Source: Brenneria rubrifaciens (GTDB taxonomy: Bacteria > Pseudomonadota > Gammaproteobacteria > Enterobacterales > Enterobacteriaceae). Taken from it: 64,000 nucleotides of DNA. The position numbers and the translations under genes were made by a program. Positions 1 through 64,000 of this stretch are shown here, piece after piece. Each line of letters starts with the position of its first letter. Position 1 is the first letter of the stretch. The notes under the pieces were generated by a model, which made no database searches, was not told the origin of the DNA, and was given only the letters and a program-made list of their open reading frames with translations. Location of the stretch: contig NZ_CP034035.1 in assembly GCF_005484945.1 (NCBI RefSeq), positions 620,001 to 684,000 on the forward strand. The letters are read 5' to 3'.

Positions 1-191
1 AAAAACAGGCGTACCAGCATTAGCGCCAGTACCAGCACGCCGCAACTAAAGTGGGTGACCATCATGACGGTTCGCAGCAGCGAACCGCGTTCAGCGATCC
101 AGCGTAGTTCTATTGTGGCATAAGCCACGACGAGCAACACAAAAACCAGCCAGTGCAGCGCGATTTGCGGTGATGCGAATTTTCCTTTCAT
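1..191 (-). CDS. Cytochrome b561 family protein, N-terminal part (cut by window edge)
   Basis: The reverse strand reads ATG at 189-191 into an open frame that runs off the left edge (63 codons visible). The start of the protein reads MKGKFASPQIALHWLVFVLL, followed by a hydrophobic helix, a short polar stretch and a second helix (MMVTHFSCGVLVLALMLV). The histidine in 'ALHW' and the one in 'VTHFSCG' sit where b561/CybB-type diheme membrane proteins place heme-b ligands. The family are inner-membrane quinol:oxygen or superoxide-linked cytochromes. A purine-rich ribosome site (AGAGAGA) precedes the start. Only the first two membrane helices can be seen, so the exact subfamily (CybB or YodB-like) is open. 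Confidence 0.75.
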   Translation of the reverse strand, partial: MKGKFASPQIALHWLVFVLLVVAYATIELRWIAERGSLLRTVMMVTHFSCGVLVLALMLVRLF

Positions 192-281
192 CTCTCTTTC
201 TCCTAATGCATGACCCTATTGACACCATAATGAGCGAGTAATCGTATAAAGTATAGGGTAATTCTCGCGTTGTCAGCCTCT

Positions 282-3200
282 CTACTCCTGAGGATTCTTT
301 TCTGATTTACCCGCCATCATGGTCAGGAAATCAAAGCGGCGGCGCAGATCCAGCTCTGCTTCTTCATACAGCAGCGCCGTTTCTTCCGGCATCTGGTTGT
401 TCAGGCGACGAAAGCGCTGCTCTTTCAGCAAGGTTTCGCTCAGGCTGCTTGACGGAGGACGGGAGTCGGTCACCAGCGCGGCTTTGCCTTCTTCGGTACG
501 GCGCGGATCGAAGCGATAAAGCGGCCAGAAGCCTGTCGTGGTGAGCTGGCGCATCTGCTCGTGGCTCAACGCCAGGTCGTAGCCGTGCTCTTCACAGGGG
601 CTGTAGGCGATAATCAGCGACGGCCCCGGCCAGGCTTCGGCTTCCTGAATGGCTTTTACCGTTTGGTTGAGCTGGGCGCCCAGCGAAATCTGCGCGACGT
701 AAACATGGCCATACATCATCACGTTGATGCCAAGATCTTTACGCGCCTTACGTTTGCCTTTTTCCCCAAATTTGGTGACTGCGCCCAGCGGTGTGGCTTT
801 GGATTGCTGACCGCCGGTGTTGGAATAACATTGGGTATCCAGCACCAGCACGTTGACGTTTTCACTCAGGCTCATGACGTGATCCAGACCGCCATAGCCG
901 ATGTCATACGCCCAACCGTCGCCGCCAATCAGCCAGATGGATTTATCCACCAGATGATCGGCTTCAGAGGCCAGCGTACTGGCCTCATCACCGCCCATAT
1001 CCGCCAACAGCATCCGCAATTGTTCAATCTGCCTACGGCGCAGTTCCGGCGCGATCGACGTTTCCTGCAAGGCGGCGACCAGATCTGCCGGTAACTGCGG
1101 CGCCAGCGTGTGCAGCAAGCGGATGACGCGCTGACGGTGTTGATCGACGCTCAAGCGAAAGCCGAGGCCGAATTCGGCGTTATCTTCAAACAGCGAATTG
1201 GCCCACGCCGGGCCGCGGCCATTGGCATCGGTGGTCCACGGGGTTGTCGGCAGGTTGCCGCCGTAAATGGAAGAACAGCCTGTCGCATTCGCCACCAGCA
1301 GACGATCGCCGTAAAGCTGGGTCAGCAGCTTAATGTATGGCGTCTCACCACAACCGGAACAGGCGCCGGAATACTCGAACAGCGGTGAAATCAGTTGAGA
1401 AGTCCGAATATCAATGCGTTCCAACCGGGATTTATCGATTTCCGGCAGTTGCAGGAAGAAATCGAAGTGCGCTTTTTCAACGCTCAGGTTGTCCAGACGA
1501 GATGCCATATTGATGGCTTTGAACGCTGGATTCTGACGATCTTTCGCTGGGCAGACTTCCACGCACAGATTACAGCCGGTGCAATCTTCCGGCGCCACTT
1601 GCAAGACGTATTTCTGTCCGCGCATATCGCGGGCTTTGACATCCAGCGATTGCAATGATTCCGGGGCCGCCGCCATCGCATCGGCGGGCACCACTTTGGC
1701 GCGGATGGCGGAATGCGGGCAGGCGGCGACGCAGTGGTTGCACTGGGTACACAACTGAGGCTGCCACAGCGGGATTTCTTCCGCGATGTTGCGTTTCTCC
1801 CACTTCGTCGTTCCGGTCGGCCAGGTGCCGTCAGGGGGCAATGCGGAAACTGGCAGGGTATCGCCCAGACCCGCCAGCATGGTCGCGGTAACGGTTTTTA
1901 CGAAATCCGGGGCCGCGTCGGAAACCACCGGCGGGCGCCGCGGGCTGTCTGGGTTGACCGTTTCCAGCGGCACGGCGCAAAGCGCATCTAATGTGGCGTC
2001 CAGGGCGCGCCAGTTGCGTTCAACCAGTTCCTGACCTTTGCTGCCGTAGCTTTTGCCAATCATGGCGCGCAGTTTTTCAAGCGCGAGATCCCCCGGCAGG
2101 ATTTGTGAAAGGTGGAAGAAGGCCATTTGCATCACGGTGTTGATGCGGGCGCCTAACTGACATTCACGGGCAATTTTCGCCGCGTTGATGCAGTACACCT
2201 GTGCGCTGCGCGTCCTGAGGCCGGCCTGCACTTCTTGCGGCAGACGGTGCCAGATATCGTCGCCGGCATACGGTGAGTTGATCAGGAAGATACCGCCAGG
2301 CTTCAATCGTTCCACCATGCTGTATTTATCGATGAACTGCCATTGATGGCAGGCGACAAAATCCGCCTGATCGATCAGGTAAGCGGAATTGATCGGATGC
2401 GGCCCCACGCGCATATGGGAAACGGTCAGGCTGCCCGCTTTTTTGGAATCGTAAACGAAGTAGCCCTGTACAAACATCGGCGTGGTTTCACCTACGATCT
2501 TGATGGCGTTTTTGGTTGCCGAGACGGTTCCGTCACTGCCCAGCCCGTAGAACAAGGCTTCCAGCGAGGCGGTTGTCGGCAGGCGCTGTTCCGGCAGCGG
2601 CAGGGAAAGATGGGTTACGTCATCATAAATACCAACGGTGAAGCGGGGACGCGGGTTGGCAAGCGCTAACTCATTAAAAATGCCCTGTACGCATTGCGGC
2701 GTGAATTCTTTCGACGATAAACCGTAACGGCCGCCAATTACTCGCGGCATGGATGAGCGCTCACCGATGGAAAACGCCTCGGCCAGCGCGGTCATGACAT
2801 CCAGATACAGCGGTTCTGCCGGCGCGCCCGGTTCTTTGGTGCGATCCAGCACGGCGATGCGTTGCGCTGTTTGCGGAATGGCGGCCAGTAAATGAGGGGC
2901 TGAGAAAGGACGATAGAGACGCACCTTAACCACGCCAACCTTTTCTCCACGAGTCAGCAGGGTGTCGATGACCTCTTCACACGTCCCTACGCCAGAGCCC
3001 ATCAGAACGATAACTTTGGCCGCTTCCGGGTGGCCGTAATAGTCAAATGGCCGGTACTGGCGTCCCGTTGCTTGGGCAAAGTCGTTCATTGCCTGTTCAA
3101 CATGCTGGCAGGCGGCGTTATACCACGGGTTGGTGGCTTCGCGCGCCTGGAAAAACGTATCCGGGTTTGAGGCGGTGCCGCGGATCACCGGACGCTCAGG

Positions 3201-3815
3201 TGTAAGTGCTCGCTCACGGTGTGCGGCAATAGCCTGCTGGGGCAACAACTGGCGGATAACGTCATCGCTCAATGGTTCAATCTTGTTGATTTCATGCGAG
3301 GTGCGGAAACCATCAAAGAAATGAATAAACGGCAGGCGGCTATTAAGGCTGGCCATTTGTGAGATGAGCGCGAAGTCCTGCGCCTCTTGCACGTTACTGG
3401 CGCACAGCATGGCGCAACCAGTCTGGCGGACGGCCATGACGTCGGAATGATCGCAAAAAATCGACAGCGCGTGCGTGGCGACCGTACGGGCGGCGACATG
3501 CAGCACAAAGGGCGTCAGTTCGCCCGCCAGCTTATACAGCGTCGGGATCATCAGCAGCAAACCCTGCGATGAGGTAAAGGTGGTCGCTAACGTTCCGGTT
3601 TGCAGTGCGCCGTGCACGGTGGCGATCGCGCCTCCCTCCGACTGCATTTCAATAACGCGCGGCGTATCGCCCCAGATGTTTAACCCGCCGTCGCTGGACC
3701 AGGCCGCAGCCTGCTCCGCCATGGTGGAACTGGGGGTAATGGGGTAGATGGCGATGACCTCATTGGTTCGCCAGGCGACAGAGGCGACTGCGTTGTTACC
3801 GTCAGTGGTGATCAT
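282..3815 (-). CDS. nifJ: Pyruvate:flavodoxin (ferredoxin) oxidoreductase
   Basis: Single-chain, homodimeric PFOR (about 1177 residues, the normal length for the NifJ/YdbK family). It oxidises pyruvate with CoA to acetyl-CoA and CO2 and passes electrons to flavodoxin or ferredoxin in the cytoplasm. Order seen: N-terminal pyruvate-binding domain with YPITPSS, a transketolase-like domain, a di-cluster ferredoxin domain (CTQCNHCVAACP near residue 688 and CTGCNLCVEVCP near 743), a further cluster motif CSGCGETPY near 815, and a TPP-binding motif GDGWAYDIGYGG near 962. The open frame extends 10 codons upstream, but MITTDGNNAVASVAW is the conserved family start, and AAAGG lies just ahead of the ATG at 3815. 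No nif genes are near, so a role in nitrogen fixation is not implied; redox supply or stress metabolism as for E. coli YdbK is more likely. Confidence 0.96.
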   Translation of the reverse strand: MITTDGNNAVASVAWRTNEVIAIYPITPSSTMAEQAAAWSSDGGLNIWGDTPRVIEMQSEGGAIATVHGALQTGTLATTFTSSQGLLLMIPTLYKLAGELTPFVLHVAARTVATHALSIFCDHSDVMAVRQTGCAMLCASNVQEAQDFALISQMASLNSRLPFIHFFDGFRTSHEINKIEPLSDDVIRQLLPQQAIAAHRERALTPERPVIRGTASNPDTFFQAREATNPWYNAACQHVEQAMNDFAQATGRQYRPFDYYGHPEAAKVIVLMGSGVGTCEEVIDTLLTRGEKVGVVKVRLYRPFSAPHLLAAIPQTAQRIAVLDRTKEPGAPAEPLYLDVMTALAEAFSIGERSSMPRVIGGRYGLSSKEFTPQCVQGIFNELALANPRPRFTVGIYDDVTHLSLPLPEQRLPTTASLEALFYGLGSDGTVSATKNAIKIVGETTPMFVQGYFVYDSKKAGSLTVSHMRVGPHPINSAYLIDQADFVACHQWQFIDKYSMVERLKPGGIFLINSPYAGDDIWHRLPQEVQAGLRTRSAQVYCINAAKIARECQLGARINTVMQMAFFHLSQILPGDLALEKLRAMIGKSYGSKGQELVERNWRALDATLDALCAVPLETVNPDSPRRPPVVSDAAPDFVKTVTATMLAGLGDTLPVSALPPDGTWPTGTTKWEKRNIAEEIPLWQPQLCTQCNHCVAACPHSAIRAKVVPADAMAAAPESLQSLDVKARDMRGQKYVLQVAPEDCTGCNLCVEVCPAKDRQNPAFKAINMASRLDNLSVEKAHFDFFLQLPEIDKSRLERIDIRTSQLISPLFEYSGACSGCGETPYIKLLTQLYGDRLLVANATGCSSIYGGNLPTTPWTTDANGRGPAWANSLFEDNAEFGLGFRLSVDQHRQRVIRLLHTLAPQLPADLVAALQETSIAPELRRRQIEQLRMLLADMGGDEASTLASEADHLVDKSIWLIGGDGWAYDIGYGGLDHVMSLSENVNVLVLDTQCYSNTGGQQSKATPLGAVTKFGEKGKRKARKDLGINVMMYGHVYVAQISLGAQLNQTVKAIQEAEAWPGPSLIIAYSPCEEHGYDLALSHEQMRQLTTTGFWPLYRFDPRRTEEGKAALVTDSRPPSSSLSETLLKEQRFRRLNNQMPEETALLYEEAELDLRRRFDFLTMMAGKSEKNPQE

Positions 3816-4108
3816 GATTAACCTTTTGCTCACAAAGTCCTTCATCTTTCAGGTTAAGGCGTGTTGGTTGCTTTTGCTCTGCCTGTATACTGAAATTTAT
3901 CGGGCATAAACGTAAATACGATTTTTATTCGGAAGATTATCGCAAATCTTAGGTATCAAGATGATGAATCGATTGGCGTGGAGTTGTATCAATATGTGTT
4001 TTAGTCAATTTGGCATTATTATACACATATACTTCAGATGCGGGTTGTGGCGTCTTTTTGTCCCCATAATCCATCATGTGAGAGGCGCTGATTGCATGAA
4101 GGAACCGA

Positions 4109-4426
4109 ATGGTGGCGAATGAATTAAAAGACAAGCTTGTTTCCGTGCTGGCTGCGCTACAGACACAGGGTATGACCCCGGAACAGGCTGTCGAGCATAT
4201 CCTTCACTCTTTCGGGGGACGTGCCGGAGAGATCTCGACGATTTCCGTGATTACGCCGGGGCTGATTGCCGATGTGCTGCTCACGGTGTATCGGGATGCT
4301 GTGTCCGCCCGGCAAATCGCCATCATTCTGCACCGCCTGGGTTATGACCGGCAGGCTGTGGCCGGTGCGTTACGTTCTTTCTTTCCTGAGCTTTCCCGCC
4401 CCGGCGATGGGGAAAAAGGGGCTTAG
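4109..4426 (+). CDS. Small uncharacterised helical protein (105 aa)
   Basis: I do not recognise this family. The ATG at 4109 follows AAGGA with a normal spacing. The protein is soluble, predicted mostly helical, with no cysteine, no signal peptide and no membrane helix. The N-terminal part (LKDKLVSVLAALQTQGMTP) and the middle (VYRDAVSARQIAIILHRLGY) look like two amphipathic helical bundles; a short Gly/Asp/Lys-rich tail ends the protein. It lies 69 bp upstream of the phosphatase gene on the same strand and may share its transcript. Function unknown. Confidence 0.6.
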   Translation: MVANELKDKLVSVLAALQTQGMTPEQAVEHILHSFGGRAGEISTISVITPGLIADVLLTVYRDAVSARQIAIILHRLGYDRQAVAGALRSFFPELSRPGDGEKGA

Positions 4427-4495
4427 TTTTACCCTGAAACCAGCCGGGAAGATCCGCCTCAGACGATTACCCGGCCGCGTAGGGGGGAAGTATTC

Positions 4496-5140
4496 ATGTA
4501 TCGCAGAATCAGTGGTGATGACTATCGCAAAGTTTTTGTCGTCGGCGATATTCACGGTTGTTATCAGCGCTTGCTGGAGGGGCTGAGCATGCGGCATTTT
4601 AACCGTGAGACAGACCTGCTGATCTCGGTTGGCGATCTGATCGATCGCGGGCCAGACAGCCCCTCCTGCCTGGCGTTGCTAAACGACCCCTGGTTTACCG
4701 CTGTGTGCGGCAATCATGAGAAAATGGCGCAAGAAGCGCTGAAGGGCGTCAGCGGCTGGCTTTGGGCGCGTAACGGCGGTTCATGGTATTCCGCGCTTGA
4801 TGGCGCGGATAAAACAATAGCAGCTAAACGCATCGTCCAAACGGCAAACCTGCCGCTGGTTATCGAGGTCAGCCTCGGCCACCGACATTATGTGATTGCC
4901 CATGCGGATTATCCCGCGAACGAGTATGTGTTCGGCAAGGTCATTGACGAGGACGAGCTTGTTTGGGGGCGTACCCGCATCACGCGCGCAATGGCAGGAG
5001 AGGGCGATAATATCTCCGGCGCTAATCTGTTTATCTTCGGTCATACGCCGCTTAACAAACCCTTGATATTTTTTAACCAGCTTTACATCGATACGGGAGC
5101 GGTGTTCGGTGGCCCACTGACGCTGATTGAACTGCGCTGA
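4496..5140 (+). CDS. pphA: PrpA/PphA-type serine/threonine protein phosphatase
   Basis: Metallophosphoesterase of the PPP family, 214 residues, the size of enterobacterial PphA/PphB (PrpA/PrpB). All three metal-binding signatures are present: GDIHGCY near residue 18, GDLIDRG near 47 and GNHE near 73, with later histidines in AHADYP and FGHTPLNKP. The family dephosphorylates Ser/Thr/Tyr phosphoproteins with Mn2+; E. coli PphA is tied to misfolded-protein signalling through CpxRA. The start follows a strong AGGGGGGA site. Whether it is pphA or pphB by descent cannot be settled from this sequence alone. Confidence 0.88.
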   Translation: MYRRISGDDYRKVFVVGDIHGCYQRLLEGLSMRHFNRETDLLISVGDLIDRGPDSPSCLALLNDPWFTAVCGNHEKMAQEALKGVSGWLWARNGGSWYSALDGADKTIAAKRIVQTANLPLVIEVSLGHRHYVIAHADYPANEYVFGKVIDEDELVWGRTRITRAMAGEGDNISGANLFIFGHTPLNKPLIFFNQLYIDTGAVFGGPLTLIELR

Positions 5141-6486
5141 TAAGGCGCACCGCACCATCGTAGAGCATGCATCGGCAGGCGTGAGCCACTACGGGATTAC
5201 TTAGCGTCAGAACAGCAATGGAGCCGCCCAATACGGCGGTCGTGGCGCGATAATGCCTGTAACACAAACCGTGGTGGCTTTAAGGCCGGGCTGCGGTAGG
5301 AGGGCACACATTACCGGGGAGCATCGTAAGATATCAACCAAACCAGAGGGCAATGATCTGGGTGAGCGCCTGTCCCAGTATTCTGCACCACACTACCGTA
5401 CATCGTCGAACTGTTTGAATATCGCGCGATTGGCCTTTCATTTACTCCCCCTTGCCCCTTCTTTCTCGATTTTTTGATTATATTTTTTATAATTATTATT
5501 TTTTTAATCATATTGTCATAAAACCCTTTTATTAGTTTATGATTCTTGACTTCACTTTAATGTGATTCATTATCGTTTTTAACCGGACTGCAAAGAAAAA
5601 TATGAAATGTGGTTTTGTTGTTTTTGAGGTTTAAATCCAGATCTGTTTGATCTGGCTAATTCCGCTTAGAGAAGTCATTGAACCAGATTTCAGGAAAATG
5701 GGATCATATAAAAAGGACATTTTTGTGCAGAAAATAATAACCGTTGTAAAAGATCTTTATATATGTCTTGATACGCTCAGGCTATCAAAAACGATTAAAT
5801 CTATCGGTATAAATGATTTGTAATGAATTTTTTTTTGTTTAGAGTGAGTTCGAGATACGGCATCACTCTAAATTGAATTTAGATGGATATCTTTATATCT
5901 TCAAGAAAAGAGGGTCTGAAAATGGACGTTTTGGATAGCACTCTGTAATTCATATTCACGAAATCATCAATGATAATAGTATAGCGCACAGGTGTTGGGA
6001 TCGCCTGGCGTTTGCTTTCTCTCATCAAAACTATTTTATATCTTCAGAAAATTAATAAGATCCTTGCGGAAAGTGGTCTGGAAGCTGATAGGTTATAACT
6101 ATTTTATTAATTTAAAATTATTTTATTCAAGCAAGCTATAGTTAGATTCATTTAAAGTAGGTTGAAATGTTGGTTGTTGTTTTAACGGTTCTTTTTACTG
6201 GCTGAGTCTGTTTAAGAAATCAATTGATATAAATTTTCTTTGCTAATTGAACCAGTAAAAGCATAGAGTAAACAGTAATTTTAAAAGTTAGCGTTATCAA
6301 ATGCCAAGTTAATGATGCTATTGTGAAATATTTAATTTGGTTATATTTGTAGAGAAAGAATTTCTAAGTCACTTAGAAATGTCGCCATTGCATGTGCATT
6401 TTAGTTGCAATACTTAGCACGCTATTTATTTGGCGATGGAATCATATCGTTCATTTATTCAGTTAAATTATTCTCAAGGAGAAACA
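5141..6486. other. 1.35-kb AT-rich region without a credible gene, upstream of the tad operon
   Basis: The first about 300 bp keep chromosome-like composition; from about 5470 the base composition turns strongly AT-rich and stays so up to the flp ribosome site. Only short frames without a ribosome site or codon bias occur. It probably contains the tad promoter and a long leader, but I could not pin down a convincing -35/-10 pair, a c-di-GMP riboswitch core or a sigma-54 site. Confidence 0.5.
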
Positions 6487-6705
6487 ATGATGCGTAAATT
6501 ATTTAAAGCATTACAGAAAGATGAGCGTGGTGTATCTGCCCTGGAATATGCCATTCTGGCCGGGGTTATTGTGGTGGTGGTTGCTGCCGGAGTGGGAGGA
6601 TTCAAAGGCAATATTGAAACACTATTTAAGAGTGCGGATTCTGCTATTAAAGAGGCGGCAACCAAAAGTGAATCTACCACTGCTGGCAAAGGTACCGGCG
6701 GCTAA
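6487..6705 (+). CDS. flp: Flp/Fap pilin (major type IVc pilin)
   Basis: Small prepilin of about 72 residues. A short basic leader ends at Gly (DERG), followed by VSALEYAILAGVIVVVVAAG, which carries the Flp signature Glu5-Tyr6 and the hydrophobic polymerisation helix. The prepilin peptidase is expected to cut after that Gly; the mature pilin is then only about 55 residues and ends in a Ser/Thr/Gly-rich tail. Two ATG codons (6487 and 6490) follow AAGGAG at 6476-6481; either could serve, and 6490 has the more usual spacing. Its stop overlaps the tadV start (TAATG), so it leads the tad operon. Flp pilins build the bundled adhesive pili used for surface attachment and biofilm. Confidence 0.95.
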   Translation: MMRKLFKALQKDERGVSALEYAILAGVIVVVVAAGVGGFKGNIETLFKSADSAIKEAATKSESTTAGKGTGG

Positions 6706-7196
6706 TGATTTTTGCGCCGCTGCTGGTGTTATTTGGGCTGTTAATACATGCCGATTTAACCCGTCGCTGCCTGCCTAATCGCTGGATATTGTTTTACGCC
6801 CTATTATTTCCCTTTTATTTTTTTTATCAGGGAACTAATTGGGTGCTATTCGCCACGCATTGTTTAATAGGCTTAATTACTTTTGCGCTGCTGCTGCTGT
6901 TATTTATTCGCGGCGGCGTCGGCGGGGGTGATGTCAAATTAGGCGCAGTGGTGATGCTCTGGGCTGGGCCGCTTTACGCGGCGCCAGCTCTGGTCGTCAT
7001 TAGTGTGGTTGGTGCACTGTTGGGTATCGCGGGCTGGCTGGCGGACAGAATAATAAAACCGCCGGAAGCGGCTGTCAGCGGAATGGCCTCTACGTTGGGT
7101 TATGCGATTTCGGCCCGGCGCGGCGTACCCTACGGTGTGGCATTGGTCGCAGGAGGGATGACCGTGCTGATTATTAGTCAGGGTTTACACGTGTGA
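6705..7196 (+). CDS. tadV: TadV/CpaA A24-family prepilin peptidase
   Basis: Inner-membrane aspartic prepilin peptidase of 163 residues, the short form lacking the methyltransferase domain, as usual for TadV. Catalytic aspartates are visible: one in HADLTRR near residue 17 and the second in the GxGD-type motif GGGDVKLG near residue 75. About five hydrophobic helices. It processes Flp and the TadE/TadF pseudopilins. It starts within the flp stop codon, so translation is coupled. Confidence 0.93.
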   Translation: MIFAPLLVLFGLLIHADLTRRCLPNRWILFYALLFPFYFFYQGTNWVLFATHCLIGLITFALLLLLFIRGGVGGGDVKLGAVVMLWAGPLYAAPALVVISVVGALLGIAGWLADRIIKPPEAAVSGMASTLGYAISARRGVPYGVALVAGGMTVLIISQGLHV

Positions 7197-7267
7197 TTTA
7201 ACCCGTGCCGCCATCCTGTTTTTCAGCTTTTCAGCGAGTTGCTAATCCAGTCGGGAGTGAGCTGTTG

Positions 7268-8207
7268 ATGTCTTCGGTATTGAAATTGGCTTTGATTCTG
7301 CTGGCGGCTGCATTGCTGGCCGGGATCGCCCGCATCATGTTTGTCAGCAGTCAGCAGTCAGCAGTCAGCAGTCAGCCCCCCGCCGGAACAGACGGTGCAG
7401 GTGCGGATCGCCGCTGCGGTATTGCCGGAAGGATTGCTGCTGCGCGAGGGTGATCTGGGCTGGAAAGCCTACGCGGAAAACGACGTCCCGAAAGGGGCGC
7501 TGATTGAAGGTAGCGCCGAAGCCAACCTTAACGGTGCGCTGGTACGCAAACAGATGAATAAAGGGGCGCTAATTCTGGCGAGTGATGTGATCCGCCCGGA
7601 TGCGCCTGGTTTTCTTGCTGCGGCGCTAAAGCCGGGGATGCGTGCGGTTTCCGTGCCGGTGGATGACGTTTCTGGTAATGCGGGGCTGATTCAGCCGGGT
7701 GATTTTGTCGATATCATCCTTACTCAGCGGATGCGGCAGGCGGAGAACAATCATAACGGTAACGCACCGTTGGTAGTGAGTGAAACGGTTGTCGAACGAG
7801 TACGCATTATTGCCGTGGGTTCCAGTATACAGCGTCAAACGGAGGAGAATGGCACAGCTATTCGCGCCAATACGGTCACCATTGAGGTGGCGCCCCGTGC
7901 GGCGGAAGCGGTGACCGTGGCGGCGCAACTGGGCAGCTTATCAATGGCGTTGCGCAGTTTTGCGGTGGACGATCGGGATGCGCTCAATCGTGATAATCCG
8001 CAATATGCAACGGCATCGGTTGTGGCGTGGGACAACACAGTCGGGAAAGAAAACCGGCCTATATGGGGCGGCGATGTCTCCCGTGCATTGGGGAATACCG
8101 TCTCGAAGCCATTAGAAGAGAAGGCGACCCCGCTTAAGCCACGCCAGGTGATCATTATGCGGGGCAGTCAACGTCAGGAACAGGAGTTTGGCACCTATGC
8201 TCGCTAG
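7268..8207 (+). CDS. rcpC: RcpC/CpaB pilus assembly protein, out of frame at a heptamer repeat
   Basis: Periplasmic, membrane-anchored Tad protein of the CpaB/RcpC family thought to stabilise the secretin or gate the pilus. The gene is split between two frames. Frame 1 (from ATG 7268) encodes the anchor helix SSVLKLALILLAAALLAGI and runs out at 7453. The rest, including the SAF-type segment AAAVLPEGLLLREGDLGW and the RcpC domain (GMRAVSVPVDDVSGNAGLIQ), is open in another frame from about 7341 to 8207. The break falls in a (GTCAGCA)4 tract at 7343-7370. Removing one 7-bp unit joins the frames exactly (FVSSQQSAVSPPPEQTVQV) to give a 310-residue protein of normal family length. Possible meanings are a phase-variable OFF state, +1 slippage on the following C6 run, or a sequencing error; a decayed gene is less likely because both halves are intact. 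The 3' end overlaps rcpA by 11 bp. Confidence 0.85.
7343..7376 (+). repeat. Heptanucleotide tandem repeat (GTCAGCA)4 plus partial fifth copy in rcpC
   Basis: Four perfect GTCAGCA units at 7343-7370, then GTCAGC, then a run of six C (7376-7381). The unit length is not a multiple of three, so each gain or loss shifts the frame. Three or six units would keep rcpC in frame; the four present here do not. Confidence 0.95.
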
Positions 8208-10455
8208 TATTTCATTGCGCACTTTGATATTTACGCTGGCGTTGTCCGCTTTATCGCTGACCATGGCGGCCAGGGCGCAGACACCGCTGGCGGAGACACC
8301 GCAGGAGGAAACGCCGCTGGCGCAAACCCAGCGTGAAGAGACGCCTCCGGCGCAGACTTCTCAGGAGGAAACGCCGCTGGCGCAGACCCAGCGTGAAGAG
8401 ACGCCGCTAGCGCAGACGTCGCAGGAGGAAACGCCGCTGGCGCAAACCCAGCGTCAAGAGACGCCTCCGGCGCAGACGTCGCAGGAGGAAACGCCGCTGG
8501 CGCAGATCCAGCGTGAAGAGACGCCTCCGGCGCAGACGTCGCAGGAGGAAACGCCGCTGGCGCAGATCCAGCGTGAAGAGACGCCGCAGACGCAGACGTC
8601 GCAGGAGGAAACGCCGCTGGCGCAGATCCAGCGTGAAGAGACGCCGCAGACGCAGACGTCGCAGGAGGAAACGCCGCTGGCGCAAATCCAGCGTGAAGAG
8701 ACGCCGCAGACGCAGACGTCGCAGGAGGAAACGCCGCTGGCGCAGACCCAGCGTGAAGAGACGCCGCAGACGCAGACGTCGCAGGAGGAAACGCCGCTGG
8801 CGCAGACCCAGCGTGAAGAGACGCCGCAGGCGCAGACGTCGCAGGAGGAAACGCCGCTGGCGCAGATCCAGCGTGAAGAGACATCGCAGGCGCAGACGTC
8901 GCAGGAGGAAACGCCGCTGGCGCAGACCCAGCGTGAAGAGACGTCGCAGGAGGAAACGCCGCTGGCGCAGATCCAGCGTGAAGAAACACCGCTTATGCAG
9001 ACACTGTTGGCGAAAACACCGCTGGTGCAGACGCCGCTGGCGAAGGCACCGTTGGTGCAGACGCCGATGGCGAGGGCACCGCTGGTGCAGACGCCGATGG
9101 CGAGGGCACCGCTGGTGCAGACGCCGCTGGCGAGGGCACCGCTGGTGCAGACGCCGCTGGCGAGGGCACCGCTGGTGCAGAGACCGCTGGCGCTGTCTGT
9201 CGGCGCTGGGAAGTTAATCAATGTCGCCGCTGAGATGACGACGGTATTTGTTGCGGACCCGGAGATAGCCGATGTGCAGTCGCCGGCTGAGGGGGCGGTG
9301 CTGGTGTTGGGGAAACGGGTAGGCACTACATCGCTGTACGTGCTGGATGCAGCGGGCAAACCGCTGCTACAGCGCACGGTGGTGGTTCGCCATAATCTGG
9401 GTGAGGTGCAAAGCTCATTACGCCAGCGTTTTCCGAAACTGCGTCTGGGGCTGACGTCGGCGCCTGGCTCGATTATGGTGGCGGGTCAGGTTCCCAACGC
9501 CGAAACCGCCGAAGCGATTGTCCAGACGATTAGTCCTTATCTGACGGAAAAGGAGCAATTACTCAACCAGTTGACGATCGCCAGCCCGGTGCAGGTGCAT
9601 CTGCGGGTGCGGGTGACGGAAGTTTCGCGCTCGGTCATACAGCAACTGGGGGTGAACTGGGAAGTTATGTCCAGTCCGGGAAACTTTATGCTTGGGTTGG
9701 GCGGCATACGTGATTTTACATCCGGCTCGGGCACGGGGACCACTTATACCAGGGCGCCCGGCGCGTATGGCATCGTAGGTGGGTTCAAGACGGGCAACAC
9801 GTCGATTGAAACCATGATTGACGCGCTGGATCAAGAAGGACTGGTCAGTATTCTGGCTGAACCCAATTTGACCGCGGTGTCCGGTCAGACCGCCAGCTTT
9901 CTGGCGGGCGGGGAGTTTCCGGTGCCAATCAAACAGGAATCGGATTCGATGAGCGTCGAGTTCAAACCATTCGGCGTTGCGCTTGATTTTACCCCCACGG
10001 TGCTGGGCGACGACCGCATCAGCCTCAAAGTCCGGCCTGAGATCAGCGAGATCGACCCTAATAACAGCATCGTGATGGACGGGCTGACGATCCCCGGTGT
10101 TTCTGTGCGGCGCGTCGAAACCACCGTCGAGCTTGCGAGCGGCCAGAGCTTCGCTATCGGCGGGTTGTTACAGAACAACGTCAGCGACATGCTCTCAAAA
10201 GTCCCCGGGCTGGGCTCGGTGCCTGTGTTGGGAAAACTGTTTTCTTCTTCAAATTTTCAAAACAATAAAAGCGAACTGGTGGTGATTGTCACGCCGTATC
10301 TGGTGCGGCCCGCCGCTGCCAGTCAACTGGCTACCCCGCTGGACAGCATGCGGGCCAATACCGATATCGAGTTTATTGTGAATAAAAAGCTCGGTTATGA
10401 CCCGTTGCTAAATGAAGTGCCCCGGCTGACCGGGTCGGCAGGTTTTGTTTATTAG
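8197..10455 (+). CDS. rcpA: RcpA/CpaC outer-membrane secretin with a giant N-terminal repeat domain
   Basis: Secretin forming the outer-membrane pore of the Tad pilus. Layout of the 752 residues: signal peptide (about 1-28, LIFTLALSALSLTMAARA), then about 300 residues of decapeptide repeats, then an N0-like domain starting near LALSVGAGKLINVAAEMT, an N1/BON-like segment, and the C-terminal secretin domain (VHLRVRVTEVSRSVIQQLGV, the conserved SILAEPNLTAVSGQTASFLAGGEFPVP split by this quote into two parts: SILAEPNLTAVSG and ASFLAGGEFPVP; later VPGLGSVPVLGKLF). CpaC/RcpA proteins are usually about 450-500 residues, so the repeats account for the excess. ATG 8197 is preferred over TTG 8188 because of its spacing from AGGAG at about 8182. 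It overlaps the end of rcpC. Confidence 0.93.
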   Translation: MLASISLRTLIFTLALSALSLTMAARAQTPLAETPQEETPLAQTQREETPPAQTSQEETPLAQTQREETPLAQTSQEETPLAQTQRQETPPAQTSQEETPLAQIQREETPPAQTSQEETPLAQIQREETPQTQTSQEETPLAQIQREETPQTQTSQEETPLAQIQREETPQTQTSQEETPLAQTQREETPQTQTSQEETPLAQTQREETPQAQTSQEETPLAQIQREETSQAQTSQEETPLAQTQREETSQEETPLAQIQREETPLMQTLLAKTPLVQTPLAKAPLVQTPMARAPLVQTPMARAPLVQTPLARAPLVQTPLARAPLVQRPLALSVGAGKLINVAAEMTTVFVADPEIADVQSPAEGAVLVLGKRVGTTSLYVLDAAGKPLLQRTVVVRHNLGEVQSSLRQRFPKLRLGLTSAPGSIMVAGQVPNAETAEAIVQTISPYLTEKEQLLNQLTIASPVQVHLRVRVTEVSRSVIQQLGVNWEVMSSPGNFMLGLGGIRDFTSGSGTGTTYTRAPGAYGIVGGFKTGNTSIETMIDALDQEGLVSILAEPNLTAVSGQTASFLAGGEFPVPIKQESDSMSVEFKPFGVALDFTPTVLGDDRISLKVRPEISEIDPNNSIVMDGLTIPGVSVRRVETTVELASGQSFAIGGLLQNNVSDMLSKVPGLGSVPVLGKLFSSSNFQNNKSELVVIVTPYLVRPAAASQLATPLDSMRANTDIEFIVNKKLGYDPLLNEVPRLTGSAGFVY
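8281..9190 (+). repeat. VNTR in rcpA: 60-bp (2 x 30) repeats followed by 30-bp repeats
   Basis: From 8281 to about 9000 a 60-bp unit recurs about 12 times with few differences, coding alternating decapeptides EETPLAQTQR and EETPxAQTSQ; one copy near 8941 is shortened. From about 9000 to 9190 a related 30-bp unit recurs about six times, coding APLVQTPLAR or APLVQTPMAR. All units are multiples of three, so copy-number change alters protein length without breaking the frame. The high identity between copies points to recent expansion or homogenisation. Confidence 0.97.
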
Positions 10456-10482
10456 TGATTTGTGCGCAAAAGGAGTGTGAGG

Positions 10483-10893
10483 ATGACTATTTCCACCGAG
10501 CCGCGCCGCAGTCTCGCTTTACTGGTCATCATTGGCGCGGCCATGCTGTTGGCGGGCTGTGCTTCATGGCAACGGGATGACGATGGTATGCCGGATGTTT
10601 CATCAATAACGTTGCATCAGCGCGGCGGACGCTGGGTTGCGGTTCCGCCAGACTGCTACAAATTACTGCAACCTGGCTACCACTGGAGCCTTGAAGGACG
10701 CAAGCAGGTAGCGTTTGGCTGCGCTACCTATACCAATCTGGCGATCAGTCTGGCGCGGCCACAGGATTTATCCCGACCGCGTGTTTATAGCGGTATGCAA
10801 GCGGACGCGGCGGCTTTGGCGATAACGCGCTATCGGCAGAATAAGGTCGAGCCGCTACGACAGACCGAGTCGACTTCGAAAACAGGTGAATAA
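10483..10893 (+). CDS. rcpB: RcpB/CpaD-type pilus lipoprotein
   Basis: Outer-membrane lipoprotein of about 136 residues. The signal peptide ends in the lipobox LLAGC near residue 27. The segment FGCATYTNLAISLARPQDL carries the CpaD-type motif (GCA...NLA...P.DL..PR). RcpB/CpaD proteins help the secretin assemble or gate. ATG 10483 is chosen because AAGGAG lies 7 nt before it. It stands between rcpA and tadZ, the usual place. Confidence 0.85.
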   Translation: MTISTEPRRSLALLVIIGAAMLLAGCASWQRDDDGMPDVSSITLHQRGGRWVAVPPDCYKLLQPGYHWSLEGRKQVAFGCATYTNLAISLARPQDLSRPRVYSGMQADAAALAITRYRQNKVEPLRQTESTSKTGE

Positions 10894-10907
10894 GCGGATA
10901 GGGACAT

Positions 10908-12116
10908 ATGAGCGTACTGGGTGAGAAAGATCGTAGCGAACAGCGTACGGTAAACTTCGCTGCATTTGTTCAAGATGCGAGCAGTAAAGAGGAAATAACA
11001 CGTTTCCTGAAGGCGAGCACCCTAACTGATAGCCGGGTCGAGCGCGGTAATATCGATGATGTGATCGCCTGGCTGAAAAAAACAGGCCGTTCACCACAGC
11101 GATTGCTGGTGGATATCTCGGGCTCCAGCGGACCGCTGGATGAGCTGGATCGGCTCGCCAATGCCTGTGAACCATCGGTACAGGTCTATGTGGTGGGGGA
11201 TCGCAACGATGTCGGGCTGTATCGCAATTTGCTGCAACGCGGAGTGCAAGACTATCTGGTGAAGCCGCTGGGCGCCGAATTACTGCGCCGTACGCTGGAA
11301 TCGGATGGCACTAATAGCGTGCGCCAGCGGCGTCTTGGCAAAGTTATCACGGTGGTTGGCACGCGTGGTGGGGTCGGCACCACCAGCGTGGCGACGCATC
11401 TGGCCAGAGAGCTTGCTGTTGGCGGTGCGCATCGACGCGTTGTGTATATCGATCTCGATTTTTATGGCGGCAGCGGCACCAGTATGCTGGGGCTGGCGGG
11501 CGGGAGCGCCCTGCTTGAAATTCTGGGGAATGTAAACCGTCTGGACCCGCAGTATCTGGAGCGTACGCTGTCTACGGTGGACAACAGGCTGTATGCCCTG
11601 GGTGCTGAACTGGATTATATGGACGACTATAAGCAGGCGGAAGGCGCGCTGGAGGCGCTACTGGCGACGCTCAGTCAGCATTTCCACTATGTGGTGTTGG
11701 ATATTCCCCTGCGTGGCGGCGAGCTGGCTTCCGAAGCATTTTCTCATGCCAGCCTCGCCTGCGTGGTGACGGATCGGTCGGTTTATTCGGCCAGATCGCT
11801 GGTCAGGCTGGTGCGTCATATCGAGGCGCACCCCAATCCGGCGACGGTGTATAACATCGTCAATCAACCACAGCCATTGAACCGTAATAAAGCCAATATA
11901 GATGATTTCGTCAAAGCGGTAGATCTGCCTGTTGCGGTGGAAATCGGCTATGACGCCCAATCGTTGTCGCTGGCGGAAAATTTGGCAGAGGCGCTGCCGG
12001 AGCGAAGTGAGTTTGCGCAGGGCATAAAACAGCTTGCCAATATCCTGACGGGTGAAGTTCAGAGCGGGCAGCAGGCCTCGTGGTTGCAGAAGTTGTTAAT
12101 GAAGGGGTCAGCATGA
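10908..12116 (+). CDS. tadZ: TadZ/CpaE pilus-localising ATPase
   Basis: MinD/ParA-like cytoplasmic protein of 402 residues. The first about 140 residues resemble an atypical receiver domain (VYVVGDRNDVGLYRNLLQRGVQDYLVKPL). A deviant Walker A follows near residue 148 (GTRGGVGTTSVA), in which the usual lysine is missing, a common feature of TadZ/CpaE. Next is the MinD-like core with DLDFYGGSG. The family places the pilus machine in the cell. Its stop overlaps the tadA start (ATGA). Confidence 0.93.
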   Translation: MSVLGEKDRSEQRTVNFAAFVQDASSKEEITRFLKASTLTDSRVERGNIDDVIAWLKKTGRSPQRLLVDISGSSGPLDELDRLANACEPSVQVYVVGDRNDVGLYRNLLQRGVQDYLVKPLGAELLRRTLESDGTNSVRQRRLGKVITVVGTRGGVGTTSVATHLARELAVGGAHRRVVYIDLDFYGGSGTSMLGLAGGSALLEILGNVNRLDPQYLERTLSTVDNRLYALGAELDYMDDYKQAEGALEALLATLSQHFHYVVLDIPLRGGELASEAFSHASLACVVTDRSVYSARSLVRLVRHIEAHPNPATVYNIVNQPQPLNRNKANIDDFVKAVDLPVAVEIGYDAQSLSLAENLAEALPERSEFAQGIKQLANILTGEVQSGQQASWLQKLLMKGSA

Positions 12117-13552
12117 TTTTCGGACGCAAATTGACAGTGGCGCCCGAATCGGTGACGCCGCCGCAGGAAACTTCGCCGCCAGAAAGTGATAGCGCTCAAG
12201 AGAAAAAATCGATCGCCGCGTCCGTAGTGAAAACCGCGTCCCCCGATGCGGGATCTCCGGTGGCTTACCGCCTGCCGGAAGGCGAGGATACGGTGGTGCG
12301 CTCCGAAAACTACCTCCGCATCCGCCAGACGGTATTTTCCACCATTGATGTCTCCAGCGCGCTCAATCGCAGCCGTGAAGAGGTCAGGCATGATGTCGAA
12401 ACCATTATCGCCGAAACGGTGGTGATGGAAGGTATGCCGGTGACGCAGACCGAACAGCGGCTGATGGGGCAGGAGATTCTTAACGATATGTTTGGTGTAG
12501 GGCCGATTGAACCATTGTTACAGGATGAAACGGTGTCCGACATTATGGTTAATGGTCCGGATCAGATTTATGTGGAACGTTTCGGCAAGCTGGAATTAAC
12601 GCCGCTTAAATTTCGCGATAACGCTCATGTTATCAGCGTCGCCCAGCGTATCGCCTCGTCAGTGGGGCGGCGGGTGGATGAGAGTAGCCCCATGGTGGAT
12701 GCTCGGCTGTCCGACGGTAGCCGGGTTAACGTGATTTTACCGCCGCTGGCGATTGATGGCGCGTCGATCTCAATCCGTAAGTTCTCCCGCCGGGATCTGA
12801 CGCTACAGCGGCTGATAGCAAGAAACTGCCTTTCGCCGGCCATGGCCAGGGTGTTGGAGATCGCGGCCGCCAGCCGGCTCAATATCATTATTTCCGGCGG
12901 CACGGGGTCGGGGAAGACCACGCTGCTTAATGCGTTGTCGCGGTTTATCTCTGTGAATGAACGTATTATCACCGTTGAAGACGCGGCCGAATTGCAGCTA
13001 CAGCAGCCTCATGTATTGAGACTTGAGACGCGGCCGGCGAATATGGAAGGGAGCGGTAAAGTGGCTCAGGGGGATTTGGTGCGCAACGCGCTGCGTATGC
13101 GGCCTGACCGGATCATCCTGGGTGAGACGCGAGGCGTGGAGGCGCTGGATGTGTTGCAGGCGATGAATACCGGCCATGACGGTTCGATGACAACCCTGCA
13201 TGCCAACAACCCGCGTGATGCGCTGATCCGTTTGGAAAGCATGGTGTTGATGGCGAACGGAAACCTGCCGCTGTATTCCATTCGTCGCCAGATTTCCAGT
13301 GCGGTACACATGATTGTACAGGTTGAGCGGATGCGCGACGGTACCCGGCGCGTCACCAGTATTACCGAATTGGCGGGGATGGAAGGTGAAGTGATTGTCA
13401 CCCAGGAGCTGTTCCGCTTCAGTTACGATGCCAGCGCTTTTGATGATGAGGTGAAGGGAACCTTTGACAGTAGCGGCATGCGACCTATTTTCGCCGAGCG
13501 CGCGCGTTATTACGGTATGGAAATTGCACTGTTGGAGGCAATGCGCCCATGA
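12113..13552 (+). CDS. tadA: TadA/CpaF pilus assembly and retraction ATPase
   Basis: Cytoplasmic secretion ATPase of the GspE/VirB11 superfamily, 479 residues. Walker A GGTGSGKTTLLNAL near residue 261, Asp box region VEDAAELQL, Walker B RPDRIILGETRG near 329, and the His box HDGSMTTLHANNP. It powers Flp polymerisation. The ATG at 12113 overlaps the tadZ stop and follows GAAGGGG; a longer frame upstream to 12080 lies inside tadZ and is not used. Confidence 0.96.
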   Translation: MIFGRKLTVAPESVTPPQETSPPESDSAQEKKSIAASVVKTASPDAGSPVAYRLPEGEDTVVRSENYLRIRQTVFSTIDVSSALNRSREEVRHDVETIIAETVVMEGMPVTQTEQRLMGQEILNDMFGVGPIEPLLQDETVSDIMVNGPDQIYVERFGKLELTPLKFRDNAHVISVAQRIASSVGRRVDESSPMVDARLSDGSRVNVILPPLAIDGASISIRKFSRRDLTLQRLIARNCLSPAMARVLEIAAASRLNIIISGGTGSGKTTLLNALSRFISVNERIITVEDAAELQLQQPHVLRLETRPANMEGSGKVAQGDLVRNALRMRPDRIILGETRGVEALDVLQAMNTGHDGSMTTLHANNPRDALIRLESMVLMANGNLPLYSIRRQISSAVHMIVQVERMRDGTRRVTSITELAGMEGEVIVTQELFRFSYDASAFDDEVKGTFDSSGMRPIFAERARYYGMEIALLEAMRP

Positions 13553-14532
13553 GCCAGGCTGATGTGGTGATGCTGCTGGCCTTTGCCGCCAGCGTGTTGG
13601 CCGGGCTCGCCATCATCGTATTGAGCAATGCGTTGAGTCAGCGGGCCGTCGTGCGTATTCGGCAACGTTTGAAAGCGATTACCGGCTTTTCGGGCAATGC
13701 GTCACGGCAGAAAATTCTGCTGGAACTGGAGCGCGCTCAGTCGGAAGCGCGTCGTCGTCGTCGGCGTCAGGCGATGGGAACGCTGGGGTACTACCTTAAC
13801 CGGTTGGATACCGTGGGCGGGAAACAAGGAAAGCGGATGCTGTTCGTATGCACGGCGGCGACACTTCTGTTTGGCATCGCTCTGCTAGCGCTTGGTCTGA
13901 TACCGGCTACCTGGTGGAGTATCCCGCTGGCGCTGCTGGCCGCTCCGCTGGCCGTCACCATCTTTGTCTACCAAAAACAGGTTGAGCGGTTCCAGATTCA
14001 GTTTCTTAATCAGTTGCCGGAGGCGATGGATCTGATTACCCGCGCTAGTCAGGCCGGGATACCGATTACACAGTCCATTCGTAATGTCGGCAACCATGTC
14101 ACGGCGCCACTCGGGCCGGAATTCCTCAAGATGGGCGACGGGCTGTTATTAGGTAATGAAATTCAGGAGGTGGTGGACGAAGCGGTATTGCGTGTCAAAT
14201 TACCTGACTTTGCCTTTTTTGCCGTCTGCCTTGCTTTACAACGTGATACCGGCGGATCGCTGGTGGAAGCGCTGGATAATCTTTCCACCATAATCCGCTC
14301 ACGGCGCGATTTACGGCTGAAGACCAAAGCGATGACGGCCGAAGGGCGCCTGTCCGGTTTGATCCTCGCAGTGTTGCCGTTTTGCATCACGGGCGCGCTG
14401 TTCGTGCTTAATCCGACGTACATCGGCATCATGTTCGATACCCCTAACGGACAAAAGCTGCTTTGGGTCGCGGGTATTATGCTGGCGCTGGGCGTGATGT
14501 CGATTCGCAAGATCGCCAAAATGGAGGTTTGA
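13549..14532 (+). CDS. tadB: TadB inner-membrane platform protein
   Basis: GspF-type membrane protein, 327 residues. One N-terminal helix (MLLAFAASVLAGLAIIVL), a basic cytoplasmic stretch, two more helices, the T2SSF cytoplasmic domain (QFLNQLPEAMDLITRASQAG, ...LQRDTGGSLVEALDNL) and a C-terminal membrane pair. It forms the inner-membrane platform with TadC on which TadA works. It overlaps tadA by 4 bp (ATGA). Confidence 0.95.
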   Translation: MSQADVVMLLAFAASVLAGLAIIVLSNALSQRAVVRIRQRLKAITGFSGNASRQKILLELERAQSEARRRRRRQAMGTLGYYLNRLDTVGGKQGKRMLFVCTAATLLFGIALLALGLIPATWWSIPLALLAAPLAVTIFVYQKQVERFQIQFLNQLPEAMDLITRASQAGIPITQSIRNVGNHVTAPLGPEFLKMGDGLLLGNEIQEVVDEAVLRVKLPDFAFFAVCLALQRDTGGSLVEALDNLSTIIRSRRDLRLKTKAMTAEGRLSGLILAVLPFCITGALFVLNPTYIGIMFDTPNGQKLLWVAGIMLALGVMSIRKIAKMEV

Positions 14533-15474
14533 GTGGATTTACTTTATGTCACATGCCTGTTGTGCGCGGTAACCGGCGTGGCGTTATATCTGTATGCCCG
14601 CGTCGGACGCCGCGCCAGGCTGGCTGAACGGTTGCAAGCCGAGGTATTACGTAAGCGTAGCCAACTTCAGGAGCAGGTTGATTCGTGGCGGCACCACGCT
14701 TTACCTCAGCGGGTGCTGCGGATATTACAGCGTATTGGTCACTTTGCGCCGCTGTTCAGCGCGGCCCAGCGCACAGAAATTGCGGGAAAACTGGTGTCGG
14801 CCGGGTTCCGCAGTCCTCAAGCGCTGATTATTGTCGCCGCTTTGTCACTGTTGTCGATGGTTTCTCTGGGGTTGCTGGTGGCGTTTTTCGCCTGGCCATA
14901 TCTGGAAGGCAACTGGATATATGCGCTGGCGCTGATACTACTGGCAATCTACCTGGGTACGTTATTCCCGCGTCTGCTGCTTGACCGAATGGTGCTGCGG
15001 CGTCAGCGGCTAATCCAGCAAAGCCTGCCGGACGCACTTGATCTGCTGGTGATCTGCACCAATGCCGGGCTGGGTTTAAACAGCGCCCTTCAGCGGGTGG
15101 CCGAAGAAATGGAAATGGTCTGCCCGGCGCTGGGGGATGAACTGCGTTTAACCTCTGGCGAATTGCAAATCAGTAGCGATACCGAAACGGTACTCAACCG
15201 ACTGGTTGAACGCACCAGGCTGGATTCCATCCGTACGCTGGTGAACACGCTGCTGCAATCACGTCAGTATGGCACGGCGATTACTCAGGCATTGCGTGTT
15301 CTGGCTCGCTCCGAACGTACCGCCCGCATGATGCGGCTGGAAGAAGCGGCCGCCAAGCTTGCGGTGAAAATCACCCTGCCCATGATGTTGTTTATTATGC
15401 CGACGGTGTTAATTGTGGCGGCGGGGCCGGCAGTACTAGGATTGATGGCTTTTTTTGCGACACAGCAACAATAA
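14533..15474 (+). CDS. tadC: TadC inner-membrane platform protein
   Basis: Second GspF-type protein, 313 residues, partner of TadB. The T2SSF domain shows QSLPDALDLLVICTNAGLGL and later RQYGTAITQALRVLARSERT, with flanking membrane helices. It begins with GTG at 14533, directly after the tadB stop codon, so expression is likely coupled. Confidence 0.94.
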   Translation: MDLLYVTCLLCAVTGVALYLYARVGRRARLAERLQAEVLRKRSQLQEQVDSWRHHALPQRVLRILQRIGHFAPLFSAAQRTEIAGKLVSAGFRSPQALIIVAALSLLSMVSLGLLVAFFAWPYLEGNWIYALALILLAIYLGTLFPRLLLDRMVLRRQRLIQQSLPDALDLLVICTNAGLGLNSALQRVAEEMEMVCPALGDELRLTSGELQISSDTETVLNRLVERTRLDSIRTLVNTLLQSRQYGTAITQALRVLARSERTARMMRLEEAAAKLAVKITLPMMLFIMPTVLIVAAGPAVLGLMAFFATQQQ

Positions 15475-15499
15475 AAATATCACATGAAGGATGGTGGTG

Positions 15500-16267
15500 A
15501 TGGAACATAAATATCGATTAGTTCTGATGCTTTGTATAGCGGTTTTATTGGCGGGCTGTGGTTCAGCGCCAGCGCATAAGGAAAAAGAGGTACAGGGAAA
15601 ATCTCTTGTTGGGGAAAGCGATCTGCGCATTGCCGCCAGTGCGTTACAGAGTGGAGATTTCAATGTCGCCCAGTCAATCTATGGCCGTTTGGTTAAACAA
15701 CAGCCCGATAACGTCAACGCCTGGCTAGGACTGGCGGATACCCATTTCATGATGGGCGAGTTGGACGCCGCCAATAAAGCGTACGCTACCATGCAGCAGC
15801 TTGACCCGAAAAATATTGACGCCCAACTGGGACAGGCCCGGATTTTGGTGCGGAATCGCAATCTGACGGAGGCCATCGCCCGCTTTAAGTCTATTCTCAC
15901 TCGTTTTCCCAATCATCCGCTGGCGCTGTCCGGGCTAGGGGTCAGCTACGATCTGTCTGGCGATCCTGACCAGGCGCAGAGCACTTATCGCCGCGGGTTA
16001 CAGTTACACCCTGATGACGCGGCACTGCGTACCAATTTCGGGCTATCGCTGGCGTTGAGCGGGAAACCCCGCGAAGCAGTTAATGTTCTGCTGGGAAACT
16101 CCGGCGTATCCGGCAAACTGCCGCAGGCGCGGGATAACCTGGCATTGGCATATGGCATGTTGGGGCGGGACGATGCTGCCGAAGAAATTCTGATGAGCAG
16201 CCAGTCGCGGAGCGCGGTAGAGGATAATTTGGAGTTCTATCACTACCTGCGCAACAACATGAGGTGA
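15500..16267 (+). CDS. tadD: TadD TPR lipoprotein
   Basis: Lipoprotein of about 255 residues with signal peptide and lipobox LLAGC, then several tetratricopeptide repeats (for example NAWLGLADTHFMMGELDAANKAY, shown here as NAWLGLADTHF and GELDAANKAY; ALSGLGVSYDLSGDPDQAQ). TadD acts as a pilotin-like or scaffold protein of the Tad machine. Two ATG codons exist (15491 and 15500). The AAGG at 15487-15490 touches the first, so the second, MEHKYRLVLML, has the better spacing. Confidence 0.9.
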   Translation: MEHKYRLVLMLCIAVLLAGCGSAPAHKEKEVQGKSLVGESDLRIAASALQSGDFNVAQSIYGRLVKQQPDNVNAWLGLADTHFMMGELDAANKAYATMQQLDPKNIDAQLGQARILVRNRNLTEAIARFKSILTRFPNHPLALSGLGVSYDLSGDPDQAQSTYRRGLQLHPDDAALRTNFGLSLALSGKPREAVNVLLGNSGVSGKLPQARDNLALAYGMLGRDDAAEEILMSSQSRSAVEDNLEFYHYLRNNMR

Positions 16268-16271
16268 CCGT

Positions 16272-16754
16272 GTGAAAGTTAACGTTGCAACGTCTCTGCG
16301 CCGCAATCAGCGCGGTGTCACCGCGCTGGGATATGCGCTGGTCGCGCCATTACTGTTTGCTGTGGTGTTTGTTGCCTTGGAAGTGGCTTTCATCATGCTG
16401 GCCGACGCGCATCTGGATATTGCGGCCAACCGGGTGGCGCGTATGGGGCGTATCGGCATTCAAGGGAATTGTCAACAGGCTGTGCGGGGCGTCATGAACA
16501 ACACATTGTCCGCCTGGGTTCGCAACGAGAATGAAATGTATGCGGACGCCAAAATTTACACGCCGGGCGGGGATAATGATTTCAACGATCCGGGTGATAA
16601 AAATTATGAGCCGGTTTGTAACGCTGGCGGGCGGGGCGATATGGTGATCTATCGGCTGGCTTTTGACCGTCCCGGTCTGACAGGGTTTATCGCCTGGCTG
16701 GGATACACCAAAATGCGTTTTGAACGCGTGATCCTGATCCAGAACGAACCGTGA
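16272..16754 (+). CDS. tadE: TadE-like pseudopilin
   Basis: 160 residues. Basic leader, then RGVTALGYALVAPLLFAVVF as the prepilin-type segment, then an extracytoplasmic domain with paired cysteines (GNCQQA; PVCNAGG). TadE and TadF are minor pseudopilins processed by TadV. Position +5 after the cleavage Gly is Gly here rather than the usual Glu (GVTALG-Y instead of GVxxxE), which is odd for a processed pseudopilin. Starts with GTG at 16272 and overlaps the next gene by 4 bp. Confidence 0.85.
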   Translation: MKVNVATSLRRNQRGVTALGYALVAPLLFAVVFVALEVAFIMLADAHLDIAANRVARMGRIGIQGNCQQAVRGVMNNTLSAWVRNENEMYADAKIYTPGGDNDFNDPGDKNYEPVCNAGGRGDMVIYRLAFDRPGLTGFIAWLGYTKMRFERVILIQNEP

Positions 16755-17410
16755 GACAGCGTATGATGAAGATCGGGTATTCTCTGCGGCGGCGTTTGGC
16801 ACAGACCGCATTGTGGCGTGTCGGGCGCGACAGCAACGGCGTGGCGGCGGTCGAAGCGGCGCTGATTATTCCAGTGGCGGTCTTTCTTATCTTTGGCGCC
16901 TGGGAACTCTATAGCTATTACAGAGCTGCGGCGGTAGTGGAACGCACGGCGTTTCTGGTGGCAAACAGCCTGTCTATGCAGCGTGAATTGAAAGACGGTA
17001 ATCAATGCTCTCTGGCCGATGATGTCTGCACTTATAACGCCATTGCCCAAGATCTGATGACCCCGCTCGATTATAAAAATAACGGCGGCCTCATCATTAG
17101 TCTTTATACCGCGAAACCGGATAAAAGAGGTGCCCTGGTCTGGACGTCCAAAGAGGCAGATAAGGAGGGGTGGCGGAGAATTTATCGAGGCAGCGGCAAT
17201 AAACGTGCTCTGGTTTCCCTGTTGGCGCCGCCTGCCGGCTTCCCGCAGGCGACGATTGACGACACCACGATCGTGGTGGAAGCGTTCTATCACTACACCC
17301 CGTTTACCATCGCTTCAACATTCTGGCCGAAACTGGGCGGCGAGCGGCAAATTGTCAGCCGGGTATTCTATCGCCCACGTTTTGGCGCCTTAAAGGTGTT
17401 GGGGAGATAA
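16751..17410 (+). CDS. tadF: TadF-like pseudopilin
   Basis: 219 residues. The N-terminus is basic, then NGVAAVEAALIIPVAVFLIFG forms the prepilin segment with Glu at +5, and the rest is an extracytoplasmic domain with one Cys pair (NQCSLADDVC). It starts at GTG 16751 inside the tadE stop region; an internal ATG at 16763 is an alternative start. Placement before tadG supports the TadF assignment. Confidence 0.83.
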   Translation: MRQRMMKIGYSLRRRLAQTALWRVGRDSNGVAAVEAALIIPVAVFLIFGAWELYSYYRAAAVVERTAFLVANSLSMQRELKDGNQCSLADDVCTYNAIAQDLMTPLDYKNNGGLIISLYTAKPDKRGALVWTSKEADKEGWRRIYRGSGNKRALVSLLAPPAGFPQATIDDTTIVVEAFYHYTPFTIASTFWPKLGGERQIVSRVFYRPRFGALKVLGR

Positions 17411-17414
17411 CACG

Positions 17415-19274
17415 ATGGAGAAAAGAATGATGAGTACGCACTGGCTGTTCCTTATCACACTGCTGCGGGAACAGCGCGGCGCGGTAACAATGACCTATCT
17501 GCTCTGTTTTCCTGTGATATTGCTGGCGCTGCTGGGGTCGATTGATTTTATCCGTTACAGCATGGCGCAGGACAAGTTGCAGAACTCGCTGGATGCGGCG
17601 GTGATTTCCGCCGGGCGTAATCTGGACAAATTCACACCAGATAAAGGTTCTGACGATGAAACCAAGTGGCGCACCGACGCCAGCCGCTATTTTCGCAGCA
17701 ATATGCCGGAGAATTTTCTCGGCAGCCACATCCCGCTGGAAAATTTAAAGATAACTTACGGCACTGAAAACAATGAACAGGGCGCTATCTCCGGGCAACT
17801 GGTGCGAATGTCCGTAAGTGGCACCTTGCCATTATTGTCAACCGGCATGATGGAAAGAACCGCTTTTACACTGATGGCGACAAACGAAGCGGTACGCCGT
17901 ACCCGCAGCGATGTGGAAATGGTGCTGGCGCTGGATAATACCGGTTCTATGGGGCATGAAGACCGGATTGGCAAGCTGAAAATCGCTGCTACGAAACTGG
18001 TGGATACATTGCTGAGCGCGGCGCAGGCCGGCAAGGTCGCCAGCCAATCATTCATCGGTGTCGTGCCTTTTGCCGATACGGTGTATGTTGGCCAAGAGAA
18101 AGTACATTGGCTGTCACCAAGGGCGCAGCAGATGCGCTACATCGAAGCAGGCAAGCATTGGGGCGGTTGTTTGGTAGAACCTTACGTCAATAACACCTTC
18201 GAGGCCAAACCGGGGTTACCAGGCAATTTTGAGCCGCTGATGACGGTTGGGACAAAAGAAATCGACATGAAAAAAGTTGAAAACGTCCCTTATTATGAAA
18301 TTGATGGCAATTCTTTAGAAATTAGCGGCCAGGACATTGATAAGCGAATAAACGATCCTGATTTGAAAAATAATCATACAATCCGAGTCAGCTTCGCTTT
18401 TAATTCTTATCATCGCCAATGGCAATATGGTGATACAGGCTGGTTGAATAATTGTCTGTCAGACCGAAAAATGATTTTTCTCAGCAATAATGCACCCGAT
18501 CTAAAGCGTAAGATTAATGCAATGGAGATAGGTGGTCGTACTATTATTCCATTAGGTTTATTATGGTCATGGCGTATGCTTGACGCAGACTGGCGTGGCG
18601 CTGACGGTTGGGGGGATAGTAATAAACCCCGCGATCCCGCGATCGGCTTGAAGAAAGTTATTGTTCTGCTGACCGATGGCAATAATGGCCTCGATCCTGT
18701 CGTAGGCACTACCGTCCCCTTTAAATTGAAAGATGTAGGCGTTATTATCGATGGCGAGAATGATGGTGAAAAGAGTGTTAATTTAAGTTTTAAATATCGG
18801 TTAAATAAAGGTGATGCCTGGTCGAAACGGTATTTACCGCTGAAAATATCTGATGATAGTAACTTTTTAAATAGATTCTATGCTAATAGCTCTGATTTTA
18901 ATTCGTTACGAATAGGCTCTCCTGATGAATTAAAGGCAGGGGGGACTGAAAATGGTACAAAAATAAATCCTTTTGGTCTGTTATTTCAGAAGCCGAGTGG
19001 TAACGACTCTGATTGGCTGGTCGGTAATAATACGCTTAATACGCTGACCACCAAGCTGTGTGAAAACATTAAAAACGAATACCAGGAAAAAAATAAAAAT
19101 ATCGAAATCTACACAGTGGTGCTGGGCAGCGGCACCAATGACAGAACCAAATCTATGATGCAAAACTGTTCTAGCGGCACGGGCAACTATTTTGATGCCA
19201 GCAACGTGGACCATCTATCCTCTGCGTTTCAGAGCATTGCCAGTTCGCTCACCGAACTGCGGTTAAATAAATAG
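17415..19274 (+). CDS. tadG: TadG pilus protein with von Willebrand A domain
   Basis: 619 residues. A TadE-like N-terminal anchor (RGAVTMTYLLCFPVILLALL) followed by a large vWA domain. The MIDAS motif DNTGSMG lies near residue 173 and a second motif, LLTDGNNG, near 418. TadG is thought to anchor the pilus or sense surface contact. The middle of the gene (about 18.2-19.1 kb) is clearly more AT-rich than the rest of the operon and holds a long insertion between the two vWA halves, typical of fast-evolving surface-exposed parts. Last gene of the tad operon. Confidence 0.92.
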   Translation: MEKRMMSTHWLFLITLLREQRGAVTMTYLLCFPVILLALLGSIDFIRYSMAQDKLQNSLDAAVISAGRNLDKFTPDKGSDDETKWRTDASRYFRSNMPENFLGSHIPLENLKITYGTENNEQGAISGQLVRMSVSGTLPLLSTGMMERTAFTLMATNEAVRRTRSDVEMVLALDNTGSMGHEDRIGKLKIAATKLVDTLLSAAQAGKVASQSFIGVVPFADTVYVGQEKVHWLSPRAQQMRYIEAGKHWGGCLVEPYVNNTFEAKPGLPGNFEPLMTVGTKEIDMKKVENVPYYEIDGNSLEISGQDIDKRINDPDLKNNHTIRVSFAFNSYHRQWQYGDTGWLNNCLSDRKMIFLSNNAPDLKRKINAMEIGGRTIIPLGLLWSWRMLDADWRGADGWGDSNKPRDPAIGLKKVIVLLTDGNNGLDPVVGTTVPFKLKDVGVIIDGENDGEKSVNLSFKYRLNKGDAWSKRYLPLKISDDSNFLNRFYANSSDFNSLRIGSPDELKAGGTENGTKINPFGLLFQKPSGNDSDWLVGNNTLNTLTTKLCENIKNEYQEKNKNIEIYTVVLGSGTNDRTKSMMQNCSSGTGNYFDASNVDHLSSAFQSIASSLTELRLNK

Positions 19275-19586
19275 CTGGGGTCTCTGTAAGCTATGATGTA
19301 TTTTTTGATTTATAATGGGCTTTGCTGCACCTCGAAAATGATTTATTCAACAATCTATGGTCACCCCGTTTTTTGCAACTACTGAATTTGATACAAGTTG
19401 GCTTGCTTTAATCTATTCGGCGTCACGGTGAGCAAACATGCCTGCGCCTTGATGAGTTTCGCGCCTGATGAACCTTAAAAAGCCGTCGGCTTCATTGAGC
19501 CATTATTGAATTCAGGTTTTCATCAGGCCGTCAGGCCTTTTATGTCATCAATATTCAGTCTTCGCAAAACCAGATGGGTCACTATT
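19275..19586. other. Junction between the tad operon and the ssrA island
   Basis: No gene seen. A short inverted repeat AGGCC-gtca-GGCCT followed by TTT at about 19525-19541 could be a weak terminator. The rest is unremarkable, moderately AT-rich DNA. Confidence 0.4.
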
Positions 19587-19802
19587 TTAATCAATTAGCT
19601 GTAAGTCTGCCTCAATAAGGGTTTGTCCTAGCTTTTTGGTTACTGGCACCGCATACCTGAAATACCAATTTTTCTTGCCGCCTACAGAGAGAGGGGCGAT
19701 TCGTAGCATCAGGCCGTCACCATCAAAAAGGTTGATCTCCTTTTCTGCTGGCTTAGTATTTTTGATTTCAGTGTCAGTAAGTTTCTTAGCGATCTTTGCC
19801 AT
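19587..19802 (-). pseudogene. Truncated P4-type integrase (N-terminal Arm-binding domain only)
   Basis: The 71 codons from ATG 19802 (MAKIAKKLTDTEIKNTKPAE ... LFDGDGLMLRI ... KKNWYFRYAVP) are the DUF4102 N-terminal domain of P4-family tyrosine integrases. The intact integrase at 31846-33087 has the same start pattern (LTDTEIKAAKPQ ... LHDGDGLQLLI). The frame stops soon after, before any catalytic core, so the protein cannot be an active recombinase. It sits 70 bp from a partial copy of the ssrA 3' end, mirroring the intact int-ssrA arrangement. I read it as the scar of an earlier island at the same site. Confidence 0.85.
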
Positions 19803-19805
19803 TTT

Positions 19806-19961
19806 AGGACCCTCGATTTTGGGACCCTTTGCGTTGGGTCCCAAAAAGGGTGCCATAACGAGTAGCTTCGCGCTGGGGGGATTTGAATTTGTCATTTAAT
19901 TATTTAATTTTAAAATATATTAATGATTTTTATTTAGGATTATGGGCCCAAGAGTGGGCCT
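19806..19961. repeat. Cluster of GGGACCC/GGGCCC-type palindromes upstream of the integrase remnant
   Basis: AGGACCCT (19806), GGGACCCT (19821), GGGTCCCA (19836), a degenerate GGGTGCCA (19848), GGGCCC (19944) and GGGCC (19956), spaced about 12-15 bp within each group. The layout resembles the GGTACC cluster ahead of the intact integrase. Confidence 0.6.
19872..19887. other. Partial duplicate of the ssrA 3' end (candidate att site)
   Basis: The 16 bases GCTGGGGGGATTTGAA are identical to 33275-33290 in the 3' end of ssrA and lie in the same orientation. P4-type integrases at ssrA use this region. The two copies bracket the defence genes, so they are likely attL and attR of the present island or of a tandem pair. 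Confidence 0.75.
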
Positions 19962-20206
19962 AAAAGTTTATTCACATTAGATCCTGTCCCTGTGATGGCT
20001 GGTAAGGTGAACGAAGTACAATGGTCCATTTCATATTAAGCTCTTCACTAATGCGCTGGTGAATGTTCACTTGAGCCTATCTATTAGAAAATAAAAGTTA
20101 GGTAATGCTGGTGTAAAAAATCTTGAGGAGTGCAATACAGGAAGAGGTAGTTATCTTTCTTGTATGACGCTGACAGATGGGAGTCTGCGATGAAAAATAA
20201 CGATGT

Positions 20207-20229
20207 AATTTGTTTATTATAAACAAATT
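20207..20229. promoter_or_regulatory. Perfect inverted repeat ahead of the defence operon
   Basis: AATTTGTTTA (20207-20216), 3-nt gap, TAAACAAATT (20220-20229); it ends 42 bp before the ATG of the first gene. An AT-rich dyad in this position suits a repressor or autoregulator site; it has no T run after it, so it is not a good terminator. No binding protein is known. Confidence 0.45.
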
Positions 20230-20271
20230 TTATATGATTTTAGCTTGTTCTCCGAAGATTGTGGGGGAATT

Positions 20272-21750
20272 ATGGCTCGGGAACATAGGCATCCACCAAG
20301 CGCAGCATGTCTTTCGGCCTCGATGAGGGATCTTGGGTATTCGCTCGAAACGGCAATTGCTGATTTGATCGACAACAGCATTTCTGCTGGTGCAGATATT
20401 ATCGACATTATTTGTGATGTGTCAGGTAAGGTGCCTGTTGTCGCAATTCTTGACAACGGGACAGGGATGTCGGAAGACGGATTGATGGACGCGATGAGAC
20501 ATGGAACTGGTAATCCCAAGCAGCATCGTTCGCCGCGGGATCTGGGGCGCTTTGGTCTTGGACTGAAGACGGCGTCGTTCTCGCAGTGCCGTTCCTTGAC
20601 AGTGGTCAGCACAAGTGATGCTTCCATCTGTGGTGCCGAGTGGAACCTGGATCGCATCGATGCAGCAGACGACTGGATTCTGAGCATTCTTGATGAGACC
20701 GACATCCAGGCGCTGCCCTATGTCGATCGCCTCGGCAGGAACGGCACCGCAGTCCTCTGGCGAGAACTCGATCGCATGCTCGAAGACGAAGTCGGGGATC
20801 GGCGGCAGGAAATCGTGAACGAGAAGCTTGAGGTGGTGGGGCGACATCTCGCCCTCGTCTTCCATCGCTTCCTTTCGGGCGAGGTCAAGGGGCATCCCAG
20901 AATCACGCTTGCCATCAACGGTCACCCCATTGCCGCATTCGATCCTTTTTGCAGAAAGAATCCGGCCACTCAGGTTCTTCCGGAGGAAATCGTCCGCATC
21001 GGCGATGCGGAAGTGCGCCTGCAACCCTATGTGCTGCCACACCACAGCCGTCTTCCCGCGTCCGAGTACGACTACTACCAGGATCGCAGTGACTTTATCT
21101 CCAACCAGGGAGGCTATGTCTATCGGAACGGGCGCCTGATGGCGTGGGGAGATTGGTTCCGGCTGGTACCGAAGGGTGAGGCCACCAAACTGGCACGGGT
21201 GCAGATCGACTTTCCCAACACTCTGGACGAAGCTTGGACGATCGATATCAAGAAGTCGCGCGCCCGCCCGCCCCACGCGGTGCGTGAGCGCCTGCGTCAG
21301 ATAATATCTAAGATTGCCAGCCGCAGCGTGACGGTGCATCGGGGGCGTGGACAGAAGCTGTTTCAGGAAACCCAAGCTCCGTTCTGGGAGCGCTATGCCG
21401 ATCACGATGGCATCCGGTTCACGATCAACGACCAGCACCCGATCATCGCCTCGTTGGCAAGAAGACTCTCGCCAGAGGATGCCGATCTGCTTCGCACGCT
21501 GCTTGATTCAGTTGCTGCCTCGCTTCCAGTAGAGATGATCTATTCCGACTACTCGACCCACCCGCGCGAGATCAATCAGCGATCGGTGGATGAAAGCCAG
21601 ACCATGGAGCGCTTGAGGAGCCTGCGTCAGGTTCTGTACGGTGACGGGCCGGGCGATGCGAAGGCGTTTCTTCAGATCGTGCGCTCCACGCATCTTTTCG
21701 ATGGCCAGATCGAGCTGGCCGAAAAATTCATCAGCGAGGCCTTTGCATGA
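20272..21750 (+). CDS. MORC/MutL-type GHKL ATPase of a Mza-like defence operon
   Basis: 492 residues. Bergerat-fold ATP-binding motifs are clear: N box ETAIADLIDNSISAGA near residue 26, DNGTGM near 60, and G box GRFGLGLKTAS near 91. The rest resembles the S5-like transducer and a variable C-terminal part. Such prokaryotic MORC/MutL-like ATPases occur in operons with Z1, DUF4420 and AIPR proteins, a set reported as the Mza anti-phage system and earlier as MORC-linked restriction systems. ATG 20272 follows GGGGGA; the TTG at 20245 is a worse start. It overlaps the Z1 gene by 4 bp (ATGA). GC-rich, with codon use unlike the flanking AT-rich DNA. Confidence 0.88.
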   Translation: MAREHRHPPSAACLSASMRDLGYSLETAIADLIDNSISAGADIIDIICDVSGKVPVVAILDNGTGMSEDGLMDAMRHGTGNPKQHRSPRDLGRFGLGLKTASFSQCRSLTVVSTSDASICGAEWNLDRIDAADDWILSILDETDIQALPYVDRLGRNGTAVLWRELDRMLEDEVGDRRQEIVNEKLEVVGRHLALVFHRFLSGEVKGHPRITLAINGHPIAAFDPFCRKNPATQVLPEEIVRIGDAEVRLQPYVLPHHSRLPASEYDYYQDRSDFISNQGGYVYRNGRLMAWGDWFRLVPKGEATKLARVQIDFPNTLDEAWTIDIKKSRARPPHAVRERLRQIISKIASRSVTVHRGRGQKLFQETQAPFWERYADHDGIRFTINDQHPIIASLARRLSPEDADLLRTLLDSVAASLPVEMIYSDYSTHPREINQRSVDESQTMERLRSLRQVLYGDGPGDAKAFLQIVRSTHLFDGQIELAEKFISEAFA

Positions 21751-24398
21751 GCATTACAGCCATCACGGAAGAACGGAACATTGCCAACGCTCTCATCTCG
21801 GGCCTCGCCAACATGGCGGAAACGCCAACGCGCAATCAGGTGGAGGAAAAGGCAAGGCAGATTGCTTCAATCTTCGGCTATACAGGAGACCTCCGCAACA
21901 TTGTCACCGAGGCCATGGAATCGGTTGTGACCCGCATGGGAGCAGGCACCTCATTGGTTGATGTCAATGCGAAGCATAACGATCAATGGGTTCACAAGCG
22001 CGAGGACGTTAATTGGATCTATGCGAAGGCATATGAGGAGTTCCTTCGCAACGAGGGCTGGCCTCCTCAGATGGTCCAGTCGCTGAGCGATGTGACCAAC
22101 CGCATTCTTGGTCACCTTCAGGATCCACTGAGCGAAGGCTCGAGCTGGAACCGTCGTGGCCTGGTCATCGGCCATGTGCAGTCGGGGAAAACGGCCAACT
22201 ACACGGGTTTGATAGCACGTGCAGCCGATGCGGGCTACAAGTTCATCGTCGTCATCGCGGGCATTCACAACAACCTGCGCAGGCAGACACAGCAACGCAT
22301 TGACGAGGCCTTCATCGGTCGATCGAGTGATCCGGAGGATCGTCGGAAAATTGGCGTCGGCCTTGATCCAGACTATCCCGGTGCGGCAACACTCACTAAC
22401 ATCAACGAGGACTTCAACAAGAACACAGCGGCCAAGAGCGGCTGGAAGATCAACGACTTCAGCAAGCCGATCATCCTGATCATCAAGAAGAACGTCACGA
22501 CGCTCACTGCGTTGCATAAATGGCTGAAAGAACTGAACGCCGAAGGGAAAGACCGCATCTCCGATGTACCCATGCTGCTGATCGACGACGAAGCCGACAA
22601 CGCATCCATTAACACGAACAAGGAGGATCTGGACCCGACCAAGACGAATGCCATGATTCGCCGCATCTTGGGATTGTTCGCGAAGTCCTGTTACGTCGGA
22701 TATACGGCAACCCCATTCGCCAACATCTTCATCAATCCGGATGCCTATGACGATGATGTGCAGGAAGAGCTATTCCCTCGCGACTTCATCTATTGCCTGG
22801 ATGCACCCACAACCTATTTCGGTGCGGAGAAGGTATTCCTCAATGAGGCGACAAGCGAGTTGATCATCAGGCCGATCGATGATTGCGAGGATCTCATTCC
22901 CTACTCGCACAAACGCGACGATCCCGTCCACGAGTTGCCTCCCAGTCTCTATCGCGCACTCGACGAGTTCATCGTCGCCCGCGCCATTCGGAACCTGCGC
23001 GGACAGGCCGGCAAGCATTGCTCGATGATGGTCAATGTGTCGCGCTTTGTGCCGGTGCAGAAGGCTGTGCGCGATTTCCTGAGTCTCAGGGAGAAGAAGA
23101 TCAGAGAAGCAGTTCTCGCCAACTACGCGATGCCGGAAGACGTTTCGTTAAGAAACATGTACATGAAAGGCCTAAAGGAGGCTTTCGATGCCGAATATGC
23201 CGACGTTGGCGTCACATGGGCTGAAGTGAAGACTGCCCTCAATGGCGTCTTCGAGCATCTTCACCTCTATGTTATCAACAGCAAGAGTGACGAGGTGCTC
23301 GACTACAACCGGTACGAGAAGGAAGGCATCGGGCTGACGGCGATCGCGGTCGGTGGCCTGAGCCTGTCGCGAGGTTTGACCATCGAGGGATTGACCGTCA
23401 GCTACATGTACCGCAACACGAAGATGTACGACACCCTCATGCAGATGGGTCGCTGGTTCGGCTACCGGCCGGGCTTCGAGGATCTATGTCGCGTCCATCT
23501 ATCGCGCGATTCGATCAACTGGTACTCCCACATCGCCGATGCGGCCGAAGAACTTGTACAGCAGGTCAAGCGCATGCGACGCGACGGGTTGAGCCCGCGC
23601 CAGTTCGGTCTTTATGTCATGTCTCACCCAGACAGCCCCCTCTTGATCACGGCAACCAATAAGATGCGAAGCGGAGAAAAGGTGAAGTTTCGACAGAACT
23701 TCAGCGGTCGAATGCTGGAGAGCTATATCGTCTCGACTGATCCCGACGTCAATGTGCACAACTTTGCGCTGATCGAAGGTTTTTGGCGTGAGCAATTTGG
23801 AGAAAGGGCAGAAGAGCCCACCGGGAAGGGCGTCATATTCAAGGACGTGCCAGTCGAGATAATCGAGGATTTCTTGATTGCTTTTCAAGCACACAGCCAT
23901 TTTTCCGATCGAAAAGACGATACTGTTGCCTATCTGCGTGCACTCTCCGAGAAGCATCCTTCCGGTGATGTTCTTTTGATCTCACCTGGGGGTAGCGACA
24001 GGCCGTATAGCCTCAACGGACAGTCGCGTGTGGTTGCCAATCTCCAAGGCTCCGCTTGGCAATTGAACAAGGATCGTGTGGCTTCACGGGGAGACGAAAA
24101 GCTGGGCCTATCTCCAGAGCAGCAAGCTGCGGCAGTGGAGCTGGCTGCGTCCGGAGACAAGCCGGCTGCACCATCGGACACCCATTATCGCGAGATCAGA
24201 AACAAGCCATTACTGATGATTCATAGTTTGGATCCCCACGGCGATTCCCGTGTGAAAGGCCCCGTTGCCGCGTTTGGTGTCAGTTTTCCTGCCGGCCACT
24301 ACAAAACCGAAATCGAAGTTGTGGCGAACAAAGTGTGGCTGGAAAGGATGCAAGGAACGCCTGACGACCCAGATGCCGAGGAGGACTATGATGACTGA
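21747..24398 (+). CDS. Z1-domain helicase-like NTPase of a Mza-like defence operon
   Basis: 883 residues. A P-loop near residue 141 (GHVQSGKTANY), a Walker B near 277 (LLIDDEADN) and a motif III-like TATPFAN near 318 define a superfamily-2-type core; the Z1 domain follows (GGLSLSRGLTIEGL, MQMGRWFGYRPGFEDLCR). Z1 proteins are found in restriction and defence operons and probably move along or remodel DNA. The gene overlaps its upstream neighbour by 4 bp and the DUF4420 gene at its 3' end, so the four are translated as one unit. Confidence 0.9.
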   Translation: MSITAITEERNIANALISGLANMAETPTRNQVEEKARQIASIFGYTGDLRNIVTEAMESVVTRMGAGTSLVDVNAKHNDQWVHKREDVNWIYAKAYEEFLRNEGWPPQMVQSLSDVTNRILGHLQDPLSEGSSWNRRGLVIGHVQSGKTANYTGLIARAADAGYKFIVVIAGIHNNLRRQTQQRIDEAFIGRSSDPEDRRKIGVGLDPDYPGAATLTNINEDFNKNTAAKSGWKINDFSKPIILIIKKNVTTLTALHKWLKELNAEGKDRISDVPMLLIDDEADNASINTNKEDLDPTKTNAMIRRILGLFAKSCYVGYTATPFANIFINPDAYDDDVQEELFPRDFIYCLDAPTTYFGAEKVFLNEATSELIIRPIDDCEDLIPYSHKRDDPVHELPPSLYRALDEFIVARAIRNLRGQAGKHCSMMVNVSRFVPVQKAVRDFLSLREKKIREAVLANYAMPEDVSLRNMYMKGLKEAFDAEYADVGVTWAEVKTALNGVFEHLHLYVINSKSDEVLDYNRYEKEGIGLTAIAVGGLSLSRGLTIEGLTVSYMYRNTKMYDTLMQMGRWFGYRPGFEDLCRVHLSRDSINWYSHIADAAEELVQQVKRMRRDGLSPRQFGLYVMSHPDSPLLITATNKMRSGEKVKFRQNFSGRMLESYIVSTDPDVNVHNFALIEGFWREQFGERAEEPTGKGVIFKDVPVEIIEDFLIAFQAHSHFSDRKDDTVAYLRALSEKHPSGDVLLISPGGSDRPYSLNGQSRVVANLQGSAWQLNKDRVASRGDEKLGLSPEQQAAAVELAASGDKPAAPSDTHYREIRNKPLLMIHSLDPHGDSRVKGPVAAFGVSFPAGHYKTEIEVVANKVWLERMQGTPDDPDAEEDYDD

Positions 24399-25356
24399 CT
24401 CCTCACCTTGGGACGAAATCGCCGTTCCTAGCACGGACTTCAATGTCCGCCAAGTTGCGGCAAAAACAGCCGTGCCCTGCTTCTGGGGACGTGATGACAG
24501 TGGTGCCTGCCTGTTCATTGTGGAACTTCAGGGCGACCACGCAGCCCAGTACCGGAAGAATGCGGTCACGGTGAACGGCGTCGATGTCGATCTTCGTGCC
24601 GGCGCTCGGGGGCAGCAACACCTAGTCCTCGTTCTTGAAAGACAGGTCGATCGCGATCTCTTCGAAGGACTGTGCCAAACCCTTGCATTCGCACTGGAAC
24701 ACGCCACCGATTCGGCCAGCTCTCTGGCAGTCTCGCTGGCACACATCCGTCGCTGGAAGACTTTCCTCTCGGGCCGAAGTCAGCATCTTTCCACCGAGGA
24801 AGTCCGTGGTCTCTTCGCTGAAATCGTCTTTCTGATGGAACTGATCGATCGGCAAATGCCGAGCAATGCCGCTGTTGAAGCCTGGCTTGGTCCGGAACGA
24901 TCACATCAGGATTTCATCTTCGGCAATACGGCTGTTGAGGTCAAGTCACTCTCGGGCGCCGAGCGGAGCAGTATCCGCATTTCGTCGGAAGACCAGCTTG
25001 AATCCCTGAACGACGCACTGTTCCTGCGCGTCTACCGGCTAAGCAATCTGGCTGACGCGGCAGGTGCCCGCTCGCTCAACGAGCTTGTCACTGCCGTCCA
25101 GGCGCGGCTCGATAAGGCAGAGGCCATCGAGGCCTTTGACCGGAAGCTGGTTGCACACGGCTACGCTCCGCTCCCTAACTATGATGAGCAACGTTTTGTC
25201 GTCAGCGACGTGCGCAGCTATCAGGTCGCCGACGATTTTCCGCGTCTCATGCGGTCGCAACTGCCGGCAGGGATTACCAAGGTAGCCTACGACATCAGAC
25301 TGGAAACGATTGCGCAATACGAGTGCGACGGTGCCGCCGTCTTCGGAGGAGAGTGA
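24388..25356 (+). CDS. PD-(D/E)XK motif protein (DUF4420) of a Mza-like defence operon
   Basis: 322 residues. The segment HQDFIFGNTAVEVKSL near residues 172-187 fits a restriction-type nuclease core: Asp, then the E-V-K tripeptide in a hydrophobic strand. A preceding helix holds conserved Glu (RGLFAEIVFLMEL). The family, DUF4420, is predicted to be the nuclease of Z1/MORC/AIPR operons. Two adjacent ATG codons (24388 and 24391) follow AGGAGG within the Z1 gene end. The stop overlaps the AIPR start by one base. Confidence 0.85.
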   Translation: MMTDSSPWDEIAVPSTDFNVRQVAAKTAVPCFWGRDDSGACLFIVELQGDHAAQYRKNAVTVNGVDVDLRAGARGQQHLVLVLERQVDRDLFEGLCQTLAFALEHATDSASSLAVSLAHIRRWKTFLSGRSQHLSTEEVRGLFAEIVFLMELIDRQMPSNAAVEAWLGPERSHQDFIFGNTAVEVKSLSGAERSSIRISSEDQLESLNDALFLRVYRLSNLADAAGARSLNELVTAVQARLDKAEAIEAFDRKLVAHGYAPLPNYDEQRFVVSDVRSYQVADDFPRLMRSQLPAGITKVAYDIRLETIAQYECDGAAVFGGE

Positions 25357-27428
25357 TGGAGCAAACCGGCGAAGAGTTCTTCCACGACTTCCGACAGGAA
25401 CTGCTGGCAGGAGCCGAAGCCAATGGCAGGTTTCAGCTCGACGAGTTCATGGAAACCATCGCTGCAGAGCTTGTCGAAACAGGCTTCACGGAAGGCTTCG
25501 AACTTTGTCATTTTCGGGCGCACCGCGGAGTGCGCGTGGACGGCTACTGGTTCAATGATGAGGGAGTCCTGAACCTATTCATTGCAGACTTCGACTCCCG
25601 CAACGAGCTGGCGTCCCTGACCAGGACGGACGTGGATGCTGCATTCAAGCGCGTTGCCAACTTCTTCGATGCGAGTATGGACAGGAATCTGGCTGACGAT
25701 CTGGAAGTCACTTCGCCGGAATACGGCATTGCCAGACAGATTGTCGATCGCAGAGGTGCCATCAACTCGCTCAACCTTATTCTTTTCTCCGAACGCACGC
25801 TCAGCGGGGCGGTGCAAAGCCTTCCGGATGGAGAAGTTGCTGGCGTTCCCACCAGTTATCACGTATGGGATATTTCACGGCTTCATCGTCAGCGAAGCTC
25901 ACGCAGCCACAAGGAACCACTCGATCTCGACTTCGAGCAGATGTTCGGCCAAGGCATCGCCTGCCTTCCTGCTCACTTGACAACCGATGCCTATCAGTCC
26001 TACCTCATGGTCATGCCAGCAGATGTGCTGGCGACCCTGTACGGAAGTTTCGGAGCGCGCCTGCTGGAGCAGAACGTTCGAACATTTCTGCAGGCTCGTG
26101 GTAATGTAAACCAAGGCATGCGGGCAACGATCATGAACGAGCCGGGGATGTTCTTTGCCTACAATAACGGGATCACGGCCACCGCGCAGAGTGTCGAGAC
26201 CGAGGCAACGGATTCCGGTCTGGCGATCACAAGGATTGTCGATCTTCAGATCGTCAATGGTGGGCAAACCACCGCATCCCTGTTCCATACGCGGAAGCGG
26301 GACAAGGCGGACCTTTCCCAGATATTCGTTCAGATGAAGCTGTCTGTCATCGACAGCCAGCAAAGCGAGATGGTTGTGCCGAAGATATCGGAGTATGCGA
26401 ACACCCAGAATCGGGTGAATGCTGCCGACTTCTTCTCGAATCATCCGTTCCATGTCCGAATGGAAGGGTTCTCGCGGCGCATATGGGCGCCGGCGCAGAA
26501 GGGAGCCCCCCGCGAGACGCGCTGGTTCTATGAGCGGGCACGCGGTCAGTATGCCGATGCACAGTCAAAAATGACACCGGCAGAGCAGCGTCGCTTCAAG
26601 GCCGAGCATCCCAAGCCACAGATGTTCACGAAGACGGATCTGGCGAAGTTCGAGAATGTCTGGGATGACCATCCAAGATGGGTCAACCTTGGCTCCCAGA
26701 AGAACTTTGCGCGCTACGCTGCACGAATCGGCAGCGAGTGGGGAAAATCGTCCGACGCTTTCAACGAGTTCTATTTCAAGAGAGCCGTCGCGCGCGGGCT
26801 GATCTTCCGTGCCACCGAGCGCATTGTTTCTGCGCAACCTTGGTACAACGGTGGGTATCGAGCAAACATCGTGGCCTACACGCTGGCGGTATTGGCTGAG
26901 ATCACGAAGCGAAGAAAGGAGAGCATCGATTTTCTGGGAGTCTGGAATGCACAGATGGTTGATGCCGTGTTGGAGGATGCCATCGCTATCGTGTCGGGCG
27001 TGGTGAACGATGACATCACCAAGCCACCACACGGTATCTCGAACATTTCGGAGTGGTGCAAGAAGGAAGCGTGCTGGACGAGGATACAGGCTCGTACCGA
27101 AGCCATTGCCAATCTCCTTGCGCCCGAGTTCTATGAGCGCCTTGTTTCTCTTGAAGATCAGACGGCGACCGTGCGTTCCGCGAAGCAGACGCAGCGAATC
27201 GACAATGGCATTGAGGCACAGCGAAAAGTTCTGGCTGTTCCTGCTGCGGACTGGACCCGCATCCATCGGTCTCTGCTTGAAAGAAGTCTACTCACGCCAA
27301 AGGAAGCAGGCGTACTGAAGGTGGCTATGCAGATTCCTAACAAGATTCCAACAGAGAGGCAGAGTCTGGTTTTGCTGGAAGTTCTTGATAAAGGACGGCA
27401 GGAAGGCATTGTTGTGTGCAAATCTTAA
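25356..27428 (+). CDS. AIPR (abortive phage infection-type) protein of a Mza-like defence operon
   Basis: 690 residues. The AIPR domain occupies the middle: FFAYNNGITATAQ, IVNGGQTTASLFHTRKRDKA, EYANTQNRVNAADFFSNHP and ETRWFYERARGQY are typical motifs. The family is named after a lactococcal abortive-infection protein and is common in restriction and defence operons; its biochemical activity is not settled. ATG 25356 lies within the stop of the previous gene (TGATG) and follows GGAGGA. It is the last gene of the operon and converges with the methyltransferase gene, 15 bp away. Confidence 0.88.
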   Translation: MEQTGEEFFHDFRQELLAGAEANGRFQLDEFMETIAAELVETGFTEGFELCHFRAHRGVRVDGYWFNDEGVLNLFIADFDSRNELASLTRTDVDAAFKRVANFFDASMDRNLADDLEVTSPEYGIARQIVDRRGAINSLNLILFSERTLSGAVQSLPDGEVAGVPTSYHVWDISRLHRQRSSRSHKEPLDLDFEQMFGQGIACLPAHLTTDAYQSYLMVMPADVLATLYGSFGARLLEQNVRTFLQARGNVNQGMRATIMNEPGMFFAYNNGITATAQSVETEATDSGLAITRIVDLQIVNGGQTTASLFHTRKRDKADLSQIFVQMKLSVIDSQQSEMVVPKISEYANTQNRVNAADFFSNHPFHVRMEGFSRRIWAPAQKGAPRETRWFYERARGQYADAQSKMTPAEQRRFKAEHPKPQMFTKTDLAKFENVWDDHPRWVNLGSQKNFARYAARIGSEWGKSSDAFNEFYFKRAVARGLIFRATERIVSAQPWYNGGYRANIVAYTLAVLAEITKRRKESIDFLGVWNAQMVDAVLEDAIAIVSGVVNDDITKPPHGISNISEWCKKEACWTRIQARTEAIANLLAPEFYERLVSLEDQTATVRSAKQTQRIDNGIEAQRKVLAVPAADWTRIHRSLLERSLLTPKEAGVLKVAMQIPNKIPTERQSLVLLEVLDKGRQEGIVVCKS

Positions 27429-27443
27429 CTATGATTTGCTCAA

Positions 27444-29045
27444 TCACTTTATGATTTCGTGACCGTTTTTTGGGGTATCTTCCAATATTGAAAGAACGAT
27501 CTTGGCTATATTAAAAGCAAGGAATGGCGGTACGGCGTTTCCTACCTGATGAAATTGCTGGGTCCGATTTCCTTGAAAAAAATAGTCATCTGGGAAAGTC
27601 TGTAACCTAGCCGCTTCTCTTACCGTCAGGCTGCGACACTGATATGGGTCATAGTGAATAAAGTAATGTCCATCTTTGGCTATATGACTGGTAATTGTAG
27701 TTGATGGCTGATCTTCCAGTTGTACTCGGAAGCGATCAGCGAATTTTCCACTCTTCCAGTTTTTATGAGCCGGAGTTAATCCCTCCAAAGAAAAATCCTT
27801 ATGGCCTTTAGGGGAAATACCTTTTGCTTGAGCAAATGCTGCGGCAAATAGGTAACGACGCAGGTCACTCTCCATATGCCCTCTGGTTTCATGATTCATA
27901 AAAAAATTGAGATGCTTTGATGCCAACCCTGTATACCATTGGGCTAATTCAGAGAAACATTTTTGAGGGTTACGATATTTTTTTCGTTGCATACCGTAGT
28001 CACGTGGTAAACGTGTTGCTATGGCAACTATATCCAGAATATCAGCGACATCTTCCAGTTCATTCTTTTCCTTACGGGCCTCTTCTGCGAGTTCACGAGC
28101 ATGCTTGGTAAGAAGGTCTGCCCATCGTTTAGCAGAATCTTCACCTTTGGATATCTTGCTGCGAAGTGAGGGAAGATCCCCAATAACCTGTCTTACGCTG
28201 ATAGGTGCGAAAGCTGGTTTGAGTACGTTCGGTCGCCATCCAGACCCTTTGTCACGGCACAGATCATCTCTTATGCCTAATAGAATCACCCGATGTCTAG
28301 CTTGAGGTATACCATAATGTTCCGCACGTACAATAAAGTCACGAGCGTCAATATTTTTAGGGTCATCTCCCTGACCAAAAGATGTATCTGTAACTAATGA
28401 AAAAATGCTATAGCCACAGCTTACCAAGTCTTTTAGAATACTTTGAAATATTTTCGAACCATTAATTTTAGATGAGAGAATACCCTTAACATTTTCCATT
28501 ACGAAAATCTGCGGTTTATACTTGTCAATGATGCGTAGATATTCCTTGTAAAGGAAATGGCGGGGGTCTTCTTCTGCTTTATAATTGACGTTACCTTTGT
28601 TTCTGGCTCTACCGACTAGAGAATATGCTTGGCAAGGCGGGCCACCAATCAGAACCCAAGGCGTTTTCGAGTTTATCCCTTTTTCCCTGATTGCCTGATC
28701 AAGACGAAGGTTGCTATCTGCTTTACCTAGTGTCAGCATCAAGGCTTCATCGCATGCCTCTACCCAAGCATTGCTTGTTTTTTCATCCCATTCTGGAAGT
28801 GGGGTAGCATCTTTAGGGATGCAGCTTTTACCGTTACATAGCGAAAAATAAGGGGCAACAGCATCGTTGCCTAATCTCTTCAAATTACGGTAGAAGGCTC
28901 GCAGTCGAAGCGTTGCATGTGCGGAATGTTCCATCTCCGCAGAGATAGCGATACGGAAAGCAGCAAGCGAAGAAAATCCTTCTCCCAGCCCTCCAGGGCC
29001 AGCAAAAAGGTCTACTATGGGAATCTGTAACAAAACGGTGCTCAT
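27444..29045 (-). CDS. C5 DNA cytosine methyltransferase
   Basis: 533 residues. All main m5C motifs are present: I DLFAGPGGLGEGF, IV GGPPCQAYSLVGR (catalytic Cys, near residue 136), VI ENVKG, VIII PQARHRVIL, and IX/X TVREAARLQTFPDDY and QVGNAVPP. It should methylate a specific DNA sequence, probably protecting host DNA from a partner nuclease. ATG 29045 begins MSTVLLQIPIVDLFAGPG, which places motif I at the usual distance; the frame extends further upstream into the vsr region without a good start. AT-rich, unlike the four-gene operon it faces. Target sequence unknown. Confidence 0.93.
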   Translation of the reverse strand: MSTVLLQIPIVDLFAGPGGLGEGFSSLAAFRIAISAEMEHSAHATLRLRAFYRNLKRLGNDAVAPYFSLCNGKSCIPKDATPLPEWDEKTSNAWVEACDEALMLTLGKADSNLRLDQAIREKGINSKTPWVLIGGPPCQAYSLVGRARNKGNVNYKAEEDPRHFLYKEYLRIIDKYKPQIFVMENVKGILSSKINGSKIFQSILKDLVSCGYSIFSLVTDTSFGQGDDPKNIDARDFIVRAEHYGIPQARHRVILLGIRDDLCRDKGSGWRPNVLKPAFAPISVRQVIGDLPSLRSKISKGEDSAKRWADLLTKHARELAEEARKEKNELEDVADILDIVAIATRLPRDYGMQRKKYRNPQKCFSELAQWYTGLASKHLNFFMNHETRGHMESDLRRYLFAAAFAQAKGISPKGHKDFSLEGLTPAHKNWKSGKFADRFRVQLEDQPSTTITSHIAKDGHYFIHYDPYQCRSLTVREAARLQTFPDDYFFQGNRTQQFHQVGNAVPPFLAFNIAKIVLSILEDTPKNGHEIIK

Positions 29046-29114
29046 ATTATATATCAATGGTTCTTGTCGGTTGCCAAGATACCAGGAAGTGGCGAAAACG
29101 GGAAGGTAAACCTG

Positions 29115-29585
29115 ATGGACATTGTTGATAAGAAGACGCGGTCTCGCATGATGTCTGGTATAAAAGGGGAAAATACACGACCAGAATTGATCGTACGGAA
29201 ATATTTGCATGCTCAAGGCTTTAGATTCAGGCTACATGTTAACAACTTGCCTGGTAGACCTGATATCGTTTTACCGAAACATGGATTGTGTATTTTCGTT
29301 CATGGCTGCTTCTGGCATCGACACGATGGCTGTAAGTATGCAACTACACCAAAGACTCGCTATGAATTTTGGATGAAGAAATTTGTTGCTAATAAACACA
29401 GAGATATTGAAGTTAAAATGAAATTGTATGACGCTGGGTGGCGTGTATTTGAACTATGGGAGTGTGGTTTCAGAGATGGTGGTAGCCCTCTTGACTGGTT
29501 GGCTGAATCTATTTGCAGCGATATCATCACGCTAAACTGGCCTGACTATGTATGCAGTGGTGACAAATTGGACTCTCCATTGTAA
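29115..29585 (+). CDS. vsr: Very short patch repair (Vsr) mismatch endonuclease
   Basis: 156 residues. Conserved Vsr features: MDIVDKKTRSRMMSGIKGEN at the start, catalytic Asp50 in GRPDIVLP, and the zinc/active-site segment VHGCFWHRHDGC. Vsr nicks T:G mismatches that arise when 5-methylcytosine deaminates, so it guards the target site of the neighbouring methyltransferase. It is divergent from that gene with 69 bp between the starts, so they may share control. ATG 29115 follows GGAAGG; the GTG-side extension to 29064 adds nonconserved residues. Confidence 0.94.
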   Translation: MDIVDKKTRSRMMSGIKGENTRPELIVRKYLHAQGFRFRLHVNNLPGRPDIVLPKHGLCIFVHGCFWHRHDGCKYATTPKTRYEFWMKKFVANKHRDIEVKMKLYDAGWRVFELWECGFRDGGSPLDWLAESICSDIITLNWPDYVCSGDKLDSPL

Positions 29586-29696
29586 TCACAGAGGTTCTCC
29601 GATGTGGTTATGGCTGGTGTTGGTAATCTGAACGCTTCCAACCTATTCCTATTTGAATATGTGATGATAAAACTACTATAGCTAGCTACCTTGTTA

Positions 29697-30575
29697 TCAT
29701 GTCGTGCTTTTTCCATATATCTGCTGAATGTACCGTCCACGCCCATCGCCATGCCCTAAATCCATTGATACCAGCGCGCTGGCTTCCCGGTTACTGAACC
29801 CCTGCTGCTGGTAGTAGCACATGGCATCCTGAGCCCATGCGTAACGCAGGCTGTGCGGCGAGTATTGCCCCTTTAGTCCTGCCAGCGCAGTTTGCGAGCG
29901 CCAGCGGTTGATTGCGCTTTTCAGATCCGGTTTATTAATCAGCCGACCGTTGCGAGTAGCGGCTATCGCCAGCGCTTGATTCACTGTCTGCGTTAACGCT
30001 TCCCGATCCAGCACCCGCGTTTGCCGGGGCCGTCCGCCTTTGGTGCCAAATATCACCGTCAGTTGTTCGTCGCCTCGTTCGAGCGCTTCGGCCCATGTCT
30101 TGAGCGACTGCGAACACTGCACCGCTTCCTGTGAGCGCAAACCCATCATTCGTGCCAGTTGCAGCGTGAGTGCTAACCCTGCATCTTTCTGCTGCAGGGT
30201 TGCCAGCGCCACCTGATAGCGTTCCGGTGTAATCGCTTTCCGCGTCCCGTCCCGGCTGGCGCCACCCAAACCTAGAGCCTTGTTGCTCAGCCGTTCCGCA
30301 TCAGCCAGTTTAGCCCGCCCGGCGGTGCGCAGTATCACCCGTACTGCTGCCATCTCGTTATGCAGCGTGCGCAGAGTAATTCCCTGTTCTAATCGCCCGG
30401 CGATATAGCATTCGATATGTTTTGCTTTCAGATGCTGCACCGTGCGGATCTGAATATTCAAAGATAGCAGATGACTGACAAGCCGCTCTGCAATTTTTAG
30501 TCGGTCATGTACCGTCTTATGGCTGCCGCCAGCCTGTCGTTCCAGCGTCTGCATCTCCCGGCTTAATCGTGACAT
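29697..30575 (-). CDS. Integrase-domain tyrosine recombinase
   Basis: 292 residues. An N-terminal SAM-like helical domain (TVHDRLKIAERLVSHLLSL) is followed by a catalytic domain with R in MMGLRSQEAVQ, the box SPHSLRYAWAQDAM (H-x-L-R-Y) and a C-terminal Tyr in RGRYIQQIYGK. This matches the small Integrase_1-type recombinases carried by integrative elements rather than P4 or lambda integrases. The upstream neighbour is the stem-loop-rich region, which might hold its recombination or replication site. Catalytic residues seem intact, but activity is not shown. Confidence 0.8.
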   Translation of the reverse strand: MSRLSREMQTLERQAGGSHKTVHDRLKIAERLVSHLLSLNIQIRTVQHLKAKHIECYIAGRLEQGITLRTLHNEMAAVRVILRTAGRAKLADAERLSNKALGLGGASRDGTRKAITPERYQVALATLQQKDAGLALTLQLARMMGLRSQEAVQCSQSLKTWAEALERGDEQLTVIFGTKGGRPRQTRVLDREALTQTVNQALAIAATRNGRLINKPDLKSAINRWRSQTALAGLKGQYSPHSLRYAWAQDAMCYYQQQGFSNREASALVSMDLGHGDGRGRYIQQIYGKSTT

Positions 30576-31365
30576 ATGCTATCCCCCCATTCTCAATAAC
30601 CTCTGTTCTCCGGCGCACGGCGATTTACGACACGGGGATACCGTGCCGCACTGAACAATACCTGCGCGCCGGAGCGGCAGCGGTTGAGGTATGGCGGGGA
30701 TATCGGTTATGCACTCGGTGCAGCCGCCTGCATCAGCAGGGTAATCCCCTCAGGCTGAAAGCCTGCCTCGGTATCGGTTCAGTCCTCCTCTGATAAGCGG
30801 GTTGATGAGAATTGACGCAGAAAATATGCGTCAGATGACAGGTCGCGCCAGAAAGCGCTGTGGCGTAAGGGTTGGCGCAGAGTCCGTTCGCGGCGTCACT
30901 TGCAACGGCTTTGCGCCGTATGAAGTGACGCCGCTGCCTCATGGATGCATTCGCTGAGGCAGCAAAAGGCCGCAGACGGTTGCGCCAGCTATAAAGGGTG
31001 TTGTACGCATCAGTGCGTATGCAAAAAGCAGTTGCTTCACGAAGAGCAAACAGGATGCAGCCCTAAGGCGTTGGGATAAGTTAGCTACCATCGCCGCAGC
31101 GATCACCCGCAAACTGGTAGCAGGGCGGGTTGGGAGTCGACCACACAGGCTGGGCCTGCGCGTTGCCTTGAAGGTCGTGGCAACGTGGAGCGCTGCTTGC
31201 AGCAGCGGTATAGCACTGACAATCTACTGCGCCAAAATCTCTATATCAAGCGGCTAACGCGCTGCGCTTGTTGGCTCCTTACTGGATTTCTATTCCATAG
31301 AAATCCGGTAAGGAGCGTCTAAATCCACCAACAGGATGAAAAAAAATTTTGTAAATTTTTAGTGG
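30576..31365. other. 790-bp gene-free region dense in stem-loops
   Basis: No credible gene (a 74-codon plus-strand frame has no ribosome site). I can see at least 14 perfect or near-perfect inverted repeats. Examples: TGCAC/GTGCA 30710-30722; CCTGC/GCAGG 30727-30740; CAGGCT/AGCCTG 30751-30765; TGACGCA/TGCGTCA 30813-30833; a 12-bp stem GCGGCGTCACTT/AAGTGACGCCGC 30890-30934; a 9-bp stem GCTGCCTCA/TGAGGCAGC 30933-30963; TACGCA/TGCGTA 31004-31019; GCTACCA/TGGTAGC 31084-31121 enclosing ATCGC/GCGAT; CAGGC/GCCTG 31146-31158; CGTTGCC/GGCAACG 31161-31185; CGCTGCT/AGCAGCG 31191-31207; CAAGCG/CGCTTG 31247-31270; and a 20-bp stem at 31274-31316. It could be a large structured RNA, an origin of replication or transfer, or a recombination site. 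Confidence 0.7.
31274..31316. repeat. 20-bp inverted repeat with a 3-nt loop
   Basis: GCTCCTTACTGGATTTCTAT (31274-31293), loop TCC, then ATAGAAATCCGGTAAGGAGC (31297-31316); one G.T pair, otherwise perfect. No T run follows on either strand, so it is not a standard terminator. Confidence 0.9.
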
Positions 31366-31611
31366 CTAATCCGAGGTTCCATCTCTGTATTGTTGATGCT
31401 GTCCGCTGTTATAACGCGAAGGCCAGATCTCTTCGGGGCGTTTATGCAAGGCTTCGGCGATTAAGCGTTCTCCTTTAGGCCAATGGCGCGTCAGTGTATT
31501 TGCCAAAGTGGAAGAGGCGAGTCCCGCTTCTCTGGAAACCGCAGCCAGCGTTGTGCCTTTCTTTCTTAAACCAGCAATGATATCTGCCGGATGCCAGTCT
31601 TGTTCAATCAT
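31366..31611 (-). CDS. Nlp/Ner-family DNA-binding regulator
   Basis: 81 residues. The sequence DWHPADIIAGLRKKGTTLAA and the following SSTLANTLTRHWPKGERLIAEAL, given here as SSTLANTL and HWPKGERLIAEAL, are close to enterobacterial Nlp (SfsB) and to the Ner repressors of Mu-like phages; IWPSRY near the end is also typical. A single helix-turn-helix domain. In an island it probably controls the integrase or the stem-loop region. It lies 234 bp downstream of int on the same strand, beyond int's terminator. Confidence 0.88.
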   Translation of the reverse strand: MIEQDWHPADIIAGLRKKGTTLAAVSREAGLASSTLANTLTRHWPKGERLIAEALHKRPEEIWPSRYNSGQHQQYRDGTSD

Positions 31612-31767
31612 ACGAAGTCACCTAGGTTGATGCCCGTCAGAGGCGATGAAATCGTTTGTTCTGACTAAGGCATATTTTTAATTTCTTCCTTTTTAGCATC
31701 CGCTAAGTGACTTTATCTTAAGAGTTGCTAAAGACGCGGGATTGAGTACCTGTCCATTGACGATGAG

Positions 31768-31826
31768 CGAAAAATAACGCGTCTCCCGCCTCACACCATC
31801 ACTTGCTTATGGTGTGAGGCGGGAGA
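31768..31826 (-). terminator. Strong hairpin terminator downstream of the intact integrase
   Basis: An 18-bp perfect stem, TCTCCCGCCTCACACCAT (31782-31799) against 31809-31826, with a 9-nt loop. On the minus strand it is followed within 5 nt by a T-rich run (TTATTTTTC). It lies 19 bp after the int stop. Confidence 0.75.
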
Positions 31827-31845
31827 AAAACACGGCTGCATACAA

Positions 31846-33087
31846 TCACCCGATCGCCTTAAGTCCCCGGATCCCGCCTTCCAGCACACTGCCGTTGTCC
31901 GCTGCTTTCACAAAGTCAGCCCACCATTGCATCATGGGGCGACGTTGTTCCAGATAGTCGCTGCGGTTATAGGCCCGGCGTACTTCATTTTTATCTACGT
32001 GGGCGAGGGCGGCTTCGATGACATCAGGCGGAAAGCCTTGCTCATTGAGCGCGGTACTGGCAATGGAGCGCATGCCGTGTGATACCAGAATGCCGCCTAA
32101 TCCGGCGCGTTTCAGCGCGGCGTTGACCGTCTGGCTATTCATTGGCTGTAATGGCTTAATGCGGCTGGGGAAAACATATTCCCGATGGCTGCTTAAGGGC
32201 TTCATTAGCGCCAGAATCGCCAACGCCTGTTCTGACAGCGGAACGATATGTACCCGCTTCATTTTCATGCGTTCGGCCGGAATGCGCCATTCTTTAGCGT
32301 CCAGATCGATCTCTTGCCAGCGCGTCTCAGCGGCTTCGACGGGGCGGGTGAGGGTGAGAAGCTGCCACATAAACAGACAGCGGGTCGGTAACTCGATATT
32401 TGCCAGCCGCATCGTTTGCATCAGTTGCGGCAGTTGATCCGGGCGGATGCTGGGCATGTGCTTTTTCTGCGGTTTCTCGAATGCTTTGCTGATATTGACG
32501 CTGGGCGCCGCATCGATCAGGCCAACGTTCATGGCATAGATCATCACCTCGTTAATCCGCTGGCATAACCGCCTTACCGTTTCCAGCGCGCCTCGGGCCT
32601 GCACCGGCTGAATAGCCTGCACCAGCGTGCGCGCTTTGATATCCATAATGCTGATATCGCCGATGGCGGGAAAGATATCCTTTTCGAGGGAGCGCTGGAT
32701 ATCGGAGGCATAGTCGGCGGTGACGCTGCTCTTTTTTAACTGTAGCCAGCGTTCGGCAATGACCTTAAAGGTGTTGGATTGGGTTTCCAGCGCTTGCTTG
32801 CGCAATGAAAGCTGGTGTTCATAAGGGTCAATATCTTTTAGCAGCAGGGCGCGAGCCGCTGTACGGCGTTGCCGGGCGTCGGCCAGAGTAACTTCGGGAT
32901 AAGGCCCAAAAGTCAGTTTTGCGCGTTTTTTGGTTAAAGGCCGGTAGTAGCGCATTTGCCAAACTTTCCTGCCGCTGCTTTTGATTAGCAGTTGCAGACC
33001 GTCGCCGTCATGCAGTGTGTAATCCGCCTCCTGTGGTTTGGCGGCTTTGATCTCCGTATCGGTGAGGGGTTTTGTTAACCGTGCCAT
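31846..33087 (-). CDS. P4-type tyrosine integrase next to ssrA
   Basis: 413 residues. N-terminal DUF4102 Arm-binding domain (LTDTEIKAAKPQEADYTLHD), central SAM-like domain, and a catalytic domain with R in LLTLTRPVEAAETRW, HGMRSIASTALNEQG (H-x-x-R) and the nucleophile Tyr in RRAYNRSDY. It should integrate and excise the island at the ssrA 3' end, 180 bp away. ATG 33087 follows GGAGG with 5 nt; the longer frame to 33102 places the start within the ribosome site and is less likely. The first of five GGTACC palindromes lies between its ribosome site and start codon. Confidence 0.94.
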   Translation of the reverse strand: MARLTKPLTDTEIKAAKPQEADYTLHDGDGLQLLIKSSGRKVWQMRYYRPLTKKRAKLTFGPYPEVTLADARQRRTAARALLLKDIDPYEHQLSLRKQALETQSNTFKVIAERWLQLKKSSVTADYASDIQRSLEKDIFPAIGDISIMDIKARTLVQAIQPVQARGALETVRRLCQRINEVMIYAMNVGLIDAAPSVNISKAFEKPQKKHMPSIRPDQLPQLMQTMRLANIELPTRCLFMWQLLTLTRPVEAAETRWQEIDLDAKEWRIPAERMKMKRVHIVPLSEQALAILALMKPLSSHREYVFPSRIKPLQPMNSQTVNAALKRAGLGGILVSHGMRSIASTALNEQGFPPDVIEAALAHVDKNEVRRAYNRSDYLEQRRPMMQWWADFVKAADNGSVLEGGIRGLKAIG

Positions 33088-33154
33088 AGGTACCTCCATC
33101 ATTTAGGTACCCGCTGGATGGGTACCTGCCTTTCGGGTACCTAAGAAGGTACCT
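33088..33154. promoter_or_regulatory. Five GGTACC palindromes overlapping the integrase start region
   Basis: GGTACC at 33089, 33106, 33121, 33136 and 33148, each within an (A/G)GGTACC(T/C) octamer, 12-17 bp apart. The first covers the spacer between the ribosome site and the ATG of int. Regular spacing suggests an operator array, perhaps for autorepression of int. Confidence 0.6.
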
Positions 33155-33199
33155 AAAAGTTGTGGAAGCCACAAGATCGCCACAGCAAGCAGCAGACGT

Positions 33200-33234
33200 A
33201 AAAAAGCCCGCAAGGCTTGTGCCATGCGGGCTTA
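33200..33234 (-). terminator. Rho-independent terminator of ssrA
   Basis: On the minus strand AAGCCCGCA, a 12-nt loop, TGCGGGCTT and then T's (plus-strand 33204-33212 and 33225-33233, with the A run at 33200-33205). It lies 34 bp beyond the tmRNA 3' end. Confidence 0.85.
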
Positions 33235-33267
33235 GTGGACTTCTTTGGCGTTCTATAGAACAAAATT

Positions 33268-33631
33268 TGGTGGAGCTGGGGGGATTTGAACCCCCGTCCG
33301 GAATTACTCTACCGTCGGCACTACATGCTTAGTCTAATCTTTACATTCGCCTGCCAGCTGCGGATAGACACGCCACTAACAAACTAGCCTGATTGGATTT
33401 AACGCTTCAACCCCAAGCAAGGTATCCACGCGATCTCTTTTAGGTTTGACCTCTCTTGATCCCCGTCCTAAGAGCGGAGGCTAGGGAGAGAGGGCTCTAA
33501 GCAGGTTATTAAGCTGCTAAAGCGTAGTTTTCGTCGTTTGCGACTATTTTTTTGCGGCTTTTTACGAGGCCAACCGCCCCTCGGCATGCACCTTGGGCTT
33601 TGCAAATCCCGTCGAATCCAGAATCAGCCCC
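33268..33631 (-). ncRNA. ssrA: Transfer-messenger RNA (tmRNA)
   Basis: 364 nt, one base longer than E. coli. The 5' end reads GGGGCTGATTCTGGATTCGA and the 3' end carries the T-arm GGTTCAAATCC and a genomic CCA, which together form the tRNA-Ala-like domain. The tag frame codes (A)NDENYALAA followed by TAATAA, identical to E. coli. It frees stalled ribosomes with SmpB, encoded just downstream in the genome and upstream in transcription. Its 3' end is an island attachment site. Confidence 0.98.
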
Positions 33632-33678
33632 AAGAAACTGTCGCCAGTATACCCGAACTCATACCACTTAAGCCACAC

Positions 33679-34161
33679 TTAGCGGTTGGCGTTCTTCATG
33701 ATACGGGCTTTGTCTAATTTCCATTCACGTTCTTTGATGTCGTCACGTTTGTCGTGATCTTTTTTACCTTTTGCTACGCCGATTTTGACTTTGCTCCAGG
33801 CATTTTTCCAATACATGGATAGGGCCACAACTGTATATCCATCACGGCTGACACGCCCGAACAGCGAGTCTAATTCTCGTTTGTTAAGTAATAGTTTACG
33901 AGTACGCGTAGGGTCACACACGACATGTGAAGATGCAACGTTAAGCGGTGTGATGGTGGCACCGAACAGGAATGCCTCTCCATCCCTGAATGTTACATAA
34001 CTGTCGCTGATGTTGGCTTTGCCCGCACGCAGTGATTTTACTTCCCAACCTTGCAATGCCAGCCCGGCCTCAAATTCTTCCTCAATGAAGTATTCGTGGC
34101 GAGCACGCTTGTTTTGCGCAATGGTAGCGGAACCGGGTTTGTACGCTTTTTTCTTTGTCAT
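33679..34161 (-). CDS. smpB: SsrA-binding protein SmpB
   Basis: 160 residues, the normal length. Conserved segments: [52 protein letters not shown] and a basic C-terminal tail ([20 protein letters not shown]). It carries tmRNA to stalled ribosomes. ATG 34161 ([18 protein letters not shown]) is the family start; a longer frame to 34215 is not conserved. It lies 47 bp upstream of ssrA on the same strand. Confidence 0.97.
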
Positions 34162-34315
34162 AGTGCCGTCATTATACTGGATGTAAAAGGGAATGAAATC
34201 CCCGCCGTGCGTCAAAACGCGTGTTGATGATATCGTGCGATAGCGCTCGCAGAATTTTTGTCTGCCGGCCTATCAATGCTATTATTTTGCGCGTTTAAGA
34301 ATCACGGAAAATTTT

Positions 34316-34750
34316 ATGCCTAAAATAAGTCGTTCTGCTCTGGTGCCTTTCAGTGCGGAGCAGATGTATCAGTTGGTTAATGATGTTTCTTCATATCCTG
34401 CTTTTTTGCCGGGATGTACGGGCAGTCGGGTTATTTCATCGACGCCTGATGAAATGACAGCCGCGGTGGATGTCGCCAAGGCGGGAATTCGTAAAACATT
34501 CACTACGCGCAATACGCTGACCAATAATCAAAATATCAATATGCAACTGGTTGATGGCCCTTTCCGTCAGTTGAGTGGCGACTGGCATTTTACACCGCTG
34601 AGTGCGGATGCCTGCAAAGTGGAACTGGACCTCGATTTTGAATTTACCAATGTTCTGATCGAACTCGCTTTTGGCAAGGTTTTCAAGGAACTGGCCGGAA
34701 ATATGGTACAGGCATTCACGCAGCGGGCCAAAGAGGTCTACAGTGCCTGA
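34316..34750 (+). CDS. ratA: RatA, START-like ribosome-associated protein
   Basis: 144 residues of the polyketide-cyclase/START fold (Coq10-like): [20 protein letters not shown] ... [17 protein letters not shown] ... [14 protein letters not shown]. coli RatA (PasT) was reported to block 70S assembly and, in other work, to support respiration; relatives of Coq10 bind quinones. Divergent from smpB. It overlaps the ratB start by 8 bp. Confidence 0.93.
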
Positions 34751-35027
34751 TATCAACGTGGATGTGGTGTATGCACTACCGGAACGGCAGTACCTGCGTA
34801 CGCTCACACTGGAGGAGGGCAGCACGGTCGAGCAAGCCATCGTTGCGTCGGGTCTGCTTGAATTGCGAAGAGAAATTGATTTACAGACCAATAAGGTCGG
34901 CATATACAGCCGGGCAGCAAAATTAACCGATGTCCTCAATGACGGCGACCGGGTTGAGATCTACCGCCCATTGATTGCCGATCCGAAGGAATTGCGTCGC
35001 CAGCGTGCTGAACGTTCAAAAAAATAA
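34743..35027 (+). CDS. ratB: RatB/RnfH family protein (UPF0125)
   Basis: 94 residues, ubiquitin-like beta-grasp fold: [20 protein letters not shown] ... [20 protein letters not shown] ... [20 protein letters not shown]. The GTG at 34743 is the start; it overlaps ratA, so the pair is translationally coupled. A terminator overlaps the end of the gene. Function is uncertain. Confidence 0.92.
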
Positions 35028-35049
35028 GGCACCGTGTGCCTTATTTTTG
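35021..35049. terminator. Bidirectional terminator between ratB and bamE
   Basis: A 13-bp perfect stem AAAAATAAGGCAC / GTGCCTTATTTTT with a 3-nt loop; A and T runs at both ends let it serve both strands. It starts within the last ratB codons. bamE converges from the right. Confidence 0.88.
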
Positions 35050-35137
35050 TCACCACTTTTCGAACAATAAAAACCTTTTGTAAGCCAAAGGCATTTCACT
35101 TTGTCAGTGTGGCGTTGTCTCGATAAACCGTGTCAAA

Positions 35138-35476
35138 TCAGTCCAGTGCCGGTTTGTTATTGATGTTGGTTAGTACACCGTCACCACTGAAAGTCAGCGT
35201 CAACGTTTGCTGTTTCACGGATTCATGTCCAGGCTGACGGCGGAATACGTAAAACCAGGTATCGCTGCCAAACGGGTCCTGCATCATGGGTGTACCTAAC
35301 GTATAAGCAACCTGTTGTTTGGTCATTCCGGTATGAATTTTTGCAACGTCACCCGGTGCGAGATAGTTCCCCTGATTAATGTCCGGCCTATAGACCACTT
35401 TTTCCAACGTGGAACAACCGGCAGTCAACATAACAACAACCACCGCGGCGGCGACAGTCAGCGTTTTACAGCGCAT
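35138..35476 (-). CDS. bamE: BamE outer-membrane assembly lipoprotein
   Basis: 112 residues. Signal peptide with lipobox MLTAGC, then [19 protein letters not shown] and [17 protein letters not shown], nearly identical to E. coli BamE (SmpA). It is part of the BAM complex that folds outer-membrane proteins. ATG 35476 ([13 protein letters not shown]) matches the E. coli start. Lies downstream of recN on the same strand. Confidence 0.96.
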
Positions 35477-35628
35477 AGTGATTACATTCCTTAAGGGCAT
35501 AGGTTGCCGATGATAATAGACCTTGCCGGACTTGAAAACCGGCAAGCCCCCAGTATGACCCCGGGAAGACAAAAAAGTTGAGCTTTTTTACCTGTCGTCT
35601 GCTTTTCAAACCGCAGGGGCCACCTGTC

Positions 35629-37290
35629 TTATGCCGCCAACAACTCTTTGGCGTTTGCCAGCGTATTTTTGGTTACCTCGCTGCCGCCGAGCAACCGTGC
35701 CAGTTCTTGCAGACGGGCACGTTTATCAAGCGGCTGCATCAGCGTTTCGGTTGCTGCGCCGTCGGTTTGTTTGCTGACAAAGAAATGCTGATGGCCGCAA
35801 CCGGCGACTTGCGGCAGGTGAGTGACACACATGACCTGCGTTGATTCCCCAAGCTGGCGCAGCATTTTGCCGACAATCGCAGCGGTAGGGCCGCTTATCC
35901 CCACATCGACTTCATCAAAAATCAACGCCGGCGTATCCATTTTACGTGCGGTGATGACCTGGATAATCAGCGCAATACGCGATAGCTCTCCGCCTGATGC
36001 CACTTTAGCCAGTGGCTGGTGGGGTTGACCGGGGTTGGTGGTGACGCAAAACTCAATGTTATCAGCGCCGCTGGCGGTCAGGCATTCGGGCGTAAATTTC
36101 ACCTGAATACTGAAATGTCCGTGTGGCATGGCGAGTTCATGCATACTGGCGGTAATCAACTGGGCCAGTTCGCCGGCATGGTGTTGCCGGCGCATATGTA
36201 ACTGTTCCGCGACATGCAACGCCTGTTGATGATAGGCGCTGACAGCCGCACTGAGTGTGTCATGGTCGCTTTCCTGCTGTTCCAGCAAGCGCTGTTCTTC
36301 CAAAAGCTGCTGAAAAAGTGTCGGTAAGGCTTCCGGTGCGACGTGGTGCTTACGGGCCAATGCCATCTGACGGGATAATCGCTGCTCAAGTTCGTATAGC
36401 CGGATGGGATCGAGATCCATTTGGTCACTGTAATGGCGCAGCTCATCGCTGGCTTCACTGATTTGGATACCGGCCTCTTCCAGCATGGTGAGCACGCCAG
36501 ACAGTTTTTCATCCATGCCGATCAATTCATCAAGCTGATGTTTTACGCTGTGCAGCATGCTGAGTATGTTCTGTTCTTCATTTTCGCTGAGCAATTGTAG
36601 TGTCTGCTGACTCAATGCCAACAGTTGGCCACTGTTCGCCAGCCGTTTGTATTCGGCATCAATCTGTTCGTATTCACCGGACTGAGGTGCGAATTCATTC
36701 AGCTCTTTCAATTGGTATTGCAGGAGTTCGCGGCGGGCTTCCCGTTCAATGGCCGCCTGCTGCAATTGGGCAAGTTCAAGGCAGCTTTGATGCCATTGCA
36801 GCCAGATTTGCTGCATCGCGCCAAGCAGCTTGGGTTCATCGGCATAGGCATCCAGCAGATGTTTTTGATGCTCCGGTTTGAGCAGCAACTGGTGGGCGTG
36901 CTGGCCGTGAAGCTGGATCAACAATTGGCCGAGTTCACGCAGTTGAGACAAAGGTACGGGCGTGCCATTGATAAAACCACGCGAACGTCCGTCTGCGCCA
37001 ATCACCCGGCGCAACAAGCATTCATTACTGTCATCGAGTTGATTTTCTTCAAGCCATTGTCGCGCAGTGGGCGTATCCGCCAGTGAAAAACGGGCACAGA
37101 TATCGGCGCGCGCAGCGCCCGGCCTGACGATGCTGGCGTCGGCGCGGTTTCCCAGGCACAGGCCGAGGGCGTCGATCGCAATGGATTTCCCGGCGCCGGT
37201 TTCGCCGGTAATCACGCTCATTCCCGCCTGAAAATCAATTTCCAATTCGCGCACGATGGCGAAGTTACTGATAGTGAGTTGCGCCAGCAT
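35629..37290 (-). CDS. recN: DNA repair protein RecN
   Basis: 553 residues, SMC-like ATPase. Walker [17 protein letters not shown] near residue 30, central coiled coils, and the C-terminal signature [20 protein letters not shown] followed by Walker [15 protein letters not shown]. It acts in double-strand break repair, bringing DNA ends together. ATG 37290 ([20 protein letters not shown]) is the family start. Two LexA-like boxes lie upstream, as for the strongly SOS-induced E. coli gene. Confidence 0.97.
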
Positions 37291-37317
37291 GATGGTTTTC
37301 CTGTATGTAATGTCAAG

Positions 37318-37355
37318 GTGTAATTGCATACAGTATAGGCTGGTTTTATATACAG
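37318..37355 (-). promoter_or_regulatory. Two LexA-like SOS boxes upstream of recN
   Basis: On the minus strand CTGTATATAAAACCAG (37340-37355) is close to the LexA consensus (CTGTATATAWWWWCAG), and CTGTATGCAATTACAC (37318-37333) is a weaker second box. E. coli recN likewise has several LexA sites. Confidence 0.8.
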
Positions 37356-37375
37356 TAAAGTGGCGGGTGAAAATT

Positions 37376-38254
37376 TTAGAATAATTTTTTTGACCAACCA
37401 AGTTTTGTGCTTAACGTATTGAAATAATTGTAGTCTTTTGGGTGAATCAAATTCAGGTAATGTTCACTGCGGCGGATGAAGACTTCTTCTCCCTCCTGGA
37501 CAGGTAGTGAGATCTGGCTGTCGCAGCTGATTTCCAGATCGTTGGTGATATGGGAGAACTTTAGCCGAATGGTGCTGCTGCTGTTGATTACCAGCGGACG
37601 CGCCGAGAGCGTGTGGGGAAACATCGGCACCAGCGCAATGGCATCGAGCGAAGGTGTCAGGATCGGGCCGCCGCCGGAGAGCGAGTAGGCGGTAGAGCCG
37701 GTGGGGGTAGAAATGATCAGGCCGTCCGAGCGCTGTGAAAACGCGAATTTATCATCAATATAGACTTCAAATTCGATCATGTGCGCGACTTTGCCGGGGT
37801 GGAGCACCACTTCGTTGATGGCGGTGCTGATGCTGTTCGGCTGGTTGGCGCGGCAAATATGCGCTTCCAGCATAAAACGTCGCTCGCTCAGATAATGGCC
37901 GTCGAGAACATCCGCAAGCTGCTGCTGGGCATGGTCTGGATCAAGGTCGGTCAGAAACCCGAGATTGCCGCGGTTAACGCCAATAACGTCGATATCATAG
38001 CGGCACAGAACGCGTGCGGCGCCGAGCATATTGCCATCGCCGCCCACCACCACGGCGAGATCGGCATATTGTCCGATGTCCGCCAGATTACCGGTAGAGA
38101 TGTCTTGCAGATTCAGTTCGCGGGCAATTTGCTGCTCAAGAAGCACCGAATAACCTTTGCCGACCAGCCAATGATAAAGCATTTCATGGGTGGCCAACGC
38201 GGTGGGGTGCCGCGGATGACCGACGATACCAATACAATTAAACGGTTTATTCAT
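37376..38254 (-). CDS. nadK: NAD kinase
   Basis: 292 residues as in E. coli. The GGDGN motif ([16 protein letters not shown]) and the second conserved block [18 protein letters not shown] are present. It phosphorylates NAD to NADP with ATP. ATG 38254 ([20 protein letters not shown]) is the conserved start. Upstream of recN on the same strand; divergent from grpE. Confidence 0.97.
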
Positions 38255-38327
38255 TGCTGTATTATCCTCAGCGTGATGGGCCGACATCCTGTAACTCAAA
38301 ATCTATTGGGTATCTGTGATTGGCTCC

Positions 38328-38355
38328 CTTGAAACCCCGGTTTTGATCCCCATAA
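38328..38355 (+). promoter_or_regulatory. Sigma-32 (heat-shock) promoter of grpE
   Basis: CTTGAAA at 38328-38334 and CCCCATAA at 38348-38355, 13 nt apart, match the RpoH consensus. It lies 41 bp before the grpE ATG. Confidence 0.88.
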
Positions 38356-38396
38356 TAAGCAACTAGCGGGATTAATGCTAAAACGCGGAGAATTTC

Positions 38397-38984
38397 ATGA
38401 GTAGTAAAGAACAGAACACGCCTGATGAGCAAGTCTTGGATCAGATGGATACAGAAAAAGAGCATCAAGGGGAAGCCACGGCAGAGACAACAGACGTAGC
38501 TGATCCGCGAGATGAGCGTATTGCCGAGCTGGAAGCGCAGTTGAGTGAACTACAGCAGCGCGAACGAGACAATGTGCTGCGCGCACGCGCCGAAGCCGAT
38601 AACATCCGCCGTCGCGCGGAAATGGATGTTGAGAAGGCCCATAAATTCGCGGTGGAGAAATTCGCCGGTGAAATGTTGCCAGTGATCGACAATCTTGAGC
38701 GCGCATTGGATATGGCGGACAAATCCAATGAAGCGCTGGCGTCTATGATTGAAGGTGTCGAACTGACGTTGAAATCCCTGCTGGATGCTGTGCGTAAGTT
38801 TGGCATTGAAGTGGTAGGGGAGGTGAACGTGCCGTTTAATCCAGAGGTGCATCAAGCGATGACGATGTTGGAATCCGCCGATCATCAGCCTAACCACGTG
38901 ATGATGGTAATGCAGAAAGGCTATACGCTGAATGGCCGCCTACTGCGCCCGGCGATGGTGGCCGTTTCCAAAGCGAAAGAGTAA
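38397..38984 (+). CDS. grpE: Nucleotide exchange factor GrpE
   Basis: 195 residues. Disordered acidic N-terminus, long coiled coil ([20 protein letters not shown]), and the conserved C-terminal beta domain ([20 protein letters not shown] ... [19 protein letters not shown]). It releases ADP from DnaK. Preceded by a sigma-32 promoter and followed by a terminator at 39026. Confidence 0.98.
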
Positions 38985-39025
38985 TCCTTTCATACGTTTT
39001 GCTCGTTGACCTGGCGTCAACATCT

Positions 39026-39054
39026 ACCCCATGCTCAGGCGTGGGGTTTTTTGT
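39026..39054 (+). terminator. Rho-independent terminator of grpE
   Basis: ACCCCATGC / GCGTGGGGT stem (one G.T pair) with a 4-nt loop, followed by TTTTTTG. Confidence 0.85.
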
Positions 39055-39163
39055 TTATATTTTGTTAATATTTGTTAATTAAAACTCGACCGTATTTTTA
39101 TTCTCACCAAAAATCATCATCTTTAGCTATCAGAAGTATTGGTATTCCCGCCGTGGATGCACT

Positions 39164-39178
39164 TGATAATCATTATCA
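39164..39178 (+). promoter_or_regulatory. Fur-like box upstream of mntH
   Basis: TGATAATCATTATCA, a near-perfect palindrome that matches the core of the Fur consensus (GATAATGATAATCATTATC). It lies about 45 bp before the mntH ATG. E. coli mntH is controlled by Fur, MntR and OxyR. Confidence 0.75.
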
Positions 39179-39223
39179 TTTGTGTGAGAGTTGATAAAAC
39201 AACAGCGTTAGAAGGGTCATACT

Positions 39224-40468
39224 ATGTCGGGAAGCCGTGTCGTCGAGTCAACCAGTCGTACCTCAAGAAAGATAAAACTTTCTTTGATGGGGCCGGCGTT
39301 TATTGCGGCGATTGGATACATCGATCCGGGTAACTTCGCGACTAATATTCAGTCCGGCGCCGCCTATGGCTATACGCTGCTGTGGGTGGTGGTGTGGGCC
39401 AATATCATGGCGATGCTGATTCAATTACTGTCCGCCAAACTTGGGATCGCCACGGGTAAAAACCTGGCGGAGTTGATCCGCGATCGCTTTCCTCGGCCTG
39501 CTGTCTGGGCTTACTGGGTTCAGGCCGAAATCATCGCCATAGCGACCGATCTGGCCGAGTTTATCGGCGCGGCGATCGGTTTCAAACTGTTATTGGGCGT
39601 CTCGTTGCTTGAAGGCGCGATCCTGACCGGCATTGCCACTTTCCTGATCCTGATGCTGCAAAAACGCGGGCAAAAGCCGCTGGAAATGGTGATCGGCGGG
39701 TTGCTGCTCTTTGTCGCGGCGGCCTACATTGTTGAGCTGGTGTTCTCTCGTCCCGAGCTGGCCGCGCTGACAAAAGGTATGGCGATCCCCAGCCTGCCGA
39801 CTGCTGACGCCGTGTTACTGGCCGCCGGTGTGCTGGGGGCGACCATTATGCCGCATGTGATATACCTGCATTCCTCTTTGACGCAGCAGGAGGGTGAACA
39901 TACTCGCGCGGAACGTTACGCCGCCACCAAAGTCGATGTTGCGGTTGCGATGATCGTCGCCGGGTTTGTCAATCTGGCGATGATGGCGACGGCTGCCGCC
40001 GCTTTTCATTTCAGTGGTAATCAGGATATCGCCGATCTGGATCGAGCTTATCTGACACTGGAACCCTTGTTAGGTCAGGCGGCGGCGACCATTTTCGGTT
40101 TGAGTCTGGTGGTGGCGGGCTTGTCCTCGACCGTGGTCGGCACGCTGGCCGGGCAGGTGGTCATGCAGGGGTTCGTTCATTTCCATATTCCGCTGTGGGT
40201 GCGGCGTGCCGTGACGATGTTGCCGTCGTTTATCGTTATTCTTTCTGGCGTGGAGCCTACCCGTGTGCTGGTCATGAGTCAGGTGGTGCTGAGCTTCGGT
40301 ATCGCGCTGGCGCTGGTTCCTCTGCTGGCTTTTACCGGCAATAAGGCTTTGATGGGAGAGATGGTGAATAGCCGTCTGGTACAGAACATGGGCAAAGCCA
40401 TTGTCTTCATTGTTGTCTCACTCAATCTTTATCTGCTAATCAGTACTGCGCTGGGAAGGTGGCAATAG
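39224..40468 (+). CDS. mntH: Proton-coupled Mn2+/divalent metal transporter MntH (NRAMP)
   Basis: 414 residues with about 11 membrane helices. NRAMP signatures: [19 protein letters not shown] (metal-binding D-P-G-N in helix 1) and [11 protein letters not shown] (helix 6 M-P-H). It imports Mn2+ with protons. ATG 39224 follows GAAGG; a Fur-like box upstream suggests metal control. Confidence 0.97.
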
Positions 40469-40530
40469 GTGAATTTTTGCGCACGTCGCCTTATGATCAG
40501 GCACTGATTCTTCCTTTATGGGGTTCAGTT

Positions 40531-41109
40531 ATGTCGTCGCCAATTACGCTTATCGAAAAGAAACTTCTGTCCGATGACTGGTTTATTCTTCATAAATATG
40601 TATTTGATTTAAAAAGAAAGAATGGTGGTGTGGTACGTCAGATCCGCGAGGTGTACGACCGTGGCGATGGCGCGACCATTCTGCTGTACAACCGTGAGAA
40701 TGGTACGGTGGTGCTGACGCGCCAGTTCCGCATTCCCACTTATGTCAACGGTAATGAAAGCGGCATGCTGCTGGAAGCCTGCGCCGGGTTGCTGGATGAT
40801 AACTCGCCGGAAGTGTGTATCCGCAATGAAGCAATTGAAGAGACCGGTTATGCGCTCGGCAAGGTCGAGAAGCTGTTCGATGCCTACATGTCGCCTGGCG
40901 GTATTACCGAACGGCTGCATTTCTTCGCGGCTGAGTATGACGCATCTTTGCGTGATAATGCGGGGGGCGGCGTGGAAGATGAAGACATTGAAGTGTTGGA
41001 ACTGCCGTTCACGCAGGCAATGGCAATGATCAAAGATGGCCGGATCAAAGACGCCAAGACCATCATGCTGTTGCAACACGCGCAAATTCAGGGATGGTTT
41101 GCGAAATAA
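40531..41109 (+). CDS. nudK: GDP-mannose pyrophosphatase NudK
   Basis: 192 residues. The Nudix box is complete (GLLDD... ending in EAIEETGY), and the C-terminal region has the NudK block [17 protein letters not shown], nearly identical to E. coli NudK. It splits GDP-mannose into GMP and mannose-1-phosphate. ATG 40531 ([17 protein letters not shown]) aligns with the E. coli start; the longer frame from 40459 overlaps the mntH end and is not conserved. Confidence 0.93.
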
Positions 41110-41131
41110 TCAGCCCCTGGGGGCTGATGGT

Positions 41132-43435
41132 TCAAGTTGCGCCATCCTGACGAAAAGGTGGGGGAACAAAAGCGGTAACCGGCGGGATCGGCCCGGTAAA
41201 GCGTTCGACTTCGACCACTGTAATCTGGCCGCAGCACCCCTGACCCAGCGCTGAGGTGCCTTTATCGAGCGTCAGCACGTTAGGATTGCCGTGACGGCAA
41301 AAAGGCAGTTCGGCCAGCGGATCGTCCGGGTCAAACCATGCTCCGGTCGGTAGCTGGATGACGCCCGGCACAATCTCCGAGCTGAGCTGCGCGCAGGCCA
41401 GACAAGCGCCGCGGGTGTTAAACAGCCGGACAATATCGCCATCGCCGATTCCCCGGCGGCGGGCATCCTCAGGATGAAGGCGGCACACTTCGCGTTCACG
41501 CCGTTTCCCCTCGACGCTGTGCAAACCAAAATCCAGTTGGCTATGCAGCCGCGTCGCGGGTTGGTTGGCGATAAGATAGAGCGGAAACGCCGCCGTCGGC
41601 CGCTGCTCCGGCTCAAGCCAGACGGGGTGGCCGGGGCAATCCCGATAGCCGAAACCCGCAATGGTTTCAGAAAAGATTTCCAGTTTGCCGCTGGGCGTCG
41701 GCAACGGATGCCGTATGGGATCGTGACGAAATGCGCTCAGCAGGCGACCGCCGTCTTTACATTGTGGTAAACGTATGATGCCTTGTTCCCAGAACGCATC
41801 AAAGTCAGGAAATGCCTCACCCTGCGCCTGCATTTTAGTCCGCATCTGCTGATAGAGATGTTGCAGCCACTCTCGGCTGGTACGTCCTTCGGTAAAGGCT
41901 TCCTCCTTTCCCAGACGACGGGATAACTCGGTAAAAATTGCGTAGTCGTCTTTGGCTTCGGCAAAGGGCTCGGCGATGCGATGCATGGCGACCAGATGCG
42001 GATCGGTTGGCGTGCCGCCAATGTCTTCCCGCTCCAGCGTCATGGTGGCGGGCAGCACGATATCGGCATGGCGTGCGGTTGCGGTCCAGGCGATTTCATG
42101 GACGATCAAGGTATCCAGCCGACTGAAGGCCCGCCTTAAACGCCCTAAATCCTGATGATGGTGAAAAGGGTTGCCGCCCGCCCAGTAGGCCAGCTTAATG
42201 TCGGGGTAGGTTAGCGTCTGTCCGTTGAACGCGAACGGCTCGCCGGGATGGAGCAGACAATCCGCGATACGCGCCACCGGGATAAAACGGTTAATGCCGT
42301 TGACACCCTGCGGGAGCGCCGGAAATGCGACCTGATTATGGTGTTTGCCATAATGCCCCAGCGCCCCCAGCGCGTATGCATAGCCGCCGCCCGGCAGACC
42401 GTGCTGCCCCAACGCGGCGGCCAGCACCATACCCAGCCAGACGGGCTGTTCCCCATGTTCGGCGCGTTGCAGCGCATGGGCGACCGTCACCAGTACTCGC
42501 TTGTTGTGCAGGCTGGCGGCCAGCGCGTCAATCTGGCAGGCGTCTATGCCGCAAATGGCCGATGCCCACTCCGGCGTCTTCGGTTGTCCGTCCGTTTCGC
42601 CCAGCAGATAATCAAGAAAGCGTTCCCAGCCCACACAGTAGGTGGCGAGGAAATGTTCGTCACAATATCGGCGGCTTACCAACGTGTGCAGTATGGCGAG
42701 TATTAAGGCGCTATCCGTGCCGGGACGGATGCCGATCCATTCGGCCCGCGACTCGGCGGGCATATCGCTTTGCAACGGGCTGATATTGATAAACCGCGCG
42801 CCTCTGGCAGCGGCTTGCCGCATAAAGCCTTTTTCCGTGTGCTCGCTAATGCCGCCGCTCGCGACCCGGGAGTTTTTCAGCGCCATCCCGCCGAACGCGA
42901 TCACCACATCGGTATATTGGGCTATTTGCTCCCAGTTAACGCCCCGGCGCGCCACTTCGTTCAGATCGCCGATGATATGGGGCAACAGCACCGACGCGGC
43001 CCCGGAGCTATAGGTATTCACCGATCGAACATAGCCGCCCAGCGCGATATTCAGGAAGCGATGCACCTGGCTCTGCGCGTGGTGAAAGCGACCGGCGCTC
43101 GACCAGCCGTACGAGCCGCCAAAGATCGCCTCCGGGCCGAAACGGGTATTGACGCGCTGTAGTTCCGCCGTCAGCAGGTGAAATGCTTTATCCCAACTGA
43201 TGGCGATATATTCATCGGCTCCGCGCTGGTTGTCCGGCCCAGGGCCGTTCTCCAGCCAGCCCCGGCGTACCGCTGGCGTGCGGATGCGCGCCGGATGATC
43301 CAGCGCATTGAGAAAATTATCCGTCAGCGGATTAGGGTCGGGATCTTGGTCAAAAGGCCGGATGTGTAGGCGCGCGCCCTCCATGTTGGCGCTGAATACA
43401 CCCCAGTGCGCGCTATGTGTTTTTTGGGCTCGCAT
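41132..43435 (-). CDS. BisC-like molybdopterin S/N-oxide reductase
   Basis: 767 residues of the DMSO reductase family. It lacks the N-terminal Fe-S cysteine motif and any signal peptide, like cytoplasmic BisC. The Mo-ligand region GSYGWSSAGRFHHAQSQVHR has the expected Ser. Further family blocks: YWAGGNPFHHHQDLGRLRRA, TATARHADIVLPATMTLERE and the C-terminal MGD-binding domain (HSQLDFGLHSVEGKRREREV). Substrates of the family include biotin sulfoxide and methionine sulfoxide. Its genes run with the ABC importer downstream in coordinates (43495-46182) on the same strand, with BisC at the end of the unit; a shared sulfoxide or amino-acid substrate is my inference. It is clearly diverged from E. 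coli BisC, so I give no symbol. Confidence 0.85.
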   Translation of the reverse strand: MRAQKTHSAHWGVFSANMEGARLHIRPFDQDPDPNPLTDNFLNALDHPARIRTPAVRRGWLENGPGPDNQRGADEYIAISWDKAFHLLTAELQRVNTRFGPEAIFGGSYGWSSAGRFHHAQSQVHRFLNIALGGYVRSVNTYSSGAASVLLPHIIGDLNEVARRGVNWEQIAQYTDVVIAFGGMALKNSRVASGGISEHTEKGFMRQAAARGARFINISPLQSDMPAESRAEWIGIRPGTDSALILAILHTLVSRRYCDEHFLATYCVGWERFLDYLLGETDGQPKTPEWASAICGIDACQIDALAASLHNKRVLVTVAHALQRAEHGEQPVWLGMVLAAALGQHGLPGGGYAYALGALGHYGKHHNQVAFPALPQGVNGINRFIPVARIADCLLHPGEPFAFNGQTLTYPDIKLAYWAGGNPFHHHQDLGRLRRAFSRLDTLIVHEIAWTATARHADIVLPATMTLEREDIGGTPTDPHLVAMHRIAEPFAEAKDDYAIFTELSRRLGKEEAFTEGRTSREWLQHLYQQMRTKMQAQGEAFPDFDAFWEQGIIRLPQCKDGGRLLSAFRHDPIRHPLPTPSGKLEIFSETIAGFGYRDCPGHPVWLEPEQRPTAAFPLYLIANQPATRLHSQLDFGLHSVEGKRREREVCRLHPEDARRRGIGDGDIVRLFNTRGACLACAQLSSEIVPGVIQLPTGAWFDPDDPLAELPFCRHGNPNVLTLDKGTSALGQGCCGQITVVEVERFTGPIPPVTAFVPPPFRQDGAT

Positions 43436-43494
43436 GGCGATCTCGTGCTAGTGGACAATATCGGCGTTAAGCCGGGAAGAACGGCGGGAGGACA

Positions 43495-44256
43495 TCACAG
43501 CACCGTTGAAAAAAACGCCTGAGTACGCGGGTTGCGCGGCGCATCCAACACTTGTCTGGCTGGGCCGGTTTCGACGATCTTTCCGTTTTCCATAAAGACG
43601 ATGTTATCGGCGATTTCTCTGGCAAAACCGATTTCATGCGTCACGATGGCCATGGTTATGCCGGAATGCGCCAGCTTTTTGATCACCTGCAACACTTCGC
43701 CAACCAGTTCCGGGTCCAGCGCCGAGGTCGGTTCGTCAAACAGCATGACCTGTGGATTCATCGCTAATGCGCGGGCAATGGCGACGCGCTGCTGCTGACC
43801 GCCGGAAAGCTGATGCGGCCAGTCATCGGCCCTGTCTGCCAGCCCGACCTGTTGCAGTAGCGAAAACGCCTGAGCATACACTTCCTGCTTGTCTCTTTTC
43901 CCGACGCGCAAAGGGGCGTCCGTGACGTTTTGCAGCACCGTTCTGTGGGGAAAAAGGTTAAAATGCTGAAAAACCATGCCGATCTTGCAGCGCTGCGCCG
44001 CCACGTGGCTGTCGCTCAGCTCAAAGAGCCGGTTGCCCTTTTGACGATACCCGACCAGCGTATCGCCGACGCAGATGGTGCCGCCATCAAGTTTTTCCAG
44101 ATGGTTGATGCAGCGCAACAGCGTGGATTTTCCCGCGCCTGACGGCCCAAGGATCGCGGTAACGGAGCCTGCCTCCATCTCCAGATCGATATCATCCAGG
44201 ATAATGTTGCCCGAAAGAGATTTCCGCACATTTTGCAGCTTGATCGCTTCACCCAT
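43495..44256 (-). CDS. Polar amino-acid-type ABC transporter ATPase
   Basis: 253 residues of the HisP/GlnQ family. Walker A GPSGAGKSTLLRCINHLEKL, signature [19 protein letters not shown], Walker B VMLFDEPTSALDPELV, H-loop IVTHEIGFA. It energises the importer formed with the next two genes upstream in transcription. Substrate not predictable from the ATPase. Confidence 0.92.
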   Translation of the reverse strand: MGEAIKLQNVRKSLSGNIILDDIDLEMEAGSVTAILGPSGAGKSTLLRCINHLEKLDGGTICVGDTLVGYRQKGNRLFELSDSHVAAQRCKIGMVFQHFNLFPHRTVLQNVTDAPLRVGKRDKQEVYAQAFSLLQQVGLADRADDWPHQLSGGQQQRVAIARALAMNPQVMLFDEPTSALDPELVGEVLQVIKKLAHSGITMAIVTHEIGFAREIADNIVFMENGKIVETGPARQVLDAPRNPRTQAFFSTVL

Positions 44257-44344
44257 TGCTGATTTTTCCTACGTTAACACTCTGCATAACGCCTTATCTT
44301 CTTTTGTTGATGCGCGCTGTTTTTGCCCGCGGTTACCTTGCCGG

Positions 44345-45289
44345 CTAAACGCCGGGAGATTCGCTCGGTTGCCGTCTTTCTGAGGGTTGAATACGTGCGG
44401 CGATTAACGCGGCGGGTTTGTTGCGCATCTTGGCCGGTTTTTTCCGCCTGAGCGTTGACCGGCTGAAATAACGTTCCACGTAGTATTGGCCTATCGACAG
44501 AACCGAAGTCAGTAGCAGATACCAGATTGTCGCCACCAGGAGTAACGGGATCACCTCATAGGTGCGCTGGTAGATAATCTGCGCGGAATAAAGCACGTCC
44601 TGAAGTGAGATCACGGAAACGACAGCGGTGGTTTTGAGCTGGCCGATGACCTCATTCCCGGCGGGAGGCAGGATGGCGCGCATGGCCTGCGGTAACACGG
44701 TGTAGCAGAAAATCTGGGGTTTACGGTATCCCAGCGCTTTGGCCGCTTCGATCTGTCCGGGATTTACGCTTTGGATTCCGGCACGCACAATTTCCGCCGC
44801 ATAAGCGGACTGATGCATAACCAGCGCGATCACCGCCGCGTTGAACGGGCTGATCAGCGTATTGCCCGGCACGCTGAATATCTCACCGAAAAAAGGCAGC
44901 GAGAGCGAAATGGTGGGATAGAGCGCGGCAATGTTATACCAGAGAAACAGCTGCACCAGCATCGGCACACCGCGGAAAAACCAGGTGTAGCCCCAGCTCA
45001 CCGCGGCCAGCACCGGGTTACTGGACAGGCGCATCAGCGCCAGAATCGTGCCGCCGCCGAAGCCCAGCACCACCGAAATGGCGGTGAGTTTCAGCGTCAT
45101 GAGCACGCCCTGAATGATGGACTCTTCCGTGAAACTGTCTACGACCACCTGCCATTCAAAGCGCGGGTTATTCATAACGGAATGCACGACCGCGCCCATC
45201 AGCAACACAACCAGCAAGGCGCTTATCCAGCGCCCGTAGTGCCTGTTGGCAACGATGTGCAGTTCCTGATTAGGGGTTGGCTTGCTCAT
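44345..45289 (-). CDS. Polar amino-acid-type ABC transporter permease
   Basis: 314 residues of the HisMQ family with one extra N-terminal helix (ALLVVLLMGAVVHSVM) and a long basic C-terminal tail. The permease EAA-like loop is EAAKALGYRKPQIFCYTVLPQA. It overlaps the upstream binding-protein gene by 4 bp (ATGA). Confidence 0.92.
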   Translation of the reverse strand: MSKPTPNQELHIVANRHYGRWISALLVVLLMGAVVHSVMNNPRFEWQVVVDSFTEESIIQGVLMTLKLTAISVVLGFGGGTILALMRLSSNPVLAAVSWGYTWFFRGVPMLVQLFLWYNIAALYPTISLSLPFFGEIFSVPGNTLISPFNAAVIALVMHQSAYAAEIVRAGIQSVNPGQIEAAKALGYRKPQIFCYTVLPQAMRAILPPAGNEVIGQLKTTAVVSVISLQDVLYSAQIIYQRTYEVIPLLLVATIWYLLLTSVLSIGQYYVERYFSRSTLRRKKPAKMRNKPAALIAARIQPSERRQPSESPGV

Positions 45290-46182
45290 CCGAAGATCTC
45301 TGCATTACGTTTCGCTTCGTTAACGGCGCCATAACCGATATCCCATTTATCCAGGATCTTCTGATAGGTGCCGTCTTTGATCAGTGAATTGAGTGCGGCC
45401 TGAACGGCGTCTTCCAATTCAGAATTTTTAGGAAACGCAATGGAAACTGGCGCGTCGTTGACGGCGATATCACCACTGATTTCCAACCGTTTCACCTGGC
45501 TGACCTGATAGCGCAATCCTTCATAAGGGCCGAAGAACATCGGCACGCGTCCGCTGATAACGGCCTGCACGCCTGCCGGACGATCCGGGAAGATCGCAAT
45601 CTTGATGGGGTGTTTCTGTGCCGCGACGCACGCTTTATCGGCTTCCTGCAAGCGCAGCAACTGGGTGGTGCCTGCTCCGGCGCCCACTTCTTTACCGCAC
45701 ACCGCGCTTAGCGACGTAAAAGGCGTCACTTTCGTATCTTTGAGGGAAATGATCGCCAGTTTGGTAGAGTTGAAATAACCGATGAAATCGATTTGCGCCA
45801 GCCGTTTTTGCGTGGCGTTGATATTCGATAGCGCCACATCGTAACGGCCGGATTTCAGGCCGGGAATAATGTTGTCAAACCCGCCGGTATCACGCCAGTT
45901 GACCGGCACGCCCAGACGGTCGCCGATGGCGTTCATGATGTCAATTTCCCGACCTGCCAATGTTTTATTATCTTCCTGATAAAATGTCGTGGGCGGCGTA
46001 TTCGGGTTCGTCCCCGCAACAATAAAGCCTCTTTTGATGATTGACTCCGGTACTTTGGCTTTTAACGCGGCGTCTTCCTGTACCTGAATCGTTCGGGTCG
46101 TGGGAACATTTTGGTCAGCGGAGAATGCGGACGGCAATAGGCCTAGCATCAATAACGGAAAGGCGAATAGATGTTTTTTCAT
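45286..46182 (-). CDS. Periplasmic amino-acid-type ABC solute-binding protein
   Basis: 298 residues, SBP_bac_3 family. Signal peptide MKKHLFAFPLLMLGLLPSAF, then FIVAGTNPNTPPTTFYQEDN and GREIDIMNAIGDRLGVPVNW typical of the fold, and SGRYDVALSNINATQKR. First gene of the transporter unit. ATG 46182 is chosen because it begins the signal peptide; the frame extends 9 codons upstream. The ligand is not determined. Confidence 0.9.
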   Translation of the reverse strand: MKKHLFAFPLLMLGLLPSAFSADQNVPTTRTIQVQEDAALKAKVPESIIKRGFIVAGTNPNTPPTTFYQEDNKTLAGREIDIMNAIGDRLGVPVNWRDTGGFDNIIPGLKSGRYDVALSNINATQKRLAQIDFIGYFNSTKLAIISLKDTKVTPFTSLSAVCGKEVGAGAGTTQLLRLQEADKACVAAQKHPIKIAIFPDRPAGVQAVISGRVPMFFGPYEGLRYQVSQVKRLEISGDIAVNDAPVSIAFPKNSELEDAVQAALNSLIKDGTYQKILDKWDIGYGAVNEAKRNAEIFG

Positions 46183-46571
46183 TGTCTTTACCTGGGTTAG
46201 CCAAAACACCTTTATTAAAAAGGCATTGAAAAAATAAATCGTTTTTTCTTATGGAAAGAAAACGGATAGCTGCTGTGTGTGACTGGCAGATAATGCCGCT
46301 CAGATGTATTCCCCCTTTTAATCATCTTGTTAAAACAGGACAAATAAAAAAAGGCTATATCTTATGTCCGTTGAATATTGTTACTTTAGTAATTGCGCAA
46401 GGAATCCCTGTATTTGCTTTTTTATTATTTAAAACAATTGGTTATTTATCATAAAAGGTATTGTTTTTTGCTGGAAAACACAAAGATGAATTATGGAAAA
46501 GCAAATCTGAAAATGTTCTATAGCGGTGTCGATCATACTGTGCGCAATAGGGATTTACCGGGAGGAAATAT
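46183..46571. other. Intergenic region between the ABC importer and talA
   Basis: Divided by the terminator at 46572. The promoter of the importer operon is expected near 46200-46300. AT-rich; small frames present (46251, 46393) have no ribosome site. No other feature seen. Confidence 0.4.
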
Positions 46572-46600
46572 AAAACCGCCGTAATGCGTGCGGCGGTTTT
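46572..46600. terminator. Terminator downstream of talA
   Basis: AAAACCGCCG / CGGCGGTTTT perfect stem with a 9-nt loop; A and T runs on both sides allow bidirectional use. Confidence 0.85.
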
Positions 46601-46659
46601 CATAGCGTTACGTTAGCGTCAGGCAATGACTGCGGTAACGCCTGCGCTTACGCCGAAAA

Positions 46660-47610
46660 TTACAGTTTAGGCGCCAGCATCGCTTCCAGTTTTTGCTGGT
46701 CAGCGGCGAACAGACGAATGCCTTCAGCCAGTTTCTCCACCGCCATCGGGTCCTGGTAATGCTCCCAGCGGAATTCTGCTTCGGATAACGGCGGCGGTTG
46801 ATGGAAGGCTTCTGTTGACGGCGTCAACTGGCGTTCTACGGGGTCATTATTGTTTTTCAACTGTTCGAGCAGAGCAGGAGAAATGGTCAGACGATCGCAG
46901 CCTGCCAGCGCCAGAATCTGTTCAACTTTACGGAAACTGGCGCCCATGATCACGGTCGGATAACGGTAGCGCTTGTAATAAGCATAAATATTGCGCACCG
47001 ACTCAACGCCGGGATCGTTCTCGACCTGATAATCACCGGCGGGCTGCCTGGCCTGATACCAGTCATAAATGCGTCCGACGAACGGTGAAATCAGATAGAC
47101 GCCCGCTTCAGCGCAGGCACGGGCCTGGGCAAAGGAGAACAGCAGCGTCAGGTTACAGTTGATGCCTTCTTTTTCCAGTTCTTCGGCGGCGCGGATGCCT
47201 TCCCAGGTGGCGGCCAGTTTTATCAGGATGCGCGAGCGCGGAATCTCTTTTTCCTGATACATCCCAATGAGCTTACGAGCTTTTGCGACGCACATCCCGC
47301 GATCGAACGAGAGTCGGGCATCCACTTCGGTGGAAATACGTCCCGGAATACTTTTCAGCACTTCCGCCCCAATGTTCACCGCCAGCCTGTCGCTGGCATT
47401 GATGAGCTGAGTTTCTTTGCCGCCGCCTTGTTGCCGGGCGTAGGCAAGGGCCTCATCGAATAGCGGCTGATACTGAGGCAGACTGGCGGCTTTCAAGATC
47501 AGAGACGGATTGGTGGTGGCGTCCTGCGGCGCAAACTGGCGAATGGAGTCGATATCACCGCTATCGGCGACAACCACGGTAAACTGTTTAAGGGCTTCTA
47601 ATTGATTCAT
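46660..47610 (-). CDS. talA: Transaldolase
   Basis: 316 residues. Conserved motifs: [43 protein letters not shown] (Schiff-base Lys) and [20 protein letters not shown]. It transfers dihydroxyacetone in the non-oxidative pentose phosphate pathway. The neighbour is maeB, the usual talA partner in E. coli (maeB-talA-tktB), which favours talA over talB; tktB is absent here. ATG 47610 ([20 protein letters not shown]) is the family start. Confidence 0.94.
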
Positions 47611-48101
47611 GGTTGAGCTCCTTGTAATAAGAAGTGAAAGAGAGGAGGAAACAAGCGAAATCAGCGCCCGTAACGCAGGACACCACACTGCACTACTTAC
47701 GATCAAAATGACATACGCTTTTTCTGATTACGACGATCGGATAAAAATCGTGAGAACGGATGGGCGGCCGGAAGGCTGTCACAGGCCGGGGGGCAGGCAG
47801 TCGCCAAACAGAAACGGACTCTGTTGTCCGCTCAGTACCGATATTCCGTGCCTCCGCGCGTAATGATTTTGATCCGCAACGCCGACGTTCTAACGCGCTG
47901 GCGCATGTTTATGCGCATAACTATAGCGTCTAAATAGCGACACGCCACCGGTATAAAAAGCAATCAATAAAATAACTATATTAATCGGTATTCACTTCCT
48001 GTTTTTGCCATTCTTCATAGTTTCTCAATAAGTAAACACTCATACTGAGCACTCCTGACTCTACATGCACGACACAACAAAAACCGATAAAGGATTAAAA
48101 G
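47611..48101. other. Intergenic region between divergent talA and maeB
   Basis: 491 bp with no gene. It must hold both promoters; I could not fix a clear operator. Becomes AT-rich near 47950-48000, a likely maeB promoter zone. Confidence 0.35.
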
Positions 48102-50381
48102 ATGGATGAACAACTAAAGCAAAGCGCGCTTGATTTTCACCAATATCCGGTTCCTGGAAAAATTCAGGTTTCGCCAACCAAGCCGCTGGCGACTCAGCGC
48201 GATCTGGCGCTGGCTTATTCTCCCGGTGTGGCTGCACCCTGTCTGGAAATTGCTGAAGATCCGCTGGCCGCATACAAGTATACCGCGCGTGGCAATCTGG
48301 TCGCGGTTATCTCCAACGGGACCGCCGTTCTTGGCCTGGGCAATATCGGCGCACTGGCCGGTAAGCCGGTTATGGAAGGCAAGGGCGTCCTGTTTAAAAA
48401 ATTCTCTGGCATTGACGTATTCGACATTGAGGTGGATGAACTCGATCCGGATAAACTTATCGACGTCGTTGCCGCGCTGGAGCCGACGTTTGGCGGCATC
48501 AACCTGGAAGACATTAAAGCGCCGGAATGTTTCTACATTGAGAAAAAGCTGCGCGAGCGCATGAAGATCCCGGTGTTCCACGACGATCAGCACGGCACCG
48601 CCATCATCTGTACCGCCGCGGTGCTTAACGGGTTGCGGGTGGTGGAAAAGAATATTTCCGATGTCCGTCTGGTGGTATCCGGCGCGGGGGCGGCGTCGAT
48701 CGCCTGTCTGAACCTGCTGGTGGCGCTGGGCCTTCAGAAGCACAACATTGTGGTCTGCGATTCTCGCGGCGTGATTTATCAGGGCCGTGACGAAAACATG
48801 GAAGAAACCAAAGCCGCTTATGCCGTTCAGGATAACGGCGCCCGCAAACTGGCGGATGTGATTCCTGACGCCGATATCTTTCTTGGCTGCTCCGGCCCCG
48901 GCGTGTTGACGCAGGATATGGTGAAAACCATGGCGCCGCGTCCGTTGATTATGGCGCTGGCGAACCCGGAACCGGAAATCCTGCCGCCGCTGGCGAAAGC
49001 GGTACGCCCGGACGCCATTATCTGCACCGGTCGTTCGGACTATCCGAATCAGGTGAACAATGTACTGTGCTTCCCATTCATCTTCCGCGGCGCGCTGGAT
49101 GTGGGAGCGACCACCATCAACGAAGAGATGAAGCTGGCCTGCGTTCACGCTATCGCCAATCTCGCGCTGGCTGAGCAGAGTGAAGTGGTGGCGTCCGCCT
49201 ATGGCGATCAGGAACTGTCATTCGGCCCGGAATACCTGATTCCGAAACCGTTCGATCCGCGTCTGATTATCAAAATTGCTCCGGCTGTGGCGAAAGCGGC
49301 GATGGAATCCGGCGTGGCAATGCGTCCGATTGAGGATTTCGATGCCTATATCGAAAAACTGACGCAGTTTGTCTACAAGACCAACCTGTTCATGAAGCCG
49401 ATTTTTTCTCAGGCGCGCCAGCAGCCAAAACGGGTTGTGTTTGCGGAAGGTGAAGACGCGCGCGTGCTGCACGCGACGCAGGAGCTGGTCACGCTGGGGC
49501 TGGCGTTCCCGATTCTGATTGGCCGTCCCAGCGTTATCGAGATGCGTTTGCAAAAGCTGGGGCTGCAACTGACCATCGGTAAAGACTTTGAAGTGGTCAA
49601 CAATGAATCCGATCCGCGTTTCAAGGAGTATTGGAGTGAGTATTTCAATCTCATGAAACGCCGTGGCGTGTCGCAGGAACAAGCGCAGCGCGCGGTGATC
49701 GGCAATCCGACGCTGATCGGCTCCATCATGGTGTTGCGCGGTGAGGCAGACGCGCTGATTTGCGGAACCATCGGGACGTACGAAGAACATTTCGACGTGG
49801 TGGAAAAAGTCTTTGGTTATCGCGACGGCGTTCACGTTGCCGGCGCCATGAACGCATTGATGTTGCCAAGCGGTAATACTTTCATCGCCGATACCTATGT
49901 CAACGCCGATCCAACGTCGGAACAACTGGCGGAGATCACGCTGATGGCGGCGCAGACCGTACGTCGTTTCGGTATTGAACCTAAAGTGGCGCTGCTGTCC
50001 CACTCCAGTTTTGGCACGTCCGATTCGCCGACGGCACAGAAAATGCGCGAGACGCTGGCGCGGGTCAATAAACTGGCGCCGGAATTGCAAATCGATGGTG
50101 AAATGCACGGTGACTCCGCGTTGGTCGAAGCGATCCGCCGCGAGCAAATGCCGGACAGCCCGCTGAAAGGCTCGGCCAATATTCTGATTATGCCGAATAT
50201 GGAAGCGGCGCGTATCAGCTATAACCTGCTGCGTGTCTCTTCTTCCGAAGGCGTCACGATTGGGCCGGTACTGATGGGAGTTGCCAAACCGGTACATATT
50301 CTGACGCCGATCGCGTCGGTACGCCGTATCGTCAACATGGTGGCGCTGGCGGTGGTGGAAGCGCAAACGCAGCCGCTGTAA
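48102..50381 (+). CDS. maeB: NADP-dependent malic enzyme with phosphotransacetylase-like domain
   Basis: 759 residues, as in E. coli MaeB. N-terminal malic domain ([40 protein letters not shown]), NAD(P)-binding domain ([20 protein letters not shown]), then the C-terminal phosphate acetyltransferase-like domain ([19 protein letters not shown]), which is regulatory rather than catalytic. It decarboxylates malate to pyruvate, making NADPH. A terminator follows at 50401. Confidence 0.97.
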
Positions 50382-50400
50382 TCCTCTGCCAATATAAGAA

Positions 50401-50437
50401 AAAGCCCGGTAGCAAGTCTGTTTTACCGGGTTTTTTT
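50401..50437 (+). terminator. Rho-independent terminator of maeB
   Basis: AAGCCCGGTA ... TACCGGGTTTTTTT stem with a T run. Confidence 0.88.
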
Positions 50438-50521
50438 GTCATCAGGGTAAAATTCAAGTTATTTTGCGAAGATTCAACCGGCGTCGCCGTCTTTGTTTAA
50501 CCACCGCGTCTTTAAAAGACA

Positions 50522-50968
50522 TCACCGGTTTTGCCGCAACCATTTGTCCAGTTCATTGGCGAACTGCTGACGGTCGCGCTGGTTCAGCGCGTTCGGCCCG
50601 CCGGTTTGTATCCCGCTGGCCCGCATGGTGTCCATAAAATCCCGTATGTTCAGCCGCTCGCGAATGGTGTCGGGCGTGTAGCGTTCACCGCGGGGATTTA
50701 AGGCGATGCCCCCTTTTTCGATTACGTCGGCTGCCAGCGGAATATCGCTGGTTATCACTAAATCGCCCGGTGAGACGCGGCGGACAATTTCGTTATCGGC
50801 GACATCGAATCCGGCTGAAACGCGCAGCGTGTGAATAAAACGCGACGCCGGCACTTTCAGCGATTGATTGGCAACCAGCGTCGTCGGTGTTTCCGTGCGC
50901 TCTGCCGCACGGTACAGCACGTCTTTGATGACATTGGGACAGGCGTCGGCATCGACCCAAATCTGCAT
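50522..50968 (-). CDS. yaiI: YaiI/YqxD family protein (UPF0178)
   Basis: 148 residues. PIN-like fold with conserved acidic motif [40 protein letters not shown] and [15 protein letters not shown]. Possible nuclease, function not known. It starts 6 bp after the hemF stop, so the two are likely one transcript. Confidence 0.9.
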
Positions 50969-50974
50969 GATGTG

Positions 50975-51922
<948 letters not shown>

Positions 51923-52099
51923 TTATCGGGCACAAGGTAAGGCAACAATGCGGCCAGTATAACGATTATTGACGCGCAATAAAGACGGCCACCGCGTCTG
52001 ACTCTGATTGCCGCCTGTCGGTGAGCGACAATTTGAGATTGCGTCTGGCAAAAATCACGCGATAATCAGAACAGATCTAATGACAAAGTGGCAAACGTG

Positions 52100-52525
52100 A
52101 TGGAAATCCGCATATTCAGGCAAGATGACTTTGAGGAAGTGATCACTCTGTGGGAGCGTTGTGATTTATTGCGCCCGTGGAACGATCCTGAAATGGATAT
52201 TGAACGTAAGCTGAATCACGATCTTGATTTGTTTCTGGTCGCCGAAGTGAGTGGCGAAGTGGTTGGCTCGGTGATGGGCGGATACGATGGGCATCGCGGG
52301 TCTGCCTACTATCTGGGCGTTCACCCGGATTACCGTGGCCGCGGTATTGCCAACGCGCTGATCAGCCGACTGGAAAAAAAGCTCATTGCCCGCGGTTGTC
52401 CGAAGATTCACCTGATGGTGCGTGAAGACAACGACGCGGTGATTAGCATGTACGAAAAGCTGGATTACGAAATCGTCGACTGCGTGACGCTGGGAAAACG
52501 GCTGATCGAGGATCAGGAGTACTGA
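52100..52525 (+). CDS. ypeA: YpeA-type GNAT acetyltransferase
   Basis: 141 residues, nearly identical in plan to E. coli Ype[21 protein letters not shown] ... [20 protein letters not shown] ... [10 protein letters not shown] (acetyl-CoA loop R-G-x-G-x-A). Substrate unknown. ATG 52100 ([11 protein letters not shown]) is the conserved start. Confidence 0.93.
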
Positions 52526-52575
52526 ATTTGTCGTGTCTGGCGCCGGAAGCCGTTCAATATTGAGGAGTAGATGTC

Positions 52576-53163
52576 ATGAAGTTTCGCCCGCTGTTACTGG
52601 GGTTACCGCTGCTACTGACCGGGTGCGGCACATTGTCCGATTTCTCCTGGTCCAGCCTATCGCCTTTTGACGGGTTCGGTAGGGCGTTGCAGGTATCGGA
52701 CGCGGGTGTCGGCGGTATTAATGCCGGGACGCCGCTATCGGAAAGCGCGTTGCAAAGCGCGCTGAACGGCGATTATCAACTCCGCAGCGGCATGGGGACG
52801 TCCAATGGCGATCTGGTGGCGTTTTTTCAGGCGTTGGACGGCGGGGAGGTGAAGCTAGTGATCAGCGGCCAGCCTAAAAGCAGCGTTAAGAAAGTCGAGG
52901 TGATGGACGCGGCGATCGATAGCGTATGGGGCGTGAAGATCGGGGATGCATTCAGCGACACTTACAGCAAGGCGTTTGACGCCTGCCAACGGGGACGGGG
53001 TGAGGATGCGCAAAGCGTCGAGTGTGCGGCGCCGCAGAGTAAACATGTCAGCTACCTGTACAGCGGCGAATGGCGCGGCCCGGAAGGTCTGATGCCGTCT
53101 GACGATGTTCTCAAAACATGGCGGGTGAGCAAAATTGTCTGGCATGCGCAGGCACGCGATTAA
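52576..53163 (+). CDS. yfeY: YfeY family (RpoE-regulated) lipoprotein
   Basis: 195 residues. Signal peptide and lipobox LLLTGC near residue 16, then a DUF1131-type domain (LSDFSWSSLSPFDGFGRALQ ... DAGVGGINAGTPLSE). E. coli YfeY is under sigma-E and is thought to sit in the outer membrane. Same order as in E. coli, followed by yfeX. Confidence 0.9.
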   Translation: MKFRPLLLGLPLLLTGCGTLSDFSWSSLSPFDGFGRALQVSDAGVGGINAGTPLSESALQSALNGDYQLRSGMGTSNGDLVAFFQALDGGEVKLVISGQPKSSVKKVEVMDAAIDSVWGVKIGDAFSDTYSKAFDACQRGRGEDAQSVECAAPQSKHVSYLYSGEWRGPEGLMPSDDVLKTWRVSKIVWHAQARD

Positions 53164-53286
53164 TTTTGTTTTCACGCAAAATAAAAATCAGATTTCTTCC
53201 GGTATGATAGCCGTACTGCGTCGACATACGCCGCAACTGTACTAAAAACAACAACAAAAGAAGAATCTGATATTGAGGGAACTGAA

Positions 53287-54186
53287 ATGACACAAATTCA
53301 AAGCGGTATTTTGCTGGAGCATCGCCGTTTTGCCATTTTTATTGAAGCGATGGTGCAAGGGGAATTTGATGCCATCCGCCAGGGATGCAAAAAGTTTTGC
53401 CAGACGCTGTCGGCGTTGCAGCAACAGTTTCCTGATGCCGGGCTGGGAGCGGTTGTGGCGTTTGGCAATGATATCTGGCGCGATCTGGATTGCCAAAATA
53501 GCGCCACTGAGCTTAAGTCTTTCACCCCGCTGGGCAAGGGGCTGGCGCCGGCGACTCAGCGCGACCTGCTGATCCATATTCAGTCGCTGTGTCATGACGT
53601 CAATTTTAGTCTGGCGTTGGCGGCGCTGGCGGCTTTTGGCAACGCCATTCACGTTGAAGAGGAAACGCATGGTTTCCGCTGGATAGAGGGGCGCGATCTG
53701 AGCGGCTTTATCGATGGCACGGAAAACCCGCAGGGTGAAGCGCGCCGGGCCGTGGCGATTATTCCCGAGGCGCAGCCCGACGCGGGCGGTAGCTATGTTT
53801 TTGTTCAGCGCTGGGAGCATAATCTGAAGCAGTTGCAGCGTCTTGGCGTTGAGCGGCAGGAACAGATGATTGGGCGTACGAAGCAGGATAATGAAGAGTT
53901 GGAGGCCGATCGGCGTCCTATGACTTCGCATCTCAGCCGTGTCGATTTGCAAGAAGACGGAAAAGGACTGAAGATTCTGCGTCAAAGCCTGCCCTATGGC
54001 ACGGCCAGCGGTAAGCATGGGTTATACTTCATTGCCTATTGTGCTCGTCTGCACAACATTGAGCAGCAATTGCTCAGCATGTTTGGCGAGCGGGATGGCA
54101 AACGTGACGATATGCTGCGGTTTACCCGCGCGGTGAGCGGCAGCTATTTCTTTGCGCCTTCCCTGACCCGGTTGCTGGCGCTGTAA
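53287..54186 (+). CDS. yfeX: Dyp-type haem peroxidase YfeX
   Basis: 299 residues. Dyp signature [17 protein letters not shown] (catalytic Asp) and proximal His in [18 protein letters not shown] lies between. Oxidises porphyrinogens and dyes; once proposed to remove iron from haem. Cytoplasmic, no signal peptide. Confidence 0.95.
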
Positions 54187-54250
54187 TCCGTAATGCGCGT
54201 TTCCTGATGCTGGCTTGTGCAGGCATCGGCTGCTTTCTAGGATTCCATTC

Positions 54251-55147
54251 GTGACAACGCTTAAACATTGTTTTCTTGAACATTGCATTGGCAATACCCC
54301 GCTGGTGAAGTTACAGCGTTTGACGCAAAGGTTGGACAGTGAGATCTGGCTGAAGCTGGAAAGCAATAACCCGGCGGGTTCGGTCAAAGATCGGGCGGCG
54401 CTTTCCATGATCACGCAGGCGGAAAAACGCGGCGAGATCGCTCCCGGCGACCGGTTGATTGAAGCGACCAGCGGAAATACCGGTATTGCGCTGGCCATGA
54501 TTGCGGCGGTAAAAGGTTATCGCCTGCGTTTGCTGATGCCGGAGAACATGAGCCATGAACGCCAGATGGCGATGCGTGCCTATGGCGCCGAACTGGTGCT
54601 GGTCGACCAACAGACGGGAATGGAAGGCGCGCGCGATTTGGCGCAGAAAATGGCGCGTTCGGGCGAAGGAAAAAACCTCGATCAATTTAATAATCAGGAC
54701 AATGCGCTGGCGCATTTTCTGACTACCGGCCCGGAAATCTGGCAACAGAGCGCCGGAAAACTGACGCATTTTGTTTCCAGCATGGGCACGACCGGCACGA
54801 TTTCCGGCGTCAGCCGCTATCTGAAACAACAAAATCATGAAATCTGCACGGTGGGGTTACAGCCTGCGGAGGGTAGCCATATCCCCGGCATCCGGCGTTG
54901 GGACGCGGACTATATGCCGGGAATTTTCCGGGCCGACCTCGTCGATTGCATCATGGATATCTCGCAGGGCGAAGCGGAAAATACGCTGCGCCATCTGGCC
55001 CGTAAGGAGGGCATTTTCTGCGGCGTCAGCACGGGGGGCGCGGTATCCGGCGCGTTACGATTGGCGGCTGAAAATCCCGGTAGTGTGATCGTGGCGATAG
55101 CCTGCGATCGCGGCGATCGTTACTTATCGACCGGCGTGTTTGATTAA
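54251..55147 (+). CDS. cysM: Cysteine synthase B
   Basis: 298 residues. PLP Lys in NNPAGSVKDRAALSMI, EATSGNTGIALAMIAAVKGY and the C-terminal GIFCGVSTGGAVSGALRLAA. It makes cysteine or S-sulfocysteine from O-acetylserine and sulfide or thiosulfate. GTG 54251 (VTTLKHCFLEHCIGNTPLVK) is chosen because E. coli CysM begins at GTG in the same context, and AGGA precedes it. The sulfate importer genes (cysPTWA) next to it in E. coli are absent here. Confidence 0.95.
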   Translation: MTTLKHCFLEHCIGNTPLVKLQRLTQRLDSEIWLKLESNNPAGSVKDRAALSMITQAEKRGEIAPGDRLIEATSGNTGIALAMIAAVKGYRLRLLMPENMSHERQMAMRAYGAELVLVDQQTGMEGARDLAQKMARSGEGKNLDQFNNQDNALAHFLTTGPEIWQQSAGKLTHFVSSMGTTGTISGVSRYLKQQNHEICTVGLQPAEGSHIPGIRRWDADYMPGIFRADLVDCIMDISQGEAENTLRHLARKEGIFCGVSTGGAVSGALRLAAENPGSVIVAIACDRGDRYLSTGVFD

Positions 55148-55193
55148 ACGCGCTCTGCCCCCGATTGTTATGGCGTTCAGGGGCAATATGCGA

Positions 55194-57146
55194 TTATTCC
55201 CTTTCCAATGCATGAATGGGTTCCATGCGTGAGGCGCGGCGGGCAGGGAAGAAGCCAAAGACGACGCCGATCAGACTGGAGCACAGGAAGGCCGCCACAA
55301 TGGATAGGTTGGAATACACCATCGTGAAGCTGTTGCTGAACTGACCAAATAGCACGCCGATGGCCAGAGAAAGCGCGACCCCCAACACCCCGCCAAACAG
55401 ACAAACCAGCACGGCCTCAATGAGAAACTGCTGCATGATATCGCTGGTGCGGGCGCCGACTGCCATGCGTACGCCAATTTCCCTGGTGCGTTCGGTGACC
55501 GAAACCAGCATGATATTCATCACGCCAATTCCGCCAACCAGCAGGGAAATCAGGGCGATCATAGAAATAAGCAGCGTCAAAGTGGTGGTGGTTTTCTCTA
55601 TCATCTGGCGGATACTGTCGGTATTTATGACAAAGAAATCCTTTGTGCCGTGCCGTTGCGTCAGAAGTTGCGTAATGCCTTGCTCTGCAACGCTCATGTC
55701 GATGTTGTCTTTCACCCGAATAGTGATGCTCTTCAGGTATGACTGCCCGACCATGCGTTTCATGACCGTCGTATAGGGCACCCAGACATTGAGATTTTCA
55801 TCACTGCCGAAGCCGCTTTGACTCTTGACGACTACGCCGATAATCCGGCAGGGAAGCGAATCCAGCAGAATCACCTTGCCGATGGGATCTTCTCCATGCG
55901 GAAAGAGTTTGTCGCGGGTGTTGTTATCGATCACGGCGTCCTGCGTCAGATTGTCGATACTGCTGCGGGGAAATGTGATGCCGCGATCCAGCGTGTATCC
56001 CCGCACGGTAAAGAACTGTTCACCTACGCCAGAGGCGTTCGCCGATACCGCGATATTGCCGTAGCGTAGCGTGGCGCTGGTTGAGATGGATGGCGTCACG
56101 CTGTGAACATAGGGCTGCTGCGCCAGAGGTAAAATATCACTGGCGCGTAATGTCTGAATCGCGCTGGCGTCCATGTCGCCAAAATCTTTACCGGGGAAAA
56201 TTTCCAGCGTACTGGTGCCCATGGCATTGATGTCGGCAAGCACTTGCTCCTGAGATCCCTTGCCCAGCGCTACCACCGAAACCACTGACGCGATACCAAT
56301 GATGATCCCCAGCATGGTCAGAAAGGTTCTCATCCGCTGGGCGTTCATGGCCAGCAGCGCCATTTTGAAGGCATCAACAAAGCGATCCTTAAATTGGTTC
56401 AACTCAGAGGTCGCCGGCGGGGTGGCGGTTTCTTGCCGTGAGCGGGTGGCGATCGCCGGTTTTATCATACGATCGGCGATAACCTCGCCATCGCGCAGTT
56501 CAATGATCCGCTGAGCGTGCTCCGCAATCTGCATATCGTGCGTCACAATAATGACCGTGTTGCCCTGCGCATGCAGGTCGCCCAATATGTTGAGCACTTC
56601 GTTGCCGCTTTGCGTATCCAGGGCGCCGGTGGGCTCATCCGCCAACATGACGCCGCCGCCGTTCATCAAAGCTCTGGCAATACTTACCCGCTGTTGCTGG
56701 CCGCCCGAGAGCTGATTGGGGCGGTAATCGAGACGATTTTCCAGCCCCAGCCGCGAAAGCAGCTCCGTTGCCCGCCGGCGTCTGGCCTCACGATCTTTTC
56801 CGGCATAAATCGCCGGCACTTCGACATTGCCCTGTGCGGTCAGATCGCTCAGCAAGTGATAGCGCTGGAAAATAAAACCAAAATGTTCGCGGCGCAGTTC
56901 AGCCAGTTGATCGCTATTCAGTTTGCCGACGGCGCGCCCGGCGACCAGGTAGGTGCCTGACGAGGGTCTATCCAGGCAGCCCAGGATGTTCATCAGCGTG
57001 GATTTGCCTGAACCTGATGCGCCGACGATCGCCACCATTTCGCCCTGATTGATCGTCAGGTTGACGTTTTTCAGTACGGTGACGGTTTGTTCGCCGTTGG
57101 CGAAGCGCCGGGAGATATCGGTCAGCTTGAGTAATGGTGTGGACAT
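55194..57146 (-). CDS. macB: MacB macrolide/virulence exporter ATPase-permease
   Basis: 650 residues. N-terminal ABC ATPase (Walker [56 protein letters not shown]), first membrane helix near residue 275, large periplasmic MacB domain and three C-terminal helices. Works with MacA and TolC to export macrolides, haem-related compounds or siderophores. It starts 3 bp after macA. Confidence 0.95.
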
Positions 57147-57149
57147 GCG

Positions 57150-58346
57150 TTACATCCCCATTGGCGAGTCGTGGCGGCTTGAGGCCGCGTCGCCGAATTG
57201 CTGGCCGATAATCACTTGTTCGCCAGCGCTGACGCCCGAGAGGATCTGGGTTCGGACACTGTCGTTCAGCCCAACAGTAACGGCCCGTGCTTCAACCCTT
57301 TTATTGGCGTCAACCACCTGAACAACCCATTTGCCGTCGCGCGTGCTCAGCGCGGTAGCCGGCACGACAACGGCATTTTTAACGGACGACAGCAGAATGT
57401 AGACCTGGGCCGTCATTGAAATGCGCAGTACGCCGTCAATGTTTGGCACATCAAACAGGCCATTGTAGTAGATCGCGTTGCTGGATGAGGTGCTGCTGCT
57501 CGAACTGGATGATGACGTACTGGTGTCATCATCATCGATTGAGTCTGGCGCCGGTTCAATTGAGCTAAGTTTTGCCTCATAGCGTTTATTGGATTCTCCC
57601 AGAATACTGAACCAGACCGGCATACCGGTTTTGACTTTGACGATATCAGCTTCTGAAATTTGGGCTTTGATCGTCATGGTGTCCAAATTGGCGACTTTGG
57701 CGATGGTTGGCGTACTTTGCGTCGCGTTAACGGTTTGCCCTGCCTCCACCGGAATGGAAACGATCGTCCCGTCCATCGGGGCGAGGATCTTGGTATAGCC
57801 CAGATTGACCCGGGCGGTGTTGACGGCAATTTGAGCCTGTACGATTTGTGCGTCCAGCGCGTCGATGTTGGCTTTGGTGGCGTCCAGCGTCGCTTTGGCG
57901 CTATCGTAATCGGCCTGTGCGCCAACGCCCCGTTGCATCAGCATTTGCTGGCGCTGCCAGCTTACGGTGTAATTGCGTAATTCGGCTTGTTTGGCTGTCC
58001 GCTGCGCCTGGACGTTTTTCAATGCGGCTTCGCTGTTTTTCAACGTATCCTGTTGAGTGAGGTCATCGATCTCCGCGATCAACTGACCTTTTTTGACTTT
58101 ATCCCCTAATGTGACGTGCAGCGCTTTGATTTGCCCCGAAGCCTGTGCACCAACGCTAACCAGCTTTTGCGCTTCAATCGTACCGTCCGCCAACACGGTT
58201 TGTTCGAGATCGGCGACTTCCGCCGTTGTGGTGATATAGTTTAATCCGGGAGCGGGCCGCGATATAAACCAATATATGAGCACGGCGATAGCAACAACGC
58301 CAACCATAATAATAACGTTACGGGTTGTTAGAAATTGTGATTGCAT
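57150..58346 (-). CDS. macA: MacA periplasmic adaptor with an acidic/poly-Ser insertion
   Basis: 398 residues. N-terminal membrane anchor (IIMVGVVAIAVLIYWFISRP), lipoyl half-motifs (VSVGAQASGQIKALHVTLGD, GYTKILAPMDGTIVSIPVEA), alpha-hairpin coiled coil and beta-barrel. A low-complexity insertion with four Asp then about 14 Ser/Thr lies near residues 268-288; E. coli MacA lacks it. Codons are mixed, so it is not a pure trinucleotide repeat. Paired with macB. Confidence 0.92.
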   Translation of the reverse strand: MQSQFLTTRNVIIMVGVVAIAVLIYWFISRPAPGLNYITTTAEVADLEQTVLADGTIEAQKLVSVGAQASGQIKALHVTLGDKVKKGQLIAEIDDLTQQDTLKNSEAALKNVQAQRTAKQAELRNYTVSWQRQQMLMQRGVGAQADYDSAKATLDATKANIDALDAQIVQAQIAVNTARVNLGYTKILAPMDGTIVSIPVEAGQTVNATQSTPTIAKVANLDTMTIKAQISEADIVKVKTGMPVWFSILGESNKRYEAKLSSIEPAPDSIDDDDTSTSSSSSSSSTSSSNAIYYNGLFDVPNIDGVLRISMTAQVYILLSSVKNAVVVPATALSTRDGKWVVQVVDANKRVEARAVTVGLNDSVRTQILSGVSAGEQVIIGQQFGDAASSRHDSPMGM

Positions 58347-58430
58347 CAGGGGGTCATCGTCCTTAAAAAATGCATCAGAGTCAGCGTGAATATCAAAAAG
58401 GCTAATCTACTCTGAGTACATACAATTATC

Positions 58431-58469
58431 GGTAATCTTTACTGAAAGAAATGGTAAGGATTCGGTAAA
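58431..58469 (+). promoter_or_regulatory. 11-bp-phased GGTAAN direct repeats between macA and the two-component genes
   Basis: GGTAAT (58431), a weak copy CTGAAA (58442), GGTAAG (58453) and GGTAAA (58464), all 11 bp apart. OmpR/PhoB-family regulators bind direct repeats with this spacing, so this is a candidate site for the divergent response regulator. Confidence 0.6.
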
Positions 58470-58533
58470 TCCGGCTGCGAAGATTTTTTGCAGCACTGAG
58501 AATACACGATAGATCCGAGAATGGGGACAGGAT

Positions 58534-59214
58534 ATGAAAATCTTACTGGTCGATGATGACGTTGAGCTGGGAAATATGCTGGGCGAATACCTGAGCGCCG
58601 AAGGGTTTGCGACATCGAGGGCACTGACCGGCAAAGAAGGGATTGATGGCGCGATGTCAGGAGAATACACGGCGATTATTCTCGATATTATGCTGCCGGA
58701 CATGAGCGGTATTGATGTGCTGCGGCAGATAAGAAAAAACCAGCAACTGCCGGTCATTATGCTGACGGCGAAAGGGGACAATATCGATCGTGTGATCGGA
58801 CTGGAAATGGGGGCGGATGACTATATGCCAAAACCCTGTTATCCGCGGGAATTGGTGGCCCGGCTGCGGGCGGTGCTGCGCCGTTATGACGATCAGCCGA
58901 GCAAAAAGGTGGATGAAAGCCTGGCGGTGTCGGGCGATCTGCTGCTCAATCCGGCAACCCGCACCAGCGAGTGGCGTGGCAAGACTTTTGATCTGACGGC
59001 CTCCGAATTCAATTTGCTGGAATTGCTGCTGCGCTCACCGGATCGCGTGGTATCGAAGGACGAACTGTCAGAAAAATGCCTGGGCCGTCGGCGCGAAGCT
59101 TACGACCGCAGTGTGGATGTGCATATCAGTAATATCCGCCAGAAACTCAGTGCGCTGGAAGGCAACTTTATGACGATTGAAACCGTTCGCAGCGTGGGAT
59201 ACCGAATCCGTTGA
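58534..59214 (+). CDS. OmpR/PhoB-family response regulator (CpxR-like)
   Basis: 226 residues. Receiver domain with acidic pocket (LLVDDD), phospho-Asp in ILDIMLPDMSG (near residue 51) and the Lys of YMPKP; then a winged-helix DNA-binding domain (LTASEFNLLELLLRSPDRVV ... DRSVDVHISNIRQKL). The organisation resembles CpxR, but the adjacent genes (macAB, no cpxP) suggest control of the exporter. It overlaps the kinase gene by one base. Confidence 0.92.
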   Translation: MKILLVDDDVELGNMLGEYLSAEGFATSRALTGKEGIDGAMSGEYTAIILDIMLPDMSGIDVLRQIRKNQQLPVIMLTAKGDNIDRVIGLEMGADDYMPKPCYPRELVARLRAVLRRYDDQPSKKVDESLAVSGDLLLNPATRTSEWRGKTFDLTASEFNLLELLLRSPDRVVSKDELSEKCLGRRREAYDRSVDVHISNIRQKLSALEGNFMTIETVRSVGYRIR

Positions 59215-60578
59215 TGATGATGCGCGGGCGGCTTTTCTGGAAAATACTGCTGGGATTCTGGCTGACGTTTATTGTTATTTCACAACTGCTGTGGCTGACG
59301 TTTTCTTTCTATGGAATGCATCAGAAGCCAGTGGAAGAAGTGGCGGTGATGCGGATTGCGAGCATGCAGATAGCAATGGTGTCGACGGCATTGCAACATG
59401 GCGGTTTGCCTGAGGCTAGTGAAGTGATGTTGCTGCTGCCAGAGCGTGAACGGCAATATATCTCGGTCACGATGTCGCCACTACCGGAGTCAGAGCAGGC
59501 GCGCACCGAACCTGGCATGCCGCCTTCCGGTTTCGTTGGGCCGAATGGCCGTCCCGGGGAGCGCGCCAGGGATAGGGTTGAGCGGCTGCGTGGGCCGGAT
59601 GGCGAGTGGTATCAGATTCGATACGATGTGGAGCGGCTGCGCAGCCAATTTCGGCCGCCGCGTCCGATGGAGTTTCTAAATGTTCCGGCCCCTTTACTAT
59701 GGATCGCGGGGGTTGGCGGGCTGCTATTCAGTTGGTTACTGGCCTGGAATCTGGCGCGGCCGTTGAGTCAACTGCGCGCCGGTTTCGAACAGGTGGCGCA
59801 GGGCGATCTAACCGTGCGGTTATTTCCGGCGATGCGCAGGCGGCACGACGAAATCAGTGCGGTGGCGCGTGATTTCGACTCGATGGTGGAACGGTTGGAT
59901 GTATTGGTGAGCGCTCGCGAACAACTGCTGCACGATGTATCCCATGAGCTGCGTTCACCGCTGGCTCGGCTGCAATTGGCGATTGGGCTGGCGCGTCAGC
60001 ATGCGGATAACATTGAAAACTCGCTGCTGCGGATAGCGCGGGAAGCGGAACGTATGGATAAGATGATCGGTGAGTTGCTGACGTTGTCACGCACGCAAAA
60101 CATCGGCGTCGAAGAGGAATATTTCGACCTGTTGGGGCTGGTGACCGCGGTGGTGAATGATGCCCGCTACGAGGCGCAGGTGCCTGGCGTGGAGATTCTG
60201 TTACAGGCTGATGAGAACGATGATTACACGGTCAAGGGCAATGCGGAGCTGATGCGCCGAGCCGTCGACAACATTGTGCGTAACGCGCTGCGTTTTTCTG
60301 AGCCTGCCCAGCAAGTACGCGTGACGTTGACCAGTGACGACAATGAATGGACGATCCGGGTGTCCGATCAGGGGCCGGGGGTCGAGAAAGGCAAATTATC
60401 CAGTATTTTTGATCCCTTTATTCGTATCGAATCACCGCTGTCCGGGAAAGGATATGGTCTGGGATTGGCGATTGCCCGCAAGGTGATATTGGCGCATGGC
60501 GGTAATATCGAAGCCGAAAACGGAGAGCAGGGCGGTTTGACTATTCGTCTGGGCGTGCCGCGTTTCCGGCCACGCTAA
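59214..60578 (+). CDS. Sensor histidine kinase (CpxA-like) partner
   Basis: 454 residues. Membrane helix near residues 11-33, a periplasmic domain rich in Pro and Arg (about 34-155), second helix (LLWIAGVGGLLFSWLLAWNL), HAMP domain, then H box LLHDVSHELRSPLARLQLAI, N box NIVRNALRF and G boxes SDQGPGVEKGKLSSIF and GYGLGLAIARKV. The TTG at 59211 is followed by three ATG codons; ATG 59214, overlapping the regulator's stop (TGATG), is the likeliest start. Partner of the preceding regulator; the signal is unknown. Confidence 0.93.
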   Translation: MMMRGRLFWKILLGFWLTFIVISQLLWLTFSFYGMHQKPVEEVAVMRIASMQIAMVSTALQHGGLPEASEVMLLLPERERQYISVTMSPLPESEQARTEPGMPPSGFVGPNGRPGERARDRVERLRGPDGEWYQIRYDVERLRSQFRPPRPMEFLNVPAPLLWIAGVGGLLFSWLLAWNLARPLSQLRAGFEQVAQGDLTVRLFPAMRRRHDEISAVARDFDSMVERLDVLVSAREQLLHDVSHELRSPLARLQLAIGLARQHADNIENSLLRIAREAERMDKMIGELLTLSRTQNIGVEEEYFDLLGLVTAVVNDARYEAQVPGVEILLQADENDDYTVKGNAELMRRAVDNIVRNALRFSEPAQQVRVTLTSDDNEWTIRVSDQGPGVEKGKLSSIFDPFIRIESPLSGKGYGLGLAIARKVILAHGGNIEAENGEQGGLTIRLGVPRFRPR

Positions 60579-60677
60579 TCTGTTATTTGATTTAGGTTAG
60601 AATCGCATTACTCAAAACGGCACCCGAGGGCGCCGTTTAAGACTAGCGATCGTCAAACATCAATAACAGTGTGTGAT

Positions 60678-61187
60678 TTATTTCTTGATACGGATAACCG
60701 GGGTTTCGCCTACGACAACGGTGCCGCTCAGCTTAGTCAATTCTTTGATTTCATCCATATTAGAGATCACGACAGGCGTCAACGTAGACTTGGCTTTTTC
60801 TTCCAGCACTGCCAGATCGAACTCAATAACCAGATCGCCTTTCTTAACCCGCTGGCCTTCCTCGGCAATGCGTTTGAAACCTTCGCCTTTCAGTTCAACG
60901 GTATCAATACCAAAATGAACAAATAATTCAATGCCGTTGTCTGATTCGATGGAAAAAGCATGGTTGGTTTCAAAAATCTTGCCGATGGTGCCATCGACTG
61001 GCGCAACAATCTTGTTACCGGTTGGCTTAATCGCGATACCGTCACCCACGATTTTTTCAGCAAATACAACATCAGGAACATCTTCAATATTGACGATTTC
61101 ACCGGACAATGGAGCAATGATTTCGATGCTGCCTGTGTCTTTTTTGTCATCAGAAACCAGAGATTTCAATTTATCGAACAAACCCAT
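60678..61187 (-). CDS. crr: PTS glucose-specific enzyme IIA
   Basis: 169 residues as in E. coli. Phospho-accepting His in [13 protein letters not shown] (near residue 91) and the second His in [10 protein letters not shown]. It receives phosphate from HPr, passes it to EIIB-Glc, and regulates adenylate cyclase and non-PTS sugar transporters. Downstream of ptsI. Confidence 0.97.
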
Positions 61188-61227
61188 GATTTTCTCCTAA
61201 GCATTAATATTGGGCCAGCATCCACCC

Positions 61228-61340
61228 GTTATTTTCAAGTCGCCGCGACGTTGGCTTCCCTTACTTTCCCGGAAGGGATATCAAACTTCCGGGGATTTGT
61301 TCGCTTGCCACCTGGCTGCATCCTGAAACTTATCGGGTAG
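61228..61340. repeat. ERIC-like intergenic repeat between ptsI and crr
   Basis: The segment has the core pattern of enterobacterial ERIC/IRU elements: CGTTGGCTTCCCTTAC near the left, and TTCCGGGGATTTGTTCGCTT then GCTGCATCCTGAAACTTAT near the right, forming an imperfect long inverted repeat. In E. coli this interval is much shorter. Recognition is by pattern only. Confidence 0.45.
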
Positions 61341-61347
61341 CGCTGAA

Positions 61348-63075
61348 TCAGCAGAGCGTTTTTTCTTCAATAAATCGGCTCACCAGGTTACTCAATTCCT
61401 CGGCGGTCGGTTGGGCCAGAGCCTGTTCCGCCAGCGCCTTTGCATCTTCGTAATTTGCATTACGGATAATTTTCTTGATGCTCGGGATAGAGATTGCACT
61501 CATGCTGAATTCGTCCAGACCCATTCCCAATAAAAGTAGTGTAGCACGTTCGTCTCCAGCGAGCTCACCACACATTCCTGTCCATTTACCTTCGACATGG
61601 GATGCGTCTATGACCTGTTTGATCAGGGTCAGGACTGCCGGGGACATCGGGTTATAGAGATGAGAAATCAGCTCATTACCGCGATCAACGGCCAGAGTAT
61701 ACTGGGTTAAGTCATTTGTCCCAATACTAAAGAAGTCGACTTCTTTCGCCAGGTGATGGGCAATGGCCGCCGCCGCGGGCGTTTCAACCATTACACCGAC
61801 TTCGATAGACTCATCGAAGGTTTTGTCTTCTTCTCTGAGTTGCGCCTTCAGCATTTCCAGCTCGGCTTTCAGCTCACGAAATTCTTCTACGGAAATGATC
61901 ATCGGGAACATGATTCTCAGCTTGCCAAAGCTGGACGCGCGCAGGATGGCGCGCAACTGCGCATGTAAAATATCTTTGCGATCCATACAGATACGGATTG
62001 CACGCCAGCCAAGGAACGGGTTCTCCTCTTTCGGCAGATTCAGGTAAGGCAGGTCTTTGTCGCCGCCGATATCCATGGTACGGACGATGACGGCCTGAGC
62101 GCCAACGGCTTCTGCCACGGCTTTGTAAGCCTGGAACTGCTCTTCTTCGGTAGGCAGGGCGTCGCGATCCATAAACAGGAATTCGGTTCGGTACAGGCCC
62201 ACACCTTCAGCGCCATTACGTTCCGCGCCGGCAACATCACGTACTGTACCGATGTTGGCGCACACCTCGACCTGATGGCCGTCCAGTGTGACCGCGGGTA
62301 AATCTTTCAGTTTGGCGAGTTCATGTTTTTCAGAATTGTATTGCTTCTGAACGGCCTTGAGTTCGTCAATGATTTCAGGAGGCGGGTTCTGATAAATTTT
62401 GTTGTTAACCGCGTCCAGAATCAGATAATCACCGCTCTTGATCTGTTTGGTGCAGTCGGTTGTGCCGACGATTGCGGGCAATTCCAGCGAACGGGCCATG
62501 ATGGAGGTATGGGAAGTCCGACCACCAAGATCGGTGATAAAGCCCAGAACCTTGTCCAGATTCAACTGCGCGGTTTCAGACGGCGTCAGGTCGGTCGCGA
62601 CCAGGATGACTTCGTCCTGAATATCGCCCAAATCGACAATCGCCATATCCAGAATGTTTTTCAGCAGACGTTTACCGATATCGCGCATGTCTGCCGCACG
62701 TTCTTTCAGATATTCATCATCAAGTTCTTCTAGTGCTTTAGCCTGATTTTCGATGACTGAAAATGCGGCAGCATCAGCGGAAGCGTGTTCATCTTTAATC
62801 AGAGCTATGATTTCCTGCTCGAATTCTTCATCTTCAAGCAACATGATGTGGCCTTCGAAGATGGCTTCTTTTTCTGCGCCCAGCGTTTCTCCAGCCTTGG
62901 TCTTGATGGCTTCCAACTGTTTGGAGGCCTTGGCCCGGCCAGTCAGAAAACGTTCAATTTCCTGTTCTACCTGATCTGCAGAAATTTTTTTCCGGTTGAT
63001 GACTATTTCATCTTCTTTCAGTAACAGAGCCTTACCAAAAGCAATACCCGGTGATACTAATATGCCTGAAATCAT
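61348..63075 (-). CDS. ptsI: PTS enzyme I
   Basis: 575 residues as in E. coli. Phospho-His in [20 protein letters not shown] (near residue 189) and the PEP-binding C-terminal part with [20 protein letters not shown]. It transfers phosphate from PEP to HPr. ATG 63075 ([20 protein letters not shown]) is the family start. Confidence 0.98.
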
Positions 63076-63121
63076 AACCCTACCTTACTCGATTCTGATG
63101 CTCACTCAAAAGGCTTGTCTG

Positions 63122-63379
63122 TTACTCAAGCTCTGCCATCAGCTTAACCAGATGTTCCACGGCTTTTTGTTCGTCTTCGCCGTCTGCGGCGATACTGACG
63201 ACGGTTCCCTGAGTCAATCCGAGGGTTTGCAATTTGAAGAGGCTCTTGGCGCTGGCGCTTTTCCCGTTGGACGTAACAGTGATTTCTGAAGTAAAGCCTT
63301 TGGCTTCTTTGACAAACTGGGCGGCGGGACGAGTGTGCAGGCCATTCGGAGCGGTAATAGTCACTTCTTGCTGGAACAT
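63122..63379 (-). CDS. ptsH: PTS phosphocarrier HPr
   Basis: 85 residues, the usual length. His15 in [20 protein letters not shown] and the Ser46 region [14 protein letters not shown] are both present. First gene of the ptsHI-crr operon. Confidence 0.98.
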
Positions 63380-63820
63380 TCTGTTTTCCCCAACTTATGG
63401 ATTAAATTAATGTTGTGGAGCTAAAGTTTAGTTTATTCACTGAACTTCAACCTGTTCGGTTAGCACCTGGCGTTCATATTACAGGGCCGGGCCGGGATGC
63501 GGCAAAGAAACGGTGAACCGTGTTTCCCGAATAAAATACCATCAATTATCACGATGTTCTCGCATCATTGTTCCAATCCGGTACGAAAAACGATGATTGA
63601 TCCACCTTGTGCCAGTTTCAACTAAACGAGCAAGAGGGACCGTGATATTTGGTGAATATTAATTTCACGCATCAAAATAATTGTTCGGTTAAATACTAAA
63701 CCTACTCCGGAAATGCAATGTTTATGTGGTGGAAAGTTTGACGTAAGCCACAAAAAAAGCACCTTAACAGGCGCTTTTTCGACAAGGCGGCGACTTTTTA
63801 ATCCGATAATGACAGTGCGG
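63380..63820. other. Intergenic region between cysK and ptsH (ptsH promoter region)
   Basis: 441 bp without a gene. An inverted repeat GAAACGGT/ACCGT-G-TTTC near 63507-63526 could be a Cra-like or other operator. The terminator of cysK lies at 63752. No further feature seen. Confidence 0.4.
63752..63779 (-). terminator. Rho-independent terminator of cysK
   Basis: On the minus strand AAAAAGCGCCT - gtta - AGGTGCTTTTTTT, one G.T pair, followed by a T run. It lies about 40 bp after the cysK stop. Confidence 0.8.
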
Positions 63821-64000
63821 TTATTGCTGCAATTCCTGTTCAGTAAAGAGATCGGCGAAGAGCGCGGTACTCAGGTAGCGTTCGCCAGACGACGGCAGAA
63901 CCACCACGATGGTTTTATCTTCGAATTCTCTTTCCTTAAGAAGATTAAGCGCGGCCGCTACCGCGGCGCCAGAAGAAATGCCCGCCAGAATGCCTTCCTC
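63821..64000 (-). CDS. cysK: Cysteine synthase A, C-terminal part (cut by window edge)
   Basis: The last 59 codons in reverse: [20 protein letters not shown] ... [20 protein letters not shown] ... LQQ-stop. This is the C-terminus of CysK (O-acetylserine sulfhydrylase A). The gene order cysK-ptsH-ptsI-crr matches E. coli. The rest is outside the window. Confidence 0.93.

What the first reader, a model, noticed from the sequence alone, without database searches (positions are those of the whole stretch)
7343..7381. Candidate phase-variation switch: heptanucleotide repeat sets the frame of rcpC
Seen: (GTCAGCA)4 plus a partial fifth copy and a C6 run sit just after the membrane anchor of RcpC. 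As read, the anchor and the rest of the protein are in different frames; dropping exactly one 7-bp unit joins them (SSQQSAVSPPPEQ), so 3 or 6 units mean ON, 4 or 5 mean OFF. Known: repeats of this type drive slipped-strand phase variation of surface structures in many bacteria. Inference: the Tad pilus may be turned on and off through rcpC. I know of no report of this for rcpC/cpaB. Without the anchor, the second part could start only at a poor TTG.
Basis: partly seen in the sequence, partly recalled or inferred. Interest (0 to 1): 0.85.

Follow-up and report, generated by a model that had tools for sequence, protein, structure and literature searches.

The report
Seven-base repeat throws pilus gene off-frame
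In one Brenneria genome (a genus that includes tree pathogens), a pilus-assembly gene is split into two reading frames exactly at a seven-base repeat of a type that other bacteria use as a random on/off switch, but whether it really switches here is not yet shown.

Summary
A perfect 34-bp heptanucleotide tract (7343-7376, 4.9 units of GTCAGCA) running into a C6 run lies between the membrane anchor and the periplasmic body of RcpC, and the two parts lie in different frames. It is far beyond chance: other period-7 runs in a 28% sample of the genome reach 17 bp, apart from one unrelated 58-bp tract. In 7 of 7 congeneric orthologues read at DNA level the gene is in one frame without such a tract. 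The body is open and not relaxed, so the break is recent or reversible. Position, unit length and a length-tolerant linker fit translational phase variation like E. coli neuO. Against: one allele, no reads or sister strains, few units, tract absent in relatives, linker 13 nt longer than in 6 of 7 relatives (not whole units), an adjoining C6 run, a few per cent apparently broken genes elsewhere. The same genome holds a second candidate: an octamer repeat at the start of a hydrolase-like gene, also out of frame with the start nearest the ribosome-binding site. Verdict: probable slippage-prone locus, switching unproven; a new member of a known kind.

The parts
7268..7453 (+). rcpC anchor frame: ATG 7268 with GGGAG upstream, membrane helix, reads through the tract and stops at TGA 7451-7453 (61 aa)
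7343..7376 (+). perfect heptanucleotide tract, 4.9 units of GTCAGCA, in the linker between anchor and body
7376..7381 (+). C6 run at the tract's edge, a second indel-prone site
7341..8207 (+). rcpC body frame (288 codons from TTG 7341): CpaB/RcpC periplasmic part, open, overlaps the rcpA start
6430..6705 (+). flp pilin ORF (named by position and relatives; no NCBIfam match), core 56-76% identical to ORFs at the same place in 6 relatives
6705..7196 (+). tadV prepilin peptidase (PF01478)
8197..10455 (+). rcpA secretin; ATG 8197 overlaps the rcpC stop by 11 nt; N-terminal repeat array of about 300 aa
10462..19274 (+). rcpB, tadZ, tadA, tadB, tadC, tadD, tadE, tadF, tadG: each one open frame, in the order of relatives (tadF and tadG named by position from memory; no family match; tadE just below the Pfam cut-off)

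Best explanation
A translational slipped-strand locus. A VSSQ-type linker motif, whose codons already form a partial heptamer repeat in some relatives, expanded in this lineage into a 4.9-unit heptanucleotide tract. Polymerase slippage adds or removes whole units, and because 7 is not a multiple of 3 each step rotates the frame of everything behind it. In the allele sequenced, translation from ATG 7268 makes the membrane helix, leaves the RcpC frame and stops after 61 codons, so no anchored RcpC is made and, by loss of overlap coupling at 8197-8207, RcpA may fall too. Cells would be Tad-pilus-negative from this locus and could return by further slippage. Shown here: the tract, the frame conflict, its position, the intact body, in-frame orthologues. 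Inferred: slippage rate, reversibility, effect on the pilus.
For: Tract far above background; its 21-bp core is unique in 9 genus genomes. Frame conflict confined to the linker: 7 of 7 congeneric orthologues in one frame, and 13 of 13 homologues read from the protein search (P0004-P0016, several being the same genes) carry anchor and body in one protein. The linker varies in sequence and is 27 nt in one and 36 nt in six of 7 relatives, so extra residues should be tolerated (inference). The body has no stop and its branch is shorter than in sisters with an in-frame gene (0.084 against 0.145 for G001, 0.092 against 0.141 for G008). 12 of 12 other tad genes are single open frames. Precedents: neuO heptamer in 5' coding sequence, 3 to 53 units, 42 of 64 genomes OFF (PMC13001214, passages); a 4-unit pentamer in hsdM switches at high rate (PMC2651432, passages); PhasomeIt detects 6-9-mers from 3 units (PMC5953494, passages). 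rcpC deletion abolishes Tad-dependent aggregation in P. aeruginosa, and RcpC without its helix is mainly cytoplasmic in E. coli (PMC12307814, sections 6-7). A second frame-displacing repeat in the same genome.
Against: Only one allele seen; no reads, no second strain. The tract is short for a heptamer switch and absent in the relatives, so it is not a conserved contingency locus: in a scan of 54 rcpC/cpaB 5' regions (window gene counted twice, one region cut by a contig end) no other has a comparable tract (which corrects). The linker is 13 nt longer than in 6 of 7 relatives, so whole-unit slippage from such an ancestor does not by itself explain the present length. The C6 run could account for the conflict. 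In 83 ORF comparisons with two relatives 4 looked disrupted, so broken genes are not rare here. A second cpaB with an open frame at G000:C1:570812 may keep a Tad pilus going regardless.
Confidence: 0.5

Rival explanations
1. Recent one-way inactivation: an indel in the repeat/C6 region knocked out rcpC, by drift or under laboratory or host selection against sticky pili, with no adaptive switching.
For: Tract absent in relatives and net length change is not whole units; other broken genes seem to exist (4 of 83 ORF comparisons; partial ABC-transporter-like ORFs around L118:3908-4910). Loss of adherence on prolonged culture is described for Aggregatibacter (PMC9239275, abstract start and passages).
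Against: Inactivating indels need no 34-bp perfect repeat, and this one lies at a place where length changes look tolerated. The body shows no relaxed constraint.
Confidence: 0.33
2. Sequencing or assembly error, most likely in the C6 homopolymer; the real gene is in one frame and the repeat is only a longer linker.
For: C6 adjoins the tract; single-contig assembly of unknown read type; the body is not relaxed.
Against: 317 homopolymer runs of exactly six occur in 344 kb, yet 73 of 83 compared ORFs run in one frame over at least 80% of their length, 6 were partial and 4 looked disrupted, so homopolymer errors are not common. The repeat itself is not a homopolymer.
Confidence: 0.12
3. The gene is expressed in spite of the conflict: ribosomes slip at the CCC-CCC codons, or the body is made from an internal start.
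For: CCC-C is a recalled +1-slippery motif (from memory, no call); internal GTG/TTG/ATG codons exist in the body frame.
Against: The 7 relatives lack the C6 run and need no slip; internal starts give no membrane helix, and helix-less RcpC was mainly cytoplasmic in E. coli (PMC12307814, section 7). RNA folding of the region is not unusual (z -1.39).
Confidence: 0.05

Closest known systems
neuO (E. coli K1 capsule O-acetyltransferase) heptanucleotide phase variation
   Same: Heptamer repeat in the 5' coding region, unit not a multiple of 3, Enterobacterales host, surface-related product (PMC13001214, passages)
   Different: neuO switching and unit-number variation are measured (3 to 53 units, 20 the commonest); here one allele of 4.9 units, no variation data, a different class of gene
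hsdM (GACGA)4 pentamer in Haemophilus influenzae
   Same: Few-unit, frame-breaking coding repeat that switches (PMC2651432, passages)
   Different: Pentamer, restriction-modification gene, rate measured
hmw1A/hmw2A heptamers in H. influenzae
   Same: Heptamer units, surface adhesins (PMC2651432, passages)
   Different: In the passages seen mostly upstream of the gene, with 13 to 38 copies; one coding tract of 14
Flp/Tad pilus of Pectobacterium and RcpC of Pseudomonas aeruginosa
   Same: Same operon type and protein family (PMC3767616, passages; PMC12307814, abstract and sections 6-7; chain 9gzr_A, E 2.2e-10)
   Different: Regulation described there is by a two-component system at the transcript level; no repeat switch in the passages seen

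Membership tests
Translational SSR phase-variable locus | Perfect short tandem repeat, unit not a multiple of 3, inside the 5' coding region | tested here: met
Translational SSR phase-variable locus | The two sides of the tract lie in different frames in at least one allele and in one frame in orthologues | tested here: met
   the in-frame orthologues lack the tract
Translational SSR phase-variable locus | Tract length above thresholds used for calling such loci | tested here: met
   4.9 units against 3 for 6-9-mers (PMC5953494, passages)
Translational SSR phase-variable locus | Unit number varies among or within strains | not testable with these tools
   no reads and no second strain; the protein cluster of P0003 has 3 members that cannot be listed; the 61-aa out-of-frame peptide found only itself
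Translational SSR phase-variable locus | Reversible switching at high frequency with a phenotype | not testable with these tools
   needs culture work
Flp pilus assembly protein CpaB/RcpC (TIGR03177, PF16976) | Profile match above the curated cut-off | tested here: met
   body ORF 177.7 bits, cut-off 71; 108.9 bits, cut-off 28.8
Flp pilus assembly protein CpaB/RcpC (TIGR03177, PF16976) | N-terminal membrane helix in the same frame as the body | tested here: not met
   helix in the 7268 frame, body in the 7341 frame
Old pseudogene | Body accumulates stops or relaxed change | tested here: not met
   no stop in 276 codons; branch shorter than in the two sisters compared

The most novel reading that the evidence does not exclude
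This Brenneria lineage has evolved a small set of repeat-driven switches: a heptamer that turns the Tad pilus on and off through its periplasmic conduit protein RcpC, an octamer carrying its own ATGs that shifts the start frame of a hydrolase-like gene, and possibly a 58-bp heptamer tract next to surface-sugar genes, while the partner secretin RcpA diversifies through an in-frame repeat array. As far as my library searches reach it would be the first repeat-switched Tad pilus.
Probability: 0.3. Interest if true: 0.72.

Novelty: new member of a known kind. Interest (0 to 1): 0.52.

Why it matters
Tad pili drive tight adherence and biofilms, and Flp/Tad genes are needed for full virulence in Pectobacterium (PMC3767616, passages). 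If rcpC switches by slippage, one sequenced genome would misstate the pilus of a species, and clonal populations would be mixed. It would add a pilus-conduit gene in a genus with woody-plant pathogens to the list of contingency loci, and it shows how such a locus could arise from an ordinary coding motif, since some relatives keep an unexpanded seed.

Tried and rejected
Chance repeat: rejected. Old pseudogene: rejected by the open, unrelaxed body. Recurrent repeats in rcpC elsewhere: scanned 54 regions of rcpC/cpaB 5' DNA from the genus, family and class searches (window gene counted twice; L060 cut by a contig end); the longest other repeats were a CTG run of 16 bp, far upstream in L025, several of 15 bp and a CG run of 14 bp, none like the window's (a first scan had misplaced two regions, L060 and L073, and lacked L025). 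The class search listed 61 matches in 54 of 369 genomes but gave loci for only the best 30, so 30 were scanned. One short-frame class locus (L072) looked like a tetramer case but its frame is open through the repeat. RNA structure as a frameshift signal: z -1.39. Other alleles by protein search: the 61-aa peptide found only itself. Species name: the genus is supported by named Brenneria homologues at 72-79% identity; I suspected B. rubrifaciens from memory and could not test it. Structure prediction of an intact homologue was not obtained.

Full report
What is there. The window lies at 620001-684000 of a 4,028,093-bp single-contig genome. Named relatives of its RcpC are Brenneria proteins: B. 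corticis and B. alni at 79% identity and Brenneria sp. 4F2 at 72%. The window holds a complete tad operon, flp, tadV, rcpC, rcpA, rcpB, tadZ, tadA to tadG, named by Pfam/NCBIfam matches where there are any and otherwise by position. At 7343-7376 the sequence is a perfect period-7 repeat of 34 bp, followed by a C run that ends at 7381. The membrane-anchor frame begins at ATG 7268 with GGGAG upstream and ends at TGA 7451-7453 after 61 codons. The body frame runs from TTG 7341 to 8207 and is a CpaB/RcpC protein by TIGR03177 and PF16976. All three frames are open across the tract, so termination in the wrong frame comes after it.

Is it more than chance? Six order-3 Markov simulations of 344 kb gave longest period-7 runs of 16-17 bp. 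In 1,143,901 bases of this genome (55 stretches, 28%) there were 75 period-7 runs of 14 bp or more: 73 of 14-17 bp, this one of 34 and one of 58 bp elsewhere. Three units of the same heptamer occur nowhere else in the 9 genus genomes held. The repeat is real and exceptional.

What relatives show. In the genus, 6 of the 8 other genomes have this rcpC (G001-G004, G007, G008); G005 has only the second cpaB type and G006 no match. With Brenneria sp. 4F2 (L025) that makes 7 orthologues read at DNA level: 7 of 7 have anchor and body in one frame and none has the repeat. I also read 13 homologues from the protein search (P0004-P0016, several of them the same genes); 13 of 13 have both parts in one protein. 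The anchor and the start of the body are conserved on both sides, so the conflict lies within the tract and C run. Some relatives carry GTCAGTAGTCAG (L005) or GTCAACAGTCAGCAG (L002) at this place, a natural seed for expansion. The linker between the FV codons and the VQVR-type codons is 36 nt in 6 of 7 relatives, 27 nt in one, and 49 nt in the window. The difference of 13 nt is not a whole number of units, so something besides whole-unit slippage happened since the split, or the ancestor differed. This counts against the simplest story. Apart from the window's gene, none of the rcpC/cpaB 5' regions scanned (54, window gene twice, one cut short) has a comparable tract.

Is the gene dead? The body has no stop in 276 codons. 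With G002 as outgroup its branch is 0.084 against 0.145 in G001, and 0.092 against 0.141 in G008; in the other tad genes the ratio goes both ways, for example tadV 0.200 against 0.079 (G008), tadC 0.134 against 0.079 (G001), tadA 0.052 against 0.068 (G001). The remaining 12 tad genes are single open frames matching relatives (in one search rcpA was first read one base off and was redone). Of 20 ORFs outside the operon that I chose from the window for Pfam scans, 20 have a family match. A wider control took 143 ORFs from G001 and G008 stretches: of the 83 with a match of 55% identity or more in the own sample, 73 were single-frame over at least 80% of their length, 4 looked disrupted and 6 were partial, some at stretch ends. 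That screen is crude: the same own gene can be counted through both relatives, some disrupted hits may be spurious ORFs, and it did not flag rcpC itself, whose break lies too near the start. Broken genes therefore seem to exist at a few per cent, and recent inactivation stays a serious rival.

How it most likely works. Slippage on a heptamer changes the frame at each step. RcpC is anchored in the inner membrane by its N-terminal helix, forms the periplasmic conduit with the RcpA secretin and is essential for Tad-dependent aggregation in P. aeruginosa; without the helix it is found mainly in the cytoplasm of E. coli (PMC12307814, abstract and sections 6 and 7). So the allele as read should give no working conduit from this operon (inference). 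The rcpA ATG at 8197 overlaps the rcpC stop by 11 nt with AGGAG inside rcpC, so early termination about 740 nt upstream may also lower RcpA (inference). A second cpaB with an open frame sits at 570812, so another Tad system may persist.

Precedents. The E. coli neuO gene has a heptamer in its 5' coding region, 3 to 53 units, and 42 of 64 complete genomes are OFF (PMC13001214, passages), so an OFF allele in a sequenced isolate is ordinary for such loci. A four-unit pentamer in H. influenzae hsdM switches at rates like those of much longer tetramer tracts (PMC2651432, passages), and a review puts three or more of those units in its hypermutable class (PMC4235727, passages). I saw no rate for a 4.9-unit heptamer. 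My searches of the held open-access library for a repeat-switched Tad pilus or rcpC/cpaB found none (of the papers listed there I read passages of PMC8286834, PMC9239275, PMC3666418, PMC5953494 and PMC11868660; the rest I saw only as listings). The library lacks most subscription papers.

A second candidate. The wider sample turned up an 8-bp repeat, 3.8 units, at the very start of an alpha/beta-hydrolase-like gene at G000:C1:3355484 (family judged from motifs I recall; no Pfam match). The ATG next to the ribosome-binding site is out of frame with the body, although ATGs inside the repeat also offer starts; the G001 orthologue (85% identity) has no repeat and one frame. Its neighbours include partial ABC-transporter-like ORFs (named from recalled motifs). 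Two frame-displacing repeats in 28% of one genome, both absent from a relative, suggest either a small set of switches or a slippage-prone, decaying lineage; I cannot tell which.

Scores. As a finding it is sound and worth a cheap test, but switching is unproven and the mechanism is a known kind. I put the switching reading at 0.5, one-way inactivation at 0.33, error at 0.12 and expression despite the conflict at 0.05.

Noticed in passing
window 8274-9192: RcpA carries an in-frame array of 60-bp and 30-bp repeats (about 300 aa rich in Pro, Thr, Gln, Glu) between signal peptide and pilus N-domain; 6 of 6 relatives compared lack it. RcpA is the partner of RcpC.
   Followed up: partly
L118:5484-5513 (G000:C1:3355484): Octamer repeat GCCATGCG x3.8 over the start codon of a hydrolase-like gene; the start nearest the ribosome-binding site is out of frame; the G001 orthologue has no repeat.
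   Followed up: partly
L119:3829-3886 (G000:C1:3453829): (ATTAAGA)8.3, 58 bp, at the end of a 302-aa ORF without a Pfam match, between a family 8 glycosyltransferase and an FdtA-type (PF05523) gene.
   Followed up: partly
L091:9376-9385 (G000:C1:259376): C10 run just beyond the 3' end of an outer-membrane efflux protein gene.
   Followed up: no
G000:C1:570812-571555 (L011): A second cpaB with an open frame in a second tad locus, 33-37% identical to this RcpC.
   Followed up: partly
[not shown]
   Followed up: no
L044:16037-17329: A stretch 93% identical to a 445-aa ORF of G008 has an internal stop in this genome.
   Followed up: no
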